Origin: Flavobacterium sp. KACC 22763 | Lineage (GTDB): Bacteria > Bacteroidota > Bacteroidia > Flavobacteriales > Flavobacteriaceae | Length of the DNA: 64,000 nt | NCBI RefSeq assembly: GCF_028736155.1 | Contig: NZ_CP117879.1 | Span: 2,790,001 to 2,854,000 of the forward strand | Direction: 5' to 3' | Shown here: positions 1 to 64,000 of the stretch, piece after piece | Numbering within the stretch: the first letter of the stretch is position 1 | Layout of the letters: each line of letters begins with the position of its first letter | Position numbers and translations under genes: made by a program | The notes under the pieces: generated by a model | What the model was told of the DNA's origin: nothing | Database searches by the model: none | What the model saw: the letters and a program-made list of their open reading frames with translations, nothing else

Positions 1-407
1 TGGCGGGACAGATAAGTGTTTACAATTATGAAAATGGTGTTTTAAACAAAGTGCAGCGCATTGCCACACATCCCGACAAAATCAAAGAAGGTTTTGAGAG
101 CTCTGATATTCATATTTCTCCTGACGGAAAATTTCTTTACGCGACAAACCGAGGTAAAGAAAACAATATTGCGATATTCTCTATTGATGAAAACGGATTA
201 TTGAAAAACATTGGCTATCAATCTACACGAGGAAAACATCCTCGTATATTTGCTATTGACGAAAGCGGAAAATTTCTAGTTGCTTCGAATGTGCAAACCA
301 ATAATGTAGTTGTTTTTAAAAGAGATTCTAAAACGGGATTATTAAAAAAAGTAGGGAAACAGATTAAAATGCAAAATGTTTCTTGTGTGCAGATTAAACA
401 GATATAA
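1..407 (+). CDS. Lactonase family beta-propeller protein, 3' end only
   Basis: The reading frame is open from the window edge (first full codon at 3), so the true start lies outside. About 134 residues are visible. They match the C-terminal blades of the 6-phosphogluconolactonase/3-carboxymuconate cyclase (Lactonase) beta-propeller family: the phrases SSDIHISPDGKFLYATNRG, GKHPRIFAIDESGKFL and NNVVVFKRD are the repeating blade motifs, each with a DG or SG turn and an aromatic strand. Members hydrolyse sugar lactones or related cyclic esters. Substrate and cellular location cannot be judged because the N-terminus, including any signal peptide, is missing. Family assignment is firm; the reaction is inferred. 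Confidence 0.85.
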   Translation, partial: AGQISVYNYENGVLNKVQRIATHPDKIKEGFESSDIHISPDGKFLYATNRGKENNIAIFSIDENGLLKNIGYQSTRGKHPRIFAIDESGKFLVASNVQTNNVVVFKRDSKTGLLKKVGKQIKMQNVSCVQIKQI

Positions 408-550
408 TTTTTTGTTTCACGCAGATTTTGCAGATTAAAACAGATTTTATTTTGTCTTCCTGAGCGAAGTCGAAGGATCGCTAGTGAATTGACACAGATT
501 AAAAATCAGAAACTAAATGGAATAAAAACGAACCATAAAAACCATCAAAA
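408..550. repeat. Intergenic spacer with dispersed-repeat fragments
   Basis: This short gap holds repeated CAGATT words (about 421-446) and the phrase CTGAGCGAAGTCGAAGG near 460-476. A close relative, TTGAGCGAAGTCGAAAC, recurs at about 53,563-53,579. No gene or terminator was seen. Confidence 0.5.
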
Positions 551-1087
551 ATGCAAACATCAAATTTCAATTTACAGCCAGATTTTTTAGAAAACGAAAT
601 CTCAAAATTAATTCCCTTAGAAGAAAAACATTTTGAAGCATTATTTGAAGCTGCTTCTGATCCTTTAATTTGGGAACAGAATCCTGTAAAAGACCGATAT
701 ACAAGAGAAGGTTTTAAAACTTATTTTGACATAATAATCACAAAAAGTTCATTCTTAATTCTTGACAAACAAACCAATGAAGTTATGGGAACAACAAGTT
801 TTTATGACTACAATCCAGAAAAATCGAATGTTGGAATTGGCTACACTTTCATTACAAGAAAATATTGGGGCGGGCCATATAATAGTTCAAATAAGAAATT
901 AATGATGGATTATGCTTTCCAGCATGTTAATTCGGTGCTTTTTCATATCGGAGCAGAAAATTTCCGTTCTCAAAAAGCTGTTTTAAAACTAGGAGCCGAA
1001 AAAATCAATGAACTGACATTTTCTATTAATGACACTGATTTTCCTTATTTTGAATATGAATTGAAGAAAAACAGAGACTTGAAATAA
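551..1087 (+). CDS. GNAT family N-acetyltransferase (RimJ/RimL type)
   Basis: The 178-residue protein has the layout of the Acetyltransf_3 (RimJ/RimL-like) branch of the GNAT superfamily. These enzymes move an acetyl group from acetyl-CoA to an amine on a protein N-terminus, antibiotic or small molecule. A substrate strand with VMGTTSFYDYNPEKSNVGIGYTF type spacing is followed by the acetyl-CoA loop region around residues 97-110 and by the helix ENFRSQKAVLKLGAEKI near residues 137-151, whose N-R-S-Q-K-A-x-x-K-L-G pattern is typical. It is cytoplasmic, with no signal peptide. It stands alone, with 86 bases before the next gene, so the substrate is not predictable. Confidence 0.85.
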   Translation: MQTSNFNLQPDFLENEISKLIPLEEKHFEALFEAASDPLIWEQNPVKDRYTREGFKTYFDIIITKSSFLILDKQTNEVMGTTSFYDYNPEKSNVGIGYTFITRKYWGGPYNSSNKKLMMDYAFQHVNSVLFHIGAENFRSQKAVLKLGAEKINELTFSINDTDFPYFEYELKKNRDLK

Positions 1088-1173
1088 AAGGAAAGAAGCA
1101 AGAGAAAAGATATTGAACATAATAAATCGTCTTTCTTCTTGCTTCTTTCATCTTGTCTAAAAAAAACTAAAGA

Positions 1174-1755
1174 ATGAAAAGAATAACCGTTTTCTGTGCT
1201 TCGAGTTTTGGTACAGAAAAAATTTTCGAAGAACAAGCAATTTTAGTTGGAAAAACTTTGGCCGAACAAAATATAGAATTAGTTTACGGCGGTGCCAATG
1301 TAGGTTTGATGGGTGCGGTTGCAGATGGAGCATTAAATGCAGGTGGAAAAGTAATTGGCGTGCTTCCAAACTTTTTAAGATCAAAAGAAATTGCTCATTT
1401 AGGCTTAACCGAATTAATTTTGGTAGAAAGCATGCATGAAAGAAAAACCAAAATGAACGATTTATGCGATGGCGTAATTGCTCTTCCTGGAGGTTTTGGA
1501 ACACTTGAAGAGCTTTTCGAAATGCTAACGTGGGCACAATTAGGATTACATAAAAAACCAATCGCTGTCTTAAACGTAAATGGCTATTATGATTCCCTGA
1601 TTGAATTACTGCGAACTATGACAGAAAAAGGATTGCTTAAAGAAGTAAATCGAGAAATGCTTTTGGTAAGTGACAATATTGCTGATTTATTGGATCAAAT
1701 GAAAAATTACGTTGCGCCAACTGTTGGAAAATGGATTGATAAAAAGAACGTTTAA
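1174..1755 (+). CDS. LOG family protein (TIGR00730 Rossmann fold)
   Basis: The 193-residue protein belongs to the LOG/YvdD family. Characterised members release free base from nucleoside 5'-monophosphates, including cytokinin riboside monophosphate. The N-terminal glycine-rich segment (VYGGANVGLMGAVADGAL, around residues 37-54), the ESMHERKTKM segment (about 85-95) and the signature PGGFGTLEE (about 105-113) are all present; these bind phosphate and supply the catalytic Arg and Glu. Length is normal for the family and no signal peptide is seen. In non-plant-associated bacteria the physiological substrate is often an ordinary nucleotide, so cytokinin production should not be assumed. Confidence 0.9.
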   Translation: MKRITVFCASSFGTEKIFEEQAILVGKTLAEQNIELVYGGANVGLMGAVADGALNAGGKVIGVLPNFLRSKEIAHLGLTELILVESMHERKTKMNDLCDGVIALPGGFGTLEELFEMLTWAQLGLHKKPIAVLNVNGYYDSLIELLRTMTEKGLLKEVNREMLLVSDNIADLLDQMKNYVAPTVGKWIDKKNV

Positions 1756-1818
1756 TTTTAGGCAGTAAAAGCTAATTACATGTATTCGCTCTTCCAAAAT
1801 TAAATAACCTATTATTAA

Positions 1819-2481
1819 ATGAAAAAAATTACCCTATTCCTTTTTACAATTACTTTAATCACATTCAAAACAACTGCTCAAGAATCAAAATTTAAATTTG
1901 GTGTGCAAGCAGGTTTAACCTACTCAAGTTTTAGAGGTTATGAATCTTTTATAGATGAAGACCCTGGCTTTTCTTATTTGTTTGGAATTTCAGCGCAATA
2001 CAAACTAAATGAAAGTCTGTCTTTAAAAGCAGATTTGGATTACGACAGAAAAACACAAACTTCAAAAGGAGAAGTCAATTATATTTCGGATATATCATAT
2101 GACCGTTATAGCATTAAAACAACTAACTATTTGAATTATATTACACTTCCTATCATGTTAAAATTCAGTTTTACTCGTAATAAGAGTTTTTATATTAATG
2201 GAGGACCTTATTTAGGTTATTTGCTTAAGTCAGGTTGGAAATATAAAACTTCTGGCATACAAAATTCAGATGAGAATTTAGAAGATACCAAATATAGAAA
2301 ATCAATGGATTTTGGAGTTTCAGCCGGATTCGGAAAAGAATTTAAACTAAATGATAATCACAACATCTATATTGAATTACGAGAAAATTTAGGTTTAACA
2401 GATATTGCTAAACCTGCTATGCCGACTGACCAATCAATGAAAACAAATTCTCTTAATTTAATTGCTGGATTTACATTTTAA
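1819..2481 (+). CDS. Outer-membrane beta-barrel protein (PorT-like)
   Basis: The 220-residue protein starts with a clear Sec signal peptide (MKKITLFLFTITLITF, cleavage near TTAQE). It continues with alternating amphipathic strands separated by short polar turns and ends in an aromatic strand (LNLIAGFTF). This is the pattern of the small eight-stranded barrels of the OMP_b-brl_2/PorT-like group, common in Bacteroidetes. KFGVQAGLTYSSF at the mature N-terminus and FGVSAGFGKEF near the C-terminus are typical strand pairs. No function is known for most of these proteins. It stands alone and is followed by a long perfect hairpin. Confidence 0.8.
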   Translation: MKKITLFLFTITLITFKTTAQESKFKFGVQAGLTYSSFRGYESFIDEDPGFSYLFGISAQYKLNESLSLKADLDYDRKTQTSKGEVNYISDISYDRYSIKTTNYLNYITLPIMLKFSFTRNKSFYINGGPYLGYLLKSGWKYKTSGIQNSDENLEDTKYRKSMDFGVSAGFGKEFKLNDNHNIYIELRENLGLTDIAKPAMPTDQSMKTNSLNLIAGFTF

Positions 2482-2520
2482 TTAAATTTTAGCACATATT
2501 AATATCTGAATTCCTAAATT

Positions 2521-2565
2521 AGAAGTTTAAAAGTAAATCAACTTAAAATTTACTTTTAAACTTCT
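2521..2565. repeat. 18-bp perfect inverted repeat
   Basis: Positions 2521-2538 and 2548-2565 are exact reverse complements around a 9-base loop. The stem is AT-rich (AGAAGTTTAAAAGTAAAT). It follows the barrel gene by 39 bases and precedes the next start by 26. It could act as a transcription terminator or mRNA-stabilising hairpin, although a clean T-run is missing on the + strand. Confidence 0.7.
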
Positions 2566-2591
2566 AACAAACAACTTCTAACCTAAAAAAA

Positions 2592-3059
2592 ATGAAAACA
2601 GAAAACAATAAATATGCAAAGGCCGAAATGCTGATTAGAAAACCTGTTTCAGAAGTTTTTCAGGCTTTTATCGATCCTCAAATTACTAGTAAATTTTGGT
2701 TTACGAAAGGATCGGGAAAATTAGAAGAAAACCAAAAAACCGAATGGACTTGGGAAATGTATGGTTTTTCGCTTTCAGTAACCACACTTGTTGTACAAGA
2801 AAATAAAAAGATTGTCTTAGAATGGGGAAATCCAGACGAAATTACTTTAGTCGAATGGATTTTTAGCCCGTTGAACGAAAATGAAACTTTTGTGAGTATT
2901 ACCAATTCTGGTTTTCACGGAGATTCAGATAAAATAATCGATCAGGTTCGTAATTCAACTGAAGGTTTTACTTTGGTTTTAGCGGGAGCAAAAGCTTATT
3001 TAGAACATAATTTACGATTGAATTTGGTCTTGGATCGTTTTCCTAAAGGTCTTGCTTAA
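2592..3059 (+). CDS. SRPBCC/AHSA1-type domain protein
   Basis: The 155-residue cytoplasmic protein has the START-like (AHSA1/polyketide cyclase) helix-grip fold. The opening strand ending in MLIRKPVSEVFQAFIDPQ is the classic 'I.api..VFra..dp..l..W' start of the family. It is followed by FWFTKGSGKLE and the strand LEWG, and a long C-terminal helix (SDKIIDQVRNSTEGFTLVLAGAK) closes the cavity. Members bind hydrophobic ligands or act as Hsp90 co-chaperones, but small single-domain versions like this rarely have a known ligand. It has no operon partner: a 265-base repeat-rich gap separates it from the next gene. Confidence 0.85.
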   Translation: MKTENNKYAKAEMLIRKPVSEVFQAFIDPQITSKFWFTKGSGKLEENQKTEWTWEMYGFSLSVTTLVVQENKKIVLEWGNPDEITLVEWIFSPLNENETFVSITNSGFHGDSDKIIDQVRNSTEGFTLVLAGAKAYLEHNLRLNLVLDRFPKGLA

Positions 3060-3094
3060 ACGTATGATTTAACCGCAAAATCTGAGTGTTTTTT

Positions 3095-3266
3095 TTTTAC
3101 CGCAAAGATCCCAAAGGATTACGCAAAGTGCGCAAAGTCTTTTTGAGAATCATTAAAATGAAAAGTTCACAAAGCATTTTCTACATAAAGCTTTGCGAAC
3201 TTAAAATATAGATTTTGCTTAGTCTTCGTATTAAAAAAAACTTAGCGCACTTTGCGGTAAAGATCT
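3095..3266. repeat. Nested palindromic intergenic repeat
   Basis: The outer arms hold ACCGCAAAGATC...CGCAAAGTGCGCAAAG on the left and TTAGCGCACTTTGCGGTAAAG on the right, roughly reverse complementary. An inner stem pairs AAGTTCACAAAGC (about 3164-3176) with GCTTTGCGAACTT (about 3191-3203), one mismatch. No coding sequence is seen. Similar 'ACCACAAAGACGCTAAGG' arms occur at 25,508-25,690. Confidence 0.65.
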
Positions 3267-3324
3267 AACTGCAAAGAAAAGCAACTTGAACCCTGAAACC
3301 TGAAACTTCAAAAAACAAAAGAAA

Positions 3325-3693
3325 ATGGAAGTTAAAAAACCCGAAAACATAGACGAATACATTGGCGGATTTCCGAATGATGTTCAGGAAATTCTAGAGA
3401 AAGTCCGAATGACGATTCAGAAAGCAGCTCCAGATGCTAAAGAAAAAATCAGTTATTCGATGCCAGCTTTCGAGCAGAATGGAATTGTGGTTTATTTTGC
3501 GGCTTTCAAAAACCATATCGGACTTTATGCTCTACCTTCTGGACATGAAGCTTTTGCAGAAAAACTTGCTAAATATAAATCAGGAAAAGGTTCTGTCCAA
3601 TTTCCTTTGAAAGATCCAATGCCTTATGATTTGATTACCGAAATTGTTAAGTTTAGAGTAAAAGAAAATCTTGAAAAAATAAAAAAGAAGTAA
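3325..3693 (+). CDS. DUF1801 domain protein (iron-chaperone-like)
   Basis: The 122-residue protein matches DUF1801, the family of Bacillus YdhG and similar small cytoplasmic proteins with a frataxin-like fold. The signatures ENIDEYIGGFPNDVQEILEKV, APDAKEKISYSMPAF, a central GIVVYFAAFKNHIGLYALPSG strand pair and the C-terminal KGSVQFPLKDPMPYDLI are all present and spaced as in the family. Some homologues have been proposed as intracellular iron chaperones; this is not shown here. It is monocistronic by spacing. Length is complete for the family. Confidence 0.85.
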   Translation: MEVKKPENIDEYIGGFPNDVQEILEKVRMTIQKAAPDAKEKISYSMPAFEQNGIVVYFAAFKNHIGLYALPSGHEAFAEKLAKYKSGKGSVQFPLKDPMPYDLITEIVKFRVKENLEKIKKK

Positions 3694-3737
3694 TCTTAAA
3701 TCTTAGTATTTTATTATCATTTACAAAATCTTATTTA

Positions 3738-4637
3738 ATGAAAAAAATAAACCTCCTTTTTTTGCTTTTTGCCTTTTTTGTAACCTTTTTGAGTTTCGCT
3801 CAAGACGAAGCTGCAATTGAAAAAGAAATTCTAGAACTTCATAAACCCACAAAAAAAGTTCGCGATTCTATCGTAAAACTGCAAAAAGAAGTGTATTCAA
3901 AAATTGAAATTGAAAAAGACTCGATAATTAAAAATCAATTAAATCTTCGTTTGGATGAGTTAGAAAATGCAAAAGATCAAAATGATATTGAAGAATTAAA
4001 ACTTGATTTTGTTTTTGCTAAAAATCATCCTAATTCATACTGTTCTTTACAACTAATGCGACTTCATGTTAGTCGTTTTATTGGAATGAATTTTTATGAC
4101 ACTTTCGTGGAAGTTTTTGAAAATTTTACGCCAGAAATAAAGAATTCTGAAAAAGGGCAAGAAATGTCCGAGAAATTAAGATATTTTAACCAAAGCAAAG
4201 TTGGAAGTCCTGCTCCCTACTTTAACCTGAAAGACATTGATAATAAAGACATTTCGCTTGCCGATTTTAAAAACAAACAATATGTTTTAATTGATTTCTG
4301 GGCTAGCTGGTGTGCTCCTTGCCGTGAAGAATTGCCGTATATTAGAGAACTATACAAAAATTATAAATCGCTAGGCCTTGAAATTATAAGCATTACAAAA
4401 GATGAAAAATCGGATGCTTGGAAAAAGGCCATTGAAAAAGATAAAATCGAATCTTGGAAACACATTTCTATCCTAGAAAATAACAGTTCTATAGATAGAG
4501 ATTATTTCGTTAGCGGAATCCCTCACAAAGTTCTTATTGATAAAAACGGTATTATTATTGGGAAATGGAAAGGTGGCGGAGAAAACAATAAACATGATTT
4601 ACAAAAGCTTCTAAAATCGATTTTTGAAGCAGAATAA
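3738..4637 (+). CDS. TlpA-like thioredoxin family protein, exported
   Basis: The 299-residue protein has an N-terminal signal peptide (residues 1-21, ending SFAQ) and a charged helical N-terminal domain (about 25-150). A thioredoxin fold then carries WASWCAPC, with the redox pair at Cys192 and Cys195, and a cis-proline loop at SGIPHKVLID. In Bacteroidetes, TlpA/ResA-like proteins of this shape reduce or isomerise disulfides in the cell envelope, often for cytochrome or outer-membrane protein maturation. The next gene starts 9 bases later, so the two are probably co-transcribed, although no functional link is evident. Confidence 0.88.
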   Translation: MKKINLLFLLFAFFVTFLSFAQDEAAIEKEILELHKPTKKVRDSIVKLQKEVYSKIEIEKDSIIKNQLNLRLDELENAKDQNDIEELKLDFVFAKNHPNSYCSLQLMRLHVSRFIGMNFYDTFVEVFENFTPEIKNSEKGQEMSEKLRYFNQSKVGSPAPYFNLKDIDNKDISLADFKNKQYVLIDFWASWCAPCREELPYIRELYKNYKSLGLEIISITKDEKSDAWKKAIEKDKIESWKHISILENNSSIDRDYFVSGIPHKVLIDKNGIIIGKWKGGGENNKHDLQKLLKSIFEAE

Positions 4638-4646
4638 CATACAGAA

Positions 4647-5330
4647 ATGAATTTAACCGAACATTACAATCAGCTTTATAAAACATCTTCTGAAATCATT
4701 TCGGCAGGAAAATATTCTATTGACTCTGAACTTAAAAATGAGTCTGATTCCCGTTTCGGAATTACGTTGCTTATTCGTCCAAATGATGAAATTAAAGCTA
4801 ATATTCAAACTTTCATTAATGAATTGAAAAAAGCAGAACCAGAACAGTATTTTTATCCAGATTCAGATATCCATATTACGGTAATGTCGATTATTTCTTG
4901 TTCGGATAAATTTACATTAAATCAGATCTCACCAAACGAATATATCGAAGTAATCTGCAGAAGTATGGTTGATGTTGAGAAAATAAAAATTCACTACAAA
5001 GGCATAACCGCTTCACCTTCGGCCATTATGATTCAGGGATTTCCAAGTGATGAAACGTTGAATAATTTACGAAACAGGCTTAGAGAGAATTTCAAAAATT
5101 CGGGATTACAGCAATCTATAGACAGCCGATATGAAATTTCAACAGCGCATTCTACCATAATGCGTTTTCAGGAAAAGCTTCATAATCCGAAAAAATTAAT
5201 TGAAATTGCAGAGAAATTCCGCGATTATGATTTTGGAGAATTTGAAGTCAAAAATTTAGAATTGGTTTATAATGATTGGTATCAGCGTAAAAGTACAACG
5301 CGCGTTTTGGGTGATTTTGGATTGAGATGA
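4647..5330 (+). CDS. 2H phosphoesterase (2'-5' RNA ligase family)
   Basis: The 227-residue cytoplasmic protein has the two His-x-Thr/Ser motifs that define the 2H phosphoesterase superfamily: HITVM near residue 76 and HSTIMRF near residue 170. These histidines act as general acid and base on 2',3'-cyclic phosphates or 2'-5' linkages in RNA or small nucleotides. The 'ligase' label comes from in vitro activity of bacterial relatives. The gene begins 9 bases after the TlpA-like gene. It is far from the slipin/tRNA-like locus near 50 kb, but both concern RNA ends. Substrate unknown. Confidence 0.85.
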   Translation: MNLTEHYNQLYKTSSEIISAGKYSIDSELKNESDSRFGITLLIRPNDEIKANIQTFINELKKAEPEQYFYPDSDIHITVMSIISCSDKFTLNQISPNEYIEVICRSMVDVEKIKIHYKGITASPSAIMIQGFPSDETLNNLRNRLRENFKNSGLQQSIDSRYEISTAHSTIMRFQEKLHNPKKLIEIAEKFRDYDFGEFEVKNLELVYNDWYQRKSTTRVLGDFGLR

Positions 5331-5340
5331 TTTTTTTTGC

Positions 5341-5426
5341 TTGCCACTAATTTCACAAATTTACGCGAATTTATCTACTCTATAATTTGAATAATAATTG
5401 GTGGAAATCGTGCAATTCGTGGCAAA
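5341..5426. repeat. Dispersed palindromic repeat, GCCACnAATT family, degenerate copy
   Basis: The left arm TTGCCACTAATTTCACAAAT and right arm ending AATTCGTGGCAA form an imperfect palindrome. Better copies lie at 10,483-10,555 and 23,904-23,973, and an interrupted one at 31,780-31,872. The copy lies between convergent genes and may double as a terminator. Confidence 0.75.
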
Positions 5427-5435
5427 AAATATTGC

Positions 5436-5798
5436 CTATTTAAACTTTCCAAAATGCCATAATACTCCAGCTGGATCATGAAGAAAACATTCGCTTCCCC
5501 AATCTAAATATTTTATCGGAGTTAATTTTGCTCCTTCATATTTCTCGGGAAGATTCAAAGCTAAAAGCTCTTGATAATAACGTTCAACATTGTCAACTTC
5601 TAGAAAAATCATCGTGTTTTCAATCCAGCTTTTATCATAATAATCTTGAAGATAAAAAGCGATTTCTCCTGTTTTAAAAACCGAAAAATTAGATTCTAAA
5701 ACCGTTTCTTCAAATCCTAAATCGCGATAGAAGCTTCTTGATATTTCAAAATTTTTAGAACCTATAAATGGACGTATTGACTTAGCATTGTGATTCAT
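5436..5798 (-). CDS. VOC family (glyoxalase/bleomycin-resistance-like) protein
   Basis: The 120-residue protein is a single vicinal-oxygen-chelate domain built of two beta-alpha-beta-beta-beta modules. The first begins SIRPFIGSKNFEISRSFYRDLGF and ends GEIAFYLQDYY; the second begins MIFLEVDNVERYYQELL and ends LHDPAGVLWHFGKFK. The HDPAGVLWHF ending is the usual metal-side strand of the fold. VOC proteins are cytoplasmic and act as lyases, dioxygenases or drug-binding proteins. The metal ligands are not clear enough here to choose among these. It starts 30 bases after the DUF2625 gene stop region, on the same strand. Confidence 0.82.
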   Translation of the reverse strand: MNHNAKSIRPFIGSKNFEISRSFYRDLGFEETVLESNFSVFKTGEIAFYLQDYYDKSWIENTMIFLEVDNVERYYQELLALNLPEKYEGAKLTPIKYLDWGSECFLHDPAGVLWHFGKFK

Positions 5799-5828
5799 AT
5801 TTATGTTCTTTTGAAATTATTTCAAGCT

Positions 5829-6572
5829 TTATTGTCCCAAACCAATTTGTTTACGCAAATCAAGATTTAAATTATACTGTTCTTGAATTGGGATAATTTT
5901 TCTTGTGCTTTTATTGATATCAGTTCCTTCGGCTGTCCATAAAAATGGATAAAAATTAAAAACTTCATCGCCTTTTAATTTCGATACCTCCTCGCGCCAT
6001 CCATTCCATCTATTCCCTTCATAGAATTTATCCAAGTCATTACTAAAACAAAAACCTAAAAACTCAGAGTATGTAATATCAAGCGGTTCATATTCTAAAT
6101 TATCAGGCGAGAAATAATAGATCTTTCCAAGATCACTTCCTAATCCGCCTCCATTCAATAAATAAAAACCGCCAATGGCGTCATCAGCAATCAGCAGGAA
6201 ACTTGGCGTTTCTCCAAACTCATTAAATGATTTTCCTTTATTCCAATCTGGTAACGTTCTATTAAATTTTGAACTTCCAGAACCTAAAATTCTAATCCAG
6301 CCATCGTCTATTAAAAGACCACCTGTCATAAAAATTACAGCTCCCATAGTTGACCTTGTTGTAACTTGGGTTTTATATAATGTCTCGCTTGCTCTCGCTT
6401 GATCAACTGGTAGAATCTCTACTTTATTTTTTGCGGTTTTAATCCACTCTTCCACAATTGGCCAGCCTGGATCGGCTTTATCAATAAGTTCTTTTGTGCT
6501 TTTCATCTTATTCTGTGAGCTTACTGTAAAAGTAATTGCTATCAATACAATTAATAGGAGTTTTTGTTTCAT
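5829..6572 (-). CDS. DUF2625 domain protein with signal peptide
   Basis: The 247-residue protein has an N-terminal export signal (MKQKLLLIVLIAITFTVSSQ) followed by a DUF2625 domain. The family phrases are clear: LIDKADPGWPIVEEW near residue 29, GAVIFMTGGLLIDDGWIRIL near 77-96, AIGGFYLLNGGGLG, and GNRWNGWREEV with a closing FNFYPFLWT. The family has no established function and most members lack a signal peptide, so an exported version is a variation. It is followed by the VOC gene on the same strand and preceded by the antiporter gene stop, 29 bases away, so the three minus-strand genes may be read together. Confidence 0.82.
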   Translation of the reverse strand: MKQKLLLIVLIAITFTVSSQNKMKSTKELIDKADPGWPIVEEWIKTAKNKVEILPVDQARASETLYKTQVTTRSTMGAVIFMTGGLLIDDGWIRILGSGSSKFNRTLPDWNKGKSFNEFGETPSFLLIADDAIGGFYLLNGGGLGSDLGKIYYFSPDNLEYEPLDITYSEFLGFCFSNDLDKFYEGNRWNGWREEVSKLKGDEVFNFYPFLWTAEGTDINKSTRKIIPIQEQYNLNLDLRKQIGLGQ

Positions 6573-6601
6573 TTATTTGGTTTGCAGCTTTTAAAGATTG
6601 C

Positions 6602-8749
6602 CTAATTTTTCTTCAAAATACTTCCAATGCCTCGTCCAATCTGTTCTATAGCTTCAATTCCTTTTGCTAAAGGTGATGCAGTAAAATCTTCGTAAGCATC
6701 CATTGCGCTTTCTTTGCGATCGTCTTGCGGATAGACCAGTATCACATTATTGCTGTCAAAATATTTCTCGAATTTCTGTGGCAATTTATCAAAAATAGAC
6801 TGATACGAAACAGAGCCTTTTCTAGAAAGGTTGAAGACAACTAAATCGGTTGGTTTTATTTCGTCTGAGATACTTTCAAAATCTTCCCAATCCGAAACAT
6901 TTTTGAATCCTAATTTTGCATTTAGTTTTAAATTATTAGCAATCTGCTGAATGGTTTCGTGCGTTTTATATTCGGCATGAAGCACAATCGGAATGCTTAA
7001 TTCTTGTGATAGACGGCATATTTTCTGAAGAAGCAAGTGAAAACCAACGCCTCTTTCAGAAAATGGAGGGCAGATAAAAACCAGTCTTTTTTCTTCAATA
7101 AAATTTTTCTGAAATCTACAGATAAACAAAGTCTTATCGACATTATTGATTATAGAATCTACATTTTCTCCAAAAATTTTATCAATAAATCCTGTCTTTC
7201 TTGGCCATCCTACAATCACAATATCAGACATAATTTCTTTTGAAGTTCTGGCAATTCCACTCGCAGGATTGTGGTCAATTCTGGCAATGGTATTGATTTT
7301 AACTTCTGAAGCAGAGCCCTGAATAACAAATTTATCAGCTGCTTTTCTGTACTTCAAAATATTTTTTTCCGCCTGATTGTTATTAGGAACAATCGTCAAT
7401 AAAGTAATTGGGTTTGATGACTTCTTATCTTTTATCAGAAGTGCAAAATCTAACAGACTCGCCGCCGCCGAAGTTTTAGCCAACGGAATCAGAATATGTT
7501 CGTCAAGAATTTGGTCTCTTTCTGTATCTTCATGTGAAAATTCTTCTTCGCAGATTGCAATTTTCTTAGCGGCTTTTTCAGTAGCAAATGAAGCTACAAT
7601 ACACGTAATCAAGATTAAGATAATGGTTCCGTTTAAGATATTTTCGTCTAAAATTTTAGCTTTATAACCCACCAGAATTACCGCCAAAGTTGCTGCAGCG
7701 TGTGCACTGCTTAATCCAAAAATAAGCTGTCTTTCGGTTCTAGTGTATTTAAAAACAATTTGAGTAAAAAATGCTGCAATCCATTTCCCGAATATGGCCA
7801 CAACACTTAAAGTTCCTGCTACAATCAAAGCTGTTGGTCCGCTCAAAATAACGCTGACATCAACTAACATTCCCACTGAAATCAAGAAGAACGGAATGAA
7901 TAATGAGTTTCCAATAAACTCTATTCTATTCATCAAAGCAGAAGAATGCGGAATAAGCGGATTTAATGCCAAACCTGCTACGAAAGCTCCAATGATTGGC
8001 TCTACTCCTGCTACTTCGGCCAAAAAGGCTGCAAAGAAAACCACAGAAAGCACAAAAATATAATGGGCATGTTTTTCACTCTCTAATTTCTTGAAAAACC
8101 ATTTTGCAACACGTGGAATAATTACAAACATTATGGCAGAAAAAATAGCTAAAGAAATTATTAGTTTTACCCAAAATGCTTGATTTAAATTGCCCTGAGC
8201 GCTTCCCATAATTACGGCCAGAATAATCAAAACGGCAGTATCGGTCAAAATAGTTCCTCCAACGGTAATGGCAACGGCTTGATTTTTAGCAATTCCCAAT
8301 TTGCTGACAATAGGATACGCAACCAAAGTGTGAGTTGCAAACATGCTTGCTGTCAAAAAGCTAGCATTAAAATCATATTGAAGCAAATAAAAACAAACTG
8401 GAAACCCGATAGAAAGCGGCAGAATAAACGTAAAAAGACCAAAGAGTAAACTCTTATTTCTGTTGGCTTTAAACTCATTCATATCCAATTCCAATCCTGC
8501 AATAAACATGATATACAAAAGTCCAATTGTCGAAAATAAATCGACTGCAGAGTTTTTTGCCAAAATATTTAATCCGTGAGGTCCAATAATAACTCCTGAA
8601 ATAATAAGCCCAATAATTCCTGGAATATTAATCTTTTTAAGTAAAATTGGTGAAAGCAGAATTATAAAAAGTATTAATGAAAAAATTAATACAGGGTTAC
8701 TTAAAGGTAATTCGAATTCTTGTAATAGATGTTTGAAAAATTCTATCAT
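6602..8749 (-). CDS. CPA2-type cation:proton antiporter with C-terminal UspA-like domain
   Basis: The 715-residue inner-membrane protein has about 12-13 hydrophobic segments in residues 15-395 in the order of the KefB/NhaS (CPA2, Na_H_Exchanger) family. These include INIPGIIGLIISGVIIGPHG near residue 45, the paired-helix LDTAVLIILA-like segment near 168 (TDTAVLIILA) and EVAGVEPIIGAFVAGLALNP near 245. It exchanges Na+ or K+ for H+. A cytoplasmic tail (about 410-715) carries two universal-stress-protein-like halves, starting HILIPLAKTSAAASLLDFAL and RLVFICPPFSERG, which are likely regulatory nucleotide-binding modules. A TATTTTTG -7-like box lies at 8870-8877 (complement). The exact ion is unknown. 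Confidence 0.88.
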   Translation of the reverse strand: MIEFFKHLLQEFELPLSNPVLIFSLILFIILLSPILLKKINIPGIIGLIISGVIIGPHGLNILAKNSAVDLFSTIGLLYIMFIAGLELDMNEFKANRNKSLLFGLFTFILPLSIGFPVCFYLLQYDFNASFLTASMFATHTLVAYPIVSKLGIAKNQAVAITVGGTILTDTAVLIILAVIMGSAQGNLNQAFWVKLIISLAIFSAIMFVIIPRVAKWFFKKLESEKHAHYIFVLSVVFFAAFLAEVAGVEPIIGAFVAGLALNPLIPHSSALMNRIEFIGNSLFIPFFLISVGMLVDVSVILSGPTALIVAGTLSVVAIFGKWIAAFFTQIVFKYTRTERQLIFGLSSAHAAATLAVILVGYKAKILDENILNGTIILILITCIVASFATEKAAKKIAICEEEFSHEDTERDQILDEHILIPLAKTSAAASLLDFALLIKDKKSSNPITLLTIVPNNNQAEKNILKYRKAADKFVIQGSASEVKINTIARIDHNPASGIARTSKEIMSDIVIVGWPRKTGFIDKIFGENVDSIINNVDKTLFICRFQKNFIEEKRLVFICPPFSERGVGFHLLLQKICRLSQELSIPIVLHAEYKTHETIQQIANNLKLNAKLGFKNVSDWEDFESISDEIKPTDLVVFNLSRKGSVSYQSIFDKLPQKFEKYFDSNNVILVYPQDDRKESAMDAYEDFTASPLAKGIEAIEQIGRGIGSILKKN

Positions 8750-9019
8750 ATGGTAACTTTATCTTCTTGTGGCATTATAATTTGTAAAAAGACATTTTTC
8801 AGAATTCAAACAAAATCCATGAAGTATTAATATTGACGAATCGAGTATTCTTTACAACTCGTTCTTTTACAAAAATACCTAAAAATAGCTAACTTTTTAC
8901 GTAAAGCGCATATTAAGGTTTTAAATTTATTTCGTTGCCGAATTATTAAATTTTAATATCTTTTTTAACAAATATGCAAGATTAACATTCAAAAAATAAT
9001 CATAATTGCATTATTCGAT
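8750..9019. other. Divergent intergenic region
   Basis: This gap lies between the antiporter (minus) and the serine dehydratase (plus) genes. I see a TATTTTTG box at 8870-8877 on the minus strand and the plus-strand promoter listed next. No reading frame or RNA was recognised. Confidence 0.4.
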
Positions 9020-9027
9020 TATCTTTG
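9020..9027 (+). promoter_or_regulatory. Bacteroidetes -7 box for sdaA
   Basis: TATCTTTG matches the TAnnTTTG consensus and lies 19 bases before the ATG at 9047. I see no good -33 TTTG at the expected distance, so the call rests on one box only. Confidence 0.55.
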
Positions 9028-9046
9028 TCTTAATAAAAATTGAACA

Positions 9047-10474
9047 ATGGAAGAATGTATCTCTGTTTTTGATATGCTTAAAATTGGCGTTGGCCCTTCA
9101 AGCTCACATACTTTAGGCCCTTGGCGTGCTGCTGAACGTTTTCTTGAAGAGCTCAAAGACGAAGCAATTTTAGACGATATTACTAGAGTAAAAGTCGACT
9201 TATATGGCTCACTTTCTTTAACTGGAAAAGGCCACGCAACAGATCTTGCCGTAATGCTCGGATTGAGCGGACAAGACCCTGAATATATTCCTGTTGAAGA
9301 TATTGCAGGAATTATTAAAAAAATCGAAACTACAAACGAAATCAATTTGGGTAACCAAAAAGTGATTCCGTTCTTTTTTCTTCAAGACATTGTTTTCAAC
9401 AAAGACTTTCTTCCGTTTCATGCCAACGGATTAAAATTTACAGCTTACAAATCTGATGACTCTGAATATGAATCAACTTTTTATTCTATCGGAGGCGGGT
9501 TTGTTGTAAAAGAAGAGCGTACCAATGCTAAAGAAAAGAAAGCAATAAAATGTGCGTTTCCTTACCCAATTCAAAACGCAGCTGAATTATTGAATTATAC
9601 AATTACTGAAAACAAAACAATTTCTGAAATTGTATATCAAAATGAAATTTCGATGCGTCCAGAAGCCGAAGTGCATTCTGAACTAATGCGTATTTGGAAT
9701 ACTATGCTGGAATGCATGTACATAGGCTGTCACTCGGAAGGTATTCTTCCTGGTGGACTTCATGTAAGAAGAAGAGCTTTTGACATGCATCAAAACCTAA
9801 TCGGATTATCGAATTATACCGACCCGCAAAGCTGGTTGGAAGAAATTAGAAAAACCGAAGTTAAATTTCGCCAAATTTTAAAATGGGTTAGCTGTTTTGC
9901 GCTTGCCGTAAATGAAGTAAATGCTTCTTTAGGACGTGTTGTTACAGCTCCAACAAATGGAAGTTCTGGAGTAATTCCGGCCGTTTTAATGTATTATATG
10001 GTAATTGAAAACCATAGTGCTGGCGAAAAAGAAATCAAACAATTTTTGATGGTTGCCGGCGAAATCGGTAGTATCTTCAAAAAAGGGTCTACAATTTCTG
10101 CAGCAATGGGCGGATGCCAGGCTGAGATTGGCGTTTCTTCTGCAATGGCGGCGGGAGCTTTATGCGAATTGATGGGCGGAACTCCTGCTCAGGTGCTTAT
10201 GGCTGCTGAAATTGCAATGGAACATCATTTAGGTTTGACCTGTGATCCTATTGGCGGTTTAGTTCAGATTCCTTGTATCGAAAGAAATACAATGGGTGCC
10301 ATTAAAGCGATAAATGCTGCTGAATTAGCTCTAGAAACTGATTCTAAAAATGCTAAAGTTCCTCTAGACAAAGTGATTAACACAATGTGGGAAACAGCAA
10401 AAGATATGAATTCAAAATATAAAGAAACTTCTGAAGGAGGTCTTGCAGTTGCCGTAAATATGGCTGATTGCTAA
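9047..10474 (+). CDS. sdaA: L-serine ammonia-lyase, iron-sulfur type
   Basis: The 475-residue enzyme deaminates L-serine to pyruvate and ammonia in the cytoplasm using a [4Fe-4S] cluster. It is the single-chain form with a beta domain (about 1-155) and an alpha domain (about 170-475). The N-terminus [17 protein letters not shown] is diagnostic, as is [14 protein letters not shown] near 300. The cluster cysteines are seen in [25 protein letters not shown] and QIPCIERN. The start at 9047 follows a -7 box and gives a full-length family member. It is monocistronic, followed by a palindromic repeat. Confidence 0.95.
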
Positions 10475-10482
10475 AATTTAAG

Positions 10483-10555
10483 TTGCCACGAATTCCACAA
10501 ATTAGCACGAATTATTTTTATATAGATTAGTGTTAATTTGTGGAATTCGTGGCAA
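10483..10555. repeat. Dispersed palindromic repeat with 22-bp perfect arms
   Basis: Positions 10,483-10,504 (starting TTGCCACGAATTCCAC) and 10,534-10,555 (ending GTGGAATTCGTGGCAA) are exact reverse complements separated by 29 bases. It lies between sdaA and the next gene. It could fold as a long hairpin in RNA and serve as a terminator. It is the best-preserved copy of the family in this window. Confidence 0.85.
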
Positions 10556-10573
10556 AAAAATATAGAAACATTC

Positions 10574-11770
10574 ATGAAAAAACTTTACTTTCTATTTGCT
10601 TTTTGCTCTTCTTTTTTACTGCACTCTCAAGAAATATACTATATAAAATCGGACACAAGATTATTTACTTCTAAGAACAAATCATCTGATTTTCTGGGCT
10701 ATTTTAAATATGGAGCATCTATAAAACTACTATCTAAAAATGAAAACGGATGGTATAAAATACAATCTGATAATTTTTCTGAAGGCTATGTTGAGGCAAA
10801 ATATATTGCAGAAACACTCAATGCATCTGATATAAAAACAAAAGATAAAGAAAACCCAATCATTGAAAGTGGCGATAATTATTATGGTAGCCCTCATTTA
10901 TTTGTTTTAGCTGCCGGCTTGAAAGCACGCGCAATGCCTGATAAAACTTCAAAAATCAGAGAAATTTTATTTACTGGAGATCCTGTTCCTGTAAATTATT
11001 ACCCTAAAAGCCAAGATGAATGGGTGAATATCAGCGGTACATTTAGAGATGAATATAACAAATTTGTACAAAGAAAATATATTGGACAACGTCCTGATTT
11101 CGACAAATTAATTAATGAATTTGACAAACTGGATGTTTCAAAAATAAATGAAAGAAAAACACTAAGCGAACGAATTGTAGAGCTTGCCTGGAATAGTGGT
11201 TACAAAAAATTAGCACCTGCTTATCAGCGTTATTCTGCTGTTGTAAAGCAGATTAATGATGAAAAATTAATTTCGGAAACAGAACTAAATGAACTTTTAG
11301 CTAGGAAACTAGGACAACAAAAGACTTTTGATGAAATTACAGCTATCTCTAAAAAAGCAGAATTTTCACTAAAAGGAGTGAAAACCAAAACATTCAATCT
11401 TCCACTTAGCGAACTTTTAAAACTGTATAATCAGCCTTTAAAAAAGAAAACCATGGAAGACGGATGTGGCATTTATTTAAGTGATACTTTTTATTATTAT
11501 TCCGATTTGGAAGTTTCTGTAGATGAAAGCAAAAATCTGGTTGAAATTGTAAAAGTTTTTTTAAATGAAAACAACAAATTTATTCTCAATTCAAAAACCA
11601 TTTTTGATTATAAGCTCACTGAAAGAGACTTTATCGAAAAATATGGAACTTATATTGAAACGTCTCTAAAAACTCCACATCACTACTCATTAAATTTAGA
11701 AGATGGACAAATTCAGCTACAATTTAAAGACGGCAAACTATTTTCTGTCGAAATATTCTATTATTGCTGA
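10574..11770 (+). CDS. Exported SH3-domain protein of unknown function
   Basis: I chose the ATG at 10,574 (398 residues) because it begins a clear signal peptide (MKKLYFLFAFCSSFLLHSQ). A longer frame from 10,538 would run into the palindromic repeat. Residues about 22-80 form a bacterial SH3 domain (YYIKSDTRLFTSKN...NGWYKIQ...GYVEAKYI), and a second, weaker SH3-like stretch is at about 110-165. The rest is rich in lysine and helices with no domain I recognise. SH3b domains in exported proteins usually bind cell-wall or protein partners. The role is unknown and the gene has no partner. Confidence 0.7.
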   Translation: MKKLYFLFAFCSSFLLHSQEIYYIKSDTRLFTSKNKSSDFLGYFKYGASIKLLSKNENGWYKIQSDNFSEGYVEAKYIAETLNASDIKTKDKENPIIESGDNYYGSPHLFVLAAGLKARAMPDKTSKIREILFTGDPVPVNYYPKSQDEWVNISGTFRDEYNKFVQRKYIGQRPDFDKLINEFDKLDVSKINERKTLSERIVELAWNSGYKKLAPAYQRYSAVVKQINDEKLISETELNELLARKLGQQKTFDEITAISKKAEFSLKGVKTKTFNLPLSELLKLYNQPLKKKTMEDGCGIYLSDTFYYYSDLEVSVDESKNLVEIVKVFLNENNKFILNSKTIFDYKLTERDFIEKYGTYIETSLKTPHHYSLNLEDGQIQLQFKDGKLFSVEIFYYC

Positions 11771-11821
11771 TTCCCCTTTTACAATTATTCAATACTTTTA
11801 CATTATCAAAAAAACAATAAA

Positions 11822-12640
11822 ATGTCAGTAGCAAAAAAAGATTATAAAAGAATCACAACAAAGTCATTAATTGAAATGAAAAGCAATGGAGAAAAAATCT
11901 CTATGCTGACTGCGTATGATTATACAATGGCTAAAATTGTTGATACCGCTGGTATTGATGTAATTTTAGTTGGTGATTCGGCATCAAACGTAATGGCGGG
12001 TCACGAAACTACTCTACCTATTACTTTAGATCAGATGATTTACCATGCTTCTTCTGTAGTTCGCGCTGTAGAAAGAGGTTTGGTTGTAGTTGACTTACCT
12101 TTCGGAAGTTATCAGTCAGATTCAAAAGAAGCCTTACGTTCTTCTATCAGAATTATGAAAGAAAGTGGTGCACATGCTGTAAAACTTGAAGGAGGAAAAG
12201 AAATTAAAGAGTCTATCAAAAAAATATTAAATGCTGGAATTCCAGTAATGGGACATTTAGGGCTAACTCCTCAATCTATCTATAAATTCGGAACTTATAC
12301 GGTTCGCGCAAAAGAAGAAGAAGAAGCTGAGAAGCTAATCGAAGATGCTCAAATGCTTGAAAAAGTAGGATGCTTTGCTGTTGTTTTGGAAAAAATTCCA
12401 GCAGCTCTTGCTAAAAAAGTAGCTGATAGCATTTCTATTCCAGTTATCGGAATTGGAGCTGGCGGCGGTGTTGACGGTCAAGTTTTAGTAATTCACGATA
12501 TGTTGGGAATGAATAACGAATTCAGTCCGCGTTTCCTTCGTCGTTACTTAAATCTTTACGAAGAAATGACAAAAGCAATCGGGCAATACGCAGCTGATGT
12601 TAAGTCTAGTGATTTCCCTAATGCTAATGAACAATATTAA
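11822..12640 (+). CDS. panB: 3-methyl-2-oxobutanoate hydroxymethyltransferase
   Basis: The 272-residue cytoplasmic enzyme transfers a hydroxymethyl group from 5,10-methylenetetrahydrofolate to 2-oxoisovalerate, the first committed step of pantothenate and hence coenzyme A synthesis. The sequence shows the full PanB set: [36 protein letters not shown] (metal-binding Asp), [34 protein letters not shown] and [16 protein letters not shown]. Length is typical. The pseudouridine synthase gene follows at 150 bases. No other pantothenate gene is nearby. Confidence 0.97.
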
Positions 12641-12722
12641 TTTTTTTTTAAGATACTAAGGTTCTAAGTTTTTAGGTTCAAAGAGGCAAAGGAACAAAGG
12701 TTCAAAGTTTTTATATAAATTG

Positions 12723-12752
12723 CCTCCAGCTTTAGCTGGAGGTTTATTTTTA
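12723..12752 (+). terminator. Hairpin CCTCCAGC-TTTA-GCTGGAGG
   Basis: An 8-bp perfect GC-rich stem (12,723-12,730 with 12,735-12,742) and a TTTA loop are followed by TTTATTTTT. It lies 82 bases after panB and is a plausible intrinsic terminator. Similar stems are common intergenic repeats in Bacteroidetes. The 12,650-12,720 stretch before it is a low-complexity run of AAAGG/TTCAAAG words. Confidence 0.7.
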
Positions 12753-12793
12753 AGCTATTATAGGGCTTTAGCCAAATAATTCGAAATTCTAAT

Positions 12794-13483
12794 ATGAAAA
12801 TTGTTTCAAATAAAAATAACTTACAGATACTTCATGAAGACAATCACATTATTGTGGTTAATAAGCGTGTGGGCGATATTGTTCAAGGCGATAAAACAGG
12901 CGACAAACCTTTGTCTGATATTGTGAAAGAATATATTAAAGAAAAGTACAACAAACCTGGAGATGTTTTCTTGGGGGTGATTCATCGTTTGGATCGACCT
13001 ACAACAGGAATTGTAGTTTTTGCAAGAACCAGTAAAGCTTTATCTCGAATGAACGAATTGTTCAGCAATCGTGAAACTAAAAAGACATATTGGGCTGTTG
13101 TAAAAAATAAACCTCGTGAAGCATCAGCAAAACTGGTTCATTATTTAAAACGAAACGAAAAAAACAATACTTCAAAAGCACATTTAAAAGAAGTTCCAGA
13201 CAGCAAATTAGCCAGTTTAGATTATACAATCATCAAAGAACTTCAAAATTATACGGCGTTGGAAATCAATTTGCATACTGGGCGTCATCATCAAATTCGC
13301 GCACAATTATCTGCAATTGGCTCTCCAATTAAAGGTGATCTTAAATACGGTGCAGACCGAAGCAATCCCGATGGCGGAATACATCTTCATGCGAGAAAAC
13401 TAACTTTTATACATCCTGTTTCTAAAGAAAACATTACGATTATCGCACCAACTCCAGACGACCCGATTTGGAATGCTGTATGA
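12794..13483 (+). CDS. RluA family RNA pseudouridine synthase
   Basis: The 229-residue cytoplasmic enzyme isomerises uridine to pseudouridine in rRNA or tRNA. It holds the catalytic motif HRLDRPTTGIVVFA (about residues 57-70, with the invariant Asp) and the downstream LHTGRHHQIRAQLSAIGSPI motif. The closing IHLHARKLTFIHP strand is also typical. It lacks the N-terminal S4 domain of RluC/RluD, so it is a short RluA-type member. The target position cannot be told from sequence alone. It follows panB with a terminator hairpin in between. Confidence 0.93.
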   Translation: MKIVSNKNNLQILHEDNHIIVVNKRVGDIVQGDKTGDKPLSDIVKEYIKEKYNKPGDVFLGVIHRLDRPTTGIVVFARTSKALSRMNELFSNRETKKTYWAVVKNKPREASAKLVHYLKRNEKNNTSKAHLKEVPDSKLASLDYTIIKELQNYTALEINLHTGRHHQIRAQLSAIGSPIKGDLKYGADRSNPDGGIHLHARKLTFIHPVSKENITIIAPTPDDPIWNAV

Positions 13484-13558
13484 TTTTTATGATTTAATTG
13501 TTAAGTTTTTAAATTTTATAAATTAACTTGCATAGGAAAAATTCAAGTTAATCGGAAA

Positions 13559-14887
13559 ATGGATTATAAAAACAACATCGGATATCGAAAGGAAACTCTA
13601 AAAAAGTTATTGTACAATATTCAGAAAAGCGAAGATTTAATCGTAAAAGCTTTATACGATGACTTTAAAAAACCTGAATTCGAAGCTGTTTTGACCGAAA
13701 CCAATTACGTCATTTCAGAACTGAAAGATGTTATAAAAAATATTAATAAATGGGCCAAACCTAAACGTGTCCTTCCATCAATTCTTAATTTCCCTTCTAG
13801 CGATTATATTTACAAAGAACCTTACGGAGACGTATTGATCATTGCTCCTTGGAATTATCCTTTTCAGCTTGCTTTATGTCCCTTGGTTGCTGCAGTAGCT
13901 GCAGGAAACCGAGTAGTTTTAAAACCTTCTGAACTTACACCTCATACCTCTGCCGTAATTGCAAAAATTATAGAAAAAACTTTTCATGTTAATCATGTTG
14001 AAGTTTTTGAAGGCGGAATCGAAGTTTCTAATAAACTGCTGGCACAGCGTTGGGATTATATCTTTTTTACTGGAAGCGTTGCTGTAGGTAAAATTGTTGC
14101 AAAAGCGGCAGCTGAAAATTTAACTCCGGTAACACTCGAATTGGGAGGAAAAAATCCTTGCGTTATAGATGAAACTGCCAACTTAAAACTTGCGGCCAAA
14201 CGAATTGTCTGGGGAAAATTTATTAATGCTGGCCAGACTTGCATTGCTCCCGATTATATTCTGATTCAGAAAAACATGAAGGTGAATTTCATTTCATATT
14301 TAATTGAAGAAATCATCAAAGCTTACGGCAAGAAAATTGACAAATCTCCTGATTTTGCTAGAATTATAAATACAAAAAACTGGTACCGACTGACCAATAT
14401 GATTCAAAATGAGCATATTTTATTTGGAGGAGAAAGCGATGCCAACAAACTTTATATCGCACCAACGCTTCTTGAAGAGCCAGATTTAGATAGTCCAGTT
14501 ATGGCCGAAGAGATCTTTGGTCCCATTCTGCCGATTTTAGTTTACGAAAATGAAAACGACATCGAAAAGGTTATCAGCCGTTATGAGAAGCCTCTTTCAT
14601 TTTATGTTTTTAGCGAAAATAATTCATTTACACAGAAATTAATTTCAAAATACTCTTTTGGAGGTGGCTGTATCAACGATTCTGTTATTCATTTTTCTAA
14701 TAACAGATTGCCTTTTGGAGGTGTTGGCCATAGCGGAATTGGTGCGTATCATGGCAAACGAAGCTTCGACACATTCTCTCACCATAAAGCAATTGTAAAA
14801 AAAGCAAACTGGCTTGATTTACCTATGCGTTATGCACCATATAAAAATAAACTAGTTTCCATAAAAAGGATTTTAGACTGGCTATAA
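13559..14887 (+). CDS. Aldehyde dehydrogenase, class 3-like
   Basis: The 442-residue protein oxidises aldehydes to acids with NAD(P)+. Motifs in order are IIAPWNYPFQLALCPLV (Rossmann/substrate entrance), FFTGSVAVGKIVA, VTLELGGKNPCVID with the general-base Glu, and GQTCIAPDYIL with the catalytic Cys. EEIFGPILPILVY and the closing FGGVGHSGIGAYHG follow. The length, the lack of an N-terminal extension and the hydrophobic C-terminus place it with the short class 3/fatty-aldehyde/coniferyl-aldehyde branch. Substrate unknown. It stands alone. Confidence 0.93.
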   Translation: MDYKNNIGYRKETLKKLLYNIQKSEDLIVKALYDDFKKPEFEAVLTETNYVISELKDVIKNINKWAKPKRVLPSILNFPSSDYIYKEPYGDVLIIAPWNYPFQLALCPLVAAVAAGNRVVLKPSELTPHTSAVIAKIIEKTFHVNHVEVFEGGIEVSNKLLAQRWDYIFFTGSVAVGKIVAKAAAENLTPVTLELGGKNPCVIDETANLKLAAKRIVWGKFINAGQTCIAPDYILIQKNMKVNFISYLIEEIIKAYGKKIDKSPDFARIINTKNWYRLTNMIQNEHILFGGESDANKLYIAPTLLEEPDLDSPVMAEEIFGPILPILVYENENDIEKVISRYEKPLSFYVFSENNSFTQKLISKYSFGGGCINDSVIHFSNNRLPFGGVGHSGIGAYHGKRSFDTFSHHKAIVKKANWLDLPMRYAPYKNKLVSIKRILDWL

Positions 14888-15007
14888 ATCAGTTAAAAAC
14901 ATTTCGGAATGTTTTGTAGATTTTGATACAGAATTGATTAAAAATATTATATTTACGTCAAGATACCTTTCAAATATTATAAGTCTATAAAACAATTCTA
15001 CATACAA

Positions 15008-15814
15008 ATGAAATCTACACGTGATCAAATTGAGGACATTAAAAAAAATGGCTTTTCCCTTGATTTTTCTACAGTTTTTAACCACGCTTTCGAAAACTAT
15101 AAAAAAATAGCCCTTTATTCGGGACTTATCATTTTGGTCTTAACCATTATCATTGTGATGGCATATATAGGAATAATGATTGCCTATTTTGGAATTGAAA
15201 GTCTAAAGGAAGATTATCTAAAGGAATTTACAAATCAAAATTTTACAGCTGTTGAACTTTTAGTTCAAACAATTGGCTTTTCTGTGCTAGCAGCATTAAT
15301 AGCTCCTTTTGGCGCAGGATTTTTAAAAATGGCAGATTCTGCAGATAAAGATATTGAATTTAATGTCTCTACGATGTTCTGCTATTACAAAGGAAAATAT
15401 TTTGCACAGATTTTCATCGCAGCTATTATTGCCGCTATTACAGGAAACTTACTTTCTAATTTAATTAGAAGTTTAAATATTCCCTTTGGAGAATTAATTG
15501 CATTTGCAATTCCCTACATTATATCCTATTTCGTTTATTTATCAACCCCTCTAATTATCTTTGGAAATTTAACAGGAATAGAATCCTTAAAAGCAAGCAT
15601 TATTATAGTTACTAAAAATCCGCTAAATATATTTGCATTTTTCATCATAGGTTTTTTGGGTGCTTTAGTAGGGCTTGTAGCATGCTGTGTAGGAGTAATA
15701 TTTACTGCAGTTTTTAACAGTTCAATGCAATATGCTACATATTTTGCCATTTTTGGAACACAATCTGAAGAAGAAGATTCAATTGATTCAATCGGAAAAT
15801 ACAATGTAGATTAA
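15008..15814 (+). CDS. Multi-pass membrane protein of unknown function
   Basis: The 268-residue protein has an N-terminal cytoplasmic stretch (residues 1-34). About six hydrophobic segments follow: near 35-60 (LYSGLIILVLTIIIVMAYIG), 90-105, 130-150, 160-185, 210-235 and 240-255. It ends in an acidic tail (QSEEEDSIDS). The layout resembles DUF4013/YciC-like or glycerophosphodiester phosphodiesterase membrane-domain proteins, but I see no diagnostic motif. It is followed 90 bases later by the hybrid kinase, with no proof of a link. Confidence 0.65.
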   Translation: MKSTRDQIEDIKKNGFSLDFSTVFNHAFENYKKIALYSGLIILVLTIIIVMAYIGIMIAYFGIESLKEDYLKEFTNQNFTAVELLVQTIGFSVLAALIAPFGAGFLKMADSADKDIEFNVSTMFCYYKGKYFAQIFIAAIIAAITGNLLSNLIRSLNIPFGELIAFAIPYIISYFVYLSTPLIIFGNLTGIESLKASIIIVTKNPLNIFAFFIIGFLGALVGLVACCVGVIFTAVFNSSMQYATYFAIFGTQSEEEDSIDSIGKYNVD

Positions 15815-15904
15815 AATAGAAAATTCTTAATTATAGAGAACCTAACCACTTCTTTTTAAGAATTTTCAAAACGCTATTTACTTAACTAACATACCCCAAA
15901 TTCT

Positions 15905-18900
15905 ATGGTCGCAAACTGTAGTTTTTTCAATTCGGTTATCTCAGGAATTTCCGCTAGTGGAAGTGCCTTTGAATCAATTATGACCGGATGGTATGTATTT
16001 AATCCTGATATCATTTTCTACAATAATCATAAACTTATTGTTTTAGGATTATCGCTCTTTGCTTTTCTGTCGCTTTTGGTCTATCAATTTTTCAAAATCA
16101 AATCAAAAATTGGATATTTCATAGAAAAAAAGAAAGAACAAGATACTGTTAGCAGAGAATATCAGCTTTATATTTTATTTTTTGGCATTGCGGTAATTGT
16201 TATCGAAATTATCAATGAAATCTTCAAAATTAGACCCAAAAGCCTATTGGTAGTCAATGTTCTCATTGGCATTTTTGTTCTTTTCATTTACACTGTAACA
16301 AATAGAATCAAATGGGTAAGAGATCAAATCCAACAGATTTTTATTTCTTGCTTCTTTATTTATATTAGTTATGTCGCCTACAACATTGTTACCTTAAGAA
16401 ATGACGTTGTACCGATTATTGTTTTCCTTATTTCTTTTTTCTTTTCGTACAACATCCTCAAGCCTATAAAAATTTACTGGACTTTTGTCGGCTTAACCTT
16501 TGCTTTTTTAATTGCCACGCTAGCATTTCATCTTATTCCAATAAAATCCTCCATTTTATTGCTTAATTTCTGCATTCTAATTTTCATTATAAATCAGGTA
16601 AAATATGCTGTTTTATTAAACAATCGCGACAATTTTAGGTTTGCAAATGAAATAGTTCACAAAGGAAATTCACTTACAATAGCCTCCAATCAAAAAAGCG
16701 AAATTCTTTTTTGCAGCGAAACCATAACTCCTATTTTAGGCTATCAGCCTGAAGAAGTTATGGGAGTAAAATTCTGGGAATTAACCGAGGATTCAGAAGA
16801 AAAATTAGATCCAATCAAAAACCACGAAAACAAGCTGTACATCAGGAAACTAAAAACAAAAAGCGGCGAATACAAATATATCCAATGGAAAGATAAAAAG
16901 TTCTCAGAAGATTTAATCATCAGTATCGGACAAGATGTTACGGAGCAGGTTATCGTTCAGGATCAATACAAAAATCTAATTCAGACCGCGACCGATATCA
17001 TTTTTGAAATTGACGCCGAAGGCCATTTTACTTTCATCAATGAATTTGGCTTTTCTACTCTTGGCTATACTGAAAATGAAATCATTAAAAAGCATTATTC
17101 AAATTTTATTCACGAAAACTATATCACCAGTGCCGTAGATTTCTATGAAAATTTGGTGCTAAATGAAAATAATTATCCAATTATTGAAATTCCAATTCTG
17201 AAGAAAAACGGCGAAGAAATGTGGATTTCGCAAAAGATCATTGTACGCAAAAATGATTTAGGATTAACAACTGGCTTTTCTGGAATTGCAAGAGATATTA
17301 CCGAGAAAAAGAATATCGAAAAGGAGAAAAAAAGACGTCTTAAAAAAATTGAAGCTTATAATAGTTCGACCAAGAAATTATCTACTACAGACTTTAGCAA
17401 ATATGACGAACTAAACACAATCATTGATTTAATACTGAAAGAAGCTGCTATAATAAGCGATGTCAATCGTGTAAGTTTCTGGAAATATGACGACGACCTC
17501 ATTACCTGCAAAAATCTTTTTAGCCTTGACAATCAAAGCGTAAGTGACAAAAATATTTTAAAAAAAGAATCCTATCCTATTTATTTTGAAACACTAAACA
17601 ACAAAGCCATCATAAATGCTCCAGATGTATTCAACAAATTGGAAACATCTGAATTTCAAAAGCTTTATTTTACAAAAAACAACATAAAATCAATGCTGGA
17701 TGTGCCTATTTTCTTAACAGGACAATTGGCGGGAGTTGTCTGTTTTGAAAGCACCGAACATAAACGCGAGTGGGATAATGAAGACATTAATTATGCGAGA
17801 ACTATTTCAGATGTAATTTCGCTTGCCATTTCTTCACAAATGCGATTGGAGGCAGAAAGAAAATTAGAACTTAAGGGTCAGCTTTTGTCTGCACTTTCTT
17901 TGTGTACCGAAAAGTTCCTGCTAAGCAAAACTACTCATCAGATGTTTGAGGAAACGTATAACATTATTGGAAAAGCAGCCAAAGTAGATCATATGTATTA
18001 CTACGAAAAAGATGCTATTTACAATACTGTAAGCCAGAAATACAAATGGTCACGTGAAGGGGTTACGCATCAGATCACGCCATTGCGATCTATGACCGAA
18101 GAAAATCTGCGAGAGATATACGATGCTGCATCGCAGAGAAAAATCTTAAATACGCTAACGCGAAATCTTAATGATGGTTTTTTCAAAAAGCTTCTGAGCG
18201 ATAACGAAATTCAGTCAATTTTAATTTTACCAATTTACATAAATGACATTTTCACTGGTTTTATAGGCTTTGATGATTGCACGACAGAAAGAGAATGGTC
18301 TGAAGACGAAATTAATATCTTTCAGGTTTTAGCAAATAACATTTCGTCTGCATTAGAAAGAAACCGAAATGAAACCAAGATTATCCAAAGCGAGGAAAAA
18401 TTCAAATTGATTGCCAATAATATTCCTGGAACGGTTTATTTATCAAAATTTGATGCTTTCTCGACCAAAATATTCTTAAACGATGAAGTCTCAAACCTTA
18501 CAGGATATTCAAAATCTGAATTTATTGAAAATAATTTGTCTTTTCTGTCGTTAATTCATCCTGATGATAAAGAAGATGTAATTAACAATCAAATCGATAA
18601 TCTCCAAAACGGAATGCCTTTGCATAATGTATATCGCATTAAGCGCAAAAGCGGAGAGTATATTTGGATAGAAGAATTTGGAGATGTAATTAAGCGAGAT
18701 GATGAAATTGAATTTGTTGGCGGAATTTATTTTGATATTACAAGCAAAAAAGAAATCGAAGACGCCATAAAAGCCAAACAGCTAGCAGAAGCCGCAAGCA
18801 AATCAAAATCTGACTTTTTAGCCAATATGTCTCACGAAATTAGAACTCCTCTAAACGGAATTATTGGTTTTACACATTTATTAATGAAAACAGATTTGGA

Positions 18901-19951
18901 GGAAATTCAAGAAAAATACATGACCACAATAAATCAATCGGCTCATTCTCTTCTTGAAATTATTAATGACATTTTAGATTTCTCAAAAATTGAGGCTGGA
19001 AAATTAGAGCTCTTTATTGACTTATATGATATCAAAAAAATCTTAGGACAAATTTTTGATTTAATTATATACGAATCCAACAAAAAGAATCTAAAACTTG
19101 AGTTGAATATAGACCCTGAAGTTCCAAAATATATCTGGACAGATATTGTCCGCATCAAACAAATTTTGATTAATCTGCTTTCTAATGCAGTTAAATTTAC
19201 AACTGAAGGTTCCATCAAATTAAATGTTTCCGTTTTAGAAAAAAACAAAAACAACAATTGTGTTATTCGTTTTGCGGTTATCGATACCGGAATTGGCATA
19301 TTAGAAAAAAATCAAAAGAAAATTTTCAGAGCCTTTTCTCAGGAAGACAGTTCTACAACAAGAAAATTTGGAGGAACTGGTCTTGGTTTAACCATATCTA
19401 ATCAGTTGCTTGCTTTAATGGAAAGCCGTTTACAACTAGAAAGCAAAATTGACGAAGGAAGCACTTTTTTCTTTGATTTGAATTTAAAAACAAGCAACCA
19501 GAGTATTAATGATAAATACAATGCCGAACTCAAAAGTTTAAACATCAATCTGGATTCTGATGAAATAGAAACAAACGGCAATAATATTACTTTTTTAATT
19601 GTGGAAGACAACAAAGTAAACATGCTTCTTCTTAAGACAATTATAAAAAATCTATACAATAATGCTTTTATTTTCGAATGTGAAAATGGATATGAAGCCA
19701 TTCAGCAATTTGAAAAAATTAATCCGACCATTATTTTTATGGATATTCAGATGCCTATTATGAATGGTTACGAAACTGCCAAAGCAATCAGAAATACTAA
19801 AAAAGGACGCGATGTTCCAATAATAGCCGTTACTGCTGGCGCAGAAAAGGAAGAACGCAACAAATGCATTTCTGCTGGAATGGACGATTACATTTCTAAA
19901 CCAATTATGAAAGGAAGTGTTGAAGAAGCTTTAATTAAATGGCTGGGATAA
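15905..19951 (+). CDS. Hybrid sensor histidine kinase with PAS, GAF and receiver domains
   Basis: The 1348-residue inner-membrane protein has about eight hydrophobic segments (residues about 40-235), then PAS (about 245-345), PAS (about 355-470), GAF (about 495-650), GAF (about 665-815) and PAS with PAC (about 825-945). Next are a HisKA domain with the phosphoacceptor His977 in MSHEIRTPLNG, an HATPase with GTGLGLTISNQLL, and a receiver with the phosphorylatable Asp1280 in IIFMDIQMP. It should autophosphorylate and pass phosphate to its own receiver. There is no output-domain regulator next door, so the downstream partner is unknown. An alternative start at 15,980 (MTGWYVF) would trim 25 residues and is equally plausible. 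Confidence 0.9.
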   Translation: MVANCSFFNSVISGISASGSAFESIMTGWYVFNPDIIFYNNHKLIVLGLSLFAFLSLLVYQFFKIKSKIGYFIEKKKEQDTVSREYQLYILFFGIAVIVIEIINEIFKIRPKSLLVVNVLIGIFVLFIYTVTNRIKWVRDQIQQIFISCFFIYISYVAYNIVTLRNDVVPIIVFLISFFFSYNILKPIKIYWTFVGLTFAFLIATLAFHLIPIKSSILLLNFCILIFIINQVKYAVLLNNRDNFRFANEIVHKGNSLTIASNQKSEILFCSETITPILGYQPEEVMGVKFWELTEDSEEKLDPIKNHENKLYIRKLKTKSGEYKYIQWKDKKFSEDLIISIGQDVTEQVIVQDQYKNLIQTATDIIFEIDAEGHFTFINEFGFSTLGYTENEIIKKHYSNFIHENYITSAVDFYENLVLNENNYPIIEIPILKKNGEEMWISQKIIVRKNDLGLTTGFSGIARDITEKKNIEKEKKRRLKKIEAYNSSTKKLSTTDFSKYDELNTIIDLILKEAAIISDVNRVSFWKYDDDLITCKNLFSLDNQSVSDKNILKKESYPIYFETLNNKAIINAPDVFNKLETSEFQKLYFTKNNIKSMLDVPIFLTGQLAGVVCFESTEHKREWDNEDINYARTISDVISLAISSQMRLEAERKLELKGQLLSALSLCTEKFLLSKTTHQMFEETYNIIGKAAKVDHMYYYEKDAIYNTVSQKYKWSREGVTHQITPLRSMTEENLREIYDAASQRKILNTLTRNLNDGFFKKLLSDNEIQSILILPIYINDIFTGFIGFDDCTTEREWSEDEINIFQVLANNISSALERNRNETKIIQSEEKFKLIANNIPGTVYLSKFDAFSTKIFLNDEVSNLTGYSKSEFIENNLSFLSLIHPDDKEDVINNQIDNLQNGMPLHNVYRIKRKSGEYIWIEEFGDVIKRDDEIEFVGGIYFDITSKKEIEDAIKAKQLAEAASKSKSDFLANMSHEIRTPLNGIIGFTHLLMKTDLEEIQEKYMTTINQSAHSLLEIINDILDFSKIEAGKLELFIDLYDIKKILGQIFDLIIYESNKKNLKLELNIDPEVPKYIWTDIVRIKQILINLLSNAVKFTTEGSIKLNVSVLEKNKNNNCVIRFAVIDTGIGILEKNQKKIFRAFSQEDSSTTRKFGGTGLGLTISNQLLALMESRLQLESKIDEGSTFFFDLNLKTSNQSINDKYNAELKSLNINLDSDEIETNGNNITFLIVEDNKVNMLLLKTIIKNLYNNAFIFECENGYEAIQQFEKINPTIIFMDIQMPIMNGYETAKAIRNTKKGRDVPIIAVTAGAEKEERNKCISAGMDDYISKPIMKGSVEEALIKWLG

Positions 19952-20113
19952 ATTTTAGTTTTAAGTCGCAGTCGCAGTTTTCAGTTTCAGATTGTTTGCT
20001 GGCACTGAAAAGTGTGACCAAAAACTAAACATAAGCGTTTCAATTGTAAAATTTATCATAAAAAATCTATAAATTCGTACAACGTTTCAAACATAAAATA
20101 AAAACAATTCAAT

Positions 20114-20968
20114 ATGAAGTGGCAAGGCAGAAGACAAAGTGATAATGTCGAAGACAGAAGATCAATTTCCGGCGGAGGTAAAGCAATAATTGGTGGTGGA
20201 GTTATCGGAATCATTGTTTTACTGCTTAATGTTTTTGGTGGCGAAACTGGCCAGCAGATAGCACCAATTTTAGAGCAAATGCAAGGCGGTCAAGGCCAAC
20301 AGACAGAAGCTGCAGCTCCTTTAAGCAAGGAAGACGAAGAAATGGGGAATTTTGTTAGAGTTGTTCTAGCAGATAATGAAGATATTTGGAGTAAAGTTTT
20401 TGCCGAAAATGGCATGACCTACGAAAAACCAAAATTAGTGCTTTTTAAAGGTAGCGTACAAACTGCCTGCGGAGGCGCATCATCGGCTTCTGGTCCTTTT
20501 TATTGTCCGGGAGATAGAAAAGTATATATGGATTTAGGTTTCTTTGAGGAGCTAAAAAGTAAATTTGGCGCAAAAGGTGGCGATTTTGCCATTGCTTACG
20601 TTATCGCACATGAAATTGGCCACCACATACAAACTTTGCTTGGTACGTCTGCAAAAATGCGTCAGGAACAGCAAGGAAAAAGTGAAGCCGAGGCTAATAA
20701 ACTATCTGTTGCTTTAGAACTACAAGCTGACTTCTACGCTGGTGTTTGGGCACATTACAATCAAGAAAATCTAGATGTTGGCGACATCGAGGAAGCATTA
20801 AGTGCGGCAAACGCTGTTGGAGACGATGCTATTCAAAGTAAAATGCAAGGACATGTAGTTCCAGATTCTTTTACCCATGGAACTTCAGAACAAAGAATGT
20901 ATTGGTTTAAAAAAGGTTACAAAACCGGCGATATTAAACAAGGTACTACATTTGAAGAAATTCAATAA
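20114..20968 (+). CDS. ypfJ: YpfJ/KPN_02809 family neutral zinc metalloprotease
   Basis: The 284-residue protein has a basic N-terminus (MKWQGRRQSDNVEDRR), one membrane anchor near residues 25-45 (AIIGGGVIGIIVLLLNVFG) and an extracytoplasmic zinc-protease domain. The domain carries HEIGHH at about residues 166-171, the upstream CGGASSASGPFYCPGDRKVY, and LELQADFYAGVWAHY supplying the third zinc ligand. It ends with the family phrase FTHGTSEQRMYWFKKGY. The substrate is not known for this family. It is monocistronic and ends at a strong terminator. Confidence 0.93.
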   Translation: MKWQGRRQSDNVEDRRSISGGGKAIIGGGVIGIIVLLLNVFGGETGQQIAPILEQMQGGQGQQTEAAAPLSKEDEEMGNFVRVVLADNEDIWSKVFAENGMTYEKPKLVLFKGSVQTACGGASSASGPFYCPGDRKVYMDLGFFEELKSKFGAKGGDFAIAYVIAHEIGHHIQTLLGTSAKMRQEQQGKSEAEANKLSVALELQADFYAGVWAHYNQENLDVGDIEEALSAANAVGDDAIQSKMQGHVVPDSFTHGTSEQRMYWFKKGYKTGDIKQGTTFEEIQ

Positions 20969-20996
20969 TACATAAACCAAATATAATAACCACCAG

Positions 20997-21027
20997 AAAA
21001 GCACAACTTAAGCAGTTGTGCTTTTTT
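20997..21027 (+). terminator. Intrinsic terminator after ypfJ
   Basis: The stem AAAAGCACAACT (20,997-21,008) pairs with AGTTGTGCTTTT (21,014-21,025) around a 5-base loop and continues into T residues. Confidence 0.85.
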
Positions 21028-21128
21028 AATTTCCAATATTTTAAAAATTCCAAATTCCAAACTCTTTGAGATTAGATTCAAAATAAAAAATTCCAAATTT
21101 CAAACTGCAATGAGTTGGAATTTGGACC

Positions 21129-21156
21129 CGAGCGATAGCGAATAGGCGAAGCAATT
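21129..21156. repeat. 28-bp intergenic element, copy 1
   Basis: The 28 bases beginning CGAGCGATAGCGAATAGG and ending GCGAAGCAATT are identical to 31,790-31,817. Here they sit inside a stretch of repeated TTCCAAATTCCAAA words. No gene lies in the surrounding 21,030-21,200. Confidence 0.75.
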
Positions 21157-21197
21157 TCAAAAAATTGGAATTTTACTTTTTTTAGTTTTCGTCAGAA

Positions 21198-21230
21198 AAC
21201 AAAAAAAGCCTTGAATTTCTTCAAGGCTTT
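21198..21230 (-). terminator. Intrinsic terminator for tRNA-His
   Basis: On the minus strand AAAGCCTTGAA (complement of 21,220-21,230) pairs with 21,205-21,215 around a 4-base loop, followed by seven T. It starts 8 bases beyond the tRNA 3' end. Confidence 0.85.
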
Positions 21231-21237
21231 AAATCTG

Positions 21238-21312
21238 GGTGGCTGACCGGGTTCGAACCGGCGACCCGCGGCACCACAAACCGCTACTCTAACCAGCTGA
21301 GCTACAACCACC
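21238..21312 (-). tRNA. tRNA-His (GTG)
   Basis: The minus-strand sequence folds as a full cloverleaf. It has a 7-bp acceptor, the D arm GCTC/GAGT, the anticodon stem GCGGT/GCCGC with loop TTGTGGT (anticodon GTG), and the T arm GCCGG-TTCGAAC-CCGGT. An extra G at position -1 (21,312) pairs with C73 (21,238), the identity element of tRNA-His. CCA is not encoded; the bases after position 73 are CAG. An intrinsic terminator follows at once. Confidence 0.95.
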
Positions 21313-21390
21313 ATTTTTCTGCTTAGCGAGTGCAAATATAGAACAAAGGTTGAGTTCTACAAAGAAAAAAATGAAAAATTTTCATAAAAA

Positions 21391-22107
21391 TTATATCAAA
21401 TTTTCTAAGCTATTGACTGCCAAACATCTTTCAACTGTAAAACCTTCTGCAAAATCTTTCCCAACTAGTCTTCCTAAGTCTTTTGCACGATAATTTAGGC
21501 TTTCAAAAAAGTTTTTACTCGTAATTGGCGTCGCAGGTTCATTTGAATTCGGATCATAAAACTGGGTTTTATAAGCCATAATCGCTTCCACCTTTTTTTC
21601 TTCGAATCCTGTAATATCCACAACGAAGTCTGGAGTAATATTTTTCCATTGAATATAATGATACACTACTTTAGGCCTCCATGCTTCCTGTTTCACTCCG
21701 TCTATTGAAGTTTCAATTTTCATTAAACCCGATAAAAAGCAAGCATCAGAAACCAATTTGCTCCCTTTTCCGTGATCAATATGGCGATCGTCGATTGCAT
21801 TGCACAATACAATTTCTGGTTTGTATTTGCGAATCATTTTAATAACTTCTAATTGATGCTTTTCATCATTAACAAAAAACCCGTCGCGCATTGCTAAATT
21901 TTCACGCACTAGAACTCCTAAAATGGCCGCAGCGTCTTTTGCTTCCTGATCTCTAATTTCAGCCGTTCCGCGCGTTCCTAATTCACCACGCGTTAAATCT
22001 ACAATACCTACTTTTTTACCAAGTGATACTTCTTTTAAAATGGTTCCAGCACAACCTAATTCTACGTCGTCTGGATGCGCCCCGAAGGCTAATATGTCTA
22101 ATTTCAT
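21391..22107 (-). CDS. bshB1: Bacillithiol biosynthesis deacetylase BshB1
   Basis: The 238-residue cytoplasmic zinc enzyme removes the acetyl group from N-acetylglucosaminyl-malate in the synthesis of bacillithiol, the low-molecular-weight thiol of Firmicutes and many Bacteroidetes. The LmbE/PIG-L metal motif AHPDDVELG is at residues 10-18. DLTRGELGTRGT follows near 38-49, and the second metal-binding motif DDRHIDHGKGS is near 106-116. The C-terminal NSNEPATPITSKNFFESLNYRAKDLGRLVG fits the BshB1 subgroup. menF lies upstream on the same strand with a repeat-filled gap of about 95 bases. Other bsh genes are not in the window. Confidence 0.93.
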   Translation of the reverse strand: MKLDILAFGAHPDDVELGCAGTILKEVSLGKKVGIVDLTRGELGTRGTAEIRDQEAKDAAAILGVLVRENLAMRDGFFVNDEKHQLEVIKMIRKYKPEIVLCNAIDDRHIDHGKGSKLVSDACFLSGLMKIETSIDGVKQEAWRPKVVYHYIQWKNITPDFVVDITGFEEKKVEAIMAYKTQFYDPNSNEPATPITSKNFFESLNYRAKDLGRLVGKDFAEGFTVERCLAVNSLENLI

Positions 22108-22117
22108 TTATTTTTTG

Positions 22118-22193
22118 TTTCAGGTTTCAAGTTTCAGGTTTCAAGTTTCAGGTTTCAAGTTCTGTTGACAACTTGAAACCTTAAACTTGAAAC
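22118..22193. repeat. 14-bp tandem repeat with inverted partner
   Basis: Three exact 14-bp units of TTTCAGGTTTCAAG run at 22,118-22,159. They are followed by AACTTGAAACC and AAACTTGAAAC in the opposite sense (22,170-22,193), so the region can fold back. Related CCTGAAACCTGAAACTT words occur near 3293-3309. Confidence 0.75.
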
Positions 22194-22203
22194 AATTTAT
22201 AAA

Positions 22204-23268
22204 CTATTTTCTCAAGACTCTTTTCATCGTCATTGATTTATTCACGCTTTCTTCCCATTCTTTTTCGGGAACACTTTCTTTTGTGATTCCGCAGCCCATA
22301 TACAGAATGGCTTTATTTTCCTGAATCTGCATACATCGTAAATTTACAAATAAATCAGAACTTGAATTATTTCCAGCAAAAGTGCTGTTTAATTCGCCTA
22401 GAAAACCAGTATAGAAAGTTCTATCGTAATTCTCATTATCCAAAATAAATGCTTTCGATTTCTTTTTTGGAAGTCCGCAAACGGCAGGTGTTGGATGCAA
22501 AGTATCAACCACTTCTTCTAGAGTTGAATTATCTTTTAAAACACCCGAAATATCCGTTTTAATATGCCAAATCGATCCTGCTTTTAAACTGTAAGGTTCA
22601 GAAACCACAACCGAAGCTGTAAATTCTCGAAGTCTTTTCACAATAAAATCGGTTACAAACTGCTGTTCATCTTTTTCTTTTTGCTGCCAAACAATTTCTG
22701 TTTCCTGATTATCTTTCTGCGTTCCCGCCAAAGCCATGGTTTCAAAAACATTTCCGTTTGCCTTTAAAAGTTTTTCAGGCGTTGCTCCCATCCAAAGTCC
22801 AATTTTCGGGTGAAAGAAACAATAACAGAAAGTAGCAGGATACAGTTGAACCAAGTGCTGAAAAGTTTCAATAAAATCAAATTCAGCCAAAGGCACCTCT
22901 TCGCTTCTTGACAAAACTACTTTTTTGAATTCTTCATTTTTAATGGCTTGAATTCCTTGAGCCACTAAATATTCATACTGAAATTTAGCTTCTGGATCAA
23001 AACTCAAATCGTCTATTTCAATTGGTTCGAAAGAAGTTTTTTCTTTTTCGGCAGTAATAATTTCCGATTCATTTTCAGGAATCAGGATTAATTGTTTTTC
23101 ATCAAAAGAAGCAAAAACAAATCCTTTTTCGCTGTAATCAGAAACGGTATTTAAATTATTGTTCTGTTGTAAAATCCCAACAAAATTTGTTGAGTTAGGT
23201 TTTGAATAAAGTACAAAAGGCAAATTCTGTTCTTTATGATTTTTAATTTTTAAGAAAAATGAATTCAT
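22204..23268 (-). CDS. menF: Isochorismate synthase
   Basis: The 354-residue enzyme converts chorismate to isochorismate. Its chorismate-binding domain (about 95-354) shows EEFKKVVLSRSEEVPL, a GATPEKLL motif near 180, FETMALAGTQ, and FVTDFIVKRL. TLHPTPAVCGLPKKKS and FYTGFLGELN carry the Mg and chorismate contacts. The sequence is of the MenF/EntC type with a short N-terminal region. A thioesterase of the MenI type starts upstream with only 3 bases between the genes, so menaquinone rather than siderophore synthesis is the likely use. This supplies the quinone that the hydrogenase at 34-38 kb would reduce. Confidence 0.9.
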   Translation of the reverse strand: MNSFFLKIKNHKEQNLPFVLYSKPNSTNFVGILQQNNNLNTVSDYSEKGFVFASFDEKQLILIPENESEIITAEKEKTSFEPIEIDDLSFDPEAKFQYEYLVAQGIQAIKNEEFKKVVLSRSEEVPLAEFDFIETFQHLVQLYPATFCYCFFHPKIGLWMGATPEKLLKANGNVFETMALAGTQKDNQETEIVWQQKEKDEQQFVTDFIVKRLREFTASVVVSEPYSLKAGSIWHIKTDISGVLKDNSTLEEVVDTLHPTPAVCGLPKKKSKAFILDNENYDRTFYTGFLGELNSTFAGNNSSSDLFVNLRCMQIQENKAILYMGCGITKESVPEKEWEESVNKSMTMKRVLRK

Positions 23269-23271
23269 AAT

Positions 23272-23703
23272 TTACTCACTTTTCTTTCTATCCAAAACCA
23301 TATTCGTCAATTTGCAAAGCGAAACCAAGTTCCCTTCTTCATCGGTAATCTTAATTTCCCAAAGATGAAGGCTTCTTCCTTTGTGAATAATTCTGGCTGT
23401 TCCAAAAACATAGCCTTCACGAATACTTTTTAGATGATTTGCCGAAATTTCGATGCCTCTTACCTCCTGCTCTTTCGGATTAATAAAAAAGAAAGAAGCC
23501 GCACTCCCAACACTTTCTGCTAAAGCAACAGAAGCACCTCCATGCAATAATCCCATTGGCTGATGAACGCTTGGATTTACAGGCATTTTTGCAGTTAAAA
23601 AATCCTCTCCGGCGTCGATATATTCAATTTTCAGCGTTTCCATTAATGTGTTTTTAGAAAACTCATTACAGCGCGCTAAAATCTGTTCTTTTGTATAATT
23701 CAT
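23272..23703 (-). CDS. menI: Hotdog-fold thioesterase, probably 1,4-dihydroxy-2-naphthoyl-CoA hydrolase
   Basis: The 143-residue PaaI/YdiI-type protein has the signature QPMGLLHGGASVALAESVGS near residues 49-68; the His-Gly-Gly and the Glu are the expected active-site residues. Length and fold match E. coli MenI, which hydrolyses DHNA-CoA late in menaquinone synthesis. The gene abuts menF with 3 bases between them, which supports the MenI reading, but generic phenylacetyl-CoA-type thioesterases share these motifs. The symbol therefore rests on context. Confidence 0.72.
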   Translation of the reverse strand: MNYTKEQILARCNEFSKNTLMETLKIEYIDAGEDFLTAKMPVNPSVHQPMGLLHGGASVALAESVGSAASFFFINPKEQEVRGIEISANHLKSIREGYVFGTARIIHKGRSLHLWEIKITDEEGNLVSLCKLTNMVLDRKKSE

Positions 23704-23903
23704 TAAAATAAACTTTAAAAACGTAAAATTAAAGAAAGATAAGACATAAATCTAAAATCAGATTCTAAAATTTAAAAATCAACTTCAAACCTGTAGGTTT
23801 TTTGTTATTTTTACAAAAACAATCAAAATCAATCTTTGGCTTTTTTTTGCCACTCCCGATAGCTATCGGGATACACAGATTAAAAAAATTAAAAAATGAT
23901 ATA

Positions 23904-23973
23904 GCCACGAATTACACTAATCTACACGAATTAATTTGAAATAAAATTTGTGAAAATTAGTGTAATTCGTGGC
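23904..23973. repeat. Dispersed palindromic repeat with 18-bp perfect arms
   Basis: GCCACGAATTACACTAAT (23,904-23,921) and its exact complement (23,956-23,973) surround a 34-base centre. It belongs to the same family as 10,483-10,555. It lies just upstream of the lipoprotein start, so the hairpin could influence translation of that gene. Confidence 0.85.
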
Positions 23974-23988
23974 AAAAAAGAAACAATA

Positions 23989-25503
23989 ATGCGTCAATAC
24001 TTTGTACTTTTTATTTTCGGAATAATTCTAGCATTCAGTTCTTGCCGAACTGACTTTGATACTGTTGCCAGTTCTGGAGATTTAAAATTTTCAAAAGACA
24101 CCGTTTATTTAGATACTGTTTTTAAAAACATTGGTTCAAGCACTTATCAATTGAAAGTCTATAACCGAAGTAAAAATGATATTTCGATTCCGACTGTACA
24201 ATTTAAAAAAGGCTTAAACTCCAAATACAGAATGACGGTTGACGGAATGAGCGGCAACGAAGGAAAGATTTATAAAGATGTTACGCTTTTAGCAAAAGAC
24301 AGTTTGTACATTTTTATAGAAACTACAGCAGATATTACAGACGCCAATCCAACAGATTTTTTATATACTGATGAAATTCAGTTTGACAGCGGTGCTAATT
24401 TGCAGGAGGTAGCTTTGGTAACCTTAATTCAAGATGCTGTATTTTTATATCCAAATCAAAATCCAGACGGAACAAAGGAAAAAATTAAAATTGACGGCAA
24501 AGAGGTTGACGGATTTTATTTGAGTGAAAATGATCCAACAAACGGAAACGAACTTCTTTTTACAAATGACAAACCTTACGTAATTTATGGTTACGCAGGA
24601 GTTCCCGAAAACAAAACAGTAACTTTTGAAGCTGGCTCAAGAATCCATTTTCACGCCAATTCTGGTTTATATGTCGGAAATAATGCTTCACTTCAAATTA
24701 ATGGAACAACTTCTAAAACTGATAAACTCGAAAACGAAGTTATTTTTGAAGGCGATCGTTTAGAATCGCTTTACTCTGATATTCCAGGACAGTGGAAATC
24801 GGTTATTTTTGAAAAAGGAAGCACCAATCATGCTATCAATCATTTGACTTTAAAAAATGCTGTTACTGGTTTAGAATTCAGAAGTCCATTAAATACAATT
24901 GAAATTAAAAATACTCAAGTGTATAATTGTGTTGAGTACGGAATCTTAGCTCAAAATGCACAAATTAATGGAGAAAACATAGTCATTAATTATGCTGGAT
25001 TAGCTAGTCTATCTTGTGTTTATGGCGGAAACTACAAATTTACACATTGCACTTTCAACAATAACTGGTCGACACCTTCTCAATTTGCGGTTAACTTAAG
25101 TAATTCTTTGGCAGGAGCAACTCCAGAAGCCAATCCGCTTACTCAGGCAACTTTTAATAATTGCATTATTTACGGTTCGGCTACAAATGAATTTAATTTA
25201 GATAAAAATACAAGCGCTCCATTTGTATATCAATTAAACAATTGTCTACTAAAATTCAGCAGTTCAACTACAAATCCTAATTATCAATTTAAAACCGATA
25301 CTGAACATTACAACAACATTATTCTGAATGAAAATCCGAAGTTTTATAATGTTTCGCAGAATAAATTTAATATCGATAAAACTTCTGCCGCTTTCGCGAA
25401 AGGGAATCAGGCCTATATAATTCCAACAGATATTCTAGGAATTACAAGAACTTCTCCGCCAGATTTGGGTGCTTATCAAAGTCAAGATTTTCCTAAAAAG
25501 TAG
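23989..25503 (+). CDS. Lipoprotein with right-handed beta-helix-like region
   Basis: I chose the ATG at 23,989 (504 residues), which opens a lipoprotein signal (MRQYFVLFIFGIILAFSSC, lipobox Cys at residue 19). A frame from 23,950 would start within the palindromic repeat. After an N-terminal Ig-like part (about 25-130), residues about 190-420 carry the repeated short strands and Asn ladders (HFHANSGLYVGNNASLQING, ITLKN-type turns) of a parallel beta-helix. It ends with the LGITRTSPPDLGAYQ motif that closes many Bacteroidetes choice-of-anchor/right-handed helix proteins. It is probably surface or periplasmic. The ligand or enzymatic role is unknown. Confidence 0.78.
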   Translation: MRQYFVLFIFGIILAFSSCRTDFDTVASSGDLKFSKDTVYLDTVFKNIGSSTYQLKVYNRSKNDISIPTVQFKKGLNSKYRMTVDGMSGNEGKIYKDVTLLAKDSLYIFIETTADITDANPTDFLYTDEIQFDSGANLQEVALVTLIQDAVFLYPNQNPDGTKEKIKIDGKEVDGFYLSENDPTNGNELLFTNDKPYVIYGYAGVPENKTVTFEAGSRIHFHANSGLYVGNNASLQINGTTSKTDKLENEVIFEGDRLESLYSDIPGQWKSVIFEKGSTNHAINHLTLKNAVTGLEFRSPLNTIEIKNTQVYNCVEYGILAQNAQINGENIVINYAGLASLSCVYGGNYKFTHCTFNNNWSTPSQFAVNLSNSLAGATPEANPLTQATFNNCIIYGSATNEFNLDKNTSAPFVYQLNNCLLKFSSSTTNPNYQFKTDTEHYNNIILNENPKFYNVSQNKFNIDKTSAAFAKGNQAYIIPTDILGITRTSPPDLGAYQSQDFPKK

Positions 25504-25507
25504 TTTT

Positions 25508-25690
25508 TACCACAAAGACGCTAAGGCACAAATTTTTTTATACAAAGTATATCGTAGAGACGCACTGCAGTGCGTCTACGCAACGAATATCCACAATACG
25601 TTAGACGCACTGCAGTGCGTCTCTACAGAATACTGGAACGAAAATCTAATGTGCCGAAATAACTTTGCGTCTTAGCTCCTTCGTGGCAAA
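25508..25690. repeat. Compound nested palindrome
   Basis: The outer arms ACCACAAAGACGCTAAGG (25,508-25,525) and AACTTTGCGTCTTAGC...CGTGGCAAA (25,660-25,690) are imperfect complements. Inside sit two identical 20-bp self-complementary words AGACGCACTGCAGTGCGTCT at 25,558-25,577 and 25,603-25,622, themselves flanked by GTAGAG and CTCTAC. A third copy with one changed base is at 52,149-52,168. No gene is supported here; an open frame across the region is only repeat sequence. Confidence 0.75.
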
Positions 25691-25759
25691 TAAAAAAACA
25701 TCGTAAGAAAATATATCTAAAATTAAACATCACTTAACGTATTGCTTTCATAAAAGTAG

Positions 25760-25767
25760 TAGATTTG
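25760..25767 (+). promoter_or_regulatory. Bacteroidetes -7 box for the EndA-like gene
   Basis: TAGATTTG fits TAnnTTTG. A TTG at 25,742-25,744 is 15 bases upstream, shorter than the usual spacer. A leader of about 70 bases would precede the ATG at 25,844. Confidence 0.5.
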
Positions 25768-25843
25768 CTATAACACATTTTTAAAAACTTAACAATCAGG
25801 TTTTTAAAATGGTTTTCTCAACCAAATCTTAAAACTATTAATT

Positions 25844-27688
25844 ATGAAAAAAAACTACTTTTTACTGTTATTGATGTTTACTGCAATTGGTTTTGCCCAA
25901 ATTCCGTCTGGATATTACAGCACTGCAACAGGAACGGGCTATACTTTAAAAACACAATTGTATAACATTATTAAAGGTCATACGGATAATGGATATGCAG
26001 GTTTGTACACTACTTATCAAACCTCTGACGTTGACAATTTTTACGAAAATGACGGAACTGTTTTAGACATGTATTCTGAAAATCCATCAGGAACAGATCC
26101 GTACACTTATACAACTGGAACTACTCAAAGATGTGGTAGCTATTCTGTTGAAGGCGATTGCTACAATAGAGAACACATTATTCCGCAATCTGTTTTTAAT
26201 GAACAGTCACCAATGGTTTCCGATGCCCATTTTATAACTCCAACCGATGGAAAAGTAAACGGAATACGTTCCAACTATCCTCACGGAAATGTAAGCTCCG
26301 CAACCTACACTTCTCAAAACGGAAGCAAATTAGGATCAAGTGCTGTTTCTGGATATTCGGGAACGGTTTTCGAACCAATAAATGATTTTAAAGGCGATAT
26401 CGCGAGAATGTATTTCTATTTTGCAACACGATACGAAAACACTGTTGCAGGTTATTCTTATGCTATGTTTAATGGTTCGAGCAACCAAGTTTTTACAACA
26501 GCTTTCTTGAATATGCTTTTGGCTTGGCATGCACAAGACCCCGTTAGCGCAAGAGAAATCGCTAGAAACAATGCAATCTATTCACGCCAAAATAATCGTA
26601 ATCCGTTTATTGATCATCCAGAATATGTAAATCAAATTTGGGGCGGAACTCCTTCTGGCGATACTCAAGCGCCAACCGCACCAACAAGTTTGGCTTCAAC
26701 ATCAAAAACGGCAACCTCAATTACACTTTCATGGACAGCTTCAACAGATAATGTAGCCGTTACAGGTTATGATGTTTATGCTAATAGTGTTTTAAAAACA
26801 ACTGTTTCCAGCACAAATACAACAATTACAGGTTTAACCGCTTCAACAGCTTATTCTATTTATGTAAAAGCAAAAGATGCTGCAGGAAATGCTTCTGCAT
26901 CAAGCAATACAATAAGCGTTACAACAGACAGCAGTGGAACAGGAACCGCAACCGATCTTCTTTTCTCTGAATATATTGAAGGTTCTGGAAACAACAAAGC
27001 TTTAGAAATTGCAAACAATACTGGAGCTTCTGTTAATCTGTCTGCGTATACAATCAAAAAACAAACAAACGGTGCTGGTTCTTGGAGCACTGGATTGGCT
27101 CTAAGCGGAACTTTAACAACTGGAAGCAAATTTGTAATTGTAAACAGTTCTATGTCATCAAGCTGTTTCTCTACAAGCGCGGCCAATATTTCGACCACAG
27201 CAACCGAACTGACTTTTAACGGAAATGATGCTGTAGGTTTATTTAAAAACGGTGTTTTAATTGATATCATTGGAACTTTTAATGGTGGAACAGCCAATTT
27301 TGCCATCGATGTTACTTTAAGAAGAAAATCGACTGTGACTTCTCCGAGCACAACATTCAATTTAAGCGCACAATGGGATTCGTATTCTCAGGATACTTGC
27401 AACAACTTAGCTAGCAAAATGGTTCAGACTCCTGAAATCGAAGAAGAAGTCATTGCAGGCGAAATTGCAATTTACCCAAATCCGTCTAATGGAAATTTCA
27501 ATATTCAGCCAGGTATTGTAAATAGCCCTTATTCTATTGAAATTTTCTCATTCTCTGGTCAGAAAGTTTTCGAACAACAAAACACAACTTCTCCAGAAGT
27601 TTCTGTACATAATCTTCCAACGGGAATCTATATTATTAAAATTATAAAAGGAGAAAAAACAGCTTTTAAAAAGGTTATTATTAATTAA
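25844..27688 (+). CDS. Secreted endonuclease I (EndA/NucM-like) with FN3, lamin-tail and T9SS sorting domains
   Basis: The 614-residue protein has a signal peptide (ending GFAQ). An endonuclease I domain (about 20-265) carries the catalytic-site phrase NREHIIPQSVF near residue 108, plus DAHFITPTDGKVNGIRSNYPHG. A fibronectin type III domain (about 280-365, TAPTSLASTSKTATSITLSW), a lamin-tail-like domain (about 370-490, LLFSEYIEGSGNNKALEIAN) and a type A T9SS C-terminal domain (about 535-614, IAIYPNPSNGNFNIQ, ending KKVIIN) follow. It should cut extracellular DNA after export through the type IX system. It ends at a strong terminator. Confidence 0.93.
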   Translation: MKKNYFLLLLMFTAIGFAQIPSGYYSTATGTGYTLKTQLYNIIKGHTDNGYAGLYTTYQTSDVDNFYENDGTVLDMYSENPSGTDPYTYTTGTTQRCGSYSVEGDCYNREHIIPQSVFNEQSPMVSDAHFITPTDGKVNGIRSNYPHGNVSSATYTSQNGSKLGSSAVSGYSGTVFEPINDFKGDIARMYFYFATRYENTVAGYSYAMFNGSSNQVFTTAFLNMLLAWHAQDPVSAREIARNNAIYSRQNNRNPFIDHPEYVNQIWGGTPSGDTQAPTAPTSLASTSKTATSITLSWTASTDNVAVTGYDVYANSVLKTTVSSTNTTITGLTASTAYSIYVKAKDAAGNASASSNTISVTTDSSGTGTATDLLFSEYIEGSGNNKALEIANNTGASVNLSAYTIKKQTNGAGSWSTGLALSGTLTTGSKFVIVNSSMSSSCFSTSAANISTTATELTFNGNDAVGLFKNGVLIDIIGTFNGGTANFAIDVTLRRKSTVTSPSTTFNLSAQWDSYSQDTCNNLASKMVQTPEIEEEVIAGEIAIYPNPSNGNFNIQPGIVNSPYSIEIFSFSGQKVFEQQNTTSPEVSVHNLPTGIYIIKIIKGEKTAFKKVIIN

Positions 27689-27708
27689 AAATTAGATTTT
27701 CATCAACC

Positions 27709-27735
27709 AAAAAAGCGGCAAATTGCCGCTTTTTT
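27709..27735 (+). terminator. Intrinsic terminator after the EndA-like gene
   Basis: AAAAAAGCGGC pairs with GCCGCTTTTTT around AAATT. The arms and flanking A/T runs would also work on the minus strand. Confidence 0.85.
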
Positions 27736-28017
27736 CATTATCTGTGAAAGATTTTTCTTTAGAAACGTATTTTTTATCACTTTCTGCGTTTCGTAAATTT
27801 TGCAGATCTGCCCACGTATAAACACCAAAATTGCATCATTTCAATTTTCACTTTTTCCTTTCTAAAAGTTTAATATTACAGAACATATCAAAAAAGAAAA
27901 ATTACTAAATCTTTAAATTTTCTCATAGACCGAAACCTCTTGATATTGCGTCTTTTTGGTAGAAAAAATGCAAGAAAAAAGCAATTTCATTTTTTTTGAA
28001 AAGAGATCGTTTTCAAA
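27736..28017. other. Intergenic region without recognised gene
   Basis: About 280 AT-rich bases. I see only a repeat-like fragment (TTTCTGCGTTTCGTAAATTTTGC region near 27,780) and no convincing reading frame. The purL promoter lies at its right end. Confidence 0.4.
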
Positions 28018-28049
28018 TTTGCGCTTACTATTTATTTACATTAAATTTG
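28018..28049 (+). promoter_or_regulatory. Consensus Bacteroidetes promoter for purL
   Basis: TTTG at 28,018-28,021 and TAAATTTG at 28,042-28,049 are separated by 20 bases, an exact fit to the major sigma consensus. The ATG follows 25 bases later. No purine riboswitch is possible in so short a leader. Confidence 0.8.
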
Positions 28050-28074
28050 CAGCTCAATACAACAAACTACACAA

Positions 28075-31000
28075 ATGATCCATTTCTTTGAAAACCAAAG
28101 CAAAACTGTTTTTGCCGTACAAACGCAAAACGAAATTTCAGCTCAAGACATTTCAAAATTAAACTGGCTTTTTGCCGACGCAAGTAAGATCGAAAAATCT
28201 GCATTGACAGGTTTCTTTGTTGGTCCTCGCGCTACTATGATTACACCTTGGAGTACAAATGCTATAGAAATTACTCAAAACATGGGGATTTCTGGCATTA
28301 TCAGAATCGAAGAATTTCATCCTGCAACGGAAGATTTTACTGATTTTGACCCAATGCTTTCTCAAAAATTCAATGAATTAGATCAAGAAATCTTCACTAT
28401 CAACATTCAGCCAGAACCAATTTTGGAGATTGATGATATTGCAACTTACAACAAAGTAGAAGGTTTAGCTTTAAGCGAAGAAGAAGTTGATTACTTAAAC
28501 AATCTTTCGACTAAACTTGGAAGAAAATTAACGGATTCTGAGATTTTTGCTTTCTCTCAAGCAAACTCAGAGCACTGCCGTCACAAAATCTTCAACGGAA
28601 CTTTTGTGATTGACGGTGAAGAAAAAGAGACTTCTCTTTTCAAATTAATCAAAAAAACATCTCAGGAAAATCCTAACGATATTGTGTCTGCTTACAAAGA
28701 CAACGTTGCTTTTGTAAAAGGACCAAAAGTGCAGCAATTTGCACCAAAATCGGCAGACAAACCTGATTTTTACGAAATAAAAGAATTTGATTCGGTTATC
28801 TCATTAAAAGCCGAAACACACAATTTCCCAACAACAGTAGAGCCTTTCAACGGAGCTGCAACAGGATCTGGAGGAGAAATTCGTGACCGTTTAGCGGGAG
28901 GACAAGGATCTTTGCCATTAGCCGGAACTGCAGTTTACATGACTTCATATTCTCGTTTGAAAGAAGACAGAAAATGGGAAAATGCTGTTGAAGAAAGAAA
29001 ATGGTTGTACCAAACGCCAATGGACATTTTAATCAAAGCTTCAAACGGAGCTTCTGATTTCGGAAATAAATTTGGCCAGCCGCTTATTACAGGTTCTGTT
29101 TTAACTTTCGAACACGAAGAGGAAAACCGTAAAATTGGTTACGATAAAGTAATCATGCAAGCGGGTGGAATTGGATACGGAAAACTAGATCAATCAATTA
29201 AAAAGAAACCACAAGAAGGCGATAAAATTGTAATTCTTGGTGGAGAAAATTATAGAATCGGAATGGGTGGTGCTGCGGTTTCTTCTGCAGATACAGGAGC
29301 TTTCGGTTCAGGAATTGAGTTAAATGCGATTCAGCGTTCAAACCCAGAAATGCAAAAACGTGCTGCAAACGCGATACGTGGTTTGGTGGAAAGTGACAAT
29401 AACCCAATTGTTTCTATTCACGATCACGGAGCGGGAGGACACTTAAACTGTCTTTCTGAATTGGTGGAAGAAACTGGAGGTTTAATCGATTTAGATAAAT
29501 TGCCTGTTGGAGACCCAACACTTTCTGCAAAAGAAATTATCGGTAACGAATCTCAGGAAAGAATGGGATTGGTTATTGGTCAAAAAGATATCGATACATT
29601 ACAAAGAATCGCTGACAGAGAGCGTTCGCCAATGTATCAGGTTGGAGATGTAACGGGAGATCACCGTTTTACATTCGAATCTAAAACAAATGGTTCAAAA
29701 CCGATGGATTATGCTTTAGAAGATTTCTTCGGAAGTTCTCCAAAAACGGTTATGATAGATAAAACGGTTGACAGAAAATATGCTGATGTTGCTTACATCG
29801 CTACAGATTTCGAAAGCTATTTAAAAGATGTTTTACGTTTAGAAGCTGTTGCTTCAAAAGACTGGTTGACGAATAAAGTTGACCGTTGTGTTGGAGGAAA
29901 AGTAGCTAAACAACAAAATGCTGGTCCGTTACAATTGCCTTTAAATAATGTTGGAGTAATGGCTCTGGATTATTTAGGAAAAGAAGGTATTGCAACTTCT
30001 ATCGGGCACGCTCCTATTGCGGCTTTGATTGATCCAGTTGCTGGATCTAGAAATGCAATTGCAGAATCATTATCAAACTTGATTTGGGCACCAATTAAAG
30101 ATCAGTTAAAAGGAGTTTCATTATCTGCAAACTGGATGTGGGCTTGTAAAAACGAAGGTGAAGATGCTCGTTTATACGAAGCTGTACAAGGATGTTCAGA
30201 TTTTGCAATTGAATTAGGAATCAATATTCCAACAGGAAAAGATTCACTTTCAATGAAACAAAAATATCCAAACGATGAAGTAATTGCGCCGGGAACGGTT
30301 ATTATTTCTGCGGCTGGAAACTGTACAGATATTAGAAAAGTGGTTGAACCTGTTTTACAGAAAAACGGAGATTCAATCTATTATATCAATTTGTCTCAAG
30401 ATGATTTCAAACTTGGAGGTTCATCTTTTGCACAAATCAGAAATACAATTGGAAACGAAACGTCTACAATTAAAGATGCTTCTTTCTTCAAAAATGCATT
30501 TAATACAATTCAGGAATTAATCGGCGAAAGCCAAATTTTAGCAGGTCACGATATCGGAAGCGGTGGTTTAATCACTACTTTATTAGAATTGTGTTTTGCT
30601 GATGTTAATCTTGGAGCTAAAATTGATTTCAGCGCTTTCGCGGAAAAAGACTTATTGAAAATCCTTTTCGCAGAAAACATCGGAATCGTATTCCAAGCTA
30701 AATCTGATGCAGCTGTTGAAACTAAATTAAAAGCTAATAATGTTGAATTCTTCAAAATTGGTTCTGTAACTTCTACAGCTACTTTAGAAGTCGGAAATTG
30801 GAATTTAGATATTCCGACATACAGAGACGTTTGGTTCGAAACTTCTTATTTATTAGATCAAAAACAATCTAAAAACGGAAGAGCTCAGGCACGTTTTGAA
30901 AACTATAAAAATCAGGTTTTAAATTATACTTTCCCAACACATTTTACAGGAAAAAAACCAGAAATCGACAATTCTAAACCAAGACCAAAAGCGGCTATTA

Positions 31001-31728
31001 TTCGTGAAAAAGGAAGTAATTCTGAGCGTGAAATGGCAAATGCAATGTACTTGGCTGGATTTGACGTAAAAGACGTTCACATGACGGATTTAATTTCTGG
31101 TCGCGAAACGCTTGAAGATATTCAGTTTATTGGAGCGGTTGGAGGATTCTCTAACTCTGACGTTTTAGGTTCTGCTAAAGGTTGGGCTGGAGCTTTCTTA
31201 TACAACGAAAAAGCAAAAACAGCTTTAGATAATTTCTTCAAAAGAAAAGATACGTTATCTGTCGGAATTTGTAACGGTTGCCAATTGTTTATGGAATTGG
31301 AAGTGATTAATCCAGAGCACGAAGTTCACGGAAAAATGCACCATAACGAAAGCCAGAAACACGAAAGTATCTTTACTTCTGTAACGGTTCAGAAAAACAA
31401 TTCTGTGATGTTATCGACGTTGGCAGGAAGCACTTTAGGAGTTTGGGTTTCTCACGGAGAAGGTAAATTCAAATTGCCTTACGCAGAAGATCAATACAAC
31501 ATTGTGTCTAAATATGCTTACGAAGGTTATCCTGCAAACCCTAACGGTTCTGATTACAACACAGCAATGATGTGTGACAAAACTGGAAGACACTTGGTAA
31601 TGATGCCTCATATTGAGCGTTCGACTTTCCAATGGAACTGGGCGCATTATCCAAAAGACAGAAATGACGAGGTTACGCCTTGGCACGAAGCTTTTGTTAA
31701 TGCCAGAAAATGGATTGAGAAAAACTAA
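28075..31728 (+). CDS. purL: Phosphoribosylformylglycinamidine synthase, large single-chain form
   Basis: The 1217-residue cytoplasmic enzyme converts formylglycinamide ribonucleotide, glutamine and ATP to formylglycinamidine ribonucleotide in purine synthesis. The order of domains is complete: N-terminal PurS-like part (about 1-150), the FGAM core with ANSEHCRHKIFNG near 162, and ETHNFPTTVEPFNGAATGSGG near 243-263. A second core half (HDIGSGGLITTLLEL) and a C-terminal class I glutamine amidotransferase (about 965-1217) follow. The latter has the catalytic Cys in VGICNGCQLF and closing His/Glu in HIERSTFQWNW. It ends at a strong terminator. It stands alone. Confidence 0.97.
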   Translation: MIHFFENQSKTVFAVQTQNEISAQDISKLNWLFADASKIEKSALTGFFVGPRATMITPWSTNAIEITQNMGISGIIRIEEFHPATEDFTDFDPMLSQKFNELDQEIFTINIQPEPILEIDDIATYNKVEGLALSEEEVDYLNNLSTKLGRKLTDSEIFAFSQANSEHCRHKIFNGTFVIDGEEKETSLFKLIKKTSQENPNDIVSAYKDNVAFVKGPKVQQFAPKSADKPDFYEIKEFDSVISLKAETHNFPTTVEPFNGAATGSGGEIRDRLAGGQGSLPLAGTAVYMTSYSRLKEDRKWENAVEERKWLYQTPMDILIKASNGASDFGNKFGQPLITGSVLTFEHEEENRKIGYDKVIMQAGGIGYGKLDQSIKKKPQEGDKIVILGGENYRIGMGGAAVSSADTGAFGSGIELNAIQRSNPEMQKRAANAIRGLVESDNNPIVSIHDHGAGGHLNCLSELVEETGGLIDLDKLPVGDPTLSAKEIIGNESQERMGLVIGQKDIDTLQRIADRERSPMYQVGDVTGDHRFTFESKTNGSKPMDYALEDFFGSSPKTVMIDKTVDRKYADVAYIATDFESYLKDVLRLEAVASKDWLTNKVDRCVGGKVAKQQNAGPLQLPLNNVGVMALDYLGKEGIATSIGHAPIAALIDPVAGSRNAIAESLSNLIWAPIKDQLKGVSLSANWMWACKNEGEDARLYEAVQGCSDFAIELGINIPTGKDSLSMKQKYPNDEVIAPGTVIISAAGNCTDIRKVVEPVLQKNGDSIYYINLSQDDFKLGGSSFAQIRNTIGNETSTIKDASFFKNAFNTIQELIGESQILAGHDIGSGGLITTLLELCFADVNLGAKIDFSAFAEKDLLKILFAENIGIVFQAKSDAAVETKLKANNVEFFKIGSVTSTATLEVGNWNLDIPTYRDVWFETSYLLDQKQSKNGRAQARFENYKNQVLNYTFPTHFTGKKPEIDNSKPRPKAAIIREKGSNSEREMANAMYLAGFDVKDVHMTDLISGRETLEDIQFIGAVGGFSNSDVLGSAKGWAGAFLYNEKAKTALDNFFKRKDTLSVGICNGCQLFMELEVINPEHEVHGKMHHNESQKHESIFTSVTVQKNNSVMLSTLAGSTLGVWVSHGEGKFKLPYAEDQYNIVSKYAYEGYPANPNGSDYNTAMMCDKTGRHLVMMPHIERSTFQWNWAHYPKDRNDEVTPWHEAFVNARKWIEKN

Positions 31729-31749
31729 AAAATATATTTTTACTAAAAG

Positions 31750-31777
31750 CGCCCGAAATTATCGGGCGTTTTTTTTT
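31750..31777 (+). terminator. Intrinsic terminator after purL
   Basis: The stem CGCCCGA/TCGGGCG with loop AATTA is followed by nine T. Confidence 0.9.
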
Positions 31778-31779
31778 AT

Positions 31780-31872
31780 CGCCACAACTCGAGCGATAGC
31801 GAATAGGCGAAGCAATTCACAAATTTTTATTTACAAAAATAGAATTAATGAAATTCGTGAATTCATGGCGAT
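31780..31872. repeat. Palindromic repeat interrupted by the 28-bp element, copy 2
   Basis: The ends CGCCAC and ATGGCG and the words CAATTCACAAATTT/AATTCGTGAATTC place this in the GCCACGAATT palindrome family. Its left arm is interrupted at 31,790-31,817 by the same 28 bases found at 21,129-21,156. It lies between convergent purL and hypE. Confidence 0.75.
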
Positions 31873-31879
31873 AAAAATA

Positions 31880-32890
31880 CTAGCAGATTCGTGGCAGCTG
31901 TTCTCCCACTAAAGGATTTACCACTCTTTTGCCTCCAAAAGCGCTTTCAATAATTATTTTTGAAGGATGCTCAGCAGTGATAAAACCAATTTCTGATGCA
32001 TTTGGATTTATTTTTTGCAAAATTCTCAATACCTCATCTTTAATTTCGGGTGCAGCGACACAAACAAAAATCCCTTCGTTTGCCACATAAAGCGGATCTA
32101 ATCCTAACAACTCACAAGCACTTTTTACCTGATTTTCTACCTTTATGTTTTCTTCTAAAAGTGAAATCCCCAAATTAATTTCTGTCGATATTTCATGTAG
32201 AACCGAAGCTAATCCGCCACGGGTTGCATCTCTTAAAAAATGAATTTTGTCTCCAAACTGCTCTATTAATTCTATAACTGTATGGTTTAAATTAGTGGTA
32301 TCACTCAAAATATCACTATCAAATTCCAATCCTTCACGCTCAGACATAATCGCCATTCCGTGCGAAGCTATTGCTCCGTTTATGATTAAAACATCATTCT
32401 CTTTAATATTTCGAGTTTTGATATCTGTCTTTTCATGAATGATTCCAATTCCGGAAGTATTGATATAAATTTTATCTCCTTTTCCTCTCTCTACAACTTT
32501 TGTGTCTCCAGTGACAATTTGAACATTCGCGTTATCAGCCGCTTGTTTAACAGATTTAATTATTTCGGTAAATTCATCCAAAGAAAAACCTTCTTCAATA
32601 ATTAAAGCCAACGAAAGATATTTTGGAACCGCACCGCACATCGAAAGATCGTTCACTGTACCATTTACGGCAAGCTCGCCAATATTTCCTCCTTTAAAAA
32701 ATACTGGAGAAATAACATAACTATCAGTTGAAAAAGCCAGATTTCCACTTAAATTTAAAAATGCGCCATCATGGCGTACTTCCAAAATATCATTTTTTAA
32801 GATCTTAAATATTACCTCATTTAGTAATTTAGTCATATGTTCACCTCCGCTTCCGTGGTGGAGGTGAATCACTTCAGATTTTTTTTCCAT
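31880..32890 (-). CDS. hypE: Hydrogenase maturation protein HypE
   Basis: The 336-residue protein makes the cyanide ligand of the [NiFe] active-site iron. HypF carbamoylates its C-terminal cysteine, and HypE dehydrates this to thiocyanate with ATP. The sequence starts with the typical HLHHGSGGEHMTKLL, has FSTDSYVISPVFFKGGNIG, VNGTVNDLSMCGA and VTGDTKVVERGKGDKIYIN, and ends exactly PRIC, keeping the essential terminal Cys336. It is the last gene of the leftward hypABCE operon, 10 bases after hypC. Confidence 0.97.
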   Translation of the reverse strand: MEKKSEVIHLHHGSGGEHMTKLLNEVIFKILKNDILEVRHDGAFLNLSGNLAFSTDSYVISPVFFKGGNIGELAVNGTVNDLSMCGAVPKYLSLALIIEEGFSLDEFTEIIKSVKQAADNANVQIVTGDTKVVERGKGDKIYINTSGIGIIHEKTDIKTRNIKENDVLIINGAIASHGMAIMSEREGLEFDSDILSDTTNLNHTVIELIEQFGDKIHFLRDATRGGLASVLHEISTEINLGISLLEENIKVENQVKSACELLGLDPLYVANEGIFVCVAAPEIKDEVLRILQKINPNASEIGFITAEHPSKIIIESAFGGKRVVNPLVGEQLPRIC

Positions 32891-32900
32891 TTTAAAAGTA

Positions 32901-33137
32901 TTAAATCTCTTCGCCCATTTCTTTTAGAATCTCCATTGTTCTTTTGGCTTCGGCTTCATCAATAATACCAATGGCTGCACCAACGTGAACCAAAAGATAA
33001 TCGCCAATTTTAGCCTCTGGAACAAGAGCCAGATTGACTTCTTTAATAATCCCTTCAAATGAGACCTCTCCTATTCTAAAGGTTTCATCAAGTTCTAATG
33101 TGACTTTTTCAAGTCGTCCAGGAACTGCTAAGCACAT
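32901..33137 (-). CDS. hypC: Hydrogenase maturation chaperone HypC
   Basis: The 78-residue HypC/HupF protein carries the Fe(CN)2CO unit with HypD and delivers it to the large-subunit precursor. It begins MCLAVPGRLE with the essential Cys2, and His51 lies in the usual DYLLVHVGAAI motif. The gene is 2 bases from hypB and 10 from hypE. There is only one HypC paralogue in the island, so the same chaperone must serve iron-unit assembly and large-subunit delivery. Confidence 0.96.
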   Translation of the reverse strand: MCLAVPGRLEKVTLELDETFRIGEVSFEGIIKEVNLALVPEAKIGDYLLVHVGAAIGIIDEAEAKRTMEILKEMGEEI

Positions 33138-33139
33138 AT

Positions 33140-34006
33140 TTATTTTTTTATAGATTGCGTTAAAAATTCGTACCAGGCAGATAAGCCTTCGCCTGATGCT
33201 GCAGAAACCTCAAAGAAAGTCAAATGCGGATTCACTTTTTTTGCGTATTCTTTTAGTTTTTCCAAATCAAATTTCAAATAAGGCAATAAATCAATTTTGT
33301 TGATCAGGCAAATTTGCGATCCCAAAAACATATCCGGATATTTAAGTGGTTTATCTTCACCCTCCGTAACTGATATAATTACAACTCGTTTTAGTTCTCC
33401 TAAATCAAACATCGCTGGACAAACTAGATTGCCAACATTTTCTATCATTAAAATAGAATCGGAAACGGGTTTGAGCTCTTTTACTGCTCTTGCAATCATT
33501 TCACTATCCAAATGACAACCTTTCCCTGTATTGATTTGAATTACTGGTACATTTAATTTATGAATTCTATCGGCATCATTGGTCGTCTGCTGATCTCCTT
33601 CAATTACTGAAAAAGCCATTTTGTCTTTCAAATCAGCAATTGTTCTTTCCAATAGAGAAGTTTTACCAGAACCCGGCGAACTCACTAAATTGATAGAAAA
33701 AATATTCAGAGCTTCAAAAAAACCTCTGTTTCTCTCCGCTGTCAGCTGATTTTTGTACAATATATCCTTTTCAAGCTGTACAATATTTATTTCATGAGAA
33801 TGGCTGTGAGAATGATCGTTATGATGATGGTGATCGTGGTCATCATGCTCATGATCATGATCATGGTGATGGTCATGGTGATGATCTTCATGATCATGAT
33901 GGTGATGATGGTGGTGATGTCCATAATGAGAATGAGAATATTTCTCTCCTATTTTAGTAAATCTTATTTCGTTTTCATCAGAACTGCATCCGCAAGTGGT
34001 ACACAT
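33140..34006 (-). CDS. hypB: Hydrogenase nickel-incorporation GTPase HypB
   Basis: The 288-residue GTPase inserts nickel into the large subunit together with HypA. It has the high-affinity nickel site at the N-terminus (MCTTCGCS, Cys2, Cys5, Cys7). A histidine-rich stretch follows with 29 His in residues 25-71, likely for nickel storage. Next is a G domain with VSSPGSGKTSLLE (108-120), the switch and GNLVCPAMFDLGE region with metal-binding Cys, and NKIDLLPY. It combines the nickel-storing and GTPase roles in one chain, as in rhizobial HypB. It is 7 bases from hypA. Confidence 0.96.
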   Translation of the reverse strand: MCTTCGCSSDENEIRFTKIGEKYSHSHYGHHHHHHHHDHEDHHHDHHHDHDHEHDDHDHHHHNDHSHSHSHEINIVQLEKDILYKNQLTAERNRGFFEALNIFSINLVSSPGSGKTSLLERTIADLKDKMAFSVIEGDQQTTNDADRIHKLNVPVIQINTGKGCHLDSEMIARAVKELKPVSDSILMIENVGNLVCPAMFDLGELKRVVIISVTEGEDKPLKYPDMFLGSQICLINKIDLLPYLKFDLEKLKEYAKKVNPHLTFFEVSAASGEGLSAWYEFLTQSIKK

Positions 34007-34013
34007 AATTATG

Positions 34014-34355
34014 CTATTTAATGATTATTTTTTTGATTTTCAATTCTTTGCCCGTGATGATTTCTTTAAAAGGGCTATTGCAATTTGGGCAGCTGTCAAA
34101 GCTTTTATCAATATGAAACTCCGTTTCACATTCGGCGCATTTTGCTTTTCCTTCAGGCTCATCAACAAACAATGTTGCCTCATTTAAAACAGTCCCAACA
34201 ATACATTGCGGCCATATAAAATGAAAAGAACTCATTTCGACACCTGATAATTTTCCTATTTCCAAATAGATTTCAAGAGCTTTTCCTCCTCCAATTTTTT
34301 TCACTTCCTGATCGGCAATTTTTACAATTGAAGTAACAACAGAGAGTTCATGCAT
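34014..34355 (-). CDS. hypA: Hydrogenase nickel chaperone HypA
   Basis: The 113-residue protein begins MHELSVV, whose His2 binds nickel. It carries the structural zinc site Cys73-x2-Cys76 and Cys89-x2-Cys92 (CAECETEF, CPNCNSPF). It hands nickel to the hydrogenase large subunit with HypB. It is the first gene of the leftward hypA-B-C-E operon. A 167-base divergent control region separates it from the structural genes. Confidence 0.95.
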   Translation of the reverse strand: MHELSVVTSIVKIADQEVKKIGGGKALEIYLEIGKLSGVEMSSFHFIWPQCIVGTVLNEATLFVDEPEGKAKCAECETEFHIDKSFDSCPNCNSPFKEIITGKELKIKKIIIK

Positions 34356-34420
34356 AATTTATCGTTTTTTCAAAATATATTTCAATCTCACAAGATATTA
34401 CCAAAACATTTTTCAAAAAC

Positions 34421-34432
34421 TGACAATTGTCA
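34421..34432. promoter_or_regulatory. 12-bp perfect palindrome in the hydrogenase divergent control region
   Basis: TGACAATTGTCA lies near the middle of the 167 bases between hypA and the small-subunit gene. A symmetric word so placed could be an operator for a dimeric regulator serving both operons. The half-site TGACA is not a clear match to any Bacteroidetes regulator I know. I see no consensus TAnnTTTG box for either direction in this gap. Confidence 0.5.
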
Positions 34433-34522
34433 CATTTACACCATAAATGTTTAGATAATTTTAAAATTTCTTTTTAAACAAAACCAAGCATTTTTTTAAT
34501 CTATAATTTAAAACAGAAACGG

Positions 34523-35650
34523 ATGGAGGAAAAAAATAATGAAAACGAAACCTATTTCAATAGTATTGAAAGACAAGGTTACAGCAGGAGAGATTTTTTA
34601 AAATTTGTTGCTTACATTGGAGCCTATATGGGCGTTCAAAGTTCTGCCATTGGTCAAATTGCCAAAGCTTTGGAAACTACTCCTCGACTGCCCGTTATTT
34701 GGGAGCATTTTCAGGAATGCACTTGCTGTAGTGAATCTTTTATTCGCTCTGATCATCCAATTGTTGCTGATATTATTCTGGATAAAATTTCTTTAGATTA
34801 TACCTTAACCTTAATGGCAGCATCTGGGCATCAGGCTGAAGCTGCTAAAAAAGCCACAATGGACAAATATAAAGGTGAATATATTCTTTGTGTGGAAGGT
34901 TCAATCCCTATGGGAGCCGATGGAAACTACTGCTGTATTGGAGGACGAAGCGCTTTAGATATTCTTAAAGAATCTGCAGCTGGAGCAAAAGCTATAATAG
35001 CATGGGGAAGCTGTGCTACCTCAGGTTGTGTTCAAGCCGCAAAACCTAATCCAACTGGAGCTGTGCCTATAAACAAAATTATTACCGACAAACCTATAAT
35101 AAATGTCCCGGGCTGTCCGCCAATTGGTGAAGTTATGGCCGGAATTATTGTGCATGTTGTAGCATTTGGAAAACTACCTGAATTAGACAGTTCTGGTCGT
35201 CCAAAAGCTTTTTATTCTAAAAGAGTCCACGACAGCTGTTACCGAAGACCCTATTTTGATGCCGGATTATTTGCAGAAAACTTTGATGACGAAAATGCGA
35301 AAAAAGGCTATTGCTTGTATAAAGTAGGATGCAAAGGGCCTAGCACTTACAATGCTTGCGGAAACATGAAATGGAATGGTGGCGTTAGTTACCCAATTCA
35401 ATCTGGTCACGGCTGTATTGGCTGTAGTGCCAATGATTTCTGGGATGCAGGAAGTTTCTATTCTAGAGATTCTTCAATAAATCTTGGAAATATTGAGGCA
35501 AATGCCGATACACTTGGTAAAGTTGCACTTGGCGGAGTTGCTGTGGGTATTGGAGCTCACGCTATTCTTTCGAATGTATCAAAAAGAAAAGAACTGAATC
35601 AAAGAATCAGTCAAGGAACTGAAAACGAAAAACACTTAGAGGATTTATAA
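34523..35650 (+). CDS. hyaA: [NiFe]-hydrogenase small subunit, oxygen-tolerant group 1d type
   Basis: The 375-residue subunit carries electrons from the active site through three Fe-S clusters. A twin-arginine signal (SRRDFLKF, residues 21-28) directs the folded dimer to the periplasm. Proximal-cluster cysteines are C66, C69, C164 and C198. Two extra cysteines, C68 (in ECTCCSES) and C169 (in WGSCATSGC), match C19 and C120 of E. coli Hyd-1. Distal ligands H236, C239, C264, C270 and medial C279, C298, C301 follow with the same offset of 49. A C-terminal membrane helix (about 331-350) anchors it. It is the first gene of the rightward operon. Confidence 0.96.
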   Translation: MEEKNNENETYFNSIERQGYSRRDFLKFVAYIGAYMGVQSSAIGQIAKALETTPRLPVIWEHFQECTCCSESFIRSDHPIVADIILDKISLDYTLTLMAASGHQAEAAKKATMDKYKGEYILCVEGSIPMGADGNYCCIGGRSALDILKESAAGAKAIIAWGSCATSGCVQAAKPNPTGAVPINKIITDKPIINVPGCPPIGEVMAGIIVHVVAFGKLPELDSSGRPKAFYSKRVHDSCYRRPYFDAGLFAENFDDENAKKGYCLYKVGCKGPSTYNACGNMKWNGGVSYPIQSGHGCIGCSANDFWDAGSFYSRDSSINLGNIEANADTLGKVALGGVAVGIGAHAILSNVSKRKELNQRISQGTENEKHLEDL

Positions 35651-35666
35651 TCTATAAAGAAATAAA

Positions 35667-37403
35667 ATGGCAGAGAGAATAGTTGTAGACCCAATTACAC
35701 GAATAGAAGGACACTTAAGAGCCGAAGTAGAAATTTCAGATGGCACTATCAAAGAAGCGTTCTTATCCTCAACAATGGTTAGGGGACTGGAAAATATTGT
35801 TAAAGACAGAAACCCGAAAGATGTTTGGGCATTTGTACAAAGAACCTGCGGCGTCTGTACCGCAACTCATGCAACCGCATCTGTACGTTCTGTTGAAGAT
35901 GCATTAGGAATTGTGGTTCCGCCCAATGCCGAAATTGTGAGAAACATTATGCTTGGAGCTTTATATATGCACGATCATGTCGTTCACTTTTATCATCTCC
36001 ATGCTTTTGATTGGGTTGATGTTTTAAGTGGCTTAAATGCTGATCCTGTAAAAACATCACAATTGGCACAATCTATTTCAAATTGGCCTAAAAGTTCGCC
36101 AGGTTATTTTTCTGATCTTCAAAAAAGATTGAAAAAATTTGTTGCCAGCGGTCAATTAGGAATTTTTGCTAATGGATATTGGGGACATCCACAAATGAAA
36201 CTACCGCCAGAGGCCAATTTGATGGCAACGGCACATTACCTTGAAGCTTTAGAATGGCAAAAAGAAATTGTAAAAGTACACGCCATTTTTGGGGGTAAAA
36301 ATCCGCATCCTAACTTTTTAGTTGGAGGAATGGCCTGTTCTATTAATCTTGATGACGCAAGCGGACTAAATGCTGAAAGATTGGCTTTTGTGAGACAGTT
36401 ATTAGAAGAGGGAAAACGTTTTGTAGAGCAAGTATATCTTCCAGATGTTCTTACTATAGCGAGTTATTATAAAGACTGGGGAGCCATTGGCGGTTTTCAT
36501 AATTTTATGACTTTTGGTGACTTTCCAACTCAAGGACATAACAATACAAATATCAATACTTTCAAATTTCCGTCAGGGGTTATTTTGAATAAAGATCTAA
36601 GTAAAGTCCATGATTTAGATTTAAGAGACTTAAAAACAGTCGAAGAATACGTAAACAATTCCTGGTATGATTACGAAGGAGACGGAAATTCGGGAAGGCA
36701 GCCTTGGTCTGGAGAGACTAAAATAAACTACACAGGCCCAAAACCTCCTTATACCCATTTAAACGTCGATGAAAAATACAGTTTCATCAAAACACCAAGA
36801 TGGAAAGGTCATGCTATGGAAGTTGGTCCGTTGGCAAGAATGCTGGTTGGATATGCATCTGGAAGAGAAGAATTTAAAGAAAGTGTGGATCGTGCTTTAT
36901 CACAACTGCAAGTTCCTGCTGGAGCTTTATTCTCAACATTAGGGCGTACTGCTGCAAGAGCTTTAGAATCACAATTGGTAGCCACTTGGAATTTAGAATT
37001 CTTTGATAGTTTAATTGAAAACATCAAAAAAGGCGATACTAAAATGGCCAATACAGAAAAATGGGAAACCTTAACTTGGCCAAAAGAATCACAAGGAGTT
37101 GGTCTTGTAGAAGCACCAAGAGGGGCATTAAGCCACTGGATTGTAATTAAAGATGCTAAAGTTGCCAACTATCAGCAAGTAGTTCCTTCAACTTGGAATG
37201 CATCACCAAAAGATCCTAAAGGACAACGTTCTCCTTATGAAAGCAGTTTATTGAATACCCCTATCGCAAATCCTGATCTGCCTCTAGAAATTATTAGAAC
37301 CATACACTCTTTTGATCCTTGTATTGCATGCGCAGTTCACTTATACGATGAAAACGGTGCTATCATAAAAGAGGTAAACGATATAACAATTTGCGGTTCT
37401 TAA
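35667..37403 (+). CDS. hyaB: [NiFe]-hydrogenase large subunit
   Basis: The 578-residue catalytic subunit binds the Ni-Fe(CN)2CO centre that splits H2. The N-terminal motif RTCGVCTATH supplies Cys61 and Cys64, and RIEGHLRAEVEI precedes it. The C-terminal motif DPCIACAVH supplies Cys552 and Cys555. The 20 residues after His558 form the maturation peptide that the downstream protease should cut off after nickel insertion. The protein has no signal of its own and would be co-exported with the small subunit. It starts 16 bases after hyaA. Confidence 0.97.
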   Translation: MAERIVVDPITRIEGHLRAEVEISDGTIKEAFLSSTMVRGLENIVKDRNPKDVWAFVQRTCGVCTATHATASVRSVEDALGIVVPPNAEIVRNIMLGALYMHDHVVHFYHLHAFDWVDVLSGLNADPVKTSQLAQSISNWPKSSPGYFSDLQKRLKKFVASGQLGIFANGYWGHPQMKLPPEANLMATAHYLEALEWQKEIVKVHAIFGGKNPHPNFLVGGMACSINLDDASGLNAERLAFVRQLLEEGKRFVEQVYLPDVLTIASYYKDWGAIGGFHNFMTFGDFPTQGHNNTNINTFKFPSGVILNKDLSKVHDLDLRDLKTVEEYVNNSWYDYEGDGNSGRQPWSGETKINYTGPKPPYTHLNVDEKYSFIKTPRWKGHAMEVGPLARMLVGYASGREEFKESVDRALSQLQVPAGALFSTLGRTAARALESQLVATWNLEFFDSLIENIKKGDTKMANTEKWETLTWPKESQGVGLVEAPRGALSHWIVIKDAKVANYQQVVPSTWNASPKDPKGQRSPYESSLLNTPIANPDLPLEIIRTIHSFDPCIACAVHLYDENGAIIKEVNDITICGS

Positions 37404-37418
37404 TTTAAACTGTTCAGC

Positions 37419-38180
37419 ATGTCAAAAAAAACTAACGATTATAAAAGAGCTTATATATGGCAGTTACCCATTCGAATTTTTCATTGGGTAAATGCTTGGG
37501 CTATTACAGGATTAGTCACAACAGGGTTTATTATTGGTAATCCGCCAGGATTAATTTCTACCAAAGAAGCTACAGACCAATTTTGGTTTGGATACGTTCG
37601 TGAAATTCATTTTATGTGCGCTTATTTACTAGTTGCTGTTATGATTTTGAGAGTTTATTTTGCCTTTAAAGGAAATAAATATGCCAATTGGCGAGTCTTC
37701 TTCCCGTTCAAAAAAGAGGGCTTCAAAAGAATGTGGCACGTAATTAAATTCGACATTTTTTTACAAAACGAAGAAACGCACGGTTCTCCTACAGGAGCTG
37801 TAGGTCACAATAGTGTGGCTGCAGCATCATATTTAGTCATGTTTTTTATGGGACTTATTATGATTGGAACCGGATTTGCCATGTACGCTCCCACTTCGAC
37901 TTGGTTTTTTCCTAAAATGTTTGGCTGGGTAACCAACTTAGTTGGAGGAGATTTGAATGTTAGAATGATTCATCATTTTACTACCTGGACCTTTATTTTG
38001 TTTGCGATCGTTCATATCTATTTGGTTTTCTTCCACGATTGGTTGGAAGGCTTGGGCGAAACATCGGCTATGGTGAGTGGCTATAAATTTGTTCGCACAG
38101 AAAGAATCAAAAAAGACAATAATGAACTTCTGGAAACAGAAACAGCGAATCAAGATCCAGTACAAACAAAGGATTTATAA
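37419..38180 (+). CDS. hyaC: Ni/Fe-hydrogenase b-type cytochrome subunit
   Basis: The 253-residue inner-membrane protein has four main transmembrane segments (about 22-42, 63-85, 135-158, 187-210). Its histidines, in RIFHWVNAWAI, EIHFMCAYL and IHHFTTWTFILFAIVHIYLVFFHDW, are placed to hold two b hemes. It anchors the periplasmic hydrogenase dimer and passes electrons to the quinone pool, here presumably menaquinone made in part by the menF/menI genes at 22-23.7 kb. It starts 15 bases after the large-subunit gene. Confidence 0.95.
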   Translation: MSKKTNDYKRAYIWQLPIRIFHWVNAWAITGLVTTGFIIGNPPGLISTKEATDQFWFGYVREIHFMCAYLLVAVMILRVYFAFKGNKYANWRVFFPFKKEGFKRMWHVIKFDIFLQNEETHGSPTGAVGHNSVAAASYLVMFFMGLIMIGTGFAMYAPTSTWFFPKMFGWVTNLVGGDLNVRMIHHFTTWTFILFAIVHIYLVFFHDWLEGLGETSAMVSGYKFVRTERIKKDNNELLETETANQDPVQTKDL

Positions 38181-38188
38181 TTGCAAAT

Positions 38189-38698
38189 ATGGAAACAGAA
38201 ATTAGCACCAAAAAAATAGACCAATTTCATTCAGATGGCAATGACATACTTGTACTTGGAATAGGAAATTATTTAATGGGAGACGAAGGTGTGGGCGTTC
38301 AGTTTATAAACAGAATAGATAAAACTCAATTTCCTGAGAATATTTCCTTTATTGACGGTGGCACTGGTGGCTTTACTTTAATTCCCTACATTGAAAATCA
38401 TCAAAAGGTAATTATTGTAGATGCCACAATGGATGGCAAGGAAGAAGGCACAATCACCCTTTTGAAACCACGTTTTTCAGAAGATTTTCCCATTTCGTTA
38501 AGTGGTCACAATTTCGGACTCAAAGATATGGTCGATATCTTGTCCATGACAGATACTATGCCCGAAATTTATTTATACACCATTACCATTTTAAAAATGG
38601 AGCCAATGTGCATGCAACTTTCTCCAAAAGTAGATGCTGCGATCGAAAAAGTAACCAAACAAATTATACACCAAATAGAAAAATTTAAAATTAAATAA
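38189..38698 (+). CDS. hyaD: Hydrogenase maturation protease (HyaD/HupD type)
   Basis: The 169-residue endopeptidase removes the C-terminal peptide of the large subunit once nickel is in place. It has the family start LVLGIGNYLMGDEGVG and the three nickel-sensing ligands by position: Glu33, Asp78 (IIVDAT) and His107 (LSGHNFG). It starts 8 bases after hyaC. Two TAA stops stand in tandem at its end, and the hypF frame, which is the same reading frame, begins 12 bases later. Confidence 0.94.
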   Translation: METEISTKKIDQFHSDGNDILVLGIGNYLMGDEGVGVQFINRIDKTQFPENISFIDGGTGGFTLIPYIENHQKVIIVDATMDGKEEGTITLLKPRFSEDFPISLSGHNFGLKDMVDILSMTDTMPEIYLYTITILKMEPMCMQLSPKVDAAIEKVTKQIIHQIEKFKIK

Positions 38699-38710
38699 TA
38701 ATCACTTCTG

Positions 38711-40984
38711 TTGAACCCTTCATTTCAAATAAAAATTTCTGGTACTGTACAAGGCGTAGGTTTTCGTCCGTTTGTATACAATCTGGCCGTCAAATTAAAA
38801 TTAAAAGGATATGTATCTAATGCTGAGTCTGGTGTAATTATAATTGTGCAGGGAAGTGACAAAATAGTAACTGAATTTTATTCCGAAATTAGACGAAAGC
38901 ATCCAAGAAATGCAAGAATAAACGAAATACAAATCTCTGAAATTTCAATAGAGCAAAAGTTTGATTTGTTTTTTATTAAACCTACTGAGAAAAATATTTC
39001 TGTCAATTCGCCTCTAACTCCAGATTTTGCAATATGCAAAAATTGCAAAGACGAAGTTTTAGATCCAGAAAATCATCGCTATTATTATCCTTTTATTAGC
39101 TGCACATCCTGCGGACCGCGTTATGCGATTGCAGAAAAATTTCCTTTTGAAAGAGAAAATACGAGCATGAATAAATTTAAAATGTGCGAAGTATGTCTTG
39201 AAGAATACCAAAATCCTTTAGATATTCGATTTCATTCTCAAACCAATTCCTGTCCTAATTGCGGTGTGCAAATTTCTTTTACAGATAATAAAGACACCAT
39301 TATTTCAGGAAGCAATAAAGAAATTTTTGAGGCAATTGCAGAAAAATTAAACGAAGGAAAAATAATTGCTGTAAAAAACACATCTGGTTATTTGCTGCTT
39401 TGCGATGCTACAAGCAGCCAAACCGTTCAGGAATTACGCAATAGGAAAAAACGCCTAACAAAGCCGTTTGCAATACTATTTCCAGACACGAAACAAATCG
39501 AAAATTATTTATTCTGCCATAAAACAGAAAAAAATGCCATTAAATCTGCCCAAGCTCCAATTGTAATTTTACCTCTTAAAAAACAATTGGATTTAGCTAT
39601 AGATCAGATCGCTCCAAACATGAAAACAATTGGAGCTATGTTACCAAACTCTGGAATTTTGCATTTAATTTCAAATTTATTTCAAAAACCTTTAGTCGCT
39701 ACTAGTGGTAATTTCAACGGATCGTCAATTTTTGCTGATCAGGATGAAGCTATCAAAACGCTAAACCCTATCGCTGATTATTATCTGCATCATAATTTAG
39801 AAATTCAGAATTCACAGGACGATTCTGTTCTTAAATTTTCACGAAAAAATAAGCAGAAGATTTTTCTGCGTCACGCCAGAGGTTTTGCTCCAAATATTGA
39901 TTTTTCGTTTTTACAAAACACTTCAGAAAAACTAATCTGTCTTGGAGCTACTTTAAAAAACACCATTACCATAACACCAAATAATCAGGTATATACGAGT
40001 GAATACATTGGCGATTTATTAAATTTTGATACTTATAACAGATTCGAAAAGAAAATAAAAAACTATCAGCATTTTTTTGATTTCTCTCCAAAAACTGTTC
40101 TGTGCGACCAGCATCCTAACTATGAAAATAACAAAATCATTTCGACATTCTCACATAAGGATACAAAAGTAGAAACGGTAAAAATTCAGCATCACGAAGC
40201 GCACTTTGCCGCTATTTTAAGTGAAAAAAAACTTTGGAAAAGATCTAAAATATTAGGTGTTGTGTGGGATGGAGCTGGGTTTGGAAGCCAAACAGAAATA
40301 TTTGGAGGCGAATTTTATGAATATGACCACAGCACTATAACCCGAATTGGACATCTGGAATATTTCGCTTGGATTTTAGGCGATCAAATGGCTAAAAACC
40401 CAAAAATAGCTGCACTTTCAATTAGTAAAAACAGCAGTTATCTTCATTCTCACTTTAACAAAAATGAATTAAAAGTTTATAGTAAACTCATTAAAGAAAA
40501 CTCGATTAAAACCTCATCAATGGGACGATTAATCGATGCTGTTGCTTTTATTCTGGGATTTACAAAACCTATTTTATTTGAGGCCGAAGCTGGAATGTAC
40601 TTGGAAAATCTGGCTCAAAATGCTTTTAACAAATCTGAAATTAAACTGAGAGATTATCTAAAAGATGAAAAAATAACCCATTTATTGCCTACAAAAAAAC
40701 TTTTACTGCAAGTTGCCAAAGCCGTTCAAACCAATAAAGATTTAGAGATGATTGCCCTTAATTTTCATTTTACTTTGGTAAAATGTATAGAAAAAATAGC
40801 GGCCTTTTCAAAATTAAAAGAAATCGCTTTTAGTGGCGGTGTTTTTCAAAACTCAATTCTTGTTGATTTGATTATTGATCATCTAAAGCCAAAATATAAA
40901 CTGCATTTTCACGAAACACTTTCTCCAAACGACGAAAACATCTCCTTTGGACAACTTAATCATTACTTACATCTAAAAAAATAA
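38711..40984 (+). CDS. hypF: Carbamoyltransferase HypF
   Basis: The 757-residue enzyme turns carbamoyl phosphate into the carbamoyl group placed on HypE. Domains in order are acylphosphatase (about 1-90, SGTVQGVGFRPFVYN), two zinc fingers (about 105-190: CKNCKDEV...CTSCGPRY and CEVCLEEY...CPNCGVQI) and a YrdC-like domain (about 205-385). A Kae1-like carbamoyltransferase with IQHHEAHFAA near 492 follows. No ATG fits: the frame opens after two stops and the best start is the TTG at 38,711, which keeps the acylphosphatase domain whole. It is in the rightward hydrogenase operon. Confidence 0.95.
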   Translation: MNPSFQIKISGTVQGVGFRPFVYNLAVKLKLKGYVSNAESGVIIIVQGSDKIVTEFYSEIRRKHPRNARINEIQISEISIEQKFDLFFIKPTEKNISVNSPLTPDFAICKNCKDEVLDPENHRYYYPFISCTSCGPRYAIAEKFPFERENTSMNKFKMCEVCLEEYQNPLDIRFHSQTNSCPNCGVQISFTDNKDTIISGSNKEIFEAIAEKLNEGKIIAVKNTSGYLLLCDATSSQTVQELRNRKKRLTKPFAILFPDTKQIENYLFCHKTEKNAIKSAQAPIVILPLKKQLDLAIDQIAPNMKTIGAMLPNSGILHLISNLFQKPLVATSGNFNGSSIFADQDEAIKTLNPIADYYLHHNLEIQNSQDDSVLKFSRKNKQKIFLRHARGFAPNIDFSFLQNTSEKLICLGATLKNTITITPNNQVYTSEYIGDLLNFDTYNRFEKKIKNYQHFFDFSPKTVLCDQHPNYENNKIISTFSHKDTKVETVKIQHHEAHFAAILSEKKLWKRSKILGVVWDGAGFGSQTEIFGGEFYEYDHSTITRIGHLEYFAWILGDQMAKNPKIAALSISKNSSYLHSHFNKNELKVYSKLIKENSIKTSSMGRLIDAVAFILGFTKPILFEAEAGMYLENLAQNAFNKSEIKLRDYLKDEKITHLLPTKKLLLQVAKAVQTNKDLEMIALNFHFTLVKCIEKIAAFSKLKEIAFSGGVFQNSILVDLIIDHLKPKYKLHFHETLSPNDENISFGQLNHYLHLKK

Positions 40985-40987
40985 ATT

Positions 40988-41614
40988 ATGGACATTCTTG
41001 AATTATTAGGACATATAGGCAAAACCGTAGAAAAAGATAAAATTTCGTATTCGGCTGGAGTTGTAATGGCTTTAAGCTTGAAAGACATTGGATTTGAAGA
41101 AATTAAATATGAAGATTATGTAGACGGAATGAAATCTGTTTTTGAAAAGAAAGGAGAAAAAATATCTACAAAACGTTCTATCGAAATCTTCAATAATTAT
41201 GTCGCTCTTTTGCAGGAAGAATTAAAAGTGAAAAATGCGGCTATCGGAACTGCTTTTTTAGCTAAAAATGCGGCTAAAGAAGGTATTATTTCTCTGCCAA
41301 GCGGTTTACAATATGAAATTCTAACAGAAGGAAATGGCTCAAAACCAAAAATTACCGATACTATCAATGTAATTTATGAAGGTTATTTATTAAACGAAGA
41401 TGTTTTTGATTCAACCAAAGATACAGGTCCTCAAAAAATGAAAGTATTACAAACTATAAAAGGTTGGCAGGAAGCATTGCAATTAATGCCCGAAGGCTCA
41501 CGCTGGAAAGTTTACATTCCGCATGATTTGGCTTATGCCGAAATGGGAGCGCCACCGGTAATTCAGCCCAACTCTACTTTGGTATTTATAATTGAACTTT
41601 TAAATATCGTTTAA
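40988..41614 (+). CDS. FKBP-type peptidyl-prolyl isomerase embedded in the hyp operon
   Basis: The 208-residue protein has a helical N-terminal part like the Mip/FkpA dimerisation domain (about 1-98). A single FKBP domain follows (about 102-208: SGLQYEILTEG, INVIYEGYLLNEDVFDST, IKGWQEALQLMPEG, YIPHDLAYAEMG, LVFIIELL). There is no signal peptide, so it should act in the cytoplasm. It begins 3 bases after hypF and ends 1 base before hypD, so it belongs to the operon. E. coli uses another FKBP, SlyD, with HypB for nickel delivery. This protein lacks SlyD's metal-binding tail, so an analogous role is only a guess. Confidence 0.9.
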   Translation: MDILELLGHIGKTVEKDKISYSAGVVMALSLKDIGFEEIKYEDYVDGMKSVFEKKGEKISTKRSIEIFNNYVALLQEELKVKNAAIGTAFLAKNAAKEGIISLPSGLQYEILTEGNGSKPKITDTINVIYEGYLLNEDVFDSTKDTGPQKMKVLQTIKGWQEALQLMPEGSRWKVYIPHDLAYAEMGAPPVIQPNSTLVFIIELLNIV

Positions 41615-41615
41615 A

Positions 41616-42692
41616 ATGAAATACTTGTCTGAATATCGAAATCCAGAATTAGTTAAACATTACATCAATGAAATCCATAAAATAACCACAAAACCGTGGA
41701 ATATTATGGAGATTTGCGGTGGCCAGACCCATTCACTTGTCAAAAACGGACTGCTGGATTTATTGCCAGAGAATATAAGAATGATTCATGGTCCGGGATG
41801 TCCGGTTTGCGTTACTCCTATTTCGTTAATCAATAAAGCGATTGAATTAATGAAGCAAAGCGTAATTCTATGTTCTTTTGGAGATATGATTCGGGTTCCG
41901 GGTTCTTCAAAAAGTTTACTGCAAGCCAAAGCAGAAGGTGGCGATTTACGAATTTTATATTCGCCATTGGAAGCAGTAAATATTGCCTCTAAAAATCCAG
42001 ATAAAGAAGTTGTCTTTTTTGCCGTAGGCTTTGAGACTACCGCTCCCAGTAATGCATTGGCGGTTCTTCACGCCCAAAAATTAGGTTTAACCAATTTTAG
42101 CTTATTGGTTTCACATGTATTAGTTCCACCAGCAATGGAAGCTATTTTATCTGATGAATTTTGCAATATACATGCGTTCTTAGGCGCCGGACATGTTTGC
42201 ACGATTGTAGGCTTGGAAGAATATTATCCTATTGCAAAAAAACACAAAATACCAATTGTTGTTTCCGGATTTGAACCTGCTGATATGGTTCAAGCAATTT
42301 ATCATACTATTTTACAATTAGAACAAGGAAAACATGAGGTAGAAAACCAATATACAAGATTGGTAAAAGAAGAAGGAAACCTAAGAGCTAAAGAAGTTGT
42401 AAATACAATTTTTACTATTGGAACTCAGGAATGGAGAGGTATCGGAGCCATTGAAAACAGTGGTCTTGTAATGAGAGAAAATTACAAAATGTATGATGCC
42501 AATAGCAAGTTTTCTATAAAAACAACAAACAGTACGACAGATAATTTGTGCATAGCTGGTCAAATCCTAACCGGAAACAAAAGACCAAATCAATGCCCTG
42601 AATTCGGAAAAAAATGCAAACCTTCAAATCCGCTAGGAGCACCAATGGTTTCATCTGAAGGCGCTTGTGCAGCCTACTTCAACTATTTATAA
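41616..42692 (+). CDS. hypD: Hydrogenase iron-ligand assembly protein HypD
   Basis: The 358-residue [4Fe-4S] protein is the scaffold on which the Fe(CN)2CO unit is built with HypC. The conserved motifs are all present: MEICGGQTHSLVKNGL near residue 29, GPGCPVCVTP near 65, SFGDMIRVPGS near 88, and GFETTAPSNALAV. The C-terminal cysteine set (CIAGQILTGNKRPNQCPEFG, KCKPSNPLGAPMVSSEG, CAAYF) forms the cluster site. It follows the FKBP gene by 1 base. Confidence 0.97.
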   Translation: MKYLSEYRNPELVKHYINEIHKITTKPWNIMEICGGQTHSLVKNGLLDLLPENIRMIHGPGCPVCVTPISLINKAIELMKQSVILCSFGDMIRVPGSSKSLLQAKAEGGDLRILYSPLEAVNIASKNPDKEVVFFAVGFETTAPSNALAVLHAQKLGLTNFSLLVSHVLVPPAMEAILSDEFCNIHAFLGAGHVCTIVGLEEYYPIAKKHKIPIVVSGFEPADMVQAIYHTILQLEQGKHEVENQYTRLVKEEGNLRAKEVVNTIFTIGTQEWRGIGAIENSGLVMRENYKMYDANSKFSIKTTNSTTDNLCIAGQILTGNKRPNQCPEFGKKCKPSNPLGAPMVSSEGACAAYFNYL

Positions 42693-42699
42693 ATTTAAA

Positions 42700-43416
42700 A
42701 TGATTGGATTATTAATTACCATTTATGCCGGACTAGAACATGCTTTTGAAGCTGACCATTTATTGGCTGTTAACAATCTTGTTACAAATAGAGTCAAAAT
42801 TAAAGATGCTCTTAAAGACGGAATGTTTTGGGGAATTGGCCATACTGCCACTATTTTTATTGTAGGCGTTATTATGATTGGCTTCAAAATTTCAATTAAC
42901 GAAAACATATTTAGCTATCTCGAAGCTGTGGTTGGCTTAATGCTGATTACACTGGGCGTAATTCGTTTATTTAAATTATTATATAAAAAAAGACATTCGC
43001 ATACGTATTGCCATAGCCACGAGCATACGCATAGCAATGGGGTTACACATACGCACATGCATGCTCATACCTATTATCACTCACATCCAATTGCCTCTTT
43101 TAAGCATGTCCATTTTGACGGATCGACAAACTACAAAACAGCTTTTGGTGTTGGACTAATTCATGGTCTGGCAGGAAGCGGATCTTTGGTTATTTTAGTC
43201 ATTTCGCAAATGAAAACACCATTGGAAGGATTACTATATATCCTAATTTTTGGAATTGGTTCTATAATAGGAATGTTTATCGCCTCGGGACTATTTAGTA
43301 TTCCGTTTACCAAAAGCGTTCTCAAATCTCAAAAATTACAACATGCATTAATTATAATTTCTTCGGTAATTTGCATCATCTTCGGATTCAAGATTGTTTA
43401 TACCAATTTATTTTAA
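42700..43416 (+). CDS. Nickel permease (NicO/UreH type)
   Basis: I chose the ATG at 42,700 (238 residues), 7 bases after hypD; an earlier start would overlap hypD. The inner-membrane protein has about six transmembrane segments. The first holds HAFEADH, the HX4DH nickel-binding motif of nickel/cobalt permeases, and a second GIGHTATI motif follows. A cytoplasmic or periplasmic loop (about 95-135) contains many histidines, which probably gather nickel. Its position at the end of the hyp operon says it supplies nickel for the hydrogenase. Confidence 0.9.
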   Translation: MIGLLITIYAGLEHAFEADHLLAVNNLVTNRVKIKDALKDGMFWGIGHTATIFIVGVIMIGFKISINENIFSYLEAVVGLMLITLGVIRLFKLLYKKRHSHTYCHSHEHTHSNGVTHTHMHAHTYYHSHPIASFKHVHFDGSTNYKTAFGVGLIHGLAGSGSLVILVISQMKTPLEGLLYILIFGIGSIIGMFIASGLFSIPFTKSVLKSQKLQHALIIISSVICIIFGFKIVYTNLF

Positions 43417-43489
43417 AAACTAAAGCAGTCTCCATAATTTTATGTCTTAATTTACACCCACTTTTTTGCTTTTCGGCTTGCACATTTTA

Positions 43490-43521
43490 TTGAAGTAAAA
43501 TATCAGGATAAGCTAAATTTG
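43490..43521 (+). promoter_or_regulatory. Candidate promoter for the TonB-linked barrel gene
   Basis: TTG at 43,490-43,492 and TAAATTTG at 43,514-43,521 are 21 bases apart, a good fit. It would give a leader of about 145 bases before the ATG at 43,672, so the barrel gene probably has its own transcript rather than reading through from the hydrogenase operon. Confidence 0.6.
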
Positions 43522-43671
43522 ATTCCATAAGGTAAACTACTGTTTTTAAAAGGAAAAAAAAACTGTTTTTTTCATTATTCATTATAATTCTAATTAACAT
43601 ATAAGAATAGCTTAATGATATCTTAAGGCTATTATTTAAGACTCATTTGATGTGATAAATATCTTTGTCAC

Positions 43672-46083
43672 ATGAAAAAAATGATCCAAAACGCCGCCTT
43701 TATTATTATCTTCCTTCTTGCAAATCAATTTTCATTTGGTCAAAAAACAAATGCTATAACAGGAACTGTATCTGATGGAAAAGCTCCCATTGAATTTGTT
43801 GATGTTATTTTAAAAAACATAGCCGATTCAACAAAAACGGCTAATTATGCCACAACAGATGTTTCAGGAAATTTTTCTTTAGAAAATGTTCCTTCAGGAG
43901 ATTATCATCTTCAATTTAAATTAATTGGTTTTAAAACCATTTTTCAAAAAGTAAAAGTTTCTGAAAATCCAATTTCCTTAGGAACAATCAAATTGCAAAA
44001 CGACAATAATTTACTCAATGATGTTGTTGTAAAATCACAGAAAAAACAGATTCAGAAAACAAACGAAGGCTTTATTTTTAATGCTGTTTCGAATATTTCA
44101 CAAACAGGCGGAACCGCTACAGATATGCTAAAAAGTATTCCAACTGTTGCCGTTGATGCTGAAGGCGGCATTACCTTGAGAGGAAAATCTCCTATGATCT
44201 TGATAAACGGAAAAAATTCTGCCATTACCAACATGGATCAGATTACCGCGAGCAGCATCGAAAGCATCGAAATAATTAGTAATCCAACGGCTAAATATGA
44301 TGCAAATGCCGAAAGCGGCATTATTAATATAAAGCTTAAAAAGAACAATCTAAGCGGTACAAATGGTGCTGTAGCTTTAGGCGCAGGTTTTGGAGCAAAA
44401 GGGAGAGTCAATAGTTCCCTTCTATTTAACCATAAAACAGAAAAATGGAATTTTGGTTTAGGATATGACAATCGTTTTGCCGGAAGAACAAAGAAAATAA
44501 ATGCTGACCGAACAAATTATTTTATTGATGACGAACATTACATTCATCAAAATAGAAATGATGAAAGAACCGAAGGCCTTCAGAATTTGAAATTAAATAT
44601 TGATTTTTCTCCTAATGAAAAAAACAGCTTTTCTTTTGAAGCATTAGGAAATATCGAAACTCAAGACAATGATGAAACTTTATACACGCAAGTAAATACA
44701 AGCGCTAATGCATTTTTCTCTAACAACAGAAGACATTCTTTAGAACTGGAACGTTCAAGAGTTGGTGAGCTAGCTTTTACTTATGATCGAAAATTTGATG
44801 ATGACCGAAAAAGTTTAAATACCTCAATTACTTCTTCTTTCGGAAAACACAGAGAAAACACTGATATTGATACTTATAATTATGATCAATACCAGCAACA
44901 GATTGGTGACGCGCAATTACAGCGAACGCACAATTATGAAAACCAAAATATTTCTAATGCAATTGTTAATTATACTTTTCCAATTTCAGAAAAATCGATT
45001 ATAGAAACGGGTTACAAAGGGACTTTCAGGTTTTTTAATTCAGATTTTGAAAGTGCTGATATGGTTAATGGTGATTATGTTGTAAATCCGTTAGCGACCA
45101 ATACTTTTGAATTTAACGAACAGATAAATGCCGTTTATGGTCTAATGAATTCTTATATTGGCGATAGCGAAACCCCAAAATGGAAATACAATTTAGGTTT
45201 GCGAGCAGAAAATGTTTCCAATACTGGCGCAACGCAAAATAACAGTGACCGATTTAGCAATAATTATTTGAAACTCTTTCCGTCAGCTTCTTTGCAATTG
45301 AATTTAAAATCAGATGAATTTATCAAATTAGGATATAGCAAACGAATTAATCGTCCTGATCTCGATGATTTAAATCCATTTATTGATATTACAGATGCAT
45401 TGAATCCGCATGGAGGAAATCCGTACTTAAAACCAGAGATTATTCATATTGCTGAAATAAGCTATAATAAAAACTGGGAAAATTATTCCTTTTCAACCAA
45501 TGCCTTTTACAGAAATGCAACTGATGCAATTAGACAATATGCACAGCTTTTAGACAATGGAGTAGTTTTGCTCCAGCCACAAAATATTGGAAGCACTGTT
45601 ACGTATGGTTTGGAAACAATTTTCACCCTTAAACCAGTTGGCTTTTATGATGCCAATATTAGTTTAACAGCTTTTCAGCAAAACATTAACGCAGACAACT
45701 TACCACAAGCACAAGATATTGTAAGCAGTGCATTTAGCTGGTACGGAAAAGTGATCAACAACTTTGTTCCGTGGAAAGGCGGAAAACTTCAGATTATCGG
45801 AAATTATAACTCGGCCGTTGCCACTCCGCAAGGAAAAAGAATTCCAATTTATAATGTTGACATGGGATTTCAACAGAAACTCGGAAAAGGAAATGCTCGA
45901 TTAGGCTTGGTCGTAACCGACATGTTCAACACTTTAGAAAGTGGTTATAAAAACAATACGCTTTTGTTTAGCAATCACCGCACCAACAAATCAGACACAC
46001 GTGCTTTGATGCTTACTTTTGCTTACACTTTCAGATCAGATTTTAAAGAAAAATTACTCGAAAATCAGTTTTCTACAGAGTAA
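43672..46083 (+). CDS. TonB-dependent receptor-like outer-membrane barrel (OMP_b-brl_3)
   Basis: The 803-residue protein has a signal peptide (ending FSFGQ). A carboxypeptidase-regulatory-like beta-sandwich follows (about 27-115: ITGTVSDGKAPIEFVDVIL), then a plug domain with GGTATDMLKSIPTVAVDAEGG near 142, then a 22-strand-type barrel ending in an aromatic strand (MLTFAYTFRSDF). This is the outer-membrane beta-barrel family common in Flavobacteria; many members have no known substrate. It lies directly after the nickel permease, so metal or metallophore uptake is possible but not shown. Confidence 0.88.
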   Translation: MKKMIQNAAFIIIFLLANQFSFGQKTNAITGTVSDGKAPIEFVDVILKNIADSTKTANYATTDVSGNFSLENVPSGDYHLQFKLIGFKTIFQKVKVSENPISLGTIKLQNDNNLLNDVVVKSQKKQIQKTNEGFIFNAVSNISQTGGTATDMLKSIPTVAVDAEGGITLRGKSPMILINGKNSAITNMDQITASSIESIEIISNPTAKYDANAESGIINIKLKKNNLSGTNGAVALGAGFGAKGRVNSSLLFNHKTEKWNFGLGYDNRFAGRTKKINADRTNYFIDDEHYIHQNRNDERTEGLQNLKLNIDFSPNEKNSFSFEALGNIETQDNDETLYTQVNTSANAFFSNNRRHSLELERSRVGELAFTYDRKFDDDRKSLNTSITSSFGKHRENTDIDTYNYDQYQQQIGDAQLQRTHNYENQNISNAIVNYTFPISEKSIIETGYKGTFRFFNSDFESADMVNGDYVVNPLATNTFEFNEQINAVYGLMNSYIGDSETPKWKYNLGLRAENVSNTGATQNNSDRFSNNYLKLFPSASLQLNLKSDEFIKLGYSKRINRPDLDDLNPFIDITDALNPHGGNPYLKPEIIHIAEISYNKNWENYSFSTNAFYRNATDAIRQYAQLLDNGVVLLQPQNIGSTVTYGLETIFTLKPVGFYDANISLTAFQQNINADNLPQAQDIVSSAFSWYGKVINNFVPWKGGKLQIIGNYNSAVATPQGKRIPIYNVDMGFQQKLGKGNARLGLVVTDMFNTLESGYKNNTLLFSNHRTNKSDTRALMLTFAYTFRSDFKEKLLENQFSTE

Positions 46084-46227
46084 AAACTTACCTAAAATAA
46101 ATAAAACATAAAAATTTCATTCTTGTATTTTTAAGCTTCCATTCTATAAAAAAAATGGATTATATTCGCCCAGCAAAAAATCAGCCACTCGATTTTTTCA
46201 GCCCAAAAACACTTAAACCTACATAGA

Positions 46228-46662
46228 ATGAAATTTTTAAAATTACTTTTTGTTTTCAGCTTATTCTTTGCTGTTACGCCATCGCATTCACAAGTTCACG
46301 TAGATCCGATTATTCATAATTCTAAAGAGCGTTATATTACTACAACTATCGGATATCCAATTCCTGGAACTTACGCTCCTTTAAATCAAAAACAACCTAT
46401 TACGGTATTAAATCCTGATGGAACAGGTTTCATTCAGGCTGAAGATTTGAGCAAGCAAAAAATTAACTGGGGAATAGAATGCACACAAGAAGGCGTTCCT
46501 GTATTCAAAGAAGGATTTAACAGTGCCTCTTATACCTTCTGGTACAGACCAAATGATAGCGAAGAATGGTATTATTCTCAATTTTCTATTCATTTTGTCA
46601 AGAAGAAAATGTTCTTAATGGGCGAAAGAGTGAAAGAATACGTAGATTACAACGTTCAATAA
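46228..46662 (+). CDS. Exported protein of unknown function
   Basis: The 144-residue protein has a signal peptide (MKFLKLLFVFSLFFAVTPSHSQ) followed by a compact, beta-rich, aromatic sequence (about 23-144) with no domain I recognise. It contains one cysteine in the mature part (about residue 91). The even spacing of Trp and Tyr near its end (FWYRPNDSEEWYYSQFSIHF) suggests a small periplasmic sandwich. It stands alone. Codon use looks like its neighbours. Confidence 0.6.
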   Translation: MKFLKLLFVFSLFFAVTPSHSQVHVDPIIHNSKERYITTTIGYPIPGTYAPLNQKQPITVLNPDGTGFIQAEDLSKQKINWGIECTQEGVPVFKEGFNSASYTFWYRPNDSEEWYYSQFSIHFVKKKMFLMGERVKEYVDYNVQ

Positions 46663-46841
46663 ACTGTAAAAAACAGTCGCCTTATTAAATATTTATTCAA
46701 TTTTACCCTCATTTTCTACCAAAAAGAAAACGTTTTCGTTGAATTTTAATAGTACCCGTAAATTTTCCGATTAAATTTTATAAATTTAAAAATCATACCC
46801 GATTTTTATTTAATTTGCAATAATAATTCAATATATTAAAC

Positions 46842-48620
46842 ATGGTTTCAATCACACGCCTTTTTGATTTTCCCTATTATCAACAAGAAACTTACAACCT
46901 TCCAGTTGCTCTCGCAACCAAAAAAAATGGAGTCTGGGAAAAAACATCTAGCGAGGAATATATTGCAAAAGCAAATGCTATTTCGAGAGCATTATTGCGC
47001 ATGGGCGTTCAGAAAGATGATAAAATTGCTTTAATAAGCTCAAATAACCGTACTGAATGGAATGTAATGGACATTGGTATCTTACAGACTGGTGCGCAGA
47101 ACGTTCCAATTTATCCAACTATTGCAGAAGAAGATTACGAATATATTTTAAACCATAGCGGCAGTATTTATTGTTTTGTTTCTGATGAAGAAGTTTTACA
47201 AAAAGTAAATGCTATTAAAGCCAACGTGCCTTCATTGAAAGAAGTTTATTCTTTTAATGAAATTGATGATTGCAAACACTGGTCAGATTTATTGATTTTA
47301 GGCGAAGATGATAGCAATCAAAGCGAGGTTGAGGCTAGAAAAGATAGTATTCATACAGATGATTTAGCTACTATTATTTATACCTCAGGAACAACAGGAA
47401 GACCAAAAGGCGTTATGCTTTCGCACAAAAATATTGTGTCGAATGTTTTAGACAGCTCGCCAAGAATTCCGTTTGATCCAGGAAAAAGCACGGCATTAAG
47501 CTTCTTGCCTATCTGCCATATTTTTGAAAGAATGATTTTGTACATCTATCAATATTATGGCGTATCGGTTTATTTTGGAGAATCTATTGATAAAATCAGT
47601 GATAACTTAAAAGAAGTCCGTCCAACTGTAATAACAGCTGTACCAAGACTTTTAGAAAAAGTTTACGATAAAATTTATGCTAAAGGAGCTGAATTGACAG
47701 GAATCAAGAAAAAACTGTTTTTCTGGGCTATCGATTTAGGTTTAAGATATGAACCATACGGCGCAAATGGCGCTTGGTATGAATTTCAATTAAAAATTGC
47801 CCGCAAACTGATTTTCAGTAAATGGAAAGAAGGTTTGGGTGGAAATCTAGATTTAATGGTTTCTGGAAGTGCCGCTTTACAGCCACGTTTGACGAGAGTT
47901 TTTGCTGCTGCAGAAATTCCAGTTATGGAAGGTTACGGTTTGACTGAAACTTCACCAGTAATTGCCGTAAACGACCAAAGAAACAAAGGCTTTAAAATTG
48001 GAACTGTCGGAAAACCAATCCGTAATGTAGAAGTGAAAATTGCCGAAGACGGAGAAATTCTATTAAAAGGGCCAAACGTAATGTTAGGTTACTACAAAGA
48101 TCCTGAAAAAACTGCTGAAGCTGTAATTGATGGCTATTTCCATACAGGAGATATTGGAGAAATTGACAGCGAAGGTTTCTTAAAAATTACAGATCGTAAA
48201 AAAGAAATGTTCAAAACTTCTGGTGGTAAATATATTGCTCCGCAAATGATCGAAAATGCTATGAAACAATCTCGTTTTATTGAGCAGATTATGGTTATTG
48301 GTGAAGGAGAAAAAATGCCTGGAGCTTTTATTCAGCCAAACTTTGAATTTGTAAAAGAATGGGCAAAAATCCATAAAATTACTTTAGGAAGTTCTGATGC
48401 AGAAATCAGCGCAAATCCAGATGTAATTAAACGTATCGATGAAGAAGTAGAAAGCATCAACAAAAAATTCGGACACTGGGAACAAGTAAAACGTTTTGAG
48501 CTTACTCCAGATGTTTGGTCTATTGATGGTGGACAACTTACACCGACTCTAAAATTGAAACGTAAAATCATTAAAGAGATTTATAAAGATCTTTACGGAA
48601 AAATCTACGGAAACAATTAA
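46842..48620 (+). CDS. Long-chain fatty acid--CoA ligase (AMP-forming)
   Basis: The 592-residue enzyme activates a fatty acid with ATP and CoA. It shows the AMP-binding signature YTSGTTGRPKGVMLSH (about residues 180-195), then GYGLTETSPVIAVN near 365, and HTGDIGEIDSEGFLKITDRKKE (about 434-455) with the ribose-binding Asp. A C-terminal Lys sits in a TPTLKLKRKII context. Residue count and the HIFERM segment near 225 fit the long-chain (FadD15/ACSL) subgroup. It ends at a clear terminator and has no partner in an operon. Confidence 0.95.
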   Translation: MVSITRLFDFPYYQQETYNLPVALATKKNGVWEKTSSEEYIAKANAISRALLRMGVQKDDKIALISSNNRTEWNVMDIGILQTGAQNVPIYPTIAEEDYEYILNHSGSIYCFVSDEEVLQKVNAIKANVPSLKEVYSFNEIDDCKHWSDLLILGEDDSNQSEVEARKDSIHTDDLATIIYTSGTTGRPKGVMLSHKNIVSNVLDSSPRIPFDPGKSTALSFLPICHIFERMILYIYQYYGVSVYFGESIDKISDNLKEVRPTVITAVPRLLEKVYDKIYAKGAELTGIKKKLFFWAIDLGLRYEPYGANGAWYEFQLKIARKLIFSKWKEGLGGNLDLMVSGSAALQPRLTRVFAAAEIPVMEGYGLTETSPVIAVNDQRNKGFKIGTVGKPIRNVEVKIAEDGEILLKGPNVMLGYYKDPEKTAEAVIDGYFHTGDIGEIDSEGFLKITDRKKEMFKTSGGKYIAPQMIENAMKQSRFIEQIMVIGEGEKMPGAFIQPNFEFVKEWAKIHKITLGSSDAEISANPDVIKRIDEEVESINKKFGHWEQVKRFELTPDVWSIDGGQLTPTLKLKRKIIKEIYKDLYGKIYGNN

Positions 48621-48647
48621 TAAATCAGAATAATATAAACCCAAAAG

Positions 48648-48682
48648 AAAAGCTGTCTTAAAATTTAAGACAGCTTTTCTTA
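48648..48682 (+). terminator. Intrinsic terminator after the acyl-CoA ligase gene
   Basis: AAAAGCTGTCTTA pairs with TAAGACAGCTTTT and is followed by CTTAGTTT. It lies 27 bases after the stop codon. Confidence 0.8.
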
Positions 48683-48761
48683 GTTTATAAAAACAGGTAT
48701 TTTTGCTTTGAACAGTAAACCATAAATCGTTTATTTTAGCTTTTCTCTAAAACTGAAAGCT

Positions 48762-49676
48762 ATGCCTTGGAATGTACTAGAACAAATATGGAAACGCACC
48801 GTAAATCAGGAAAGCTCCAATTCGAATAATGCCAACTGGGATAACGAGGTAAAAACCCTTTACCAATTAGGCATTGGCATGGAAGATACTTTGCAGTTTT
48901 TATATTTCGAAAAACCCGATTTTGAAACTTTTAAAATTTGGATTAATAACCGAAAACGCGATACTGCTCCCGAAACCGAAGATTTAACTGAAAATGTCCT
49001 ATCTGAACAAGATTTAGAATTCTGGAATCAAAATGGCTATGTTGTAGTCAAAAATGCCATTTCTAAAGAAGATTGCGAAGACACTCAAAAAGCCATTTGG
49101 GAATATCTCAAAATGGATCCTAATAAAAAGGAAAGCTGGTACGAAAGGCATGAAGATCAAAAAGGGCTTATGCTTAATTTTTCTGATCATAAAACTTTAA
49201 ACCGTAACCGTTTTTCTCCAAGAGTAAAAAAAGCATATGAACAGCTTTATAAAACCACTAAAATTTACAAAACGATTGATAAGGTAAGTTTTAATCCGCC
49301 TGAAACAGAGAATTTTAATTTTCTGGGAAGTCCGCTTCATTGGGATATGAGTTTGAAAAAACCTTTGAATTTTGGCCTTCAGGGCTTGCTTTATTTAACT
49401 GATTGCGGGCCAAATGATGGCGCTTTTCATTGTGTTCCAGGTTTTCATAACCAAATTGATCAATGGCTAGACGAAGTAGAACCTCACGAAAATCCAAGAA
49501 TAAAAGCGTTGCAGACTCTTAAAGCAAAACCAATTGTAGGTGATGCAGGAGATTTTATTATTTGGCATCAGGCACTTCCGCATTGTGCGACACCAAATAA
49601 AGGAGAAAAACCGCGAATGGTTCAATATCTCACTTATCTTCCAAATGATTATAATGCAGCTGGAGAGTGGATTTAA
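48762..49676 (+). CDS. Phytanoyl-CoA dioxygenase (PhyH) family protein
   Basis: The 304-residue protein is an Fe(II)/2-oxoglutarate-dependent oxygenase of the PhyH family. The iron ligands are His193 and Asp195 (SPLHWDM) and a distal histidine in IWHQALPHCA near 270. The Arg that binds 2-oxoglutarate is in KPRMVQYLTYLP. Family phrases LEFWNQNGYVVVKNAISKEDCE (about 86-107) and GAFHCVPGFHNQI are clear. An N-terminal extension of about 80 residues is unfamiliar. The substrate is unknown; bacterial members act on small metabolites. It ends 6 bases from the convergent exonuclease gene. Confidence 0.88.
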   Translation: MPWNVLEQIWKRTVNQESSNSNNANWDNEVKTLYQLGIGMEDTLQFLYFEKPDFETFKIWINNRKRDTAPETEDLTENVLSEQDLEFWNQNGYVVVKNAISKEDCEDTQKAIWEYLKMDPNKKESWYERHEDQKGLMLNFSDHKTLNRNRFSPRVKKAYEQLYKTTKIYKTIDKVSFNPPETENFNFLGSPLHWDMSLKKPLNFGLQGLLYLTDCGPNDGAFHCVPGFHNQIDQWLDEVEPHENPRIKALQTLKAKPIVGDAGDFIIWHQALPHCATPNKGEKPRMVQYLTYLPNDYNAAGEWI

Positions 49677-49682
49677 ACCATT

Positions 49683-50228
49683 CTAGTTTTTTAGACACCA
49701 ATGCAAAATCTTAGCGATGTTTTTAGCATCGTCAATTCCGCGGTGATGTGTTCCTTCTAACGGAATATTCAGCAATGCAAGCGCGCCGTTCATTCCGGTT
49801 GGTTTGACCAGGCCAAACTTTTCGGCAAAATGCTCTTTTACATTGATATGCTCCTCTCCCATCGGATACGGAATTCCAAACGATTTACATTGTTTTTTCA
49901 GCATATTCAAATCGTACTGCCCGTAACTTGCCCAAGTATATAAATCTGGATTGTATTCGTCCTTTAGCAAATCAATAGCTTCTTCAAAACTTACTCCATT
50001 TTTGTCAAGCAAATCTTGTGTAATAGTCGTCAGTTCAGTACAAAACGGACTGACATTAGAACGCTGGGGTTTAATTAAAATTCCTTTGTTTTTTGAAATT
50101 TCCCCAGTTTCGGTATCTAAGACCGCCAATCCGATTTCAATAATTTCATTTTGCTGTCCGCTCGGGACTGCGCCTTGCCAACATGTGGCTTCTAAATCGA
50201 TAATAATTATTTTATCTGTTGTTTTCAT
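49683..50228 (-). CDS. ERI1/KapD-like 3'-5' exonuclease
   Basis: The 181-residue DEDDh exonuclease has motif I in IIIDLEATCW (Asp and Glu near residue 11), motif II in YTWASYGQYDLNML near 97, and motif III in HHRGIDDAKNIAKIL near 158-172 (His and Asp). The Cys after the first acidic pair and the IIEIG motif put it with the ERI1/3'hExo/KapD group, which tends to work on RNA. It starts 35 bases after the slipin gene and reads the same way, so the two are probably one operon downstream of the tRNA-like RNA region. Confidence 0.85.
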   Translation of the reverse strand: MKTTDKIIIIDLEATCWQGAVPSGQQNEIIEIGLAVLDTETGEISKNKGILIKPQRSNVSPFCTELTTITQDLLDKNGVSFEEAIDLLKDEYNPDLYTWASYGQYDLNMLKKQCKSFGIPYPMGEEHINVKEHFAEKFGLVKPTGMNGALALLNIPLEGTHHRGIDDAKNIAKILHWCLKN

Positions 50229-50263
50229 TTTTTTAAATTTTATAATTCTCTTATAAAGAGATT

Positions 50264-51361
50264 TTATTTCACGAAGATTTCCTTCAATTGACCAATTACG
50301 TTTCCGCCACCAGAAATGGTTATTTCACCAATCTTGTCTGCGATTTTTTCAACGTACTCCATCTCTTTCAACTTCCACAACATTTCGTTTTCCTCCATCA
50401 GCTTAGCTGTGTTTAGCAAACTTCTTGTTGCAGCCGTTTCTTCTCTTCTCATGATGCTGTTGGCCTGTGCTTTTTTCTCAGCAACCAAAACCTGATTCAT
50501 AATCTCTTTCATATCTCCTGGAAGAATTACATCTCTAATTCCAGCGTCTGAAGTTTTTAAACCTAAGTTTTCGATTTTTGAAGCCACTTCTGCTAAAATT
50601 TCCTCAGCAATAGCATCTTTTTTGTTTAACAATTCATCCAAGGTCAAACCTCCAATAAAAGCTCTCAAAGCCAATTGCATTGCTACATACAGCTGCTTTT
50701 CAAAGTCCTTGTTTTCTATCAAAGCTTTCATAATATCAACCACTTGGTATCTCACAAAGAAATTGATTCTTAATCCTGCTTTATCTTTAGTCAACAATTC
50801 CTGACCAGAAATTTCTAATTGCTGCTGTCTTGTATCAACAGTTTTCACTTCGATTGTAATGACGTTATTCCAGAAATAATGTGTCCCAGATTTCAATTCT
50901 TTCACAAAAGTTCCATTCACAAATAACAAAGCTTTGTCATTGCTTGCCACAATGAATTTTCTTGTGAAGTATCTCATCTTAACATTTTCCAATAAGTTTA
51001 CTGGAATATTTTCTGTGATTTCAATCTTAGACAAATCTGCTTTAATGAATTCATTTTTTACAACTCCTTTCCAAAAAGCATATTTCCCTGGCGTTAAAAC
51101 TTCTTTGAAATTTCCTTTTACAAATTGTAATACAATTTCGTTATCGGCAACCTCAACAACTTCCAAAAGAGATGCCAATACTTCATTTTGCAATAAAATA
51201 TCCAACTCAAAAGGAGCCTGAAAAGATCCGTTTAGATCGTAAATCATAATGTTTTTGTTTCCAAAAATCCAGTGTAATCCTTCTTTTAATACTTTTTCTA
51301 ATTTTCTATTTTCGAACACCAAGCCTACTTGGTAAGTTTCGATTTTAATTCTTTTTATCAT
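50264..51361 (-). CDS. Slipin family (SPFH/band 7) protein
   Basis: The 365-residue protein lacks a signal or membrane helix. Residues 1-140 form two short beta modules (VGLVFENRKLEKVLKEGLHWI and ALLFVNGTFVKELKSGTHYFW are copies of the same pattern). An SPFH core runs about 150-280 (VDTRQQQLEISGQELLTKDKAGLRINFFVRYQV), followed by a helical tail (AEKKAQANSIMRREETAATRSLLNTAKLMEENEMLWKL) likely to oligomerise. Such soluble slipins are found in RNA-repair loci with RtcB or Ro60 (established in other bacteria), but neither gene is in this window. It is preceded by the tRNA-like region and followed by the exonuclease gene. Confidence 0.88.
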   Translation of the reverse strand: MIKRIKIETYQVGLVFENRKLEKVLKEGLHWIFGNKNIMIYDLNGSFQAPFELDILLQNEVLASLLEVVEVADNEIVLQFVKGNFKEVLTPGKYAFWKGVVKNEFIKADLSKIEITENIPVNLLENVKMRYFTRKFIVASNDKALLFVNGTFVKELKSGTHYFWNNVITIEVKTVDTRQQQLEISGQELLTKDKAGLRINFFVRYQVVDIMKALIENKDFEKQLYVAMQLALRAFIGGLTLDELLNKKDAIAEEILAEVASKIENLGLKTSDAGIRDVILPGDMKEIMNQVLVAEKKAQANSIMRREETAATRSLLNTAKLMEENEMLWKLKEMEYVEKIADKIGEITISGGGNVIGQLKEIFVK

Positions 51362-51599
51362 AATATTTTTTTTGTTTAAAGTTTAAAGTTTCATGTTCAA
51401 AAATCTTTAAAACCTCTATACTCTATTCTCTTTTTTCTATTTTCTTCTTAATAAAAAAACCTCTTTGCCTTTCTCCTCTAAGAAAAACGGACGAATAGTT
51501 TGTTATTTGTCTACCTGAATTGTTTCTGATTCTATTTTATTGAGAGAATCCCCAAATTCTCTTAACAATCAAATCAAAAAGAAAACAAACTTTTCAAAA

Positions 51600-51777
51600 C
51601 ACATTGCGATTCGCACTGGCTTTATCAGAGTGTGAAGCATCAGATTCTAAAATCCTAGTTTCACTGACAAAGACAAATCAGTTTTTTCTAATGGTCATCT
51701 TTTTAAGAGTGATGGTCTCTACTGTTTACAGATTTTCAGTCTGTTGACTTACCGGATTCGTCCAACCGAAACGTGTT
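51600..51777 (-). ncRNA. Degenerate tRNA-like fragments downstream of the D/T-arm RNA
   Basis: On the minus strand the stem ACAGA/TCTGT with loop CTGAAAA (51,728-51,744) is an intact anticodon arm reading GAA (Phe). A 6-bp hairpin ACCGAA/TTCGGT (51,765-51,780) precedes it. Further on, around 51,600-51,660, are partial arms such as CACTCTGATAAAGCCAGTG. No complete cloverleaf forms. I annotate it as one transcribed non-coding region with low certainty of exact ends. Confidence 0.45.
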
Positions 51778-51834
51778 CGGTGCAGGATTCGAACCTGCAT
51801 AAACATTCTATTACTCTAACCAACTGAGTTACCG
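51778..51834 (-). ncRNA. tRNA-like RNA with D and T arms but no anticodon arm
   Basis: On the minus strand a 4-bp acceptor-like stem CGGT/ACCG encloses a perfect D arm (ACTC-AGTTGGTTA-GAGT, 51,813-51,829) and a perfect T arm (TGCAGG-TTCGAAT-CCTGCA, 51,781-51,799). The 13 bases between them (51,800-51,812) can form at most a 3-bp stem, so no anticodon arm exists. This is the architecture of the tRNA-like module of bacterial Y RNAs (YrlA), which imitates tRNA without being a translational tRNA. It lies between the lysine-rich protein gene and the slipin gene, all reading leftward. Confidence 0.65.
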
Positions 51835-51838
51835 CATT

Positions 51839-51880
51839 ACTACGGATGGGAATCGAACCCACGACAAATAGATCGTGTGA
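51839..51880 (-). ncRNA. Second tRNA T-arm/acceptor fragment
   Basis: On the minus strand GTGGG-TTCGATT-CCCAT (complement of 51,846-51,862) is a canonical T arm with a CCGTAGT acceptor-like tail (51,839-51,845). A competing hairpin CACGA/TCGTG (51,860-51,877) overlaps the T stem. No D arm is seen upstream. It ends 4 bases before the D/T-arm RNA, so the two may be halves of one larger structure. Confidence 0.5.
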
Positions 51881-52148
51881 TAATTTTTTGGAAAACCACC
51901 AAAACCTCCAAATCAAGTTGCATAGAAAAACATAATTCGCTTTCGCGGAAAGTTCTCTACAATGGTGCTATACAGAAACACGCAACTGGACTTGTTTGAT
52001 ATTTTTAACCAAAGCCGAAACTTTGATACATTTCATTTTATAAAAGAACTTGTTTTATTTCTTGAACAAATATTCAAATCGAACTGCGCAATTATTTTGC
52101 GTAGAAAATAAAAAACTAAATTCGGGTAGATTTGCATTACTCGGTGAT
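51881..52148. other. Leader region upstream of the tRNA-like RNAs
   Basis: About 270 bases between the tRNA-like elements and the stop of the lysine-rich gene. It holds a short hairpin near 51,937-51,950 (TTCGC...GCGGAA) and one near 52,086-52,101 (CGCAATTATTTTGCG). I see no reading frame and no consensus promoter that would start the RNA. Further left, 51,362-51,599 is an AT-rich slipin leader with nothing recognised. Confidence 0.4.
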
Positions 52149-52168
52149 AGACGCACTGCTGTGCGTCT
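52149..52168. repeat. AGACGCAC palindrome, third copy
   Basis: AGACGCACTGCTGTGCGTCT differs by one base from the two copies at 25,558-25,577 and 25,603-25,622. It lies 20 bases after the lysine-rich gene's stop codon and could serve as its terminator. Confidence 0.75.
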
Positions 52169-52188
52169 CTACCGAATATCTCTTGTTT

Positions 52189-52692
52189 TTAGAAGAACAT
52201 GCTTTTAAAATCTAGAAAGAAACTTCTTTTCTTAGACTTTTTTTCATGCTTCTCCTTTTTAGCAGATTTCTTTTTTTCAAAAACTGCTTTAGCTTTCTCA
52301 ATCCGTTTAACTGGTTTTATTTCTTCAGTTTTAGACATTTCGTAGAACTTTTTAAAAGGACGTGGTTCAAAATCTACCAAAATAGCTGCCATGTTTATAG
52401 CATCAATGTTTGACGGATCTGTTTCTCCCTTGAAGAAAGTTTCGATAGGTCTGAACTTATCTTTTTTCTCCTTAAACTTATTCTTTTTGCTATGATCGAA
52501 ATCTAAGCCCAATAGGTTGCTGAAAACGTTCAAGTCATCCTTTGTTGGGTTGTTTTCGAAAATTAGCCAGCACAAATCACGAAGTTTTCCACGAGAAGGC
52601 TTGTACAAATAATCAAAGTATTTGCCTTCTTTTTCTATTTCGTATTTTTTTCTAATTGCTTTTTTATATTGTTGTAATGTATTGTTTTGCAT
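52189..52692 (-). CDS. Lysine-rich protein of unknown function
   Basis: The 167-residue protein is very basic. It has a compact helical core (about 15-120: KYFDYLYKPSRGKLRDLCW, LNVFSNLLGLDF, FRPIETFFKGETDPSNIDAIN, ILVDFEPRPFKKFYEM) and a disordered C-terminal tail (about 125-160) built almost wholly of Lys, Glu and Ala. The tail ends in an aromatic patch FFLDFKSMFF. No family I can name fits. A basic tail next to tRNA-like RNA makes RNA binding possible, but this is inference. It starts 110 bases after a 52-codon reading frame on the same strand. Confidence 0.7.
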   Translation of the reverse strand: MQNNTLQQYKKAIRKKYEIEKEGKYFDYLYKPSRGKLRDLCWLIFENNPTKDDLNVFSNLLGLDFDHSKKNKFKEKKDKFRPIETFFKGETDPSNIDAINMAAILVDFEPRPFKKFYEMSKTEEIKPVKRIEKAKAVFEKKKSAKKEKHEKKSKKRSFFLDFKSMFF

Positions 52693-52801
52693 GGTATTTT
52701 GATTTTGTAATTCTTGGGAATCTCAGGAAATCGAAGGCTTTTCTAAGAAATCCAATATCACATAAGTTCAAAAGCACCATTGCTTTACCAGAGAAAAATC
52801 T

Positions 52802-52960
52802 CTAAATGATATATATAATTTCCTTAAAACGCACCTTTTCTTTCCATAGGTTAATCAGTTCCAAATCTTTCTTTTTAATTGAGGCAAATGACGGTTCACT
52901 TGACTCCAGTTTGTCTGTTTGACCACTATGGCCCGACGCAAATCCTATTTCTTGATTCAT
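52802..52960 (-). CDS. Candidate 52-residue small protein
   Basis: The frame starts with ATG preceded by TTTAAGG and encodes 52 residues: a polar Ser/Gly-rich half (MNQEIGFASGHSGQ) and a Lys-rich helical half (SIKKKDLELINLWKEKVRF) ending hydrophobic (EIIYII). It lies upstream of the lysine-rich gene on the same strand, and the composition is protein-like. No promoter was identified: the upstream 52,961-53,076 is repeat-like (TTAGGAGCTTAACATCTTAG words). No family is recognised. Confidence 0.4.
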   Translation of the reverse strand: MNQEIGFASGHSGQTDKLESSEPSFASIKKKDLELINLWKEKVRFKEIIYII

Positions 52961-53076
52961 CCTTAAATTTTTTATTGTTAAACTTCTTTTTAAGTTTCTG
53001 AGGCACTAAGATGTTAAGCTCCTAAGCTTTTTTAAACCTTTGCTCCTCTTTCCCTTTATTCCTTTGTCCCTAGGAC

Positions 53077-53105
53077 AAAAAAAAAGCACCCAATTAAAGG
53101 TGCTT
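53077..53105 (-). terminator. Intrinsic terminator of small unit 1
   Basis: On the minus strand AAGCACC (complement of 53,099-53,105) pairs with GGTGCTT (53,084-53,090), followed by nine T. It lies 25 bases after the 31-codon frame. Confidence 0.85.
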
Positions 53106-53130
53106 CTATAACAAATACGATATAACTATC

Positions 53131-53226
53131 CTATTGCCTATATTGATGCACCGACATGTAAAAGCATTCACGATCCGAAATCGCGGCTACTAATCCTGGG
53201 TTGTGTATGTATAATTTAAAACTCAT
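53131..53226 (-). CDS. Candidate 31-residue peptide gene (small unit 1)
   Basis: A 31-codon frame starts at ATG 53,224-53,226 and reads MSFKLYIHNPGLVAAIS... with Cys21 and an ending CFYMSVHQYRQ. A consensus promoter lies about 70 bases upstream and a strong terminator 25 bases downstream, so a short dedicated transcript of roughly 210 bases is expected. The leader carries seven CAA repeats (53,245-53,265, complement). I do not recognise the peptide. It could be a small protein, a secreted peptide or the coding part of a regulatory RNA. Confidence 0.6.
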   Translation of the reverse strand: MSFKLYIHNPGLVAAISDRECFYMSVHQYRQ

Positions 53227-53244
53227 TTTATTTGTTTTTTATAA

Positions 53245-53265
53245 TTGTTGTTGTTGTTGTTGTTG
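53245..53265. repeat. Seven TTG/CAA trinucleotide repeats
   Basis: A perfect (TTG)7 microsatellite on the + strand, (CAA)7 in the leader of the minus-strand small unit 1. Slippage could change the leader length. Unstructured CAA runs are known to favour translation initiation. Confidence 0.85.
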
Positions 53266-53298
53266 TTTTCTGAAACGCTTTGTTTCAATTTTGTTCGG

Positions 53299-53331
53299 CA
53301 AAGATATGATGGAAAAAATCATATTTCCAAA
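53299..53331 (-). promoter_or_regulatory. Consensus promoter of small unit 1
   Basis: On the minus strand TTTG (53,331-53,328) and TATCTTTG (53,306-53,299) are 21 bases apart, an excellent match to the Bacteroidetes major promoter. Confidence 0.8.
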
Positions 53332-53622
53332 TATTTTTAAGAATAATTTTCTGATTATCAGTTAGTTAAACTAAAAATAAAGACAAAGAAATTCCTGTCC
53401 GCAAACTAGTGCAGATCTTCATTTTGTATCAAATGACTGTTACTCATTAGATTACTTTCCAAGACTATATCTTTCTATTTTTATTAATCATTAAACATTT
53501 TGGCTAAATATTTTTTTAGTTTTTTTAGTTCTGGTTTGTTTTTCTATCATTTTCTTGTCATGTTGAGCGAAGTCGAAACATCTTTTTTAATATCATCAGC
53601 AAATTCAAATTACTCTAAAAGC
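53332..53622. other. Spacer between the two small units
   Basis: About 290 AT-rich bases with no reading frame or structure I can support. It contains TTGAGCGAAGTCGAAAC (about 53,563-53,579), related to the repeat near 460. Confidence 0.4.
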
Positions 53623-53653
53623 AAAAAAAGCGTCCTCAAATGAGGACGCTTTT
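53623..53653 (-). terminator. Intrinsic terminator of small unit 2
   Basis: AAAAGCGTCCTCA (53,626-53,638) pairs exactly with TGAGGACGCTTTT (53,641-53,653). On the minus strand the stem is followed by seven T in all. Confidence 0.85.
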
Positions 53654-53687
53654 CTATTTTATGACGAGTTTGACTCTAATTTCTATC

Positions 53688-53780
53688 TTACAATTTCATA
53701 AAAATATATATGCATCCTGAGCTTTCAGCTGAAGAATCTCCGGCTAAAGGTTCAAAAAATGTGCTTATTGAAAGTTTCAT
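53688..53780 (-). CDS. Candidate 30-residue peptide gene (small unit 2)
   Basis: A 30-codon frame starts at ATG 53,778-53,780 and reads MKLSISTFFEPLAG... with Cys23 in SSGCIYIFMKL. Like unit 1 it has a consensus promoter just upstream and a terminator just downstream. Both peptides share Pro near residue 10-11 and the pattern Cys-x-Tyr near residues 21-25. Part of the frame overlaps a palindromic word (TTCAGCTGAA), so coding is less sure than transcription. Confidence 0.5.
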   Translation of the reverse strand: MKLSISTFFEPLAGDSSAESSGCIYIFMKL

Positions 53781-53809
53781 ATATATTTTTCTATTATTAA
53801 TTACAGATA

Positions 53810-53842
53810 CAAATGTAGTATATTTTAGATTAATTTAACAAA
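53810..53842 (-). promoter_or_regulatory. Consensus promoter of small unit 2
   Basis: On the minus strand TTTG (53,842-53,839) and TACATTTG (53,817-53,810) are 21 bases apart. The ATG follows 29 bases after the -7 box. Confidence 0.8.
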
Positions 53843-53906
53843 ATATACTTAAAATATAATTTTTATAACAAAAGCATTTCTCGCAAATTGCCTTTTGCAA
53901 AGACCA

Positions 53907-53937
53907 AACCTGACAGGTTTTAAAAACCTGTCAGGTT
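53907..53937. repeat. 15-bp palindrome AACCTGACAGGTTTT
   Basis: AACCTGACAGGTTTT and its complement flank a single base, 14 bases beyond the DUF4132 stop codon. It can act as a terminator hairpin for that gene. The same kind of word is a common intergenic palindrome in Flavobacteria. Confidence 0.75.
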
Positions 53938-53950
53938 CAAAAATATCTAA

Positions 53951-56900
53951 TTATGCATACGTCTTATCAATCTGACTCAAAATAGTTGGATCTTGAATTT
54001 CATTGTCTTTAGCAAACAATAAAACTTTAGACATAACCTCAGCCGATTTCGGATCGTCATCTGCAAATGGAAGGAATAAACGCCCTCTGTGTTGCGAATG
54101 AATTGGCAATATCGATAAATATTTACCTGGCATCTGATGCACAACCGCACTTCCTAAATGAACGCTGTATTCTGCCAATTGTCCTTTTATGATGGCATGG
54201 TTTCCTGTAATTTCTACATTCTTCACTTTGAACAAACGCAACGTTTCCCTTAACAATACGGCTCTCATTTCGATAGAAGAATGACTTGCTTCTGGATCTA
54301 CGCCGCCAACATGGGCAACGCTTACCACCAAATCAATATCGCGCATTACTTCTGAAAAAATCCTTGGATTGATATCTTCAAAAGCAATGTTTTTATAATC
54401 TTTTAATGAATGGAATTCGATCGTTTCTAAAGTCGGACTCTCAACATCTGCTGGAGAAAACCAATCTGCCATTGCATACATTTTTACCTGATATCCTTCT
54501 TTATGGAAAACTTTCTGCAATCCTTCTTCGTAATCTACTTTCCAGCCTCTTGTTTTCAATAAAGCCAAAGTTTGATTCGGCTGAACTTGATGCCCTGCAT
54601 AACGTCTTGAAACCGATTTCTCTTTCAATTCACCCGGCGTTGGAACATACAATTCTCTAAAAATCTGTTTAAAAGGTTGCTGTAATTTATTATCAAAACA
54701 ATATTTCTGGTAATCTGTCCAAACATTATTTTTATGCAAATCGAAACAGTGTGCAATTCTAAAAGTCTGCTTTTCGTTTAACGAAATCATTTCTCCTAAA
54801 CCGGTAACTAAACTTCCATCGACATAAAAACCAATCTGATTGTCATTAGAAATAAAGACCAATTTCTCTAGATGTTTTGAAATAATTGGATGCTCGAAAA
54901 GATTTTGCATTTCTGCGAATAAAAACTCATCACCACGAATCATACTTTCTTCCAAGCCTTTTCTTGAACGAGTCCATTGCTCTCGCATGGTTTTTCGGTA
55001 ATTCGTCAGTTCTAGAATACCTTTGTCTTTTTTGTATTTCGGCGGAATCGATTTTAATTCCTTTCCTGCTTTATACGTAACCAAATCAGCTTTTCCTTCA
55101 TTATTGATCACCAAACTTATGGTTACATCTTCTAAAACCACTTCGGTTTCTTTTGATAAAATATTCTGAACTTGTTTGGTTTCCATTGCCCAAGTCAAAC
55201 GAACAGGATCTGGATAACCCGCATTTCTTGCCAAATTTTCCAATGCCACACGAATCGCCAAAGCTTCGCTCGCCTGTTTCATCGAGCCAAACTCTTTGCT
55301 TTCTTTTTTAAACTGCTGTAAATATTCGTAACGCGCCAAAATATCTTTTTCTGGACTTGCTTTACTTAAAGGCACCAACCCATAAACTCTTAAATAATCT
55401 TGGTCACGTTTATCTTTTACTTTGGCAGTAACTTCTCTAATTTTTAGATCTCCTGTAATCGTATCAGCGTACAATCTGGCACGTCTGTGACCATTTCCGT
55501 CTGTTACGTATTTCGCAGATTCGTATAAAAGTTCCCATTTGGCTTTTCCTAATTTTTTGTAAGCCGATATAAACCAATCTTTATCTACAGCACCATCTTT
55601 AAAATCTTGCAAATCTAAAGTCGAAAATCTCGCCGCTTCACTTTCTAATTCTGAATTTGTAGCACTGTAAGAAGCCGTTTTGGTGTGCGCATGAAACCAC
55701 CAAATTCCTTCATCCAGACCATTCCAATCCAAATAACTGCTGATAAACTTTTGCCATTGAGGCGCATAAATAGCAGTCTGAATCAGTCTCTCTTCAGAGA
55801 TTTTAGCTTTTTTAATTAAAGCATTAAAACTTTCCTGCGTATCAGTTTCTAACGGATAACATCTTTTCAACAAGAAACTAAATAATTTCTGTTTCGTTAA
55901 ATCAGTATAGCTCCACGAATAAATATAACCTTTGTACAAACTTGCTTTTCCAAGCGCTGTAATCAATTCGACTAAGCGGTTTGCTCCAAAAATCTTCTGG
56001 AAACTCTGAACCAGATGTGTAACCGTAGTATTAGAATCTCCTCTCTTAACCTCAACATCCAAAAACGTCTCTCTGATTTTATCAATCATCGGAACTAAGA
56101 ATGGAAACTTTTTAATTAAATCTTCGCTTCCAAAATGTCTGTAATGTTTCTTCTCGCTGGTTAAAACAGAAATTCTTTCTGGTTCTAAAATTCCCTCGTA
56201 CAATTCACCTTCGGTAATTATTTTTTGCTCAAACGCAACGCAATACAAATGAATTGGCGGTTTGGCAAAAGATCTGTTTTTTTCTAAACCGTTTAATTGT
56301 CTCCATCTATATAGATTCCAGACTTTAGCATTTTGTTCTTCTGTTAAATCAAGTAAACCAATTTTGTTCAGATAAATATCAAAAAATCCTTGACTCTGCC
56401 AGCCATTTCCGTTGTTGTTATTGTAATAATACTCATCTTTAGCAGGCTTATACTCAAATTCTATTACAGATTCCGGAAGATCGGCATATAATGCACTACA
56501 AGCGTCGATTAAGAAATCAGCCTTTTCATTAAAAACATATTTAATCTGCAATGCATTCAGAATATTCAAAATTGCATTGTCCCAATCGTAACCTCTTTTA
56601 TTTTGGTGAGGCAGCAGCTCTTTATAATAAAAAACATGCTTTTCTAGAAAATCTCTCCATATTTTTCGATCGCAATTGCTTACTAGCGTCATTAAAAACA
56701 AATCTCTATTGGCAAGACCTGATTTGGTAAACCATTCTTCCCAAACTTCATACAACGGATAATTAGTCGCTGCCAATTCGGAATTCTTTTCGTCTTTTAG
56801 ATTTTTTAATGGTCTAAAAGAGTTTCCTAATAAAACAGTCGATTTGCTATTATCGTAATTTTCAGTTTCGTATTCGTAATTTCTGTTTTCTTCAAACAAT

Positions 56901-59023
56901 TTATAAAGCTTCGCAATTTCGTCTTTAATATGCGACATCGATTTGGAGAAACCATACTGATGTTCTTTTACCGCTTTTGCATACAAAGAATCTGCTCCTA
57001 CTTTAGGAAGTTCATAAGCAGAAATTTCGTTTGGCGTAAAAAATCCGTAACCGTTTTCTGCGCTTAAAAGGTCTTGTTTTTTTGAAGGTTCTAACTGCTC
57101 AATAAATTTGGTTTCTTTCTCGGTAATTTTTGGTCTTTGCAGATAATCTTTTACCCAATCATTAACCTTATCTGTCAGTTTATTGTTTTTCTGAAGCTGA
57201 AGCATTACGTCCAGCATAGACATACGCTGTTCTAAATCTCCTTTTTCTATGGTCTGATTAACAAAATTGACTACTTTCTGATCTTCTTGTTTGATTAGAA
57301 TTGCTGTTAGATTCTTTTTTAAATTAGAATTTTTACGTTTAAATAATTCCTGAAAAACAGCTAATTCATCTTCGGTTAAACTCAAATTTTTTAAAACACA
57401 AATCGCCGAAGCTACAAGAGATTCGCCTCTATCTTTTAAAATACGCAAGGCAAAATTTCTTTGAAAGTCAGATGGCGTCTTCATTCCTTGCAGAGTATTT
57501 TCCTTTAAACTATAATACGAATAGTGATAAAAACTTCCCAATAAATTTCTCGTCAGTTTCTCTCTTAAGTTGATCGAGAAACCTTCAAAATGCTGTAAAA
57601 CCGCTTCCAATCTTTCGTTGTTATCGCCAACCAAATTAATCGCTGCGGCATAAAGCGTATCTCTTTCGAACTTTACATTTAACCACGAAAACACTTTCCC
57701 TTCAAAAGTTTTTTCTTTCTCAGTAATGCTTTGTGCAAGATTGTAAACTTTATCAAAAAAGTTCGGATAATCTGCATTTTCGATATAGAATTTCGATTTT
57801 GTATTGGCTTCCAACAAAGCATTCATTCTCGGAACTGCAAAGGCTAAAATCTGCAGATTCTCATCTTCTAAAGCTTTAAAATAAAGAGGCATTTCGATAT
57901 AAGGATCGTTGGTTTCTCCTGCAAATTTTAATGCCAACGATTTCTTTTCAGCCGAACCTTTTTCTAATAATTCATGTAGATACGGAACTGTTTTCTCGAC
58001 ATCCAAAACACCTTGAACCCAAAGCGCCATATAGACTTCGTTATTATTTTTGCTTTTTACGCCATTCGGAATCGTTTCTGGTTTGGTAAAATAACCCGAA
58101 GCCAACTCGATAATATTACGAACTGTAGTTTCTTTTTCAGAATCCCAGCCCAAACCTGTCCACGTATCGATGGCTCTTACAACCGATGAAAAACGAGTCA
58201 GTTTATTATCAATTAGCACTTTAATCATATATTGCAAAGCGCCAATGCTAGTTTCGTCTAAAGCCTCCAGAATCGTCTGGCGCAAACCTTCTTGACGCTG
58301 CGCCGCCAAAAGCAGTTTTTCTACCAACTCCCAATGCTGCTGTTTTTCGCTATTTAAAAGTGCTTTGATGATATTTCTAGACACTTTTCCGTGTGTGTCT
58401 TTATTGAAAATAATGTCTTCAAACAATTGAAAAAGTCCTTCTTTACCAGAATCCAACGCTGAAGACCAAACCATGAATTTATTAATAGAATTTGAAATCT
58501 CGGTATCGTAACGAATTTCATCTTCAATACTCAAATCATAATAAAAAGTACTGCTGTCCTGATAATTATATTTGTAAGGTCCGTTTAGCAAAGAACGCAG
58601 AAAATTGATCTGATTGACCAACAGATAACTTTTATGATTAGGCGCTCTAAAAGCTCTTCGTGTATACCCGTTCTGATACATTTTTTGCGGCAATCTGTTC
58701 CAAGCTTCTTTTACGAATGCGGCGGTTTCTTCTCCAAAAAAGTAAAGCAGCAAGTCGTAATAGTTTTTATCTTCCCAGATATTCTCTTTTACCAAAGCGG
58801 CAAACTTTTCGGCTTCTTTAGAACCAAGCGAAATATAATTGCTGTAATAATTGTCCTGAAGTTTCAAGAGTTCCAGACCAAACTCCGCCACTTCTTTTTT
58901 CAGTTTTTTTCCAGAAAGTAATTTAGAAAGCAGATTACTGTTTACAATTTCTTCCAGTTCTTTTTTAAATCTCTTAATTGGATTTTCGATTACTTTACTT
59001 TTTAAAAGATCTTCTATCGTCAT
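53951..59023 (-). CDS. Very large DUF4132 (YehI/MolR-like) protein
   Basis: The 1690-residue protein has no signal peptide or membrane segment. The N-terminal two thirds are helical and repeat-like, resembling HEAT-type solenoids (for example LHELLEKGSAEKKSLALKFAGE and LALKFAGETNDPYIEMPLYF near 345-380). The C-terminal part, about residues 1180-1420, carries the DUF4132 core: GHRRARLYADTITGDL, PVRLTWAMETKQV and KTMREQWTRSR. A closing alpha/beta domain (about 1500-1690) includes VVSVAHVGGVDPEASHSSIEMR. E. coli YehI and relatives are linked with MoxR-type ATPases and vWA proteins, none of which are seen here. Function unknown. Confidence 0.85.
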   Translation of the reverse strand: MTIEDLLKSKVIENPIKRFKKELEEIVNSNLLSKLLSGKKLKKEVAEFGLELLKLQDNYYSNYISLGSKEAEKFAALVKENIWEDKNYYDLLLYFFGEETAAFVKEAWNRLPQKMYQNGYTRRAFRAPNHKSYLLVNQINFLRSLLNGPYKYNYQDSSTFYYDLSIEDEIRYDTEISNSINKFMVWSSALDSGKEGLFQLFEDIIFNKDTHGKVSRNIIKALLNSEKQQHWELVEKLLLAAQRQEGLRQTILEALDETSIGALQYMIKVLIDNKLTRFSSVVRAIDTWTGLGWDSEKETTVRNIIELASGYFTKPETIPNGVKSKNNNEVYMALWVQGVLDVEKTVPYLHELLEKGSAEKKSLALKFAGETNDPYIEMPLYFKALEDENLQILAFAVPRMNALLEANTKSKFYIENADYPNFFDKVYNLAQSITEKEKTFEGKVFSWLNVKFERDTLYAAAINLVGDNNERLEAVLQHFEGFSINLREKLTRNLLGSFYHYSYYSLKENTLQGMKTPSDFQRNFALRILKDRGESLVASAICVLKNLSLTEDELAVFQELFKRKNSNLKKNLTAILIKQEDQKVVNFVNQTIEKGDLEQRMSMLDVMLQLQKNNKLTDKVNDWVKDYLQRPKITEKETKFIEQLEPSKKQDLLSAENGYGFFTPNEISAYELPKVGADSLYAKAVKEHQYGFSKSMSHIKDEIAKLYKLFEENRNYEYETENYDNSKSTVLLGNSFRPLKNLKDEKNSELAATNYPLYEVWEEWFTKSGLANRDLFLMTLVSNCDRKIWRDFLEKHVFYYKELLPHQNKRGYDWDNAILNILNALQIKYVFNEKADFLIDACSALYADLPESVIEFEYKPAKDEYYYNNNNGNGWQSQGFFDIYLNKIGLLDLTEEQNAKVWNLYRWRQLNGLEKNRSFAKPPIHLYCVAFEQKIITEGELYEGILEPERISVLTSEKKHYRHFGSEDLIKKFPFLVPMIDKIRETFLDVEVKRGDSNTTVTHLVQSFQKIFGANRLVELITALGKASLYKGYIYSWSYTDLTKQKLFSFLLKRCYPLETDTQESFNALIKKAKISEERLIQTAIYAPQWQKFISSYLDWNGLDEGIWWFHAHTKTASYSATNSELESEAARFSTLDLQDFKDGAVDKDWFISAYKKLGKAKWELLYESAKYVTDGNGHRRARLYADTITGDLKIREVTAKVKDKRDQDYLRVYGLVPLSKASPEKDILARYEYLQQFKKESKEFGSMKQASEALAIRVALENLARNAGYPDPVRLTWAMETKQVQNILSKETEVVLEDVTISLVINNEGKADLVTYKAGKELKSIPPKYKKDKGILELTNYRKTMREQWTRSRKGLEESMIRGDEFLFAEMQNLFEHPIISKHLEKLVFISNDNQIGFYVDGSLVTGLGEMISLNEKQTFRIAHCFDLHKNNVWTDYQKYCFDNKLQQPFKQIFRELYVPTPGELKEKSVSRRYAGHQVQPNQTLALLKTRGWKVDYEEGLQKVFHKEGYQVKMYAMADWFSPADVESPTLETIEFHSLKDYKNIAFEDINPRIFSEVMRDIDLVVSVAHVGGVDPEASHSSIEMRAVLLRETLRLFKVKNVEITGNHAIIKGQLAEYSVHLGSAVVHQMPGKYLSILPIHSQHRGRLFLPFADDDPKSAEVMSKVLLFAKDNEIQDPTILSQIDKTYA

Positions 59024-59153
59024 GATTGTTTATTTTAGATTTTAGACTGTAGATTTTAGATTATTTGTTGGGATGTGAAAAGCAAAATGTGATTTGTTTT
59101 TCAACAAAAAGCACAACATTAACAATTCACCATTAACAATTAACAATTATAAA

Positions 59154-59588
59154 TTACCAATAGCTTCCCGCCAAGAAAGTCAGCCTGATAAAAGTGAGGT
59201 TTTTATTTTGAGATAAATCGATTTGTTCGGTTAACGTTTCCAGCTCATCGTCTCCATAGAAAACAGCGTACAAACCATCTTCGAAAGCTACAATGGCATT
59301 TTCCTGCGCTTTGGCCAAATCTACTTGATTGTGATTGTACAGCGCGCCAAAACCAACTTTTCCGGTATCGGTAAGAATGGGTAAATAATTTTCTTTGGGA
59401 AGATGGATTTTGTCTTCGTCTTCAAACTCAAAGGATGAAGAACGGAACAATTGAACTTGATGATCAACAATCGATTCTATGAGTTTTTGTGTACTAATGA
59501 CAGGATTTTCTATATCGAGAGCGATACTTTTTTCCTGAAGGAGCGGATGTTTTTTTCCTAATTGTTTAACTGAGATGCTTATATTCAT
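59154..59588 (-). CDS. Conserved-looking protein of unknown function
   Basis: The 144-residue acidic protein (MNISISVKQLGKKHPLLQ...) has a beta-rich start, a central helix (VISTQKLIESIVDHQVQLF) and a closing strand pair ending RLTFLAGSYW. There is no signal peptide. I cannot name a family. It starts upstream of the DUF4132 gene on the same strand with 130 bases between, so the two may share a transcript. The aromatic extreme C-terminus looks like a conserved feature rather than chance. Confidence 0.65.
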   Translation of the reverse strand: MNISISVKQLGKKHPLLQEKSIALDIENPVISTQKLIESIVDHQVQLFRSSSFEFEDEDKIHLPKENYLPILTDTGKVGFGALYNHNQVDLAKAQENAIVAFEDGLYAVFYGDDELETLTEQIDLSQNKNLTFIRLTFLAGSYW

Positions 59589-59853
59589 CTTTACGGGCTT
59601 TTATTTTGGAGCCGTAATGTAAGATTTTTAAAGCGATTTTTGCTTAAAATAATGTCTTTTTAATGTTAAAAAAATCTACCTAGAAAACGCATTGAGGACG
59701 CGGATTATACGGATTCGCTAACGCGAAGACGCGGATTAAAAACAGATTTTTTATTTATTCTTAAGTAATCCGTTTTAATCTGCGTTTTTACGAAGTAAAT
59801 CTGTTTTATCCGCGTCTCATTGCACGGACTTTCATAAAGACTGATACTAAAAA
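59589..59853. repeat. Intergenic palindrome of ATCTGCG/CGCGGATT words
   Basis: GACGCGGATTATACGG...GACGCGGATTAAAAACAG on the left (about 59,697-59,747) and TAATCTGCG...TTATCCGCGTCTC on the right (about 59,775-59,818) are complementary in several blocks. CAGATT words like those near 421-446 recur. No gene is seen. Confidence 0.6.
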
Positions 59854-59890
59854 AAATCCCGACAAATAGACATTGTCGGGATTTGAGTTT
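59854..59890 (-). terminator. Intrinsic terminator after the 93-codon gene
   Basis: AAATCCCGACAA (59,854-59,865) pairs exactly with TTGTCGGGATTT (59,873-59,884). On the minus strand eight T follow. It starts 6 bases after the stop codon of the gene at 59,891. Confidence 0.9.
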
Positions 59891-60172
59891 TTATTGGGTT
59901 AATTTACGATTGCTACTACAAGCCTTATAAATCTGCTTCTCTGAAAATGGCGATAAGGTTTCTGCCAGATTTCGGCTGGTTCTTAAACAGCTCAGTATTT
60001 TTTGCCTTAAATTGATATCGTCGCCAAACTCTGTATGCATTAATAGCTCGAAGATTTCCTGCAAATACATGGGCTGTTCTTTGTAATCTCCCTCAAACAA
60101 TTCGTCTGAAAGGAAATTGATTACGGATGGCACTACATCACGATGTGTTGGTTTTTGATTTTCTTTTGACAT
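59891..60172 (-). CDS. Small helical protein of unknown function
   Basis: I chose the ATG at 60,170-60,172 (93 residues, MSKENQKPTHRDVVPSV). A start 48 bases upstream would translate part of an inverted repeat. The protein is helical (VVPSVINFLSDELFEG, MYLQEIFELLMHTEF, NLRQKILSCLRTSRNLAETL) and ends basic (SSNRKLTQ). No family is recognised. It has its own -7 box about 165 bases upstream and its own terminator, so it is an independent unit between the NTPase and the DUF4132 cluster. Confidence 0.6.
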   Translation of the reverse strand: MSKENQKPTHRDVVPSVINFLSDELFEGDYKEQPMYLQEIFELLMHTEFGDDINLRQKILSCLRTSRNLAETLSPFSEKQIYKACSSNRKLTQ

Positions 60173-60347
60173 AACGGAAAATTTTAAACGCACAAAATCC
60201 CTCATTTTCGGTTGTGTCAAAACATCTCTAGGAAATGCGTTAGGGCTATCACTAGCACCTTCAACGTGAATGAGGGATTCGCTTATTATTAACTTATATT
60301 AAGTTTTCAGGATATAATCCTAGATTTATTTTGACAAGACAAATATA
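60173..60347 (-). promoter_or_regulatory. Promoter and long structured leader of the 93-codon gene
   Basis: TATATTTG (complement of 60,340-60,347) fits the -7 consensus. The roughly 165-base leader contains the exact inverted repeat AATCCCTCATT (60,196-60,206)/AATGAGGGATT (60,269-60,279), which encloses GC-rich segments with TAGGGCTATCACTAGC. This could be a structured regulatory RNA or a remnant of a mobile repeat. Confidence 0.5.
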
Positions 60348-60387
60348 AGCTTTTATTTGAAAAGAAAGAAAAAACGTACAAAAAAAA

Positions 60388-63300
60388 TTAAACTTCATAA
60401 AAAACATTCAATATTCCTTTAGCTTTACTTCTAGTAAATTTTGAAATGATACTGTACTCTTCTAAAATTTTAAGAAATCTTTCATTTTCTTCATTTAAAT
60501 CAAAAGATACTTTTACATCATTTACAATATCAACAAATTTATCTCCCATTTTTTCTAACAAATCACAAATATCATATTCATTATTTTCATCAGAAAAAGC
60601 TAAATTAAATAAACTAATTTTATAAGATTCTTCAAAATCAACTGCGATAAGTTTTTTAAATAATGTTGAACTTAAATTCAAAGATTTATTTTTTAAATAA
60701 AATTCAGCTATTTTTTGCAAAAATTCTAAATTTTCGCTTTTAATTATTTCTACTTCTTTTTCAATAATAATTTTATCTAAAGATTCAATACTTAATTCAG
60801 AATCAATCAATTGTTCCAAAAATTCAATATCAAAACTATAATTACCTAGCTCTGAAATAAAACTATCTTCATATGAGATAATTAATTTGACTAAAACATC
60901 TCTATTATTTTTAAATAATGAATCGAACTCTTCTACGTCAAGCACGAAAAAAACTCTTTCTTCCAAAAATGAAATTCTAGAATCTATATTTATTCGATTT
61001 GATTTTAAAACCAATTCTCCTGATTCCGCAAAGATTGCTTCAAAAGAATCCTGCGAAAGATTTTCATCGTTTATAAGTTCATAAATAAAATCGTCACATG
61101 AATTATTTTCACCAAATAAAACATCTTCTTTTTCATAAATACCTAATACTGATATTTTTGTATAGTTATCACTATCATTTAAGAAAGTAATCAAATCTGA
61201 ATCAATCAAACTTTCCCAACTATAATATTCTAAAATATTTTCCCAAGAAGAGAAAATTTTATTTCTCTGAATTAATAATGTTTGAATTTCTTTTACAGGA
61301 ATACTATCAAAAGAATTTAATTTGTCTGTAAATCCTTTTTGTATTATTTTTATTTTATTTTCTAAATCTAGTATTTTATCATTTTGCTCTAGCAAGTACA
61401 AAACATCATCAGCTTTTTCATTTACATTTTCTTCAATAGCTAAATAAACATTTTCTACATATTCTTTTAAATTTTTATTTATTCTTATATATAAATTTGA
61501 TGTTTCATTAGATTTTAAAAACCCAAAATTTGAATAAAAAAACTTGTTCGCATCATAATTATACTTTTTATCTATTTTAGAAAAAAGATTTAAATTATCA
61601 ATATTAATTTGATACAAATCGTGCTGGTAAACTTTTAATAATAAGTTTTTAATTTTTTCAGAATAAGTTATTGAAGTAAATTGAACCTGTAAAACCTGTA
61701 AAGTTTTTATAAGATGATCTGTATTTATTCTTTCAAATGCATCTTTAAGTAAATCCTTATCTAAACTAATAAAATTTGTTAATCCTTTATTTTTATTCAA
61801 CTTGATCAAAGTCCTATTGCCAATTTCATCTGAAAATAATTGAATTAAATCAAGCAGAATAATTCTTCTTAAATCTTCAGAAAATTTTGTTTCTACAAAA
61901 TGCCAGAATTTATCCCATTTAGTTATTTCAAAATAAAAATTAGTCAGAGTAACATTATCATTGCTTATTTTTTTTAAAAAACTTTCAATAAAGTAAACAC
62001 TTTCATCATGATAATTTTTTATCTGATCCAAAACAAAATCAAGTTTTTCATTTCTTAAATTAGGGTTTTGGCATTCTTTTAATAAAAATTGTAAAATGTC
62101 ATAAATTAATATAGATTTATTTTTAAATCTTATATCTCTTATGTTCTTTACCAAATTCTCTACATCTTCAATTTTCTCTTCAAAAGAGGTAGTTTCATTT
62201 TGGTTTATTTTCATCATCAATTTATGATCACTGGAAGATAGTGAACCTGGATGAAAGTATGAGACGTATTCTATAAAATCTTCATTTAAATAATCATTTT
62301 TGAATAGATATTTAAATAAACTAATGTTAGGATTTACTTTATTTTCAGTAAATTCTTTACCATCAACATTTCTATATATTTTAGATGAATAAACTAGTTC
62401 TAAAAAGTGATCAACTCCTTCATTATAATTTTCACATAATTCAAATAAACTTAAATTTTTAATATTTTGCTTTTCATTATTTAAAAAAAGAATTTTTCTT
62501 TCTAATAAAGCTATTTTATTTTCATGAAAATCATTAATCAGCTTTACCCTTTTATTATATGTTAATTCACTATCCATTTCATCTTCAACATCTTTAAAAG
62601 AAATACCTGAGTTGTGATTTCTAACATAATCATAACTGAACTTAATATTACGAGATTCCTTTATTTTTTCGAAATTTTCATCAGCAATCAGGTTATCACT
62701 CAACTTCATCCCCTCTATATCTATAATTTTTTGCAAATGTTTTTCTTCAATTAACACCATCAAATTAAAAATATAAATTTTTCTTAGCTCGTTTACATCT
62801 CTCAAAACTTGTTTACTCAATAATTTTTCCAATTCATTCTTTTCTTCAATTTTAGCTTTCAACTGATCGTCAATTTCCACAATAATTTTTTCCAAATCTT
62901 TGTCTTTTTTAAAATCTTTTTTAAAAATTCGATGCAGTTTCGATTCATTTTTTTGAATTCTCGCAAAATCATCTGGAAATATGTTTTTGTAAAATATAAT
63001 TGCAAAGAGCTTATTTTTATCAATACTAGGTTTATCAATAATTAAAATCTCATTGTACAATTTAAATTCATTACAAATATTGATAACTGTACGCATGTCA
63101 TACACGTAATTAGAAACTTCGGAAATGAAATTTTTATCTAAAAAACTTTTATTTTCTATGACAACCTCACTTTCATTCTTTTCCTTTTCAAAAAAGCTTT
63201 CTAATTTTAAAAGAAACATATTTTTTGAATTACTATAATCAGTAATTGGTATAACAGGAACAATTATATCAAAAAACTTTGTCTTATCTTCTAAAATTAA

Positions 63301-64000
63301 TTCATCTTTTACTGAATAAATAAACTTAACTGGCTGAATAACATCCTTAGACTGTTTAATTAAAATAGAAAGTTCTCTAATTTTAGAATATAATTTGATA
63401 GCTACATCATCACTAAATCTATCAATATCTTCAACAATAACAATATTCGTATTAGTTTTTTCAAAGAAGTAAATTATTTCATCGATGTTTCTATTAAAAA
63501 CAGAAAGATCTTTATCTGTTTTTTCATTAACTATTTCAAGAGTGTTAGGAGTTAATTTTGAGAGTTTTAAATTCTTTATTTTATCAAATGATTTATAAAA
63601 AATATAAAATACTCCAGTAATAAAAAATAATTGTATAAATTCTGTATTTGTGCTAATTCCTTTAAAGAGAATAAGCTTTTTATTAATCCCTTCAAAAAAT
63701 AAAAAAATTAAAGAATAGAACCACAATGTCAGTAAGCATATGAAAATTAATTTTCGAAAAGGCTTAGTAAAATCAATTCTTTTATATGAAGATTCTTTTA
63801 TTTTTATTTTTTTCTCATAATAAAGAATTTGCTGAACTATACTCGTTTCTATTAATTTTTCGTCCGATTTATCATCTTTAAAACTTGCTAGGGAAATATG
63901 TAAATATTCATTACCTCTATTTCTTTTACAAAATTCGTTAATGATTGTGCTTTTACCAGTTCCAAACCCACCAGTTAACGCAATATTTGTTACATTTTCA
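60388..64000 (-). CDS. YobI/KAP-type membrane-anchored P-loop NTPase, 5' end missing
   Basis: The frame stays open to the window edge (last full codon 63,997-63,999), so at least 1203 residues are present and the start lies outside. The first visible residues carry the Walker A motif TGGFGTGKSTII. Two membrane segments then interrupt the NTPase domain (about residues 84-104 and 120-138), as in KAP NTPases. Walker B is IVIVEDIDRFSDD, and KFIYSVKDELI and FDIIVPVIPITD follow. The remaining 900 residues are helical with coiled-coil stretches and no named domain. YobI-like NTPases are predicted to act in phage or mobile-element conflicts. Base composition is more AT-rich than in the neighbouring genes. 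Confidence 0.85.
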   Translation of the reverse strand, partial: ENVTNIALTGGFGTGKSTIINEFCKRNRGNEYLHISLASFKDDKSDEKLIETSIVQQILYYEKKIKIKESSYKRIDFTKPFRKLIFICLLTLWFYSLIFLFFEGINKKLILFKGISTNTEFIQLFFITGVFYIFYKSFDKIKNLKLSKLTPNTLEIVNEKTDKDLSVFNRNIDEIIYFFEKTNTNIVIVEDIDRFSDDVAIKLYSKIRELSILIKQSKDVIQPVKFIYSVKDELILEDKTKFFDIIVPVIPITDYSNSKNMFLLKLESFFEKEKNESEVVIENKSFLDKNFISEVSNYVYDMRTVINICNEFKLYNEILIIDKPSIDKNKLFAIIFYKNIFPDDFARIQKNESKLHRIFKKDFKKDKDLEKIIVEIDDQLKAKIEEKNELEKLLSKQVLRDVNELRKIYIFNLMVLIEEKHLQKIIDIEGMKLSDNLIADENFEKIKESRNIKFSYDYVRNHNSGISFKDVEDEMDSELTYNKRVKLINDFHENKIALLERKILFLNNEKQNIKNLSLFELCENYNEGVDHFLELVYSSKIYRNVDGKEFTENKVNPNISLFKYLFKNDYLNEDFIEYVSYFHPGSLSSSDHKLMMKINQNETTSFEEKIEDVENLVKNIRDIRFKNKSILIYDILQFLLKECQNPNLRNEKLDFVLDQIKNYHDESVYFIESFLKKISNDNVTLTNFYFEITKWDKFWHFVETKFSEDLRRIILLDLIQLFSDEIGNRTLIKLNKNKGLTNFISLDKDLLKDAFERINTDHLIKTLQVLQVQFTSITYSEKIKNLLLKVYQHDLYQINIDNLNLFSKIDKKYNYDANKFFYSNFGFLKSNETSNLYIRINKNLKEYVENVYLAIEENVNEKADDVLYLLEQNDKILDLENKIKIIQKGFTDKLNSFDSIPVKEIQTLLIQRNKIFSSWENILEYYSWESLIDSDLITFLNDSDNYTKISVLGIYEKEDVLFGENNSCDDFIYELINDENLSQDSFEAIFAESGELVLKSNRINIDSRISFLEERVFFVLDVEEFDSLFKNNRDVLVKLIISYEDSFISELGNYSFDIEFLEQLIDSELSIESLDKIIIEKEVEIIKSENLEFLQKIAEFYLKNKSLNLSSTLFKKLIAVDFEESYKISLFNLAFSDENNEYDICDLLEKMGDKFVDIVNDVKVSFDLNEENERFLKILEEYSIISKFTRSKAKGILNVFYEV

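What the first reader, a model, noticed from the sequence alone, without database searches (positions are those of the whole stretch)
49683..52692. Slipin, ERI1-like exonuclease and tRNA-like RNAs in one leftward locus
A soluble slipin gene and an RNA-type 3'-5' exonuclease gene are 35 bases apart and co-directional. Directly upstream is a non-coding region built of tRNA-like pieces, then a gene for a basic protein. Soluble slipins and tRNA-like Y RNAs are known parts of bacterial RNA-repair loci with Ro60/TROVE and RtcB, but neither enzyme is in this window. A trimming nuclease in place of a ligase would be a different design, perhaps an RNA-sensing or RNA-decay module.
Basis: partly seen in the sequence, partly recalled or inferred. 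Interest (0 to 1): 0.8.

Follow-up and report, generated by a model that had tools for sequence, protein, structure and literature searches.

The report
Slipin with a tRNA-mimic RNA

Summary
In detail: a soluble slipin gene and an ERI1-like exonuclease gene lie 35 bases apart, and a conserved, structured tRNA-like RNA lies upstream. The "different design" reading fails. RtcB, a Y RNA (YrlA) and Ro60/TROVE start 2-4.5 kb past the window's end on the same strand. The palindrome TRCGCAA-N5-TTGCGYA occurs exactly three times in the 5.56 Mb genome: before the slipin RNA, before YrlA and before TROVE.

The RNA has a conserved 5' domain, a circularly permuted tRNA-like module (T arm, acceptor hairpin, D arm), a second such module (D arm clear only in some relatives) and a tRNA-type anticodon arm. 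Its pairs covary well beyond controls. A model of the 5' domain hit 43 of 199 genus genomes, all with the slipin; 40 of 50 slipin genomes show no TROVE. So it is Ro60-independent, not a Y RNA.

The pair runs through Bacteroidota; elsewhere slipin relatives sit beside RtcB or RlaP. As I recall, Burroughs and Aravind (2016, not held) predicted SPFH/Band-7 proteins paired with a "novel tRNA-like molecule". So: member of a predicted, untested kind, most likely a scaffold RNP in tRNA repair or surveillance.

The parts
49683..50228 (-). ERI1-like DEDDh 3'-5' exonuclease gene (181 aa), downstream of slipin
   Evidence: RNase_T E 2e-19; ERI1 solved structures best E 2.7e-17; directly downstream in 18 of 50 genus loci
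50264..51361 (-). soluble slipin gene (365 aa): three tandem beta units, SPFH/Band-7 domain, C-terminal helices
   Evidence: Band_7 E 1.1e-30; predicted models; internal repeats; ortholog in 50 of 199 genus genomes
51527..51991 (-). conserved structured non-coding RNA region as aligned (the last ~45 nt at the slipin side are a tail added when the stretch was cut)
   Evidence: alignment A1; consensus structure and covariation
51874..51991 (-). 5' domain of the RNA (covariance model R1)
   Evidence: R1 hit E 1.3e-23; 44 hits in 43 of 199 genus genomes, all slipin genomes
51807..51870 (-). permuted tRNA-like module 1: closing stem, T arm, acceptor hairpin, D arm
   Evidence: YrlA model positions 23-87, 39.1 bits, below gathering; helices 7-10; acceptor hairpin covariation
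51763..51802 (-). module 2: second T arm and acceptor hairpin (no D arm in the consensus fold); limits approximate
   Evidence: helices 11-12; tRNA model 27.8 bits at 51777-51834
51728..51744 (-). tRNA-type anticodon arm, 5-bp stem and 7-nt loop
   Evidence: helix 13; such an arm in 90 of 104 distinct RNAs, 3.4% in shuffles
52085..52103 (.). palindromic putative operator TGCGCAA-TTATT-TTGCGTA
   Evidence: one of three strict matches in the whole genome; reversed-pattern control 0
52189..52692 (-). basic protein gene (167 aa), optional neighbour
   Evidence: net charge +16; no Pfam or NCBIfam match; within 6 kb of slipin in 9 of 50 genus loci

Best explanation
The locus is the slipin arm of a stress-induced RNA-repair regulon. 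SHOWN BY SEQUENCE: a soluble SPFH protein is encoded directly behind a structured RNA built on permuted tRNA modules; the two keep together across the phylum; in this genome a rare palindrome stands before this RNA, before the YrlA and before the TROVE gene, and RtcB follows the YrlA. INFERRED: a regulator (the adjacent WYL protein is the best candidate) opens these units when tRNAs are broken or translation is hit. The RNA, cut from or left within the slipin transcript, binds the slipin oligomer and forms an RNP in which the tRNA mimicry attracts tRNA-handling enzymes (modification, end-healing, RlaP, RtcB, in some genomes the ERI1-like exonuclease) so that broken tRNAs are trimmed, healed and religated, or destroyed. 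It works like Ro60 with its Y RNA, but with a slipin as protein partner.
For: Permuted module: 74 of 89 distinct acceptor hairpins fully paired against 4.3% in shuffles; 97.4% of cells paired against 88.1% shuffled and 40-46% slid. Obligate pairing: 43 genomes with the RNA model, all among the 50 slipin genomes. Regulon: three strict palindromes in 5.56 Mb, all at these genes; relaxed form upstream of slipin in 53 of 80 loci, 0.04 expected. 47 of 50 slipin genomes have an RtcB of some type. 64 of 67 genomes with the palindrome have a WYL ortholog. Compact gene order in some relatives: RtcB-slipin-RNA-(HD)-WYL. Outside the phylum: rtcR-slipin-RlaP in Citrobacter, slipin-RtcB in three other records. 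In Anabaena a slipin family gene rises with rtcB when the repressor TrcR is lost (PMC10272220, passages).
Against: No transcript, no binding and no phenotype is known here. The RNA lies in the 5' leader position of slipin, so a purely cis-acting role is open. The own sequence alone does not fold better than shuffles (z -0.95). 10 of 50 slipin genomes lack the strict palindrome. Two relaxed palindromes lie at genes with no known repair role. The genome-count tests ignore kinship. RtcB counts include a second, PrfH-linked-looking RtcB.
Confidence: 0.6

Rival explanations
1. Cis-acting leader: the tRNA-like structure is a sensor in the slipin mRNA. Anticodon nucleases, RNase P/Z, or tRNA-binding enzymes act on it, and the cut or the bound state sets slipin expression; the RNA has no life of its own.
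For: RNA always on the slipin side and strand, 439-639 nt from the start codon for its 5' domain; no R1 hit away from slipin; no terminator-like site on the minus strand between RNA and slipin, one on the plus strand.
Against: Very long and elaborate for a leader; in Salmonella the comparable YrlA lies in a polycistronic rsr-yrlBA-rtcBA operon yet is a separate RNA (PMC7790460, passages); spacing from the RNA's end to slipin varies (84-350 nt). The R1 search scored only 18 candidates a genome with strict filters, so orphan copies could be missed.
Confidence: 0.25
2. Decoy: the anticodon arm and tRNA-like modules soak up tRNA-cutting toxins or anticodon nucleases, with slipin as a holder that stabilises the bait.
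For: A canonical anticodon arm in 90 of 104 distinct RNAs with varying anticodons (CAA, UUU, GAA, GUA most often); extra tRNA genes near slipin in many relatives; a defence gene of the Tmn type in the same island. The idea that YrlA might inhibit the anticodon nuclease is raised in PMC7790460 (passage).
Against: The same paper reports no YrlA fragments and says it is not a substrate; no toxin partner is shown; the arm search imposes U33, a pyrimidine at 32 and a purine at 37.
Confidence: 0.15
3. Degenerate tRNA array: the pieces are decaying tRNA genes next to the slipin without function.
For: ARAGORN finds tRNA genes in 34 of 51 loci scanned; none of the pieces here reaches a gathering score.
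Against: Order T-acceptor-D is permuted and the hairpin covaries; the 5' domain is conserved and unlike tRNA; presence tracks slipin.
Confidence: 0.03

Closest known systems
SPFH/Band-7 module with a cognate novel tRNA-like RNA (Burroughs and Aravind, NAR 2016, 44:8525; recalled, paper not held)
   Same: Soluble SPFH protein, adjacent tRNA-like RNA, neighbourhood of RtcB, RlaP and RNA ligases
   Different: Cannot say whether the permuted module order, the Bacteroidota palindrome or the independence from Ro60 were noted there; the citation was seen only in the reference list of PMC6514570
rsr-yrlBA-rtcBA RNA-repair operon with Ro60 and Y RNA (PMC7790460)
   Same: RtcB, TROVE and a YrlA stand 2-4.5 kb past the window and share the palindrome with the slipin RNA
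   Different: A WYL gene rather than RtcR lies next to the operon; slipin RNA lacks the Ro60-stem part of the YrlA model; slipin occurs mostly in genomes without TROVE
YrlA, Rfam RF02553
   Same: T arm, acceptor hairpin, D arm in permuted order inside a closing stem
   Different: Only model positions 23-87 of 114 match; a second T arm and acceptor hairpin, an anticodon arm and a separate 5' domain are added
Anabaena TrcR regulon (rtcB, trn operon/L-array, slipin family gene alr0740; PMC10272220, PMC9938897, passages)
   Same: A slipin family gene is regulated together with rtcB and a tRNA array
   Different: Regulator is a ribbon-helix-helix protein; I did not test homology of alr0740 nor look for an RNA there
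Stomatin, prohibitin, HflK/C and other SPFH cages
   Different: No membrane anchor predicted; two extra N-terminal beta units

Membership tests
Bacterial Y RNA (YrlA) | permuted tRNA-like effector module | tested here: met
   YrlA model 23-87, 39.1 bits; helices 7-10. The feature list for Y RNAs is recalled
Bacterial Y RNA (YrlA) | stem of the two ends that binds Ro60 (outer parts of the Rfam model) | tested here: not met
   Model positions 1-22 and 88-114 unmatched here, while the RNA beside TROVE matches 1-114, though at 41.2 bits also below the gathering score
Bacterial Y RNA (YrlA) | occurs with Ro60/TROVE | tested here: not met
   10 of 50 slipin genomes have a TROVE match, 40 do not; in this genome TROVE is present with its own YrlA
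Burroughs-Aravind SPFH/Band-7 plus tRNA-like RNA | soluble SPFH gene with adjacent tRNA-like RNA | tested here: met
   definition recalled
Burroughs-Aravind SPFH/Band-7 plus tRNA-like RNA | RNA-repair neighbourhood (ligase, RlaP nucleotidyltransferase) | tested here: met
   RtcB in the same region; RlaP, Rnl2-type and RLIG1-type ligases in relatives' islands; RlaP beside slipin in E. coli and Citrobacter
Burroughs-Aravind SPFH/Band-7 plus tRNA-like RNA | the same RNA as described there | not testable with these tools
   paper not held
rtc operon (rsr-yrl-rtcBA) | RtcB, Ro60 and YrlA together on one strand | tested here: met
   for the neighbouring genes, not the window's own
rtc operon (rsr-yrl-rtcBA) | RtcR control and RtcA | not tested
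   a WYL/WCX gene lies next to the operon; RtcR and RtcA were not searched for
tRNA gene | canonical cloverleaf found by ARAGORN or Rfam gathering score | tested here: not met
   some distant copies do reach the tRNA gathering score
ERI1/DEDDh exonuclease | DEDDh domain, closest solved relatives ERI1 | tested here: met
   activity not testable here
Major vault protein | tandem beta repeats, SPFH shoulder, cap helix | tested here: inconclusive

The most novel reading that the evidence does not exclude
A bacterial miniature of the vault: the soluble slipin, built as three beta units, an SPFH domain and helices, closes into a cage or ring that houses a tRNA-mimic RNA. The same palindrome stands before a TROVE protein gene (eukaryotic vault TEP1 also has a TROVE domain, recalled) and before a second tRNA-mimic RNA. 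The cage would be a tRNA repair or sorting chamber. The architecture order is seen in a predicted model; the cage, its cargo and any kinship to vaults are untested, and the beta units alone resemble SPFH sub-domains more than vault repeats.
Probability: 0.1. Interest if true: 0.9.

Novelty: new member of a known kind. Interest (0 to 1): 0.55.

Why it matters
It turns a recalled, sequence-only prediction (slipin with a tRNA-like RNA) into testable parts: an RNA with a covariation-backed structure and ends, a candidate operator with three strict sites in one genome, a candidate regulator, and genomes where the pair acts without Ro60. The RNA matches no Rfam 15 family at gathering score here, so it is probably unannotated in many genomes. 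If the RNP reading holds, bacteria have two parallel protein-RNA scaffolds, Ro60-YrlA and slipin-RNA, for tRNA damage. The E. coli version (1,624 of 5,426 complete genomes) makes genetics feasible.

Tried and rejected

Led nowhere: sigma-70-type promoter scan (not suited to this phylum); PMC10434189 (passages, irrelevant); a wrong DOI of mine fetched an unrelated yeast paper; Pfam search of the genes at the two extra relaxed palindromes gave nothing for the two ORFs nearest the sites and a metallo-beta-lactamase fold for a neighbour.

Literature: seven searches answered; I saw listings, abstract starts and the passages named above, no whole paper. In these I saw no account of the palindrome or of this RNA's fold; most subscription papers are not held, so this is no proof of absence in print.

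Limits: genus counts rest on 199 genomes drawn from a larger genus, some fragmentary; several tests share these genomes and ignore kinship. Slipin matched 72 of 199 genomes; I counted 50 as orthologs (51 genes, two in G046; G098 split and G103 broken included) and dropped distant paralogs and remnants (G038, G056, G080 among the latter). I fetched 49 of the other 50 genes (G023 was left out) plus the remnant in G038. The palindrome list was cut: 78 sites copied by hand, of which 35 lie under 1 kb upstream of slipin, TROVE or RtcB, 22 within 10 kb, 12 far and 9 on contigs with none of these; for RtcB that comparison used a hand-copied part of the listed places. Palindrome-to-WYL distances used one hand-picked site per genome, 38 of 47 within 1.2 kb upstream. 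WYL orthologs: 79 of the 90 genomes matched, after dropping 11 whose only matches were at 42% identity or less.
Full report
WHAT IS THERE. On the minus strand the window holds a slipin gene (50264-51361) and, 35 bases downstream, an exonuclease gene (49683-50228). Slipin has one Band_7 domain (E 1.1e-30) and no membrane-type hydrophobic stretch. The exonuclease is a DEDDh enzyme closest among solved structures to ERI1 (E 2.7e-17). Upstream lies about 830 bases without a plausible gene and then a basic protein gene (52189-52692; net charge +16; no Pfam or NCBIfam match).

THE MISSING ENZYMES ARE NEXT DOOR. The window is bases 2790001-2854000 of a 5.56 Mb contig. RtcB lies at 2855918-2857360 and a TROVE protein at 2858339-2859856, both on the slipin's strand. 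Between them is a YrlA-like RNA (41.2 bits over the whole model 1-114, below the gathering score of 69).

ONE RARE PALINDROME. TRCGCAA-N5-TTGCGYA occurs three times in the genome and the reversed control pattern none: at window 52085-52103, about 94 bases before the 5' domain of the slipin RNA; about 70 bases before the YrlA; and about 68 bases before the TROVE gene (positions). A relaxed form (N7) adds two sites at genes with no known repair role. In the genus 67 of 199 genomes have the strict form (the reversed control rings in two genomes, G054 and G059); 63 of the 67 have slipin, TROVE or RtcB and 64 of 67 a WYL ortholog, while 15 WYL genomes lack the strict form. Upstream of slipin across the phylum the relaxed form is found in 53 of 80 loci, 0.04 expected from a simple shuffle; the strict core in 23. 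That the WYL protein binds it is inference.

THE RNA. The stretch before slipin aligns over about 400-480 bases in 22 genus members. RNAalifold gives 73 pairs. Counted on the alignment, 97.4% of cells pair against 88.1% when partners are shuffled and 40-46% when slid; 34 pairs have changes on both sides against 17.5 shuffled. The structure was derived from the same alignment, which favours it; the slid control and the separate test below do not share that weakness fully. Against this, the own sequence alone folds no better than shuffles (z -0.95). Parts, 5' to 3': a conserved 5' domain; a closing stem that holds T arm, acceptor hairpin and D arm in that permuted order, as in YrlA; a second T arm and acceptor hairpin, with a clear D arm in some relatives (sequences) but not in the consensus fold; an anticodon arm; a less well resolved 3' part. 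The acceptor hairpin was tested separately: 148 T-to-D modules in 104 loci, 89 distinct strand pairs, 74 fully complementary, against a mean of 4.3% and a maximum of 12.4% when strands are dealt out among modules. An anticodon arm with a 7-base loop is found after the second T arm in 90 of 104 distinct sequences against 3.4% in shuffles; U33, a pyrimidine at 32 and a purine at 37 were conditions of that search.

LINKAGE. A covariance model of the 5' domain gives 44 hits in 43 of 199 genus genomes; 43 of 44 lie 439-639 bases upstream of slipin on the same strand, the last on another contig of a slipin genome. All 43 are among the 50 slipin genomes; the seven not hit are G020, G022, G058, G076, G123, G158, G193, whose slipins are about 48-50% identical and whose loci still show T-loop motifs. 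The search scored 18 candidates per genome with strict filters, so orphan weak copies could be missed. By motif, a T-loop pair lies upstream of slipin in 46 of 50 genus loci and 74 of 80 wider loci from Flavobacteriia, Cytophagia-, Chitinophagia- and Bacteroidia-type organisms (names), against 45 of 3,015 random windows. TROVE is found in 18 of 199 genomes and in 10 of the 50 with slipin; an RtcB of any type in 86 of 199 and 47 of 50.

THE ISLAND. In relatives the genes around slipin change: RtcB-slipin-RNA-(HD)-WYL in compact form in L042, L043, L073, L080 and others, RlaP, RNA ligases, a metallophosphatase, MoxR-vWA-type bpX4 genes and tRNA genes in 34 of 51 loci scanned. The exonuclease lies within 6 kb on the same strand in 19 of 50 genus loci and 28 of 80 wider loci. 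Outside the phylum, slipin relatives of 34-43% identity stand in front of RtcB in Photobacterium, Burkholderia and Subdoligranulum records and in front of RlaP in Citrobacter (next to rtcR) and E. coli, with T-loop motifs or a tRNA-like match upstream. The E. coli form is in 1,624 of 5,426 complete genomes.

HOW IT MAY WORK. In Deinococcus, Ro60 is tethered by Y RNA to an exoribonuclease, and in Salmonella the rsr-yrlBA-rtcBA operon answers to broken tRNAs (PMC7790460, passages). In Anabaena loss of the repressor TrcR raises rtcB 77-fold and a slipin family gene 42-fold along with the tRNA array (PMC10272220, passages), and the same genes shifted together in another study whose authors suspect erythromycin (PMC9938897, passage). 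With the shared palindrome here, the likeliest reading is a slipin-RNA particle made together with Ro60-YrlA and RtcB, whose tRNA mimicry brings tRNA-handling enzymes to a scaffold. The step from co-regulation to a particle, and every biochemical step, is inference.

WHAT IS KNOWN. From memory, the abstract of Burroughs and Aravind 2016 names SPFH/Band-7 modules with a novel tRNA-like molecule as cognate RNA. I could not open it and saw only its citation. I therefore file the locus as a new member of a known, predicted kind. The palindrome, the permuted fold with counted covariation and the mostly TROVE-free distribution are what I can add; whether they are new in print I cannot say.

Noticed in passing
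60388-63999(-), continuing past the window: A large P-loop gene beside the RNA-repair genes: Pfam YobI-ATPase (E 1.5e-57) and PADLOC Tmn (E 2.6e-50), a candidate anti-phage defence gene inside the island.
   Followed up: partly
52811-52960(-): Remnant similar to the first 51 of 188 residues of a metallophosphatase gene that stands intact in relatives' slipin islands (49% identity, E 2e-9; Pfam Metallophos).
   Followed up: partly
53270-53462(-): Short remnant of another small ORF found in a relative's island (L041); function unknown.
   Followed up: no
53951-59023(-): 1690-aa protein with DUF5724, DUF4132 and DUF7737, present near slipin in 8 of the 52 loci mapped.
   Followed up: no
L037 6235-8330: Second RtcB of the genome followed by a release-factor-like ORF (GGQ motif seen by eye), like the known RtcB-PrfH pair (PMC6514570 passages).
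   Followed up: partly
L182 1501-1519 and L183 1501-1519 (C1:1198135, C1:1923331): Two further relaxed palindromes, upstream of a 311-aa and a 447-aa ORF without Pfam matches; possible extra members of the regulon.
   Followed up: partly
L081, L082, L083: Arrays of 7, 11 and 6 near-identical tRNA-Glu(TTC) genes 9-14 kb or so from the slipin gene or on the same stretch.
   Followed up: no
L177 6552-7001 and L176 6471-7001: In Citrobacter and E. coli a sigma-54-like promoter sequence (judged by eye) and a T-arm motif lie before the slipin-RlaP genes.
   Followed up: partly
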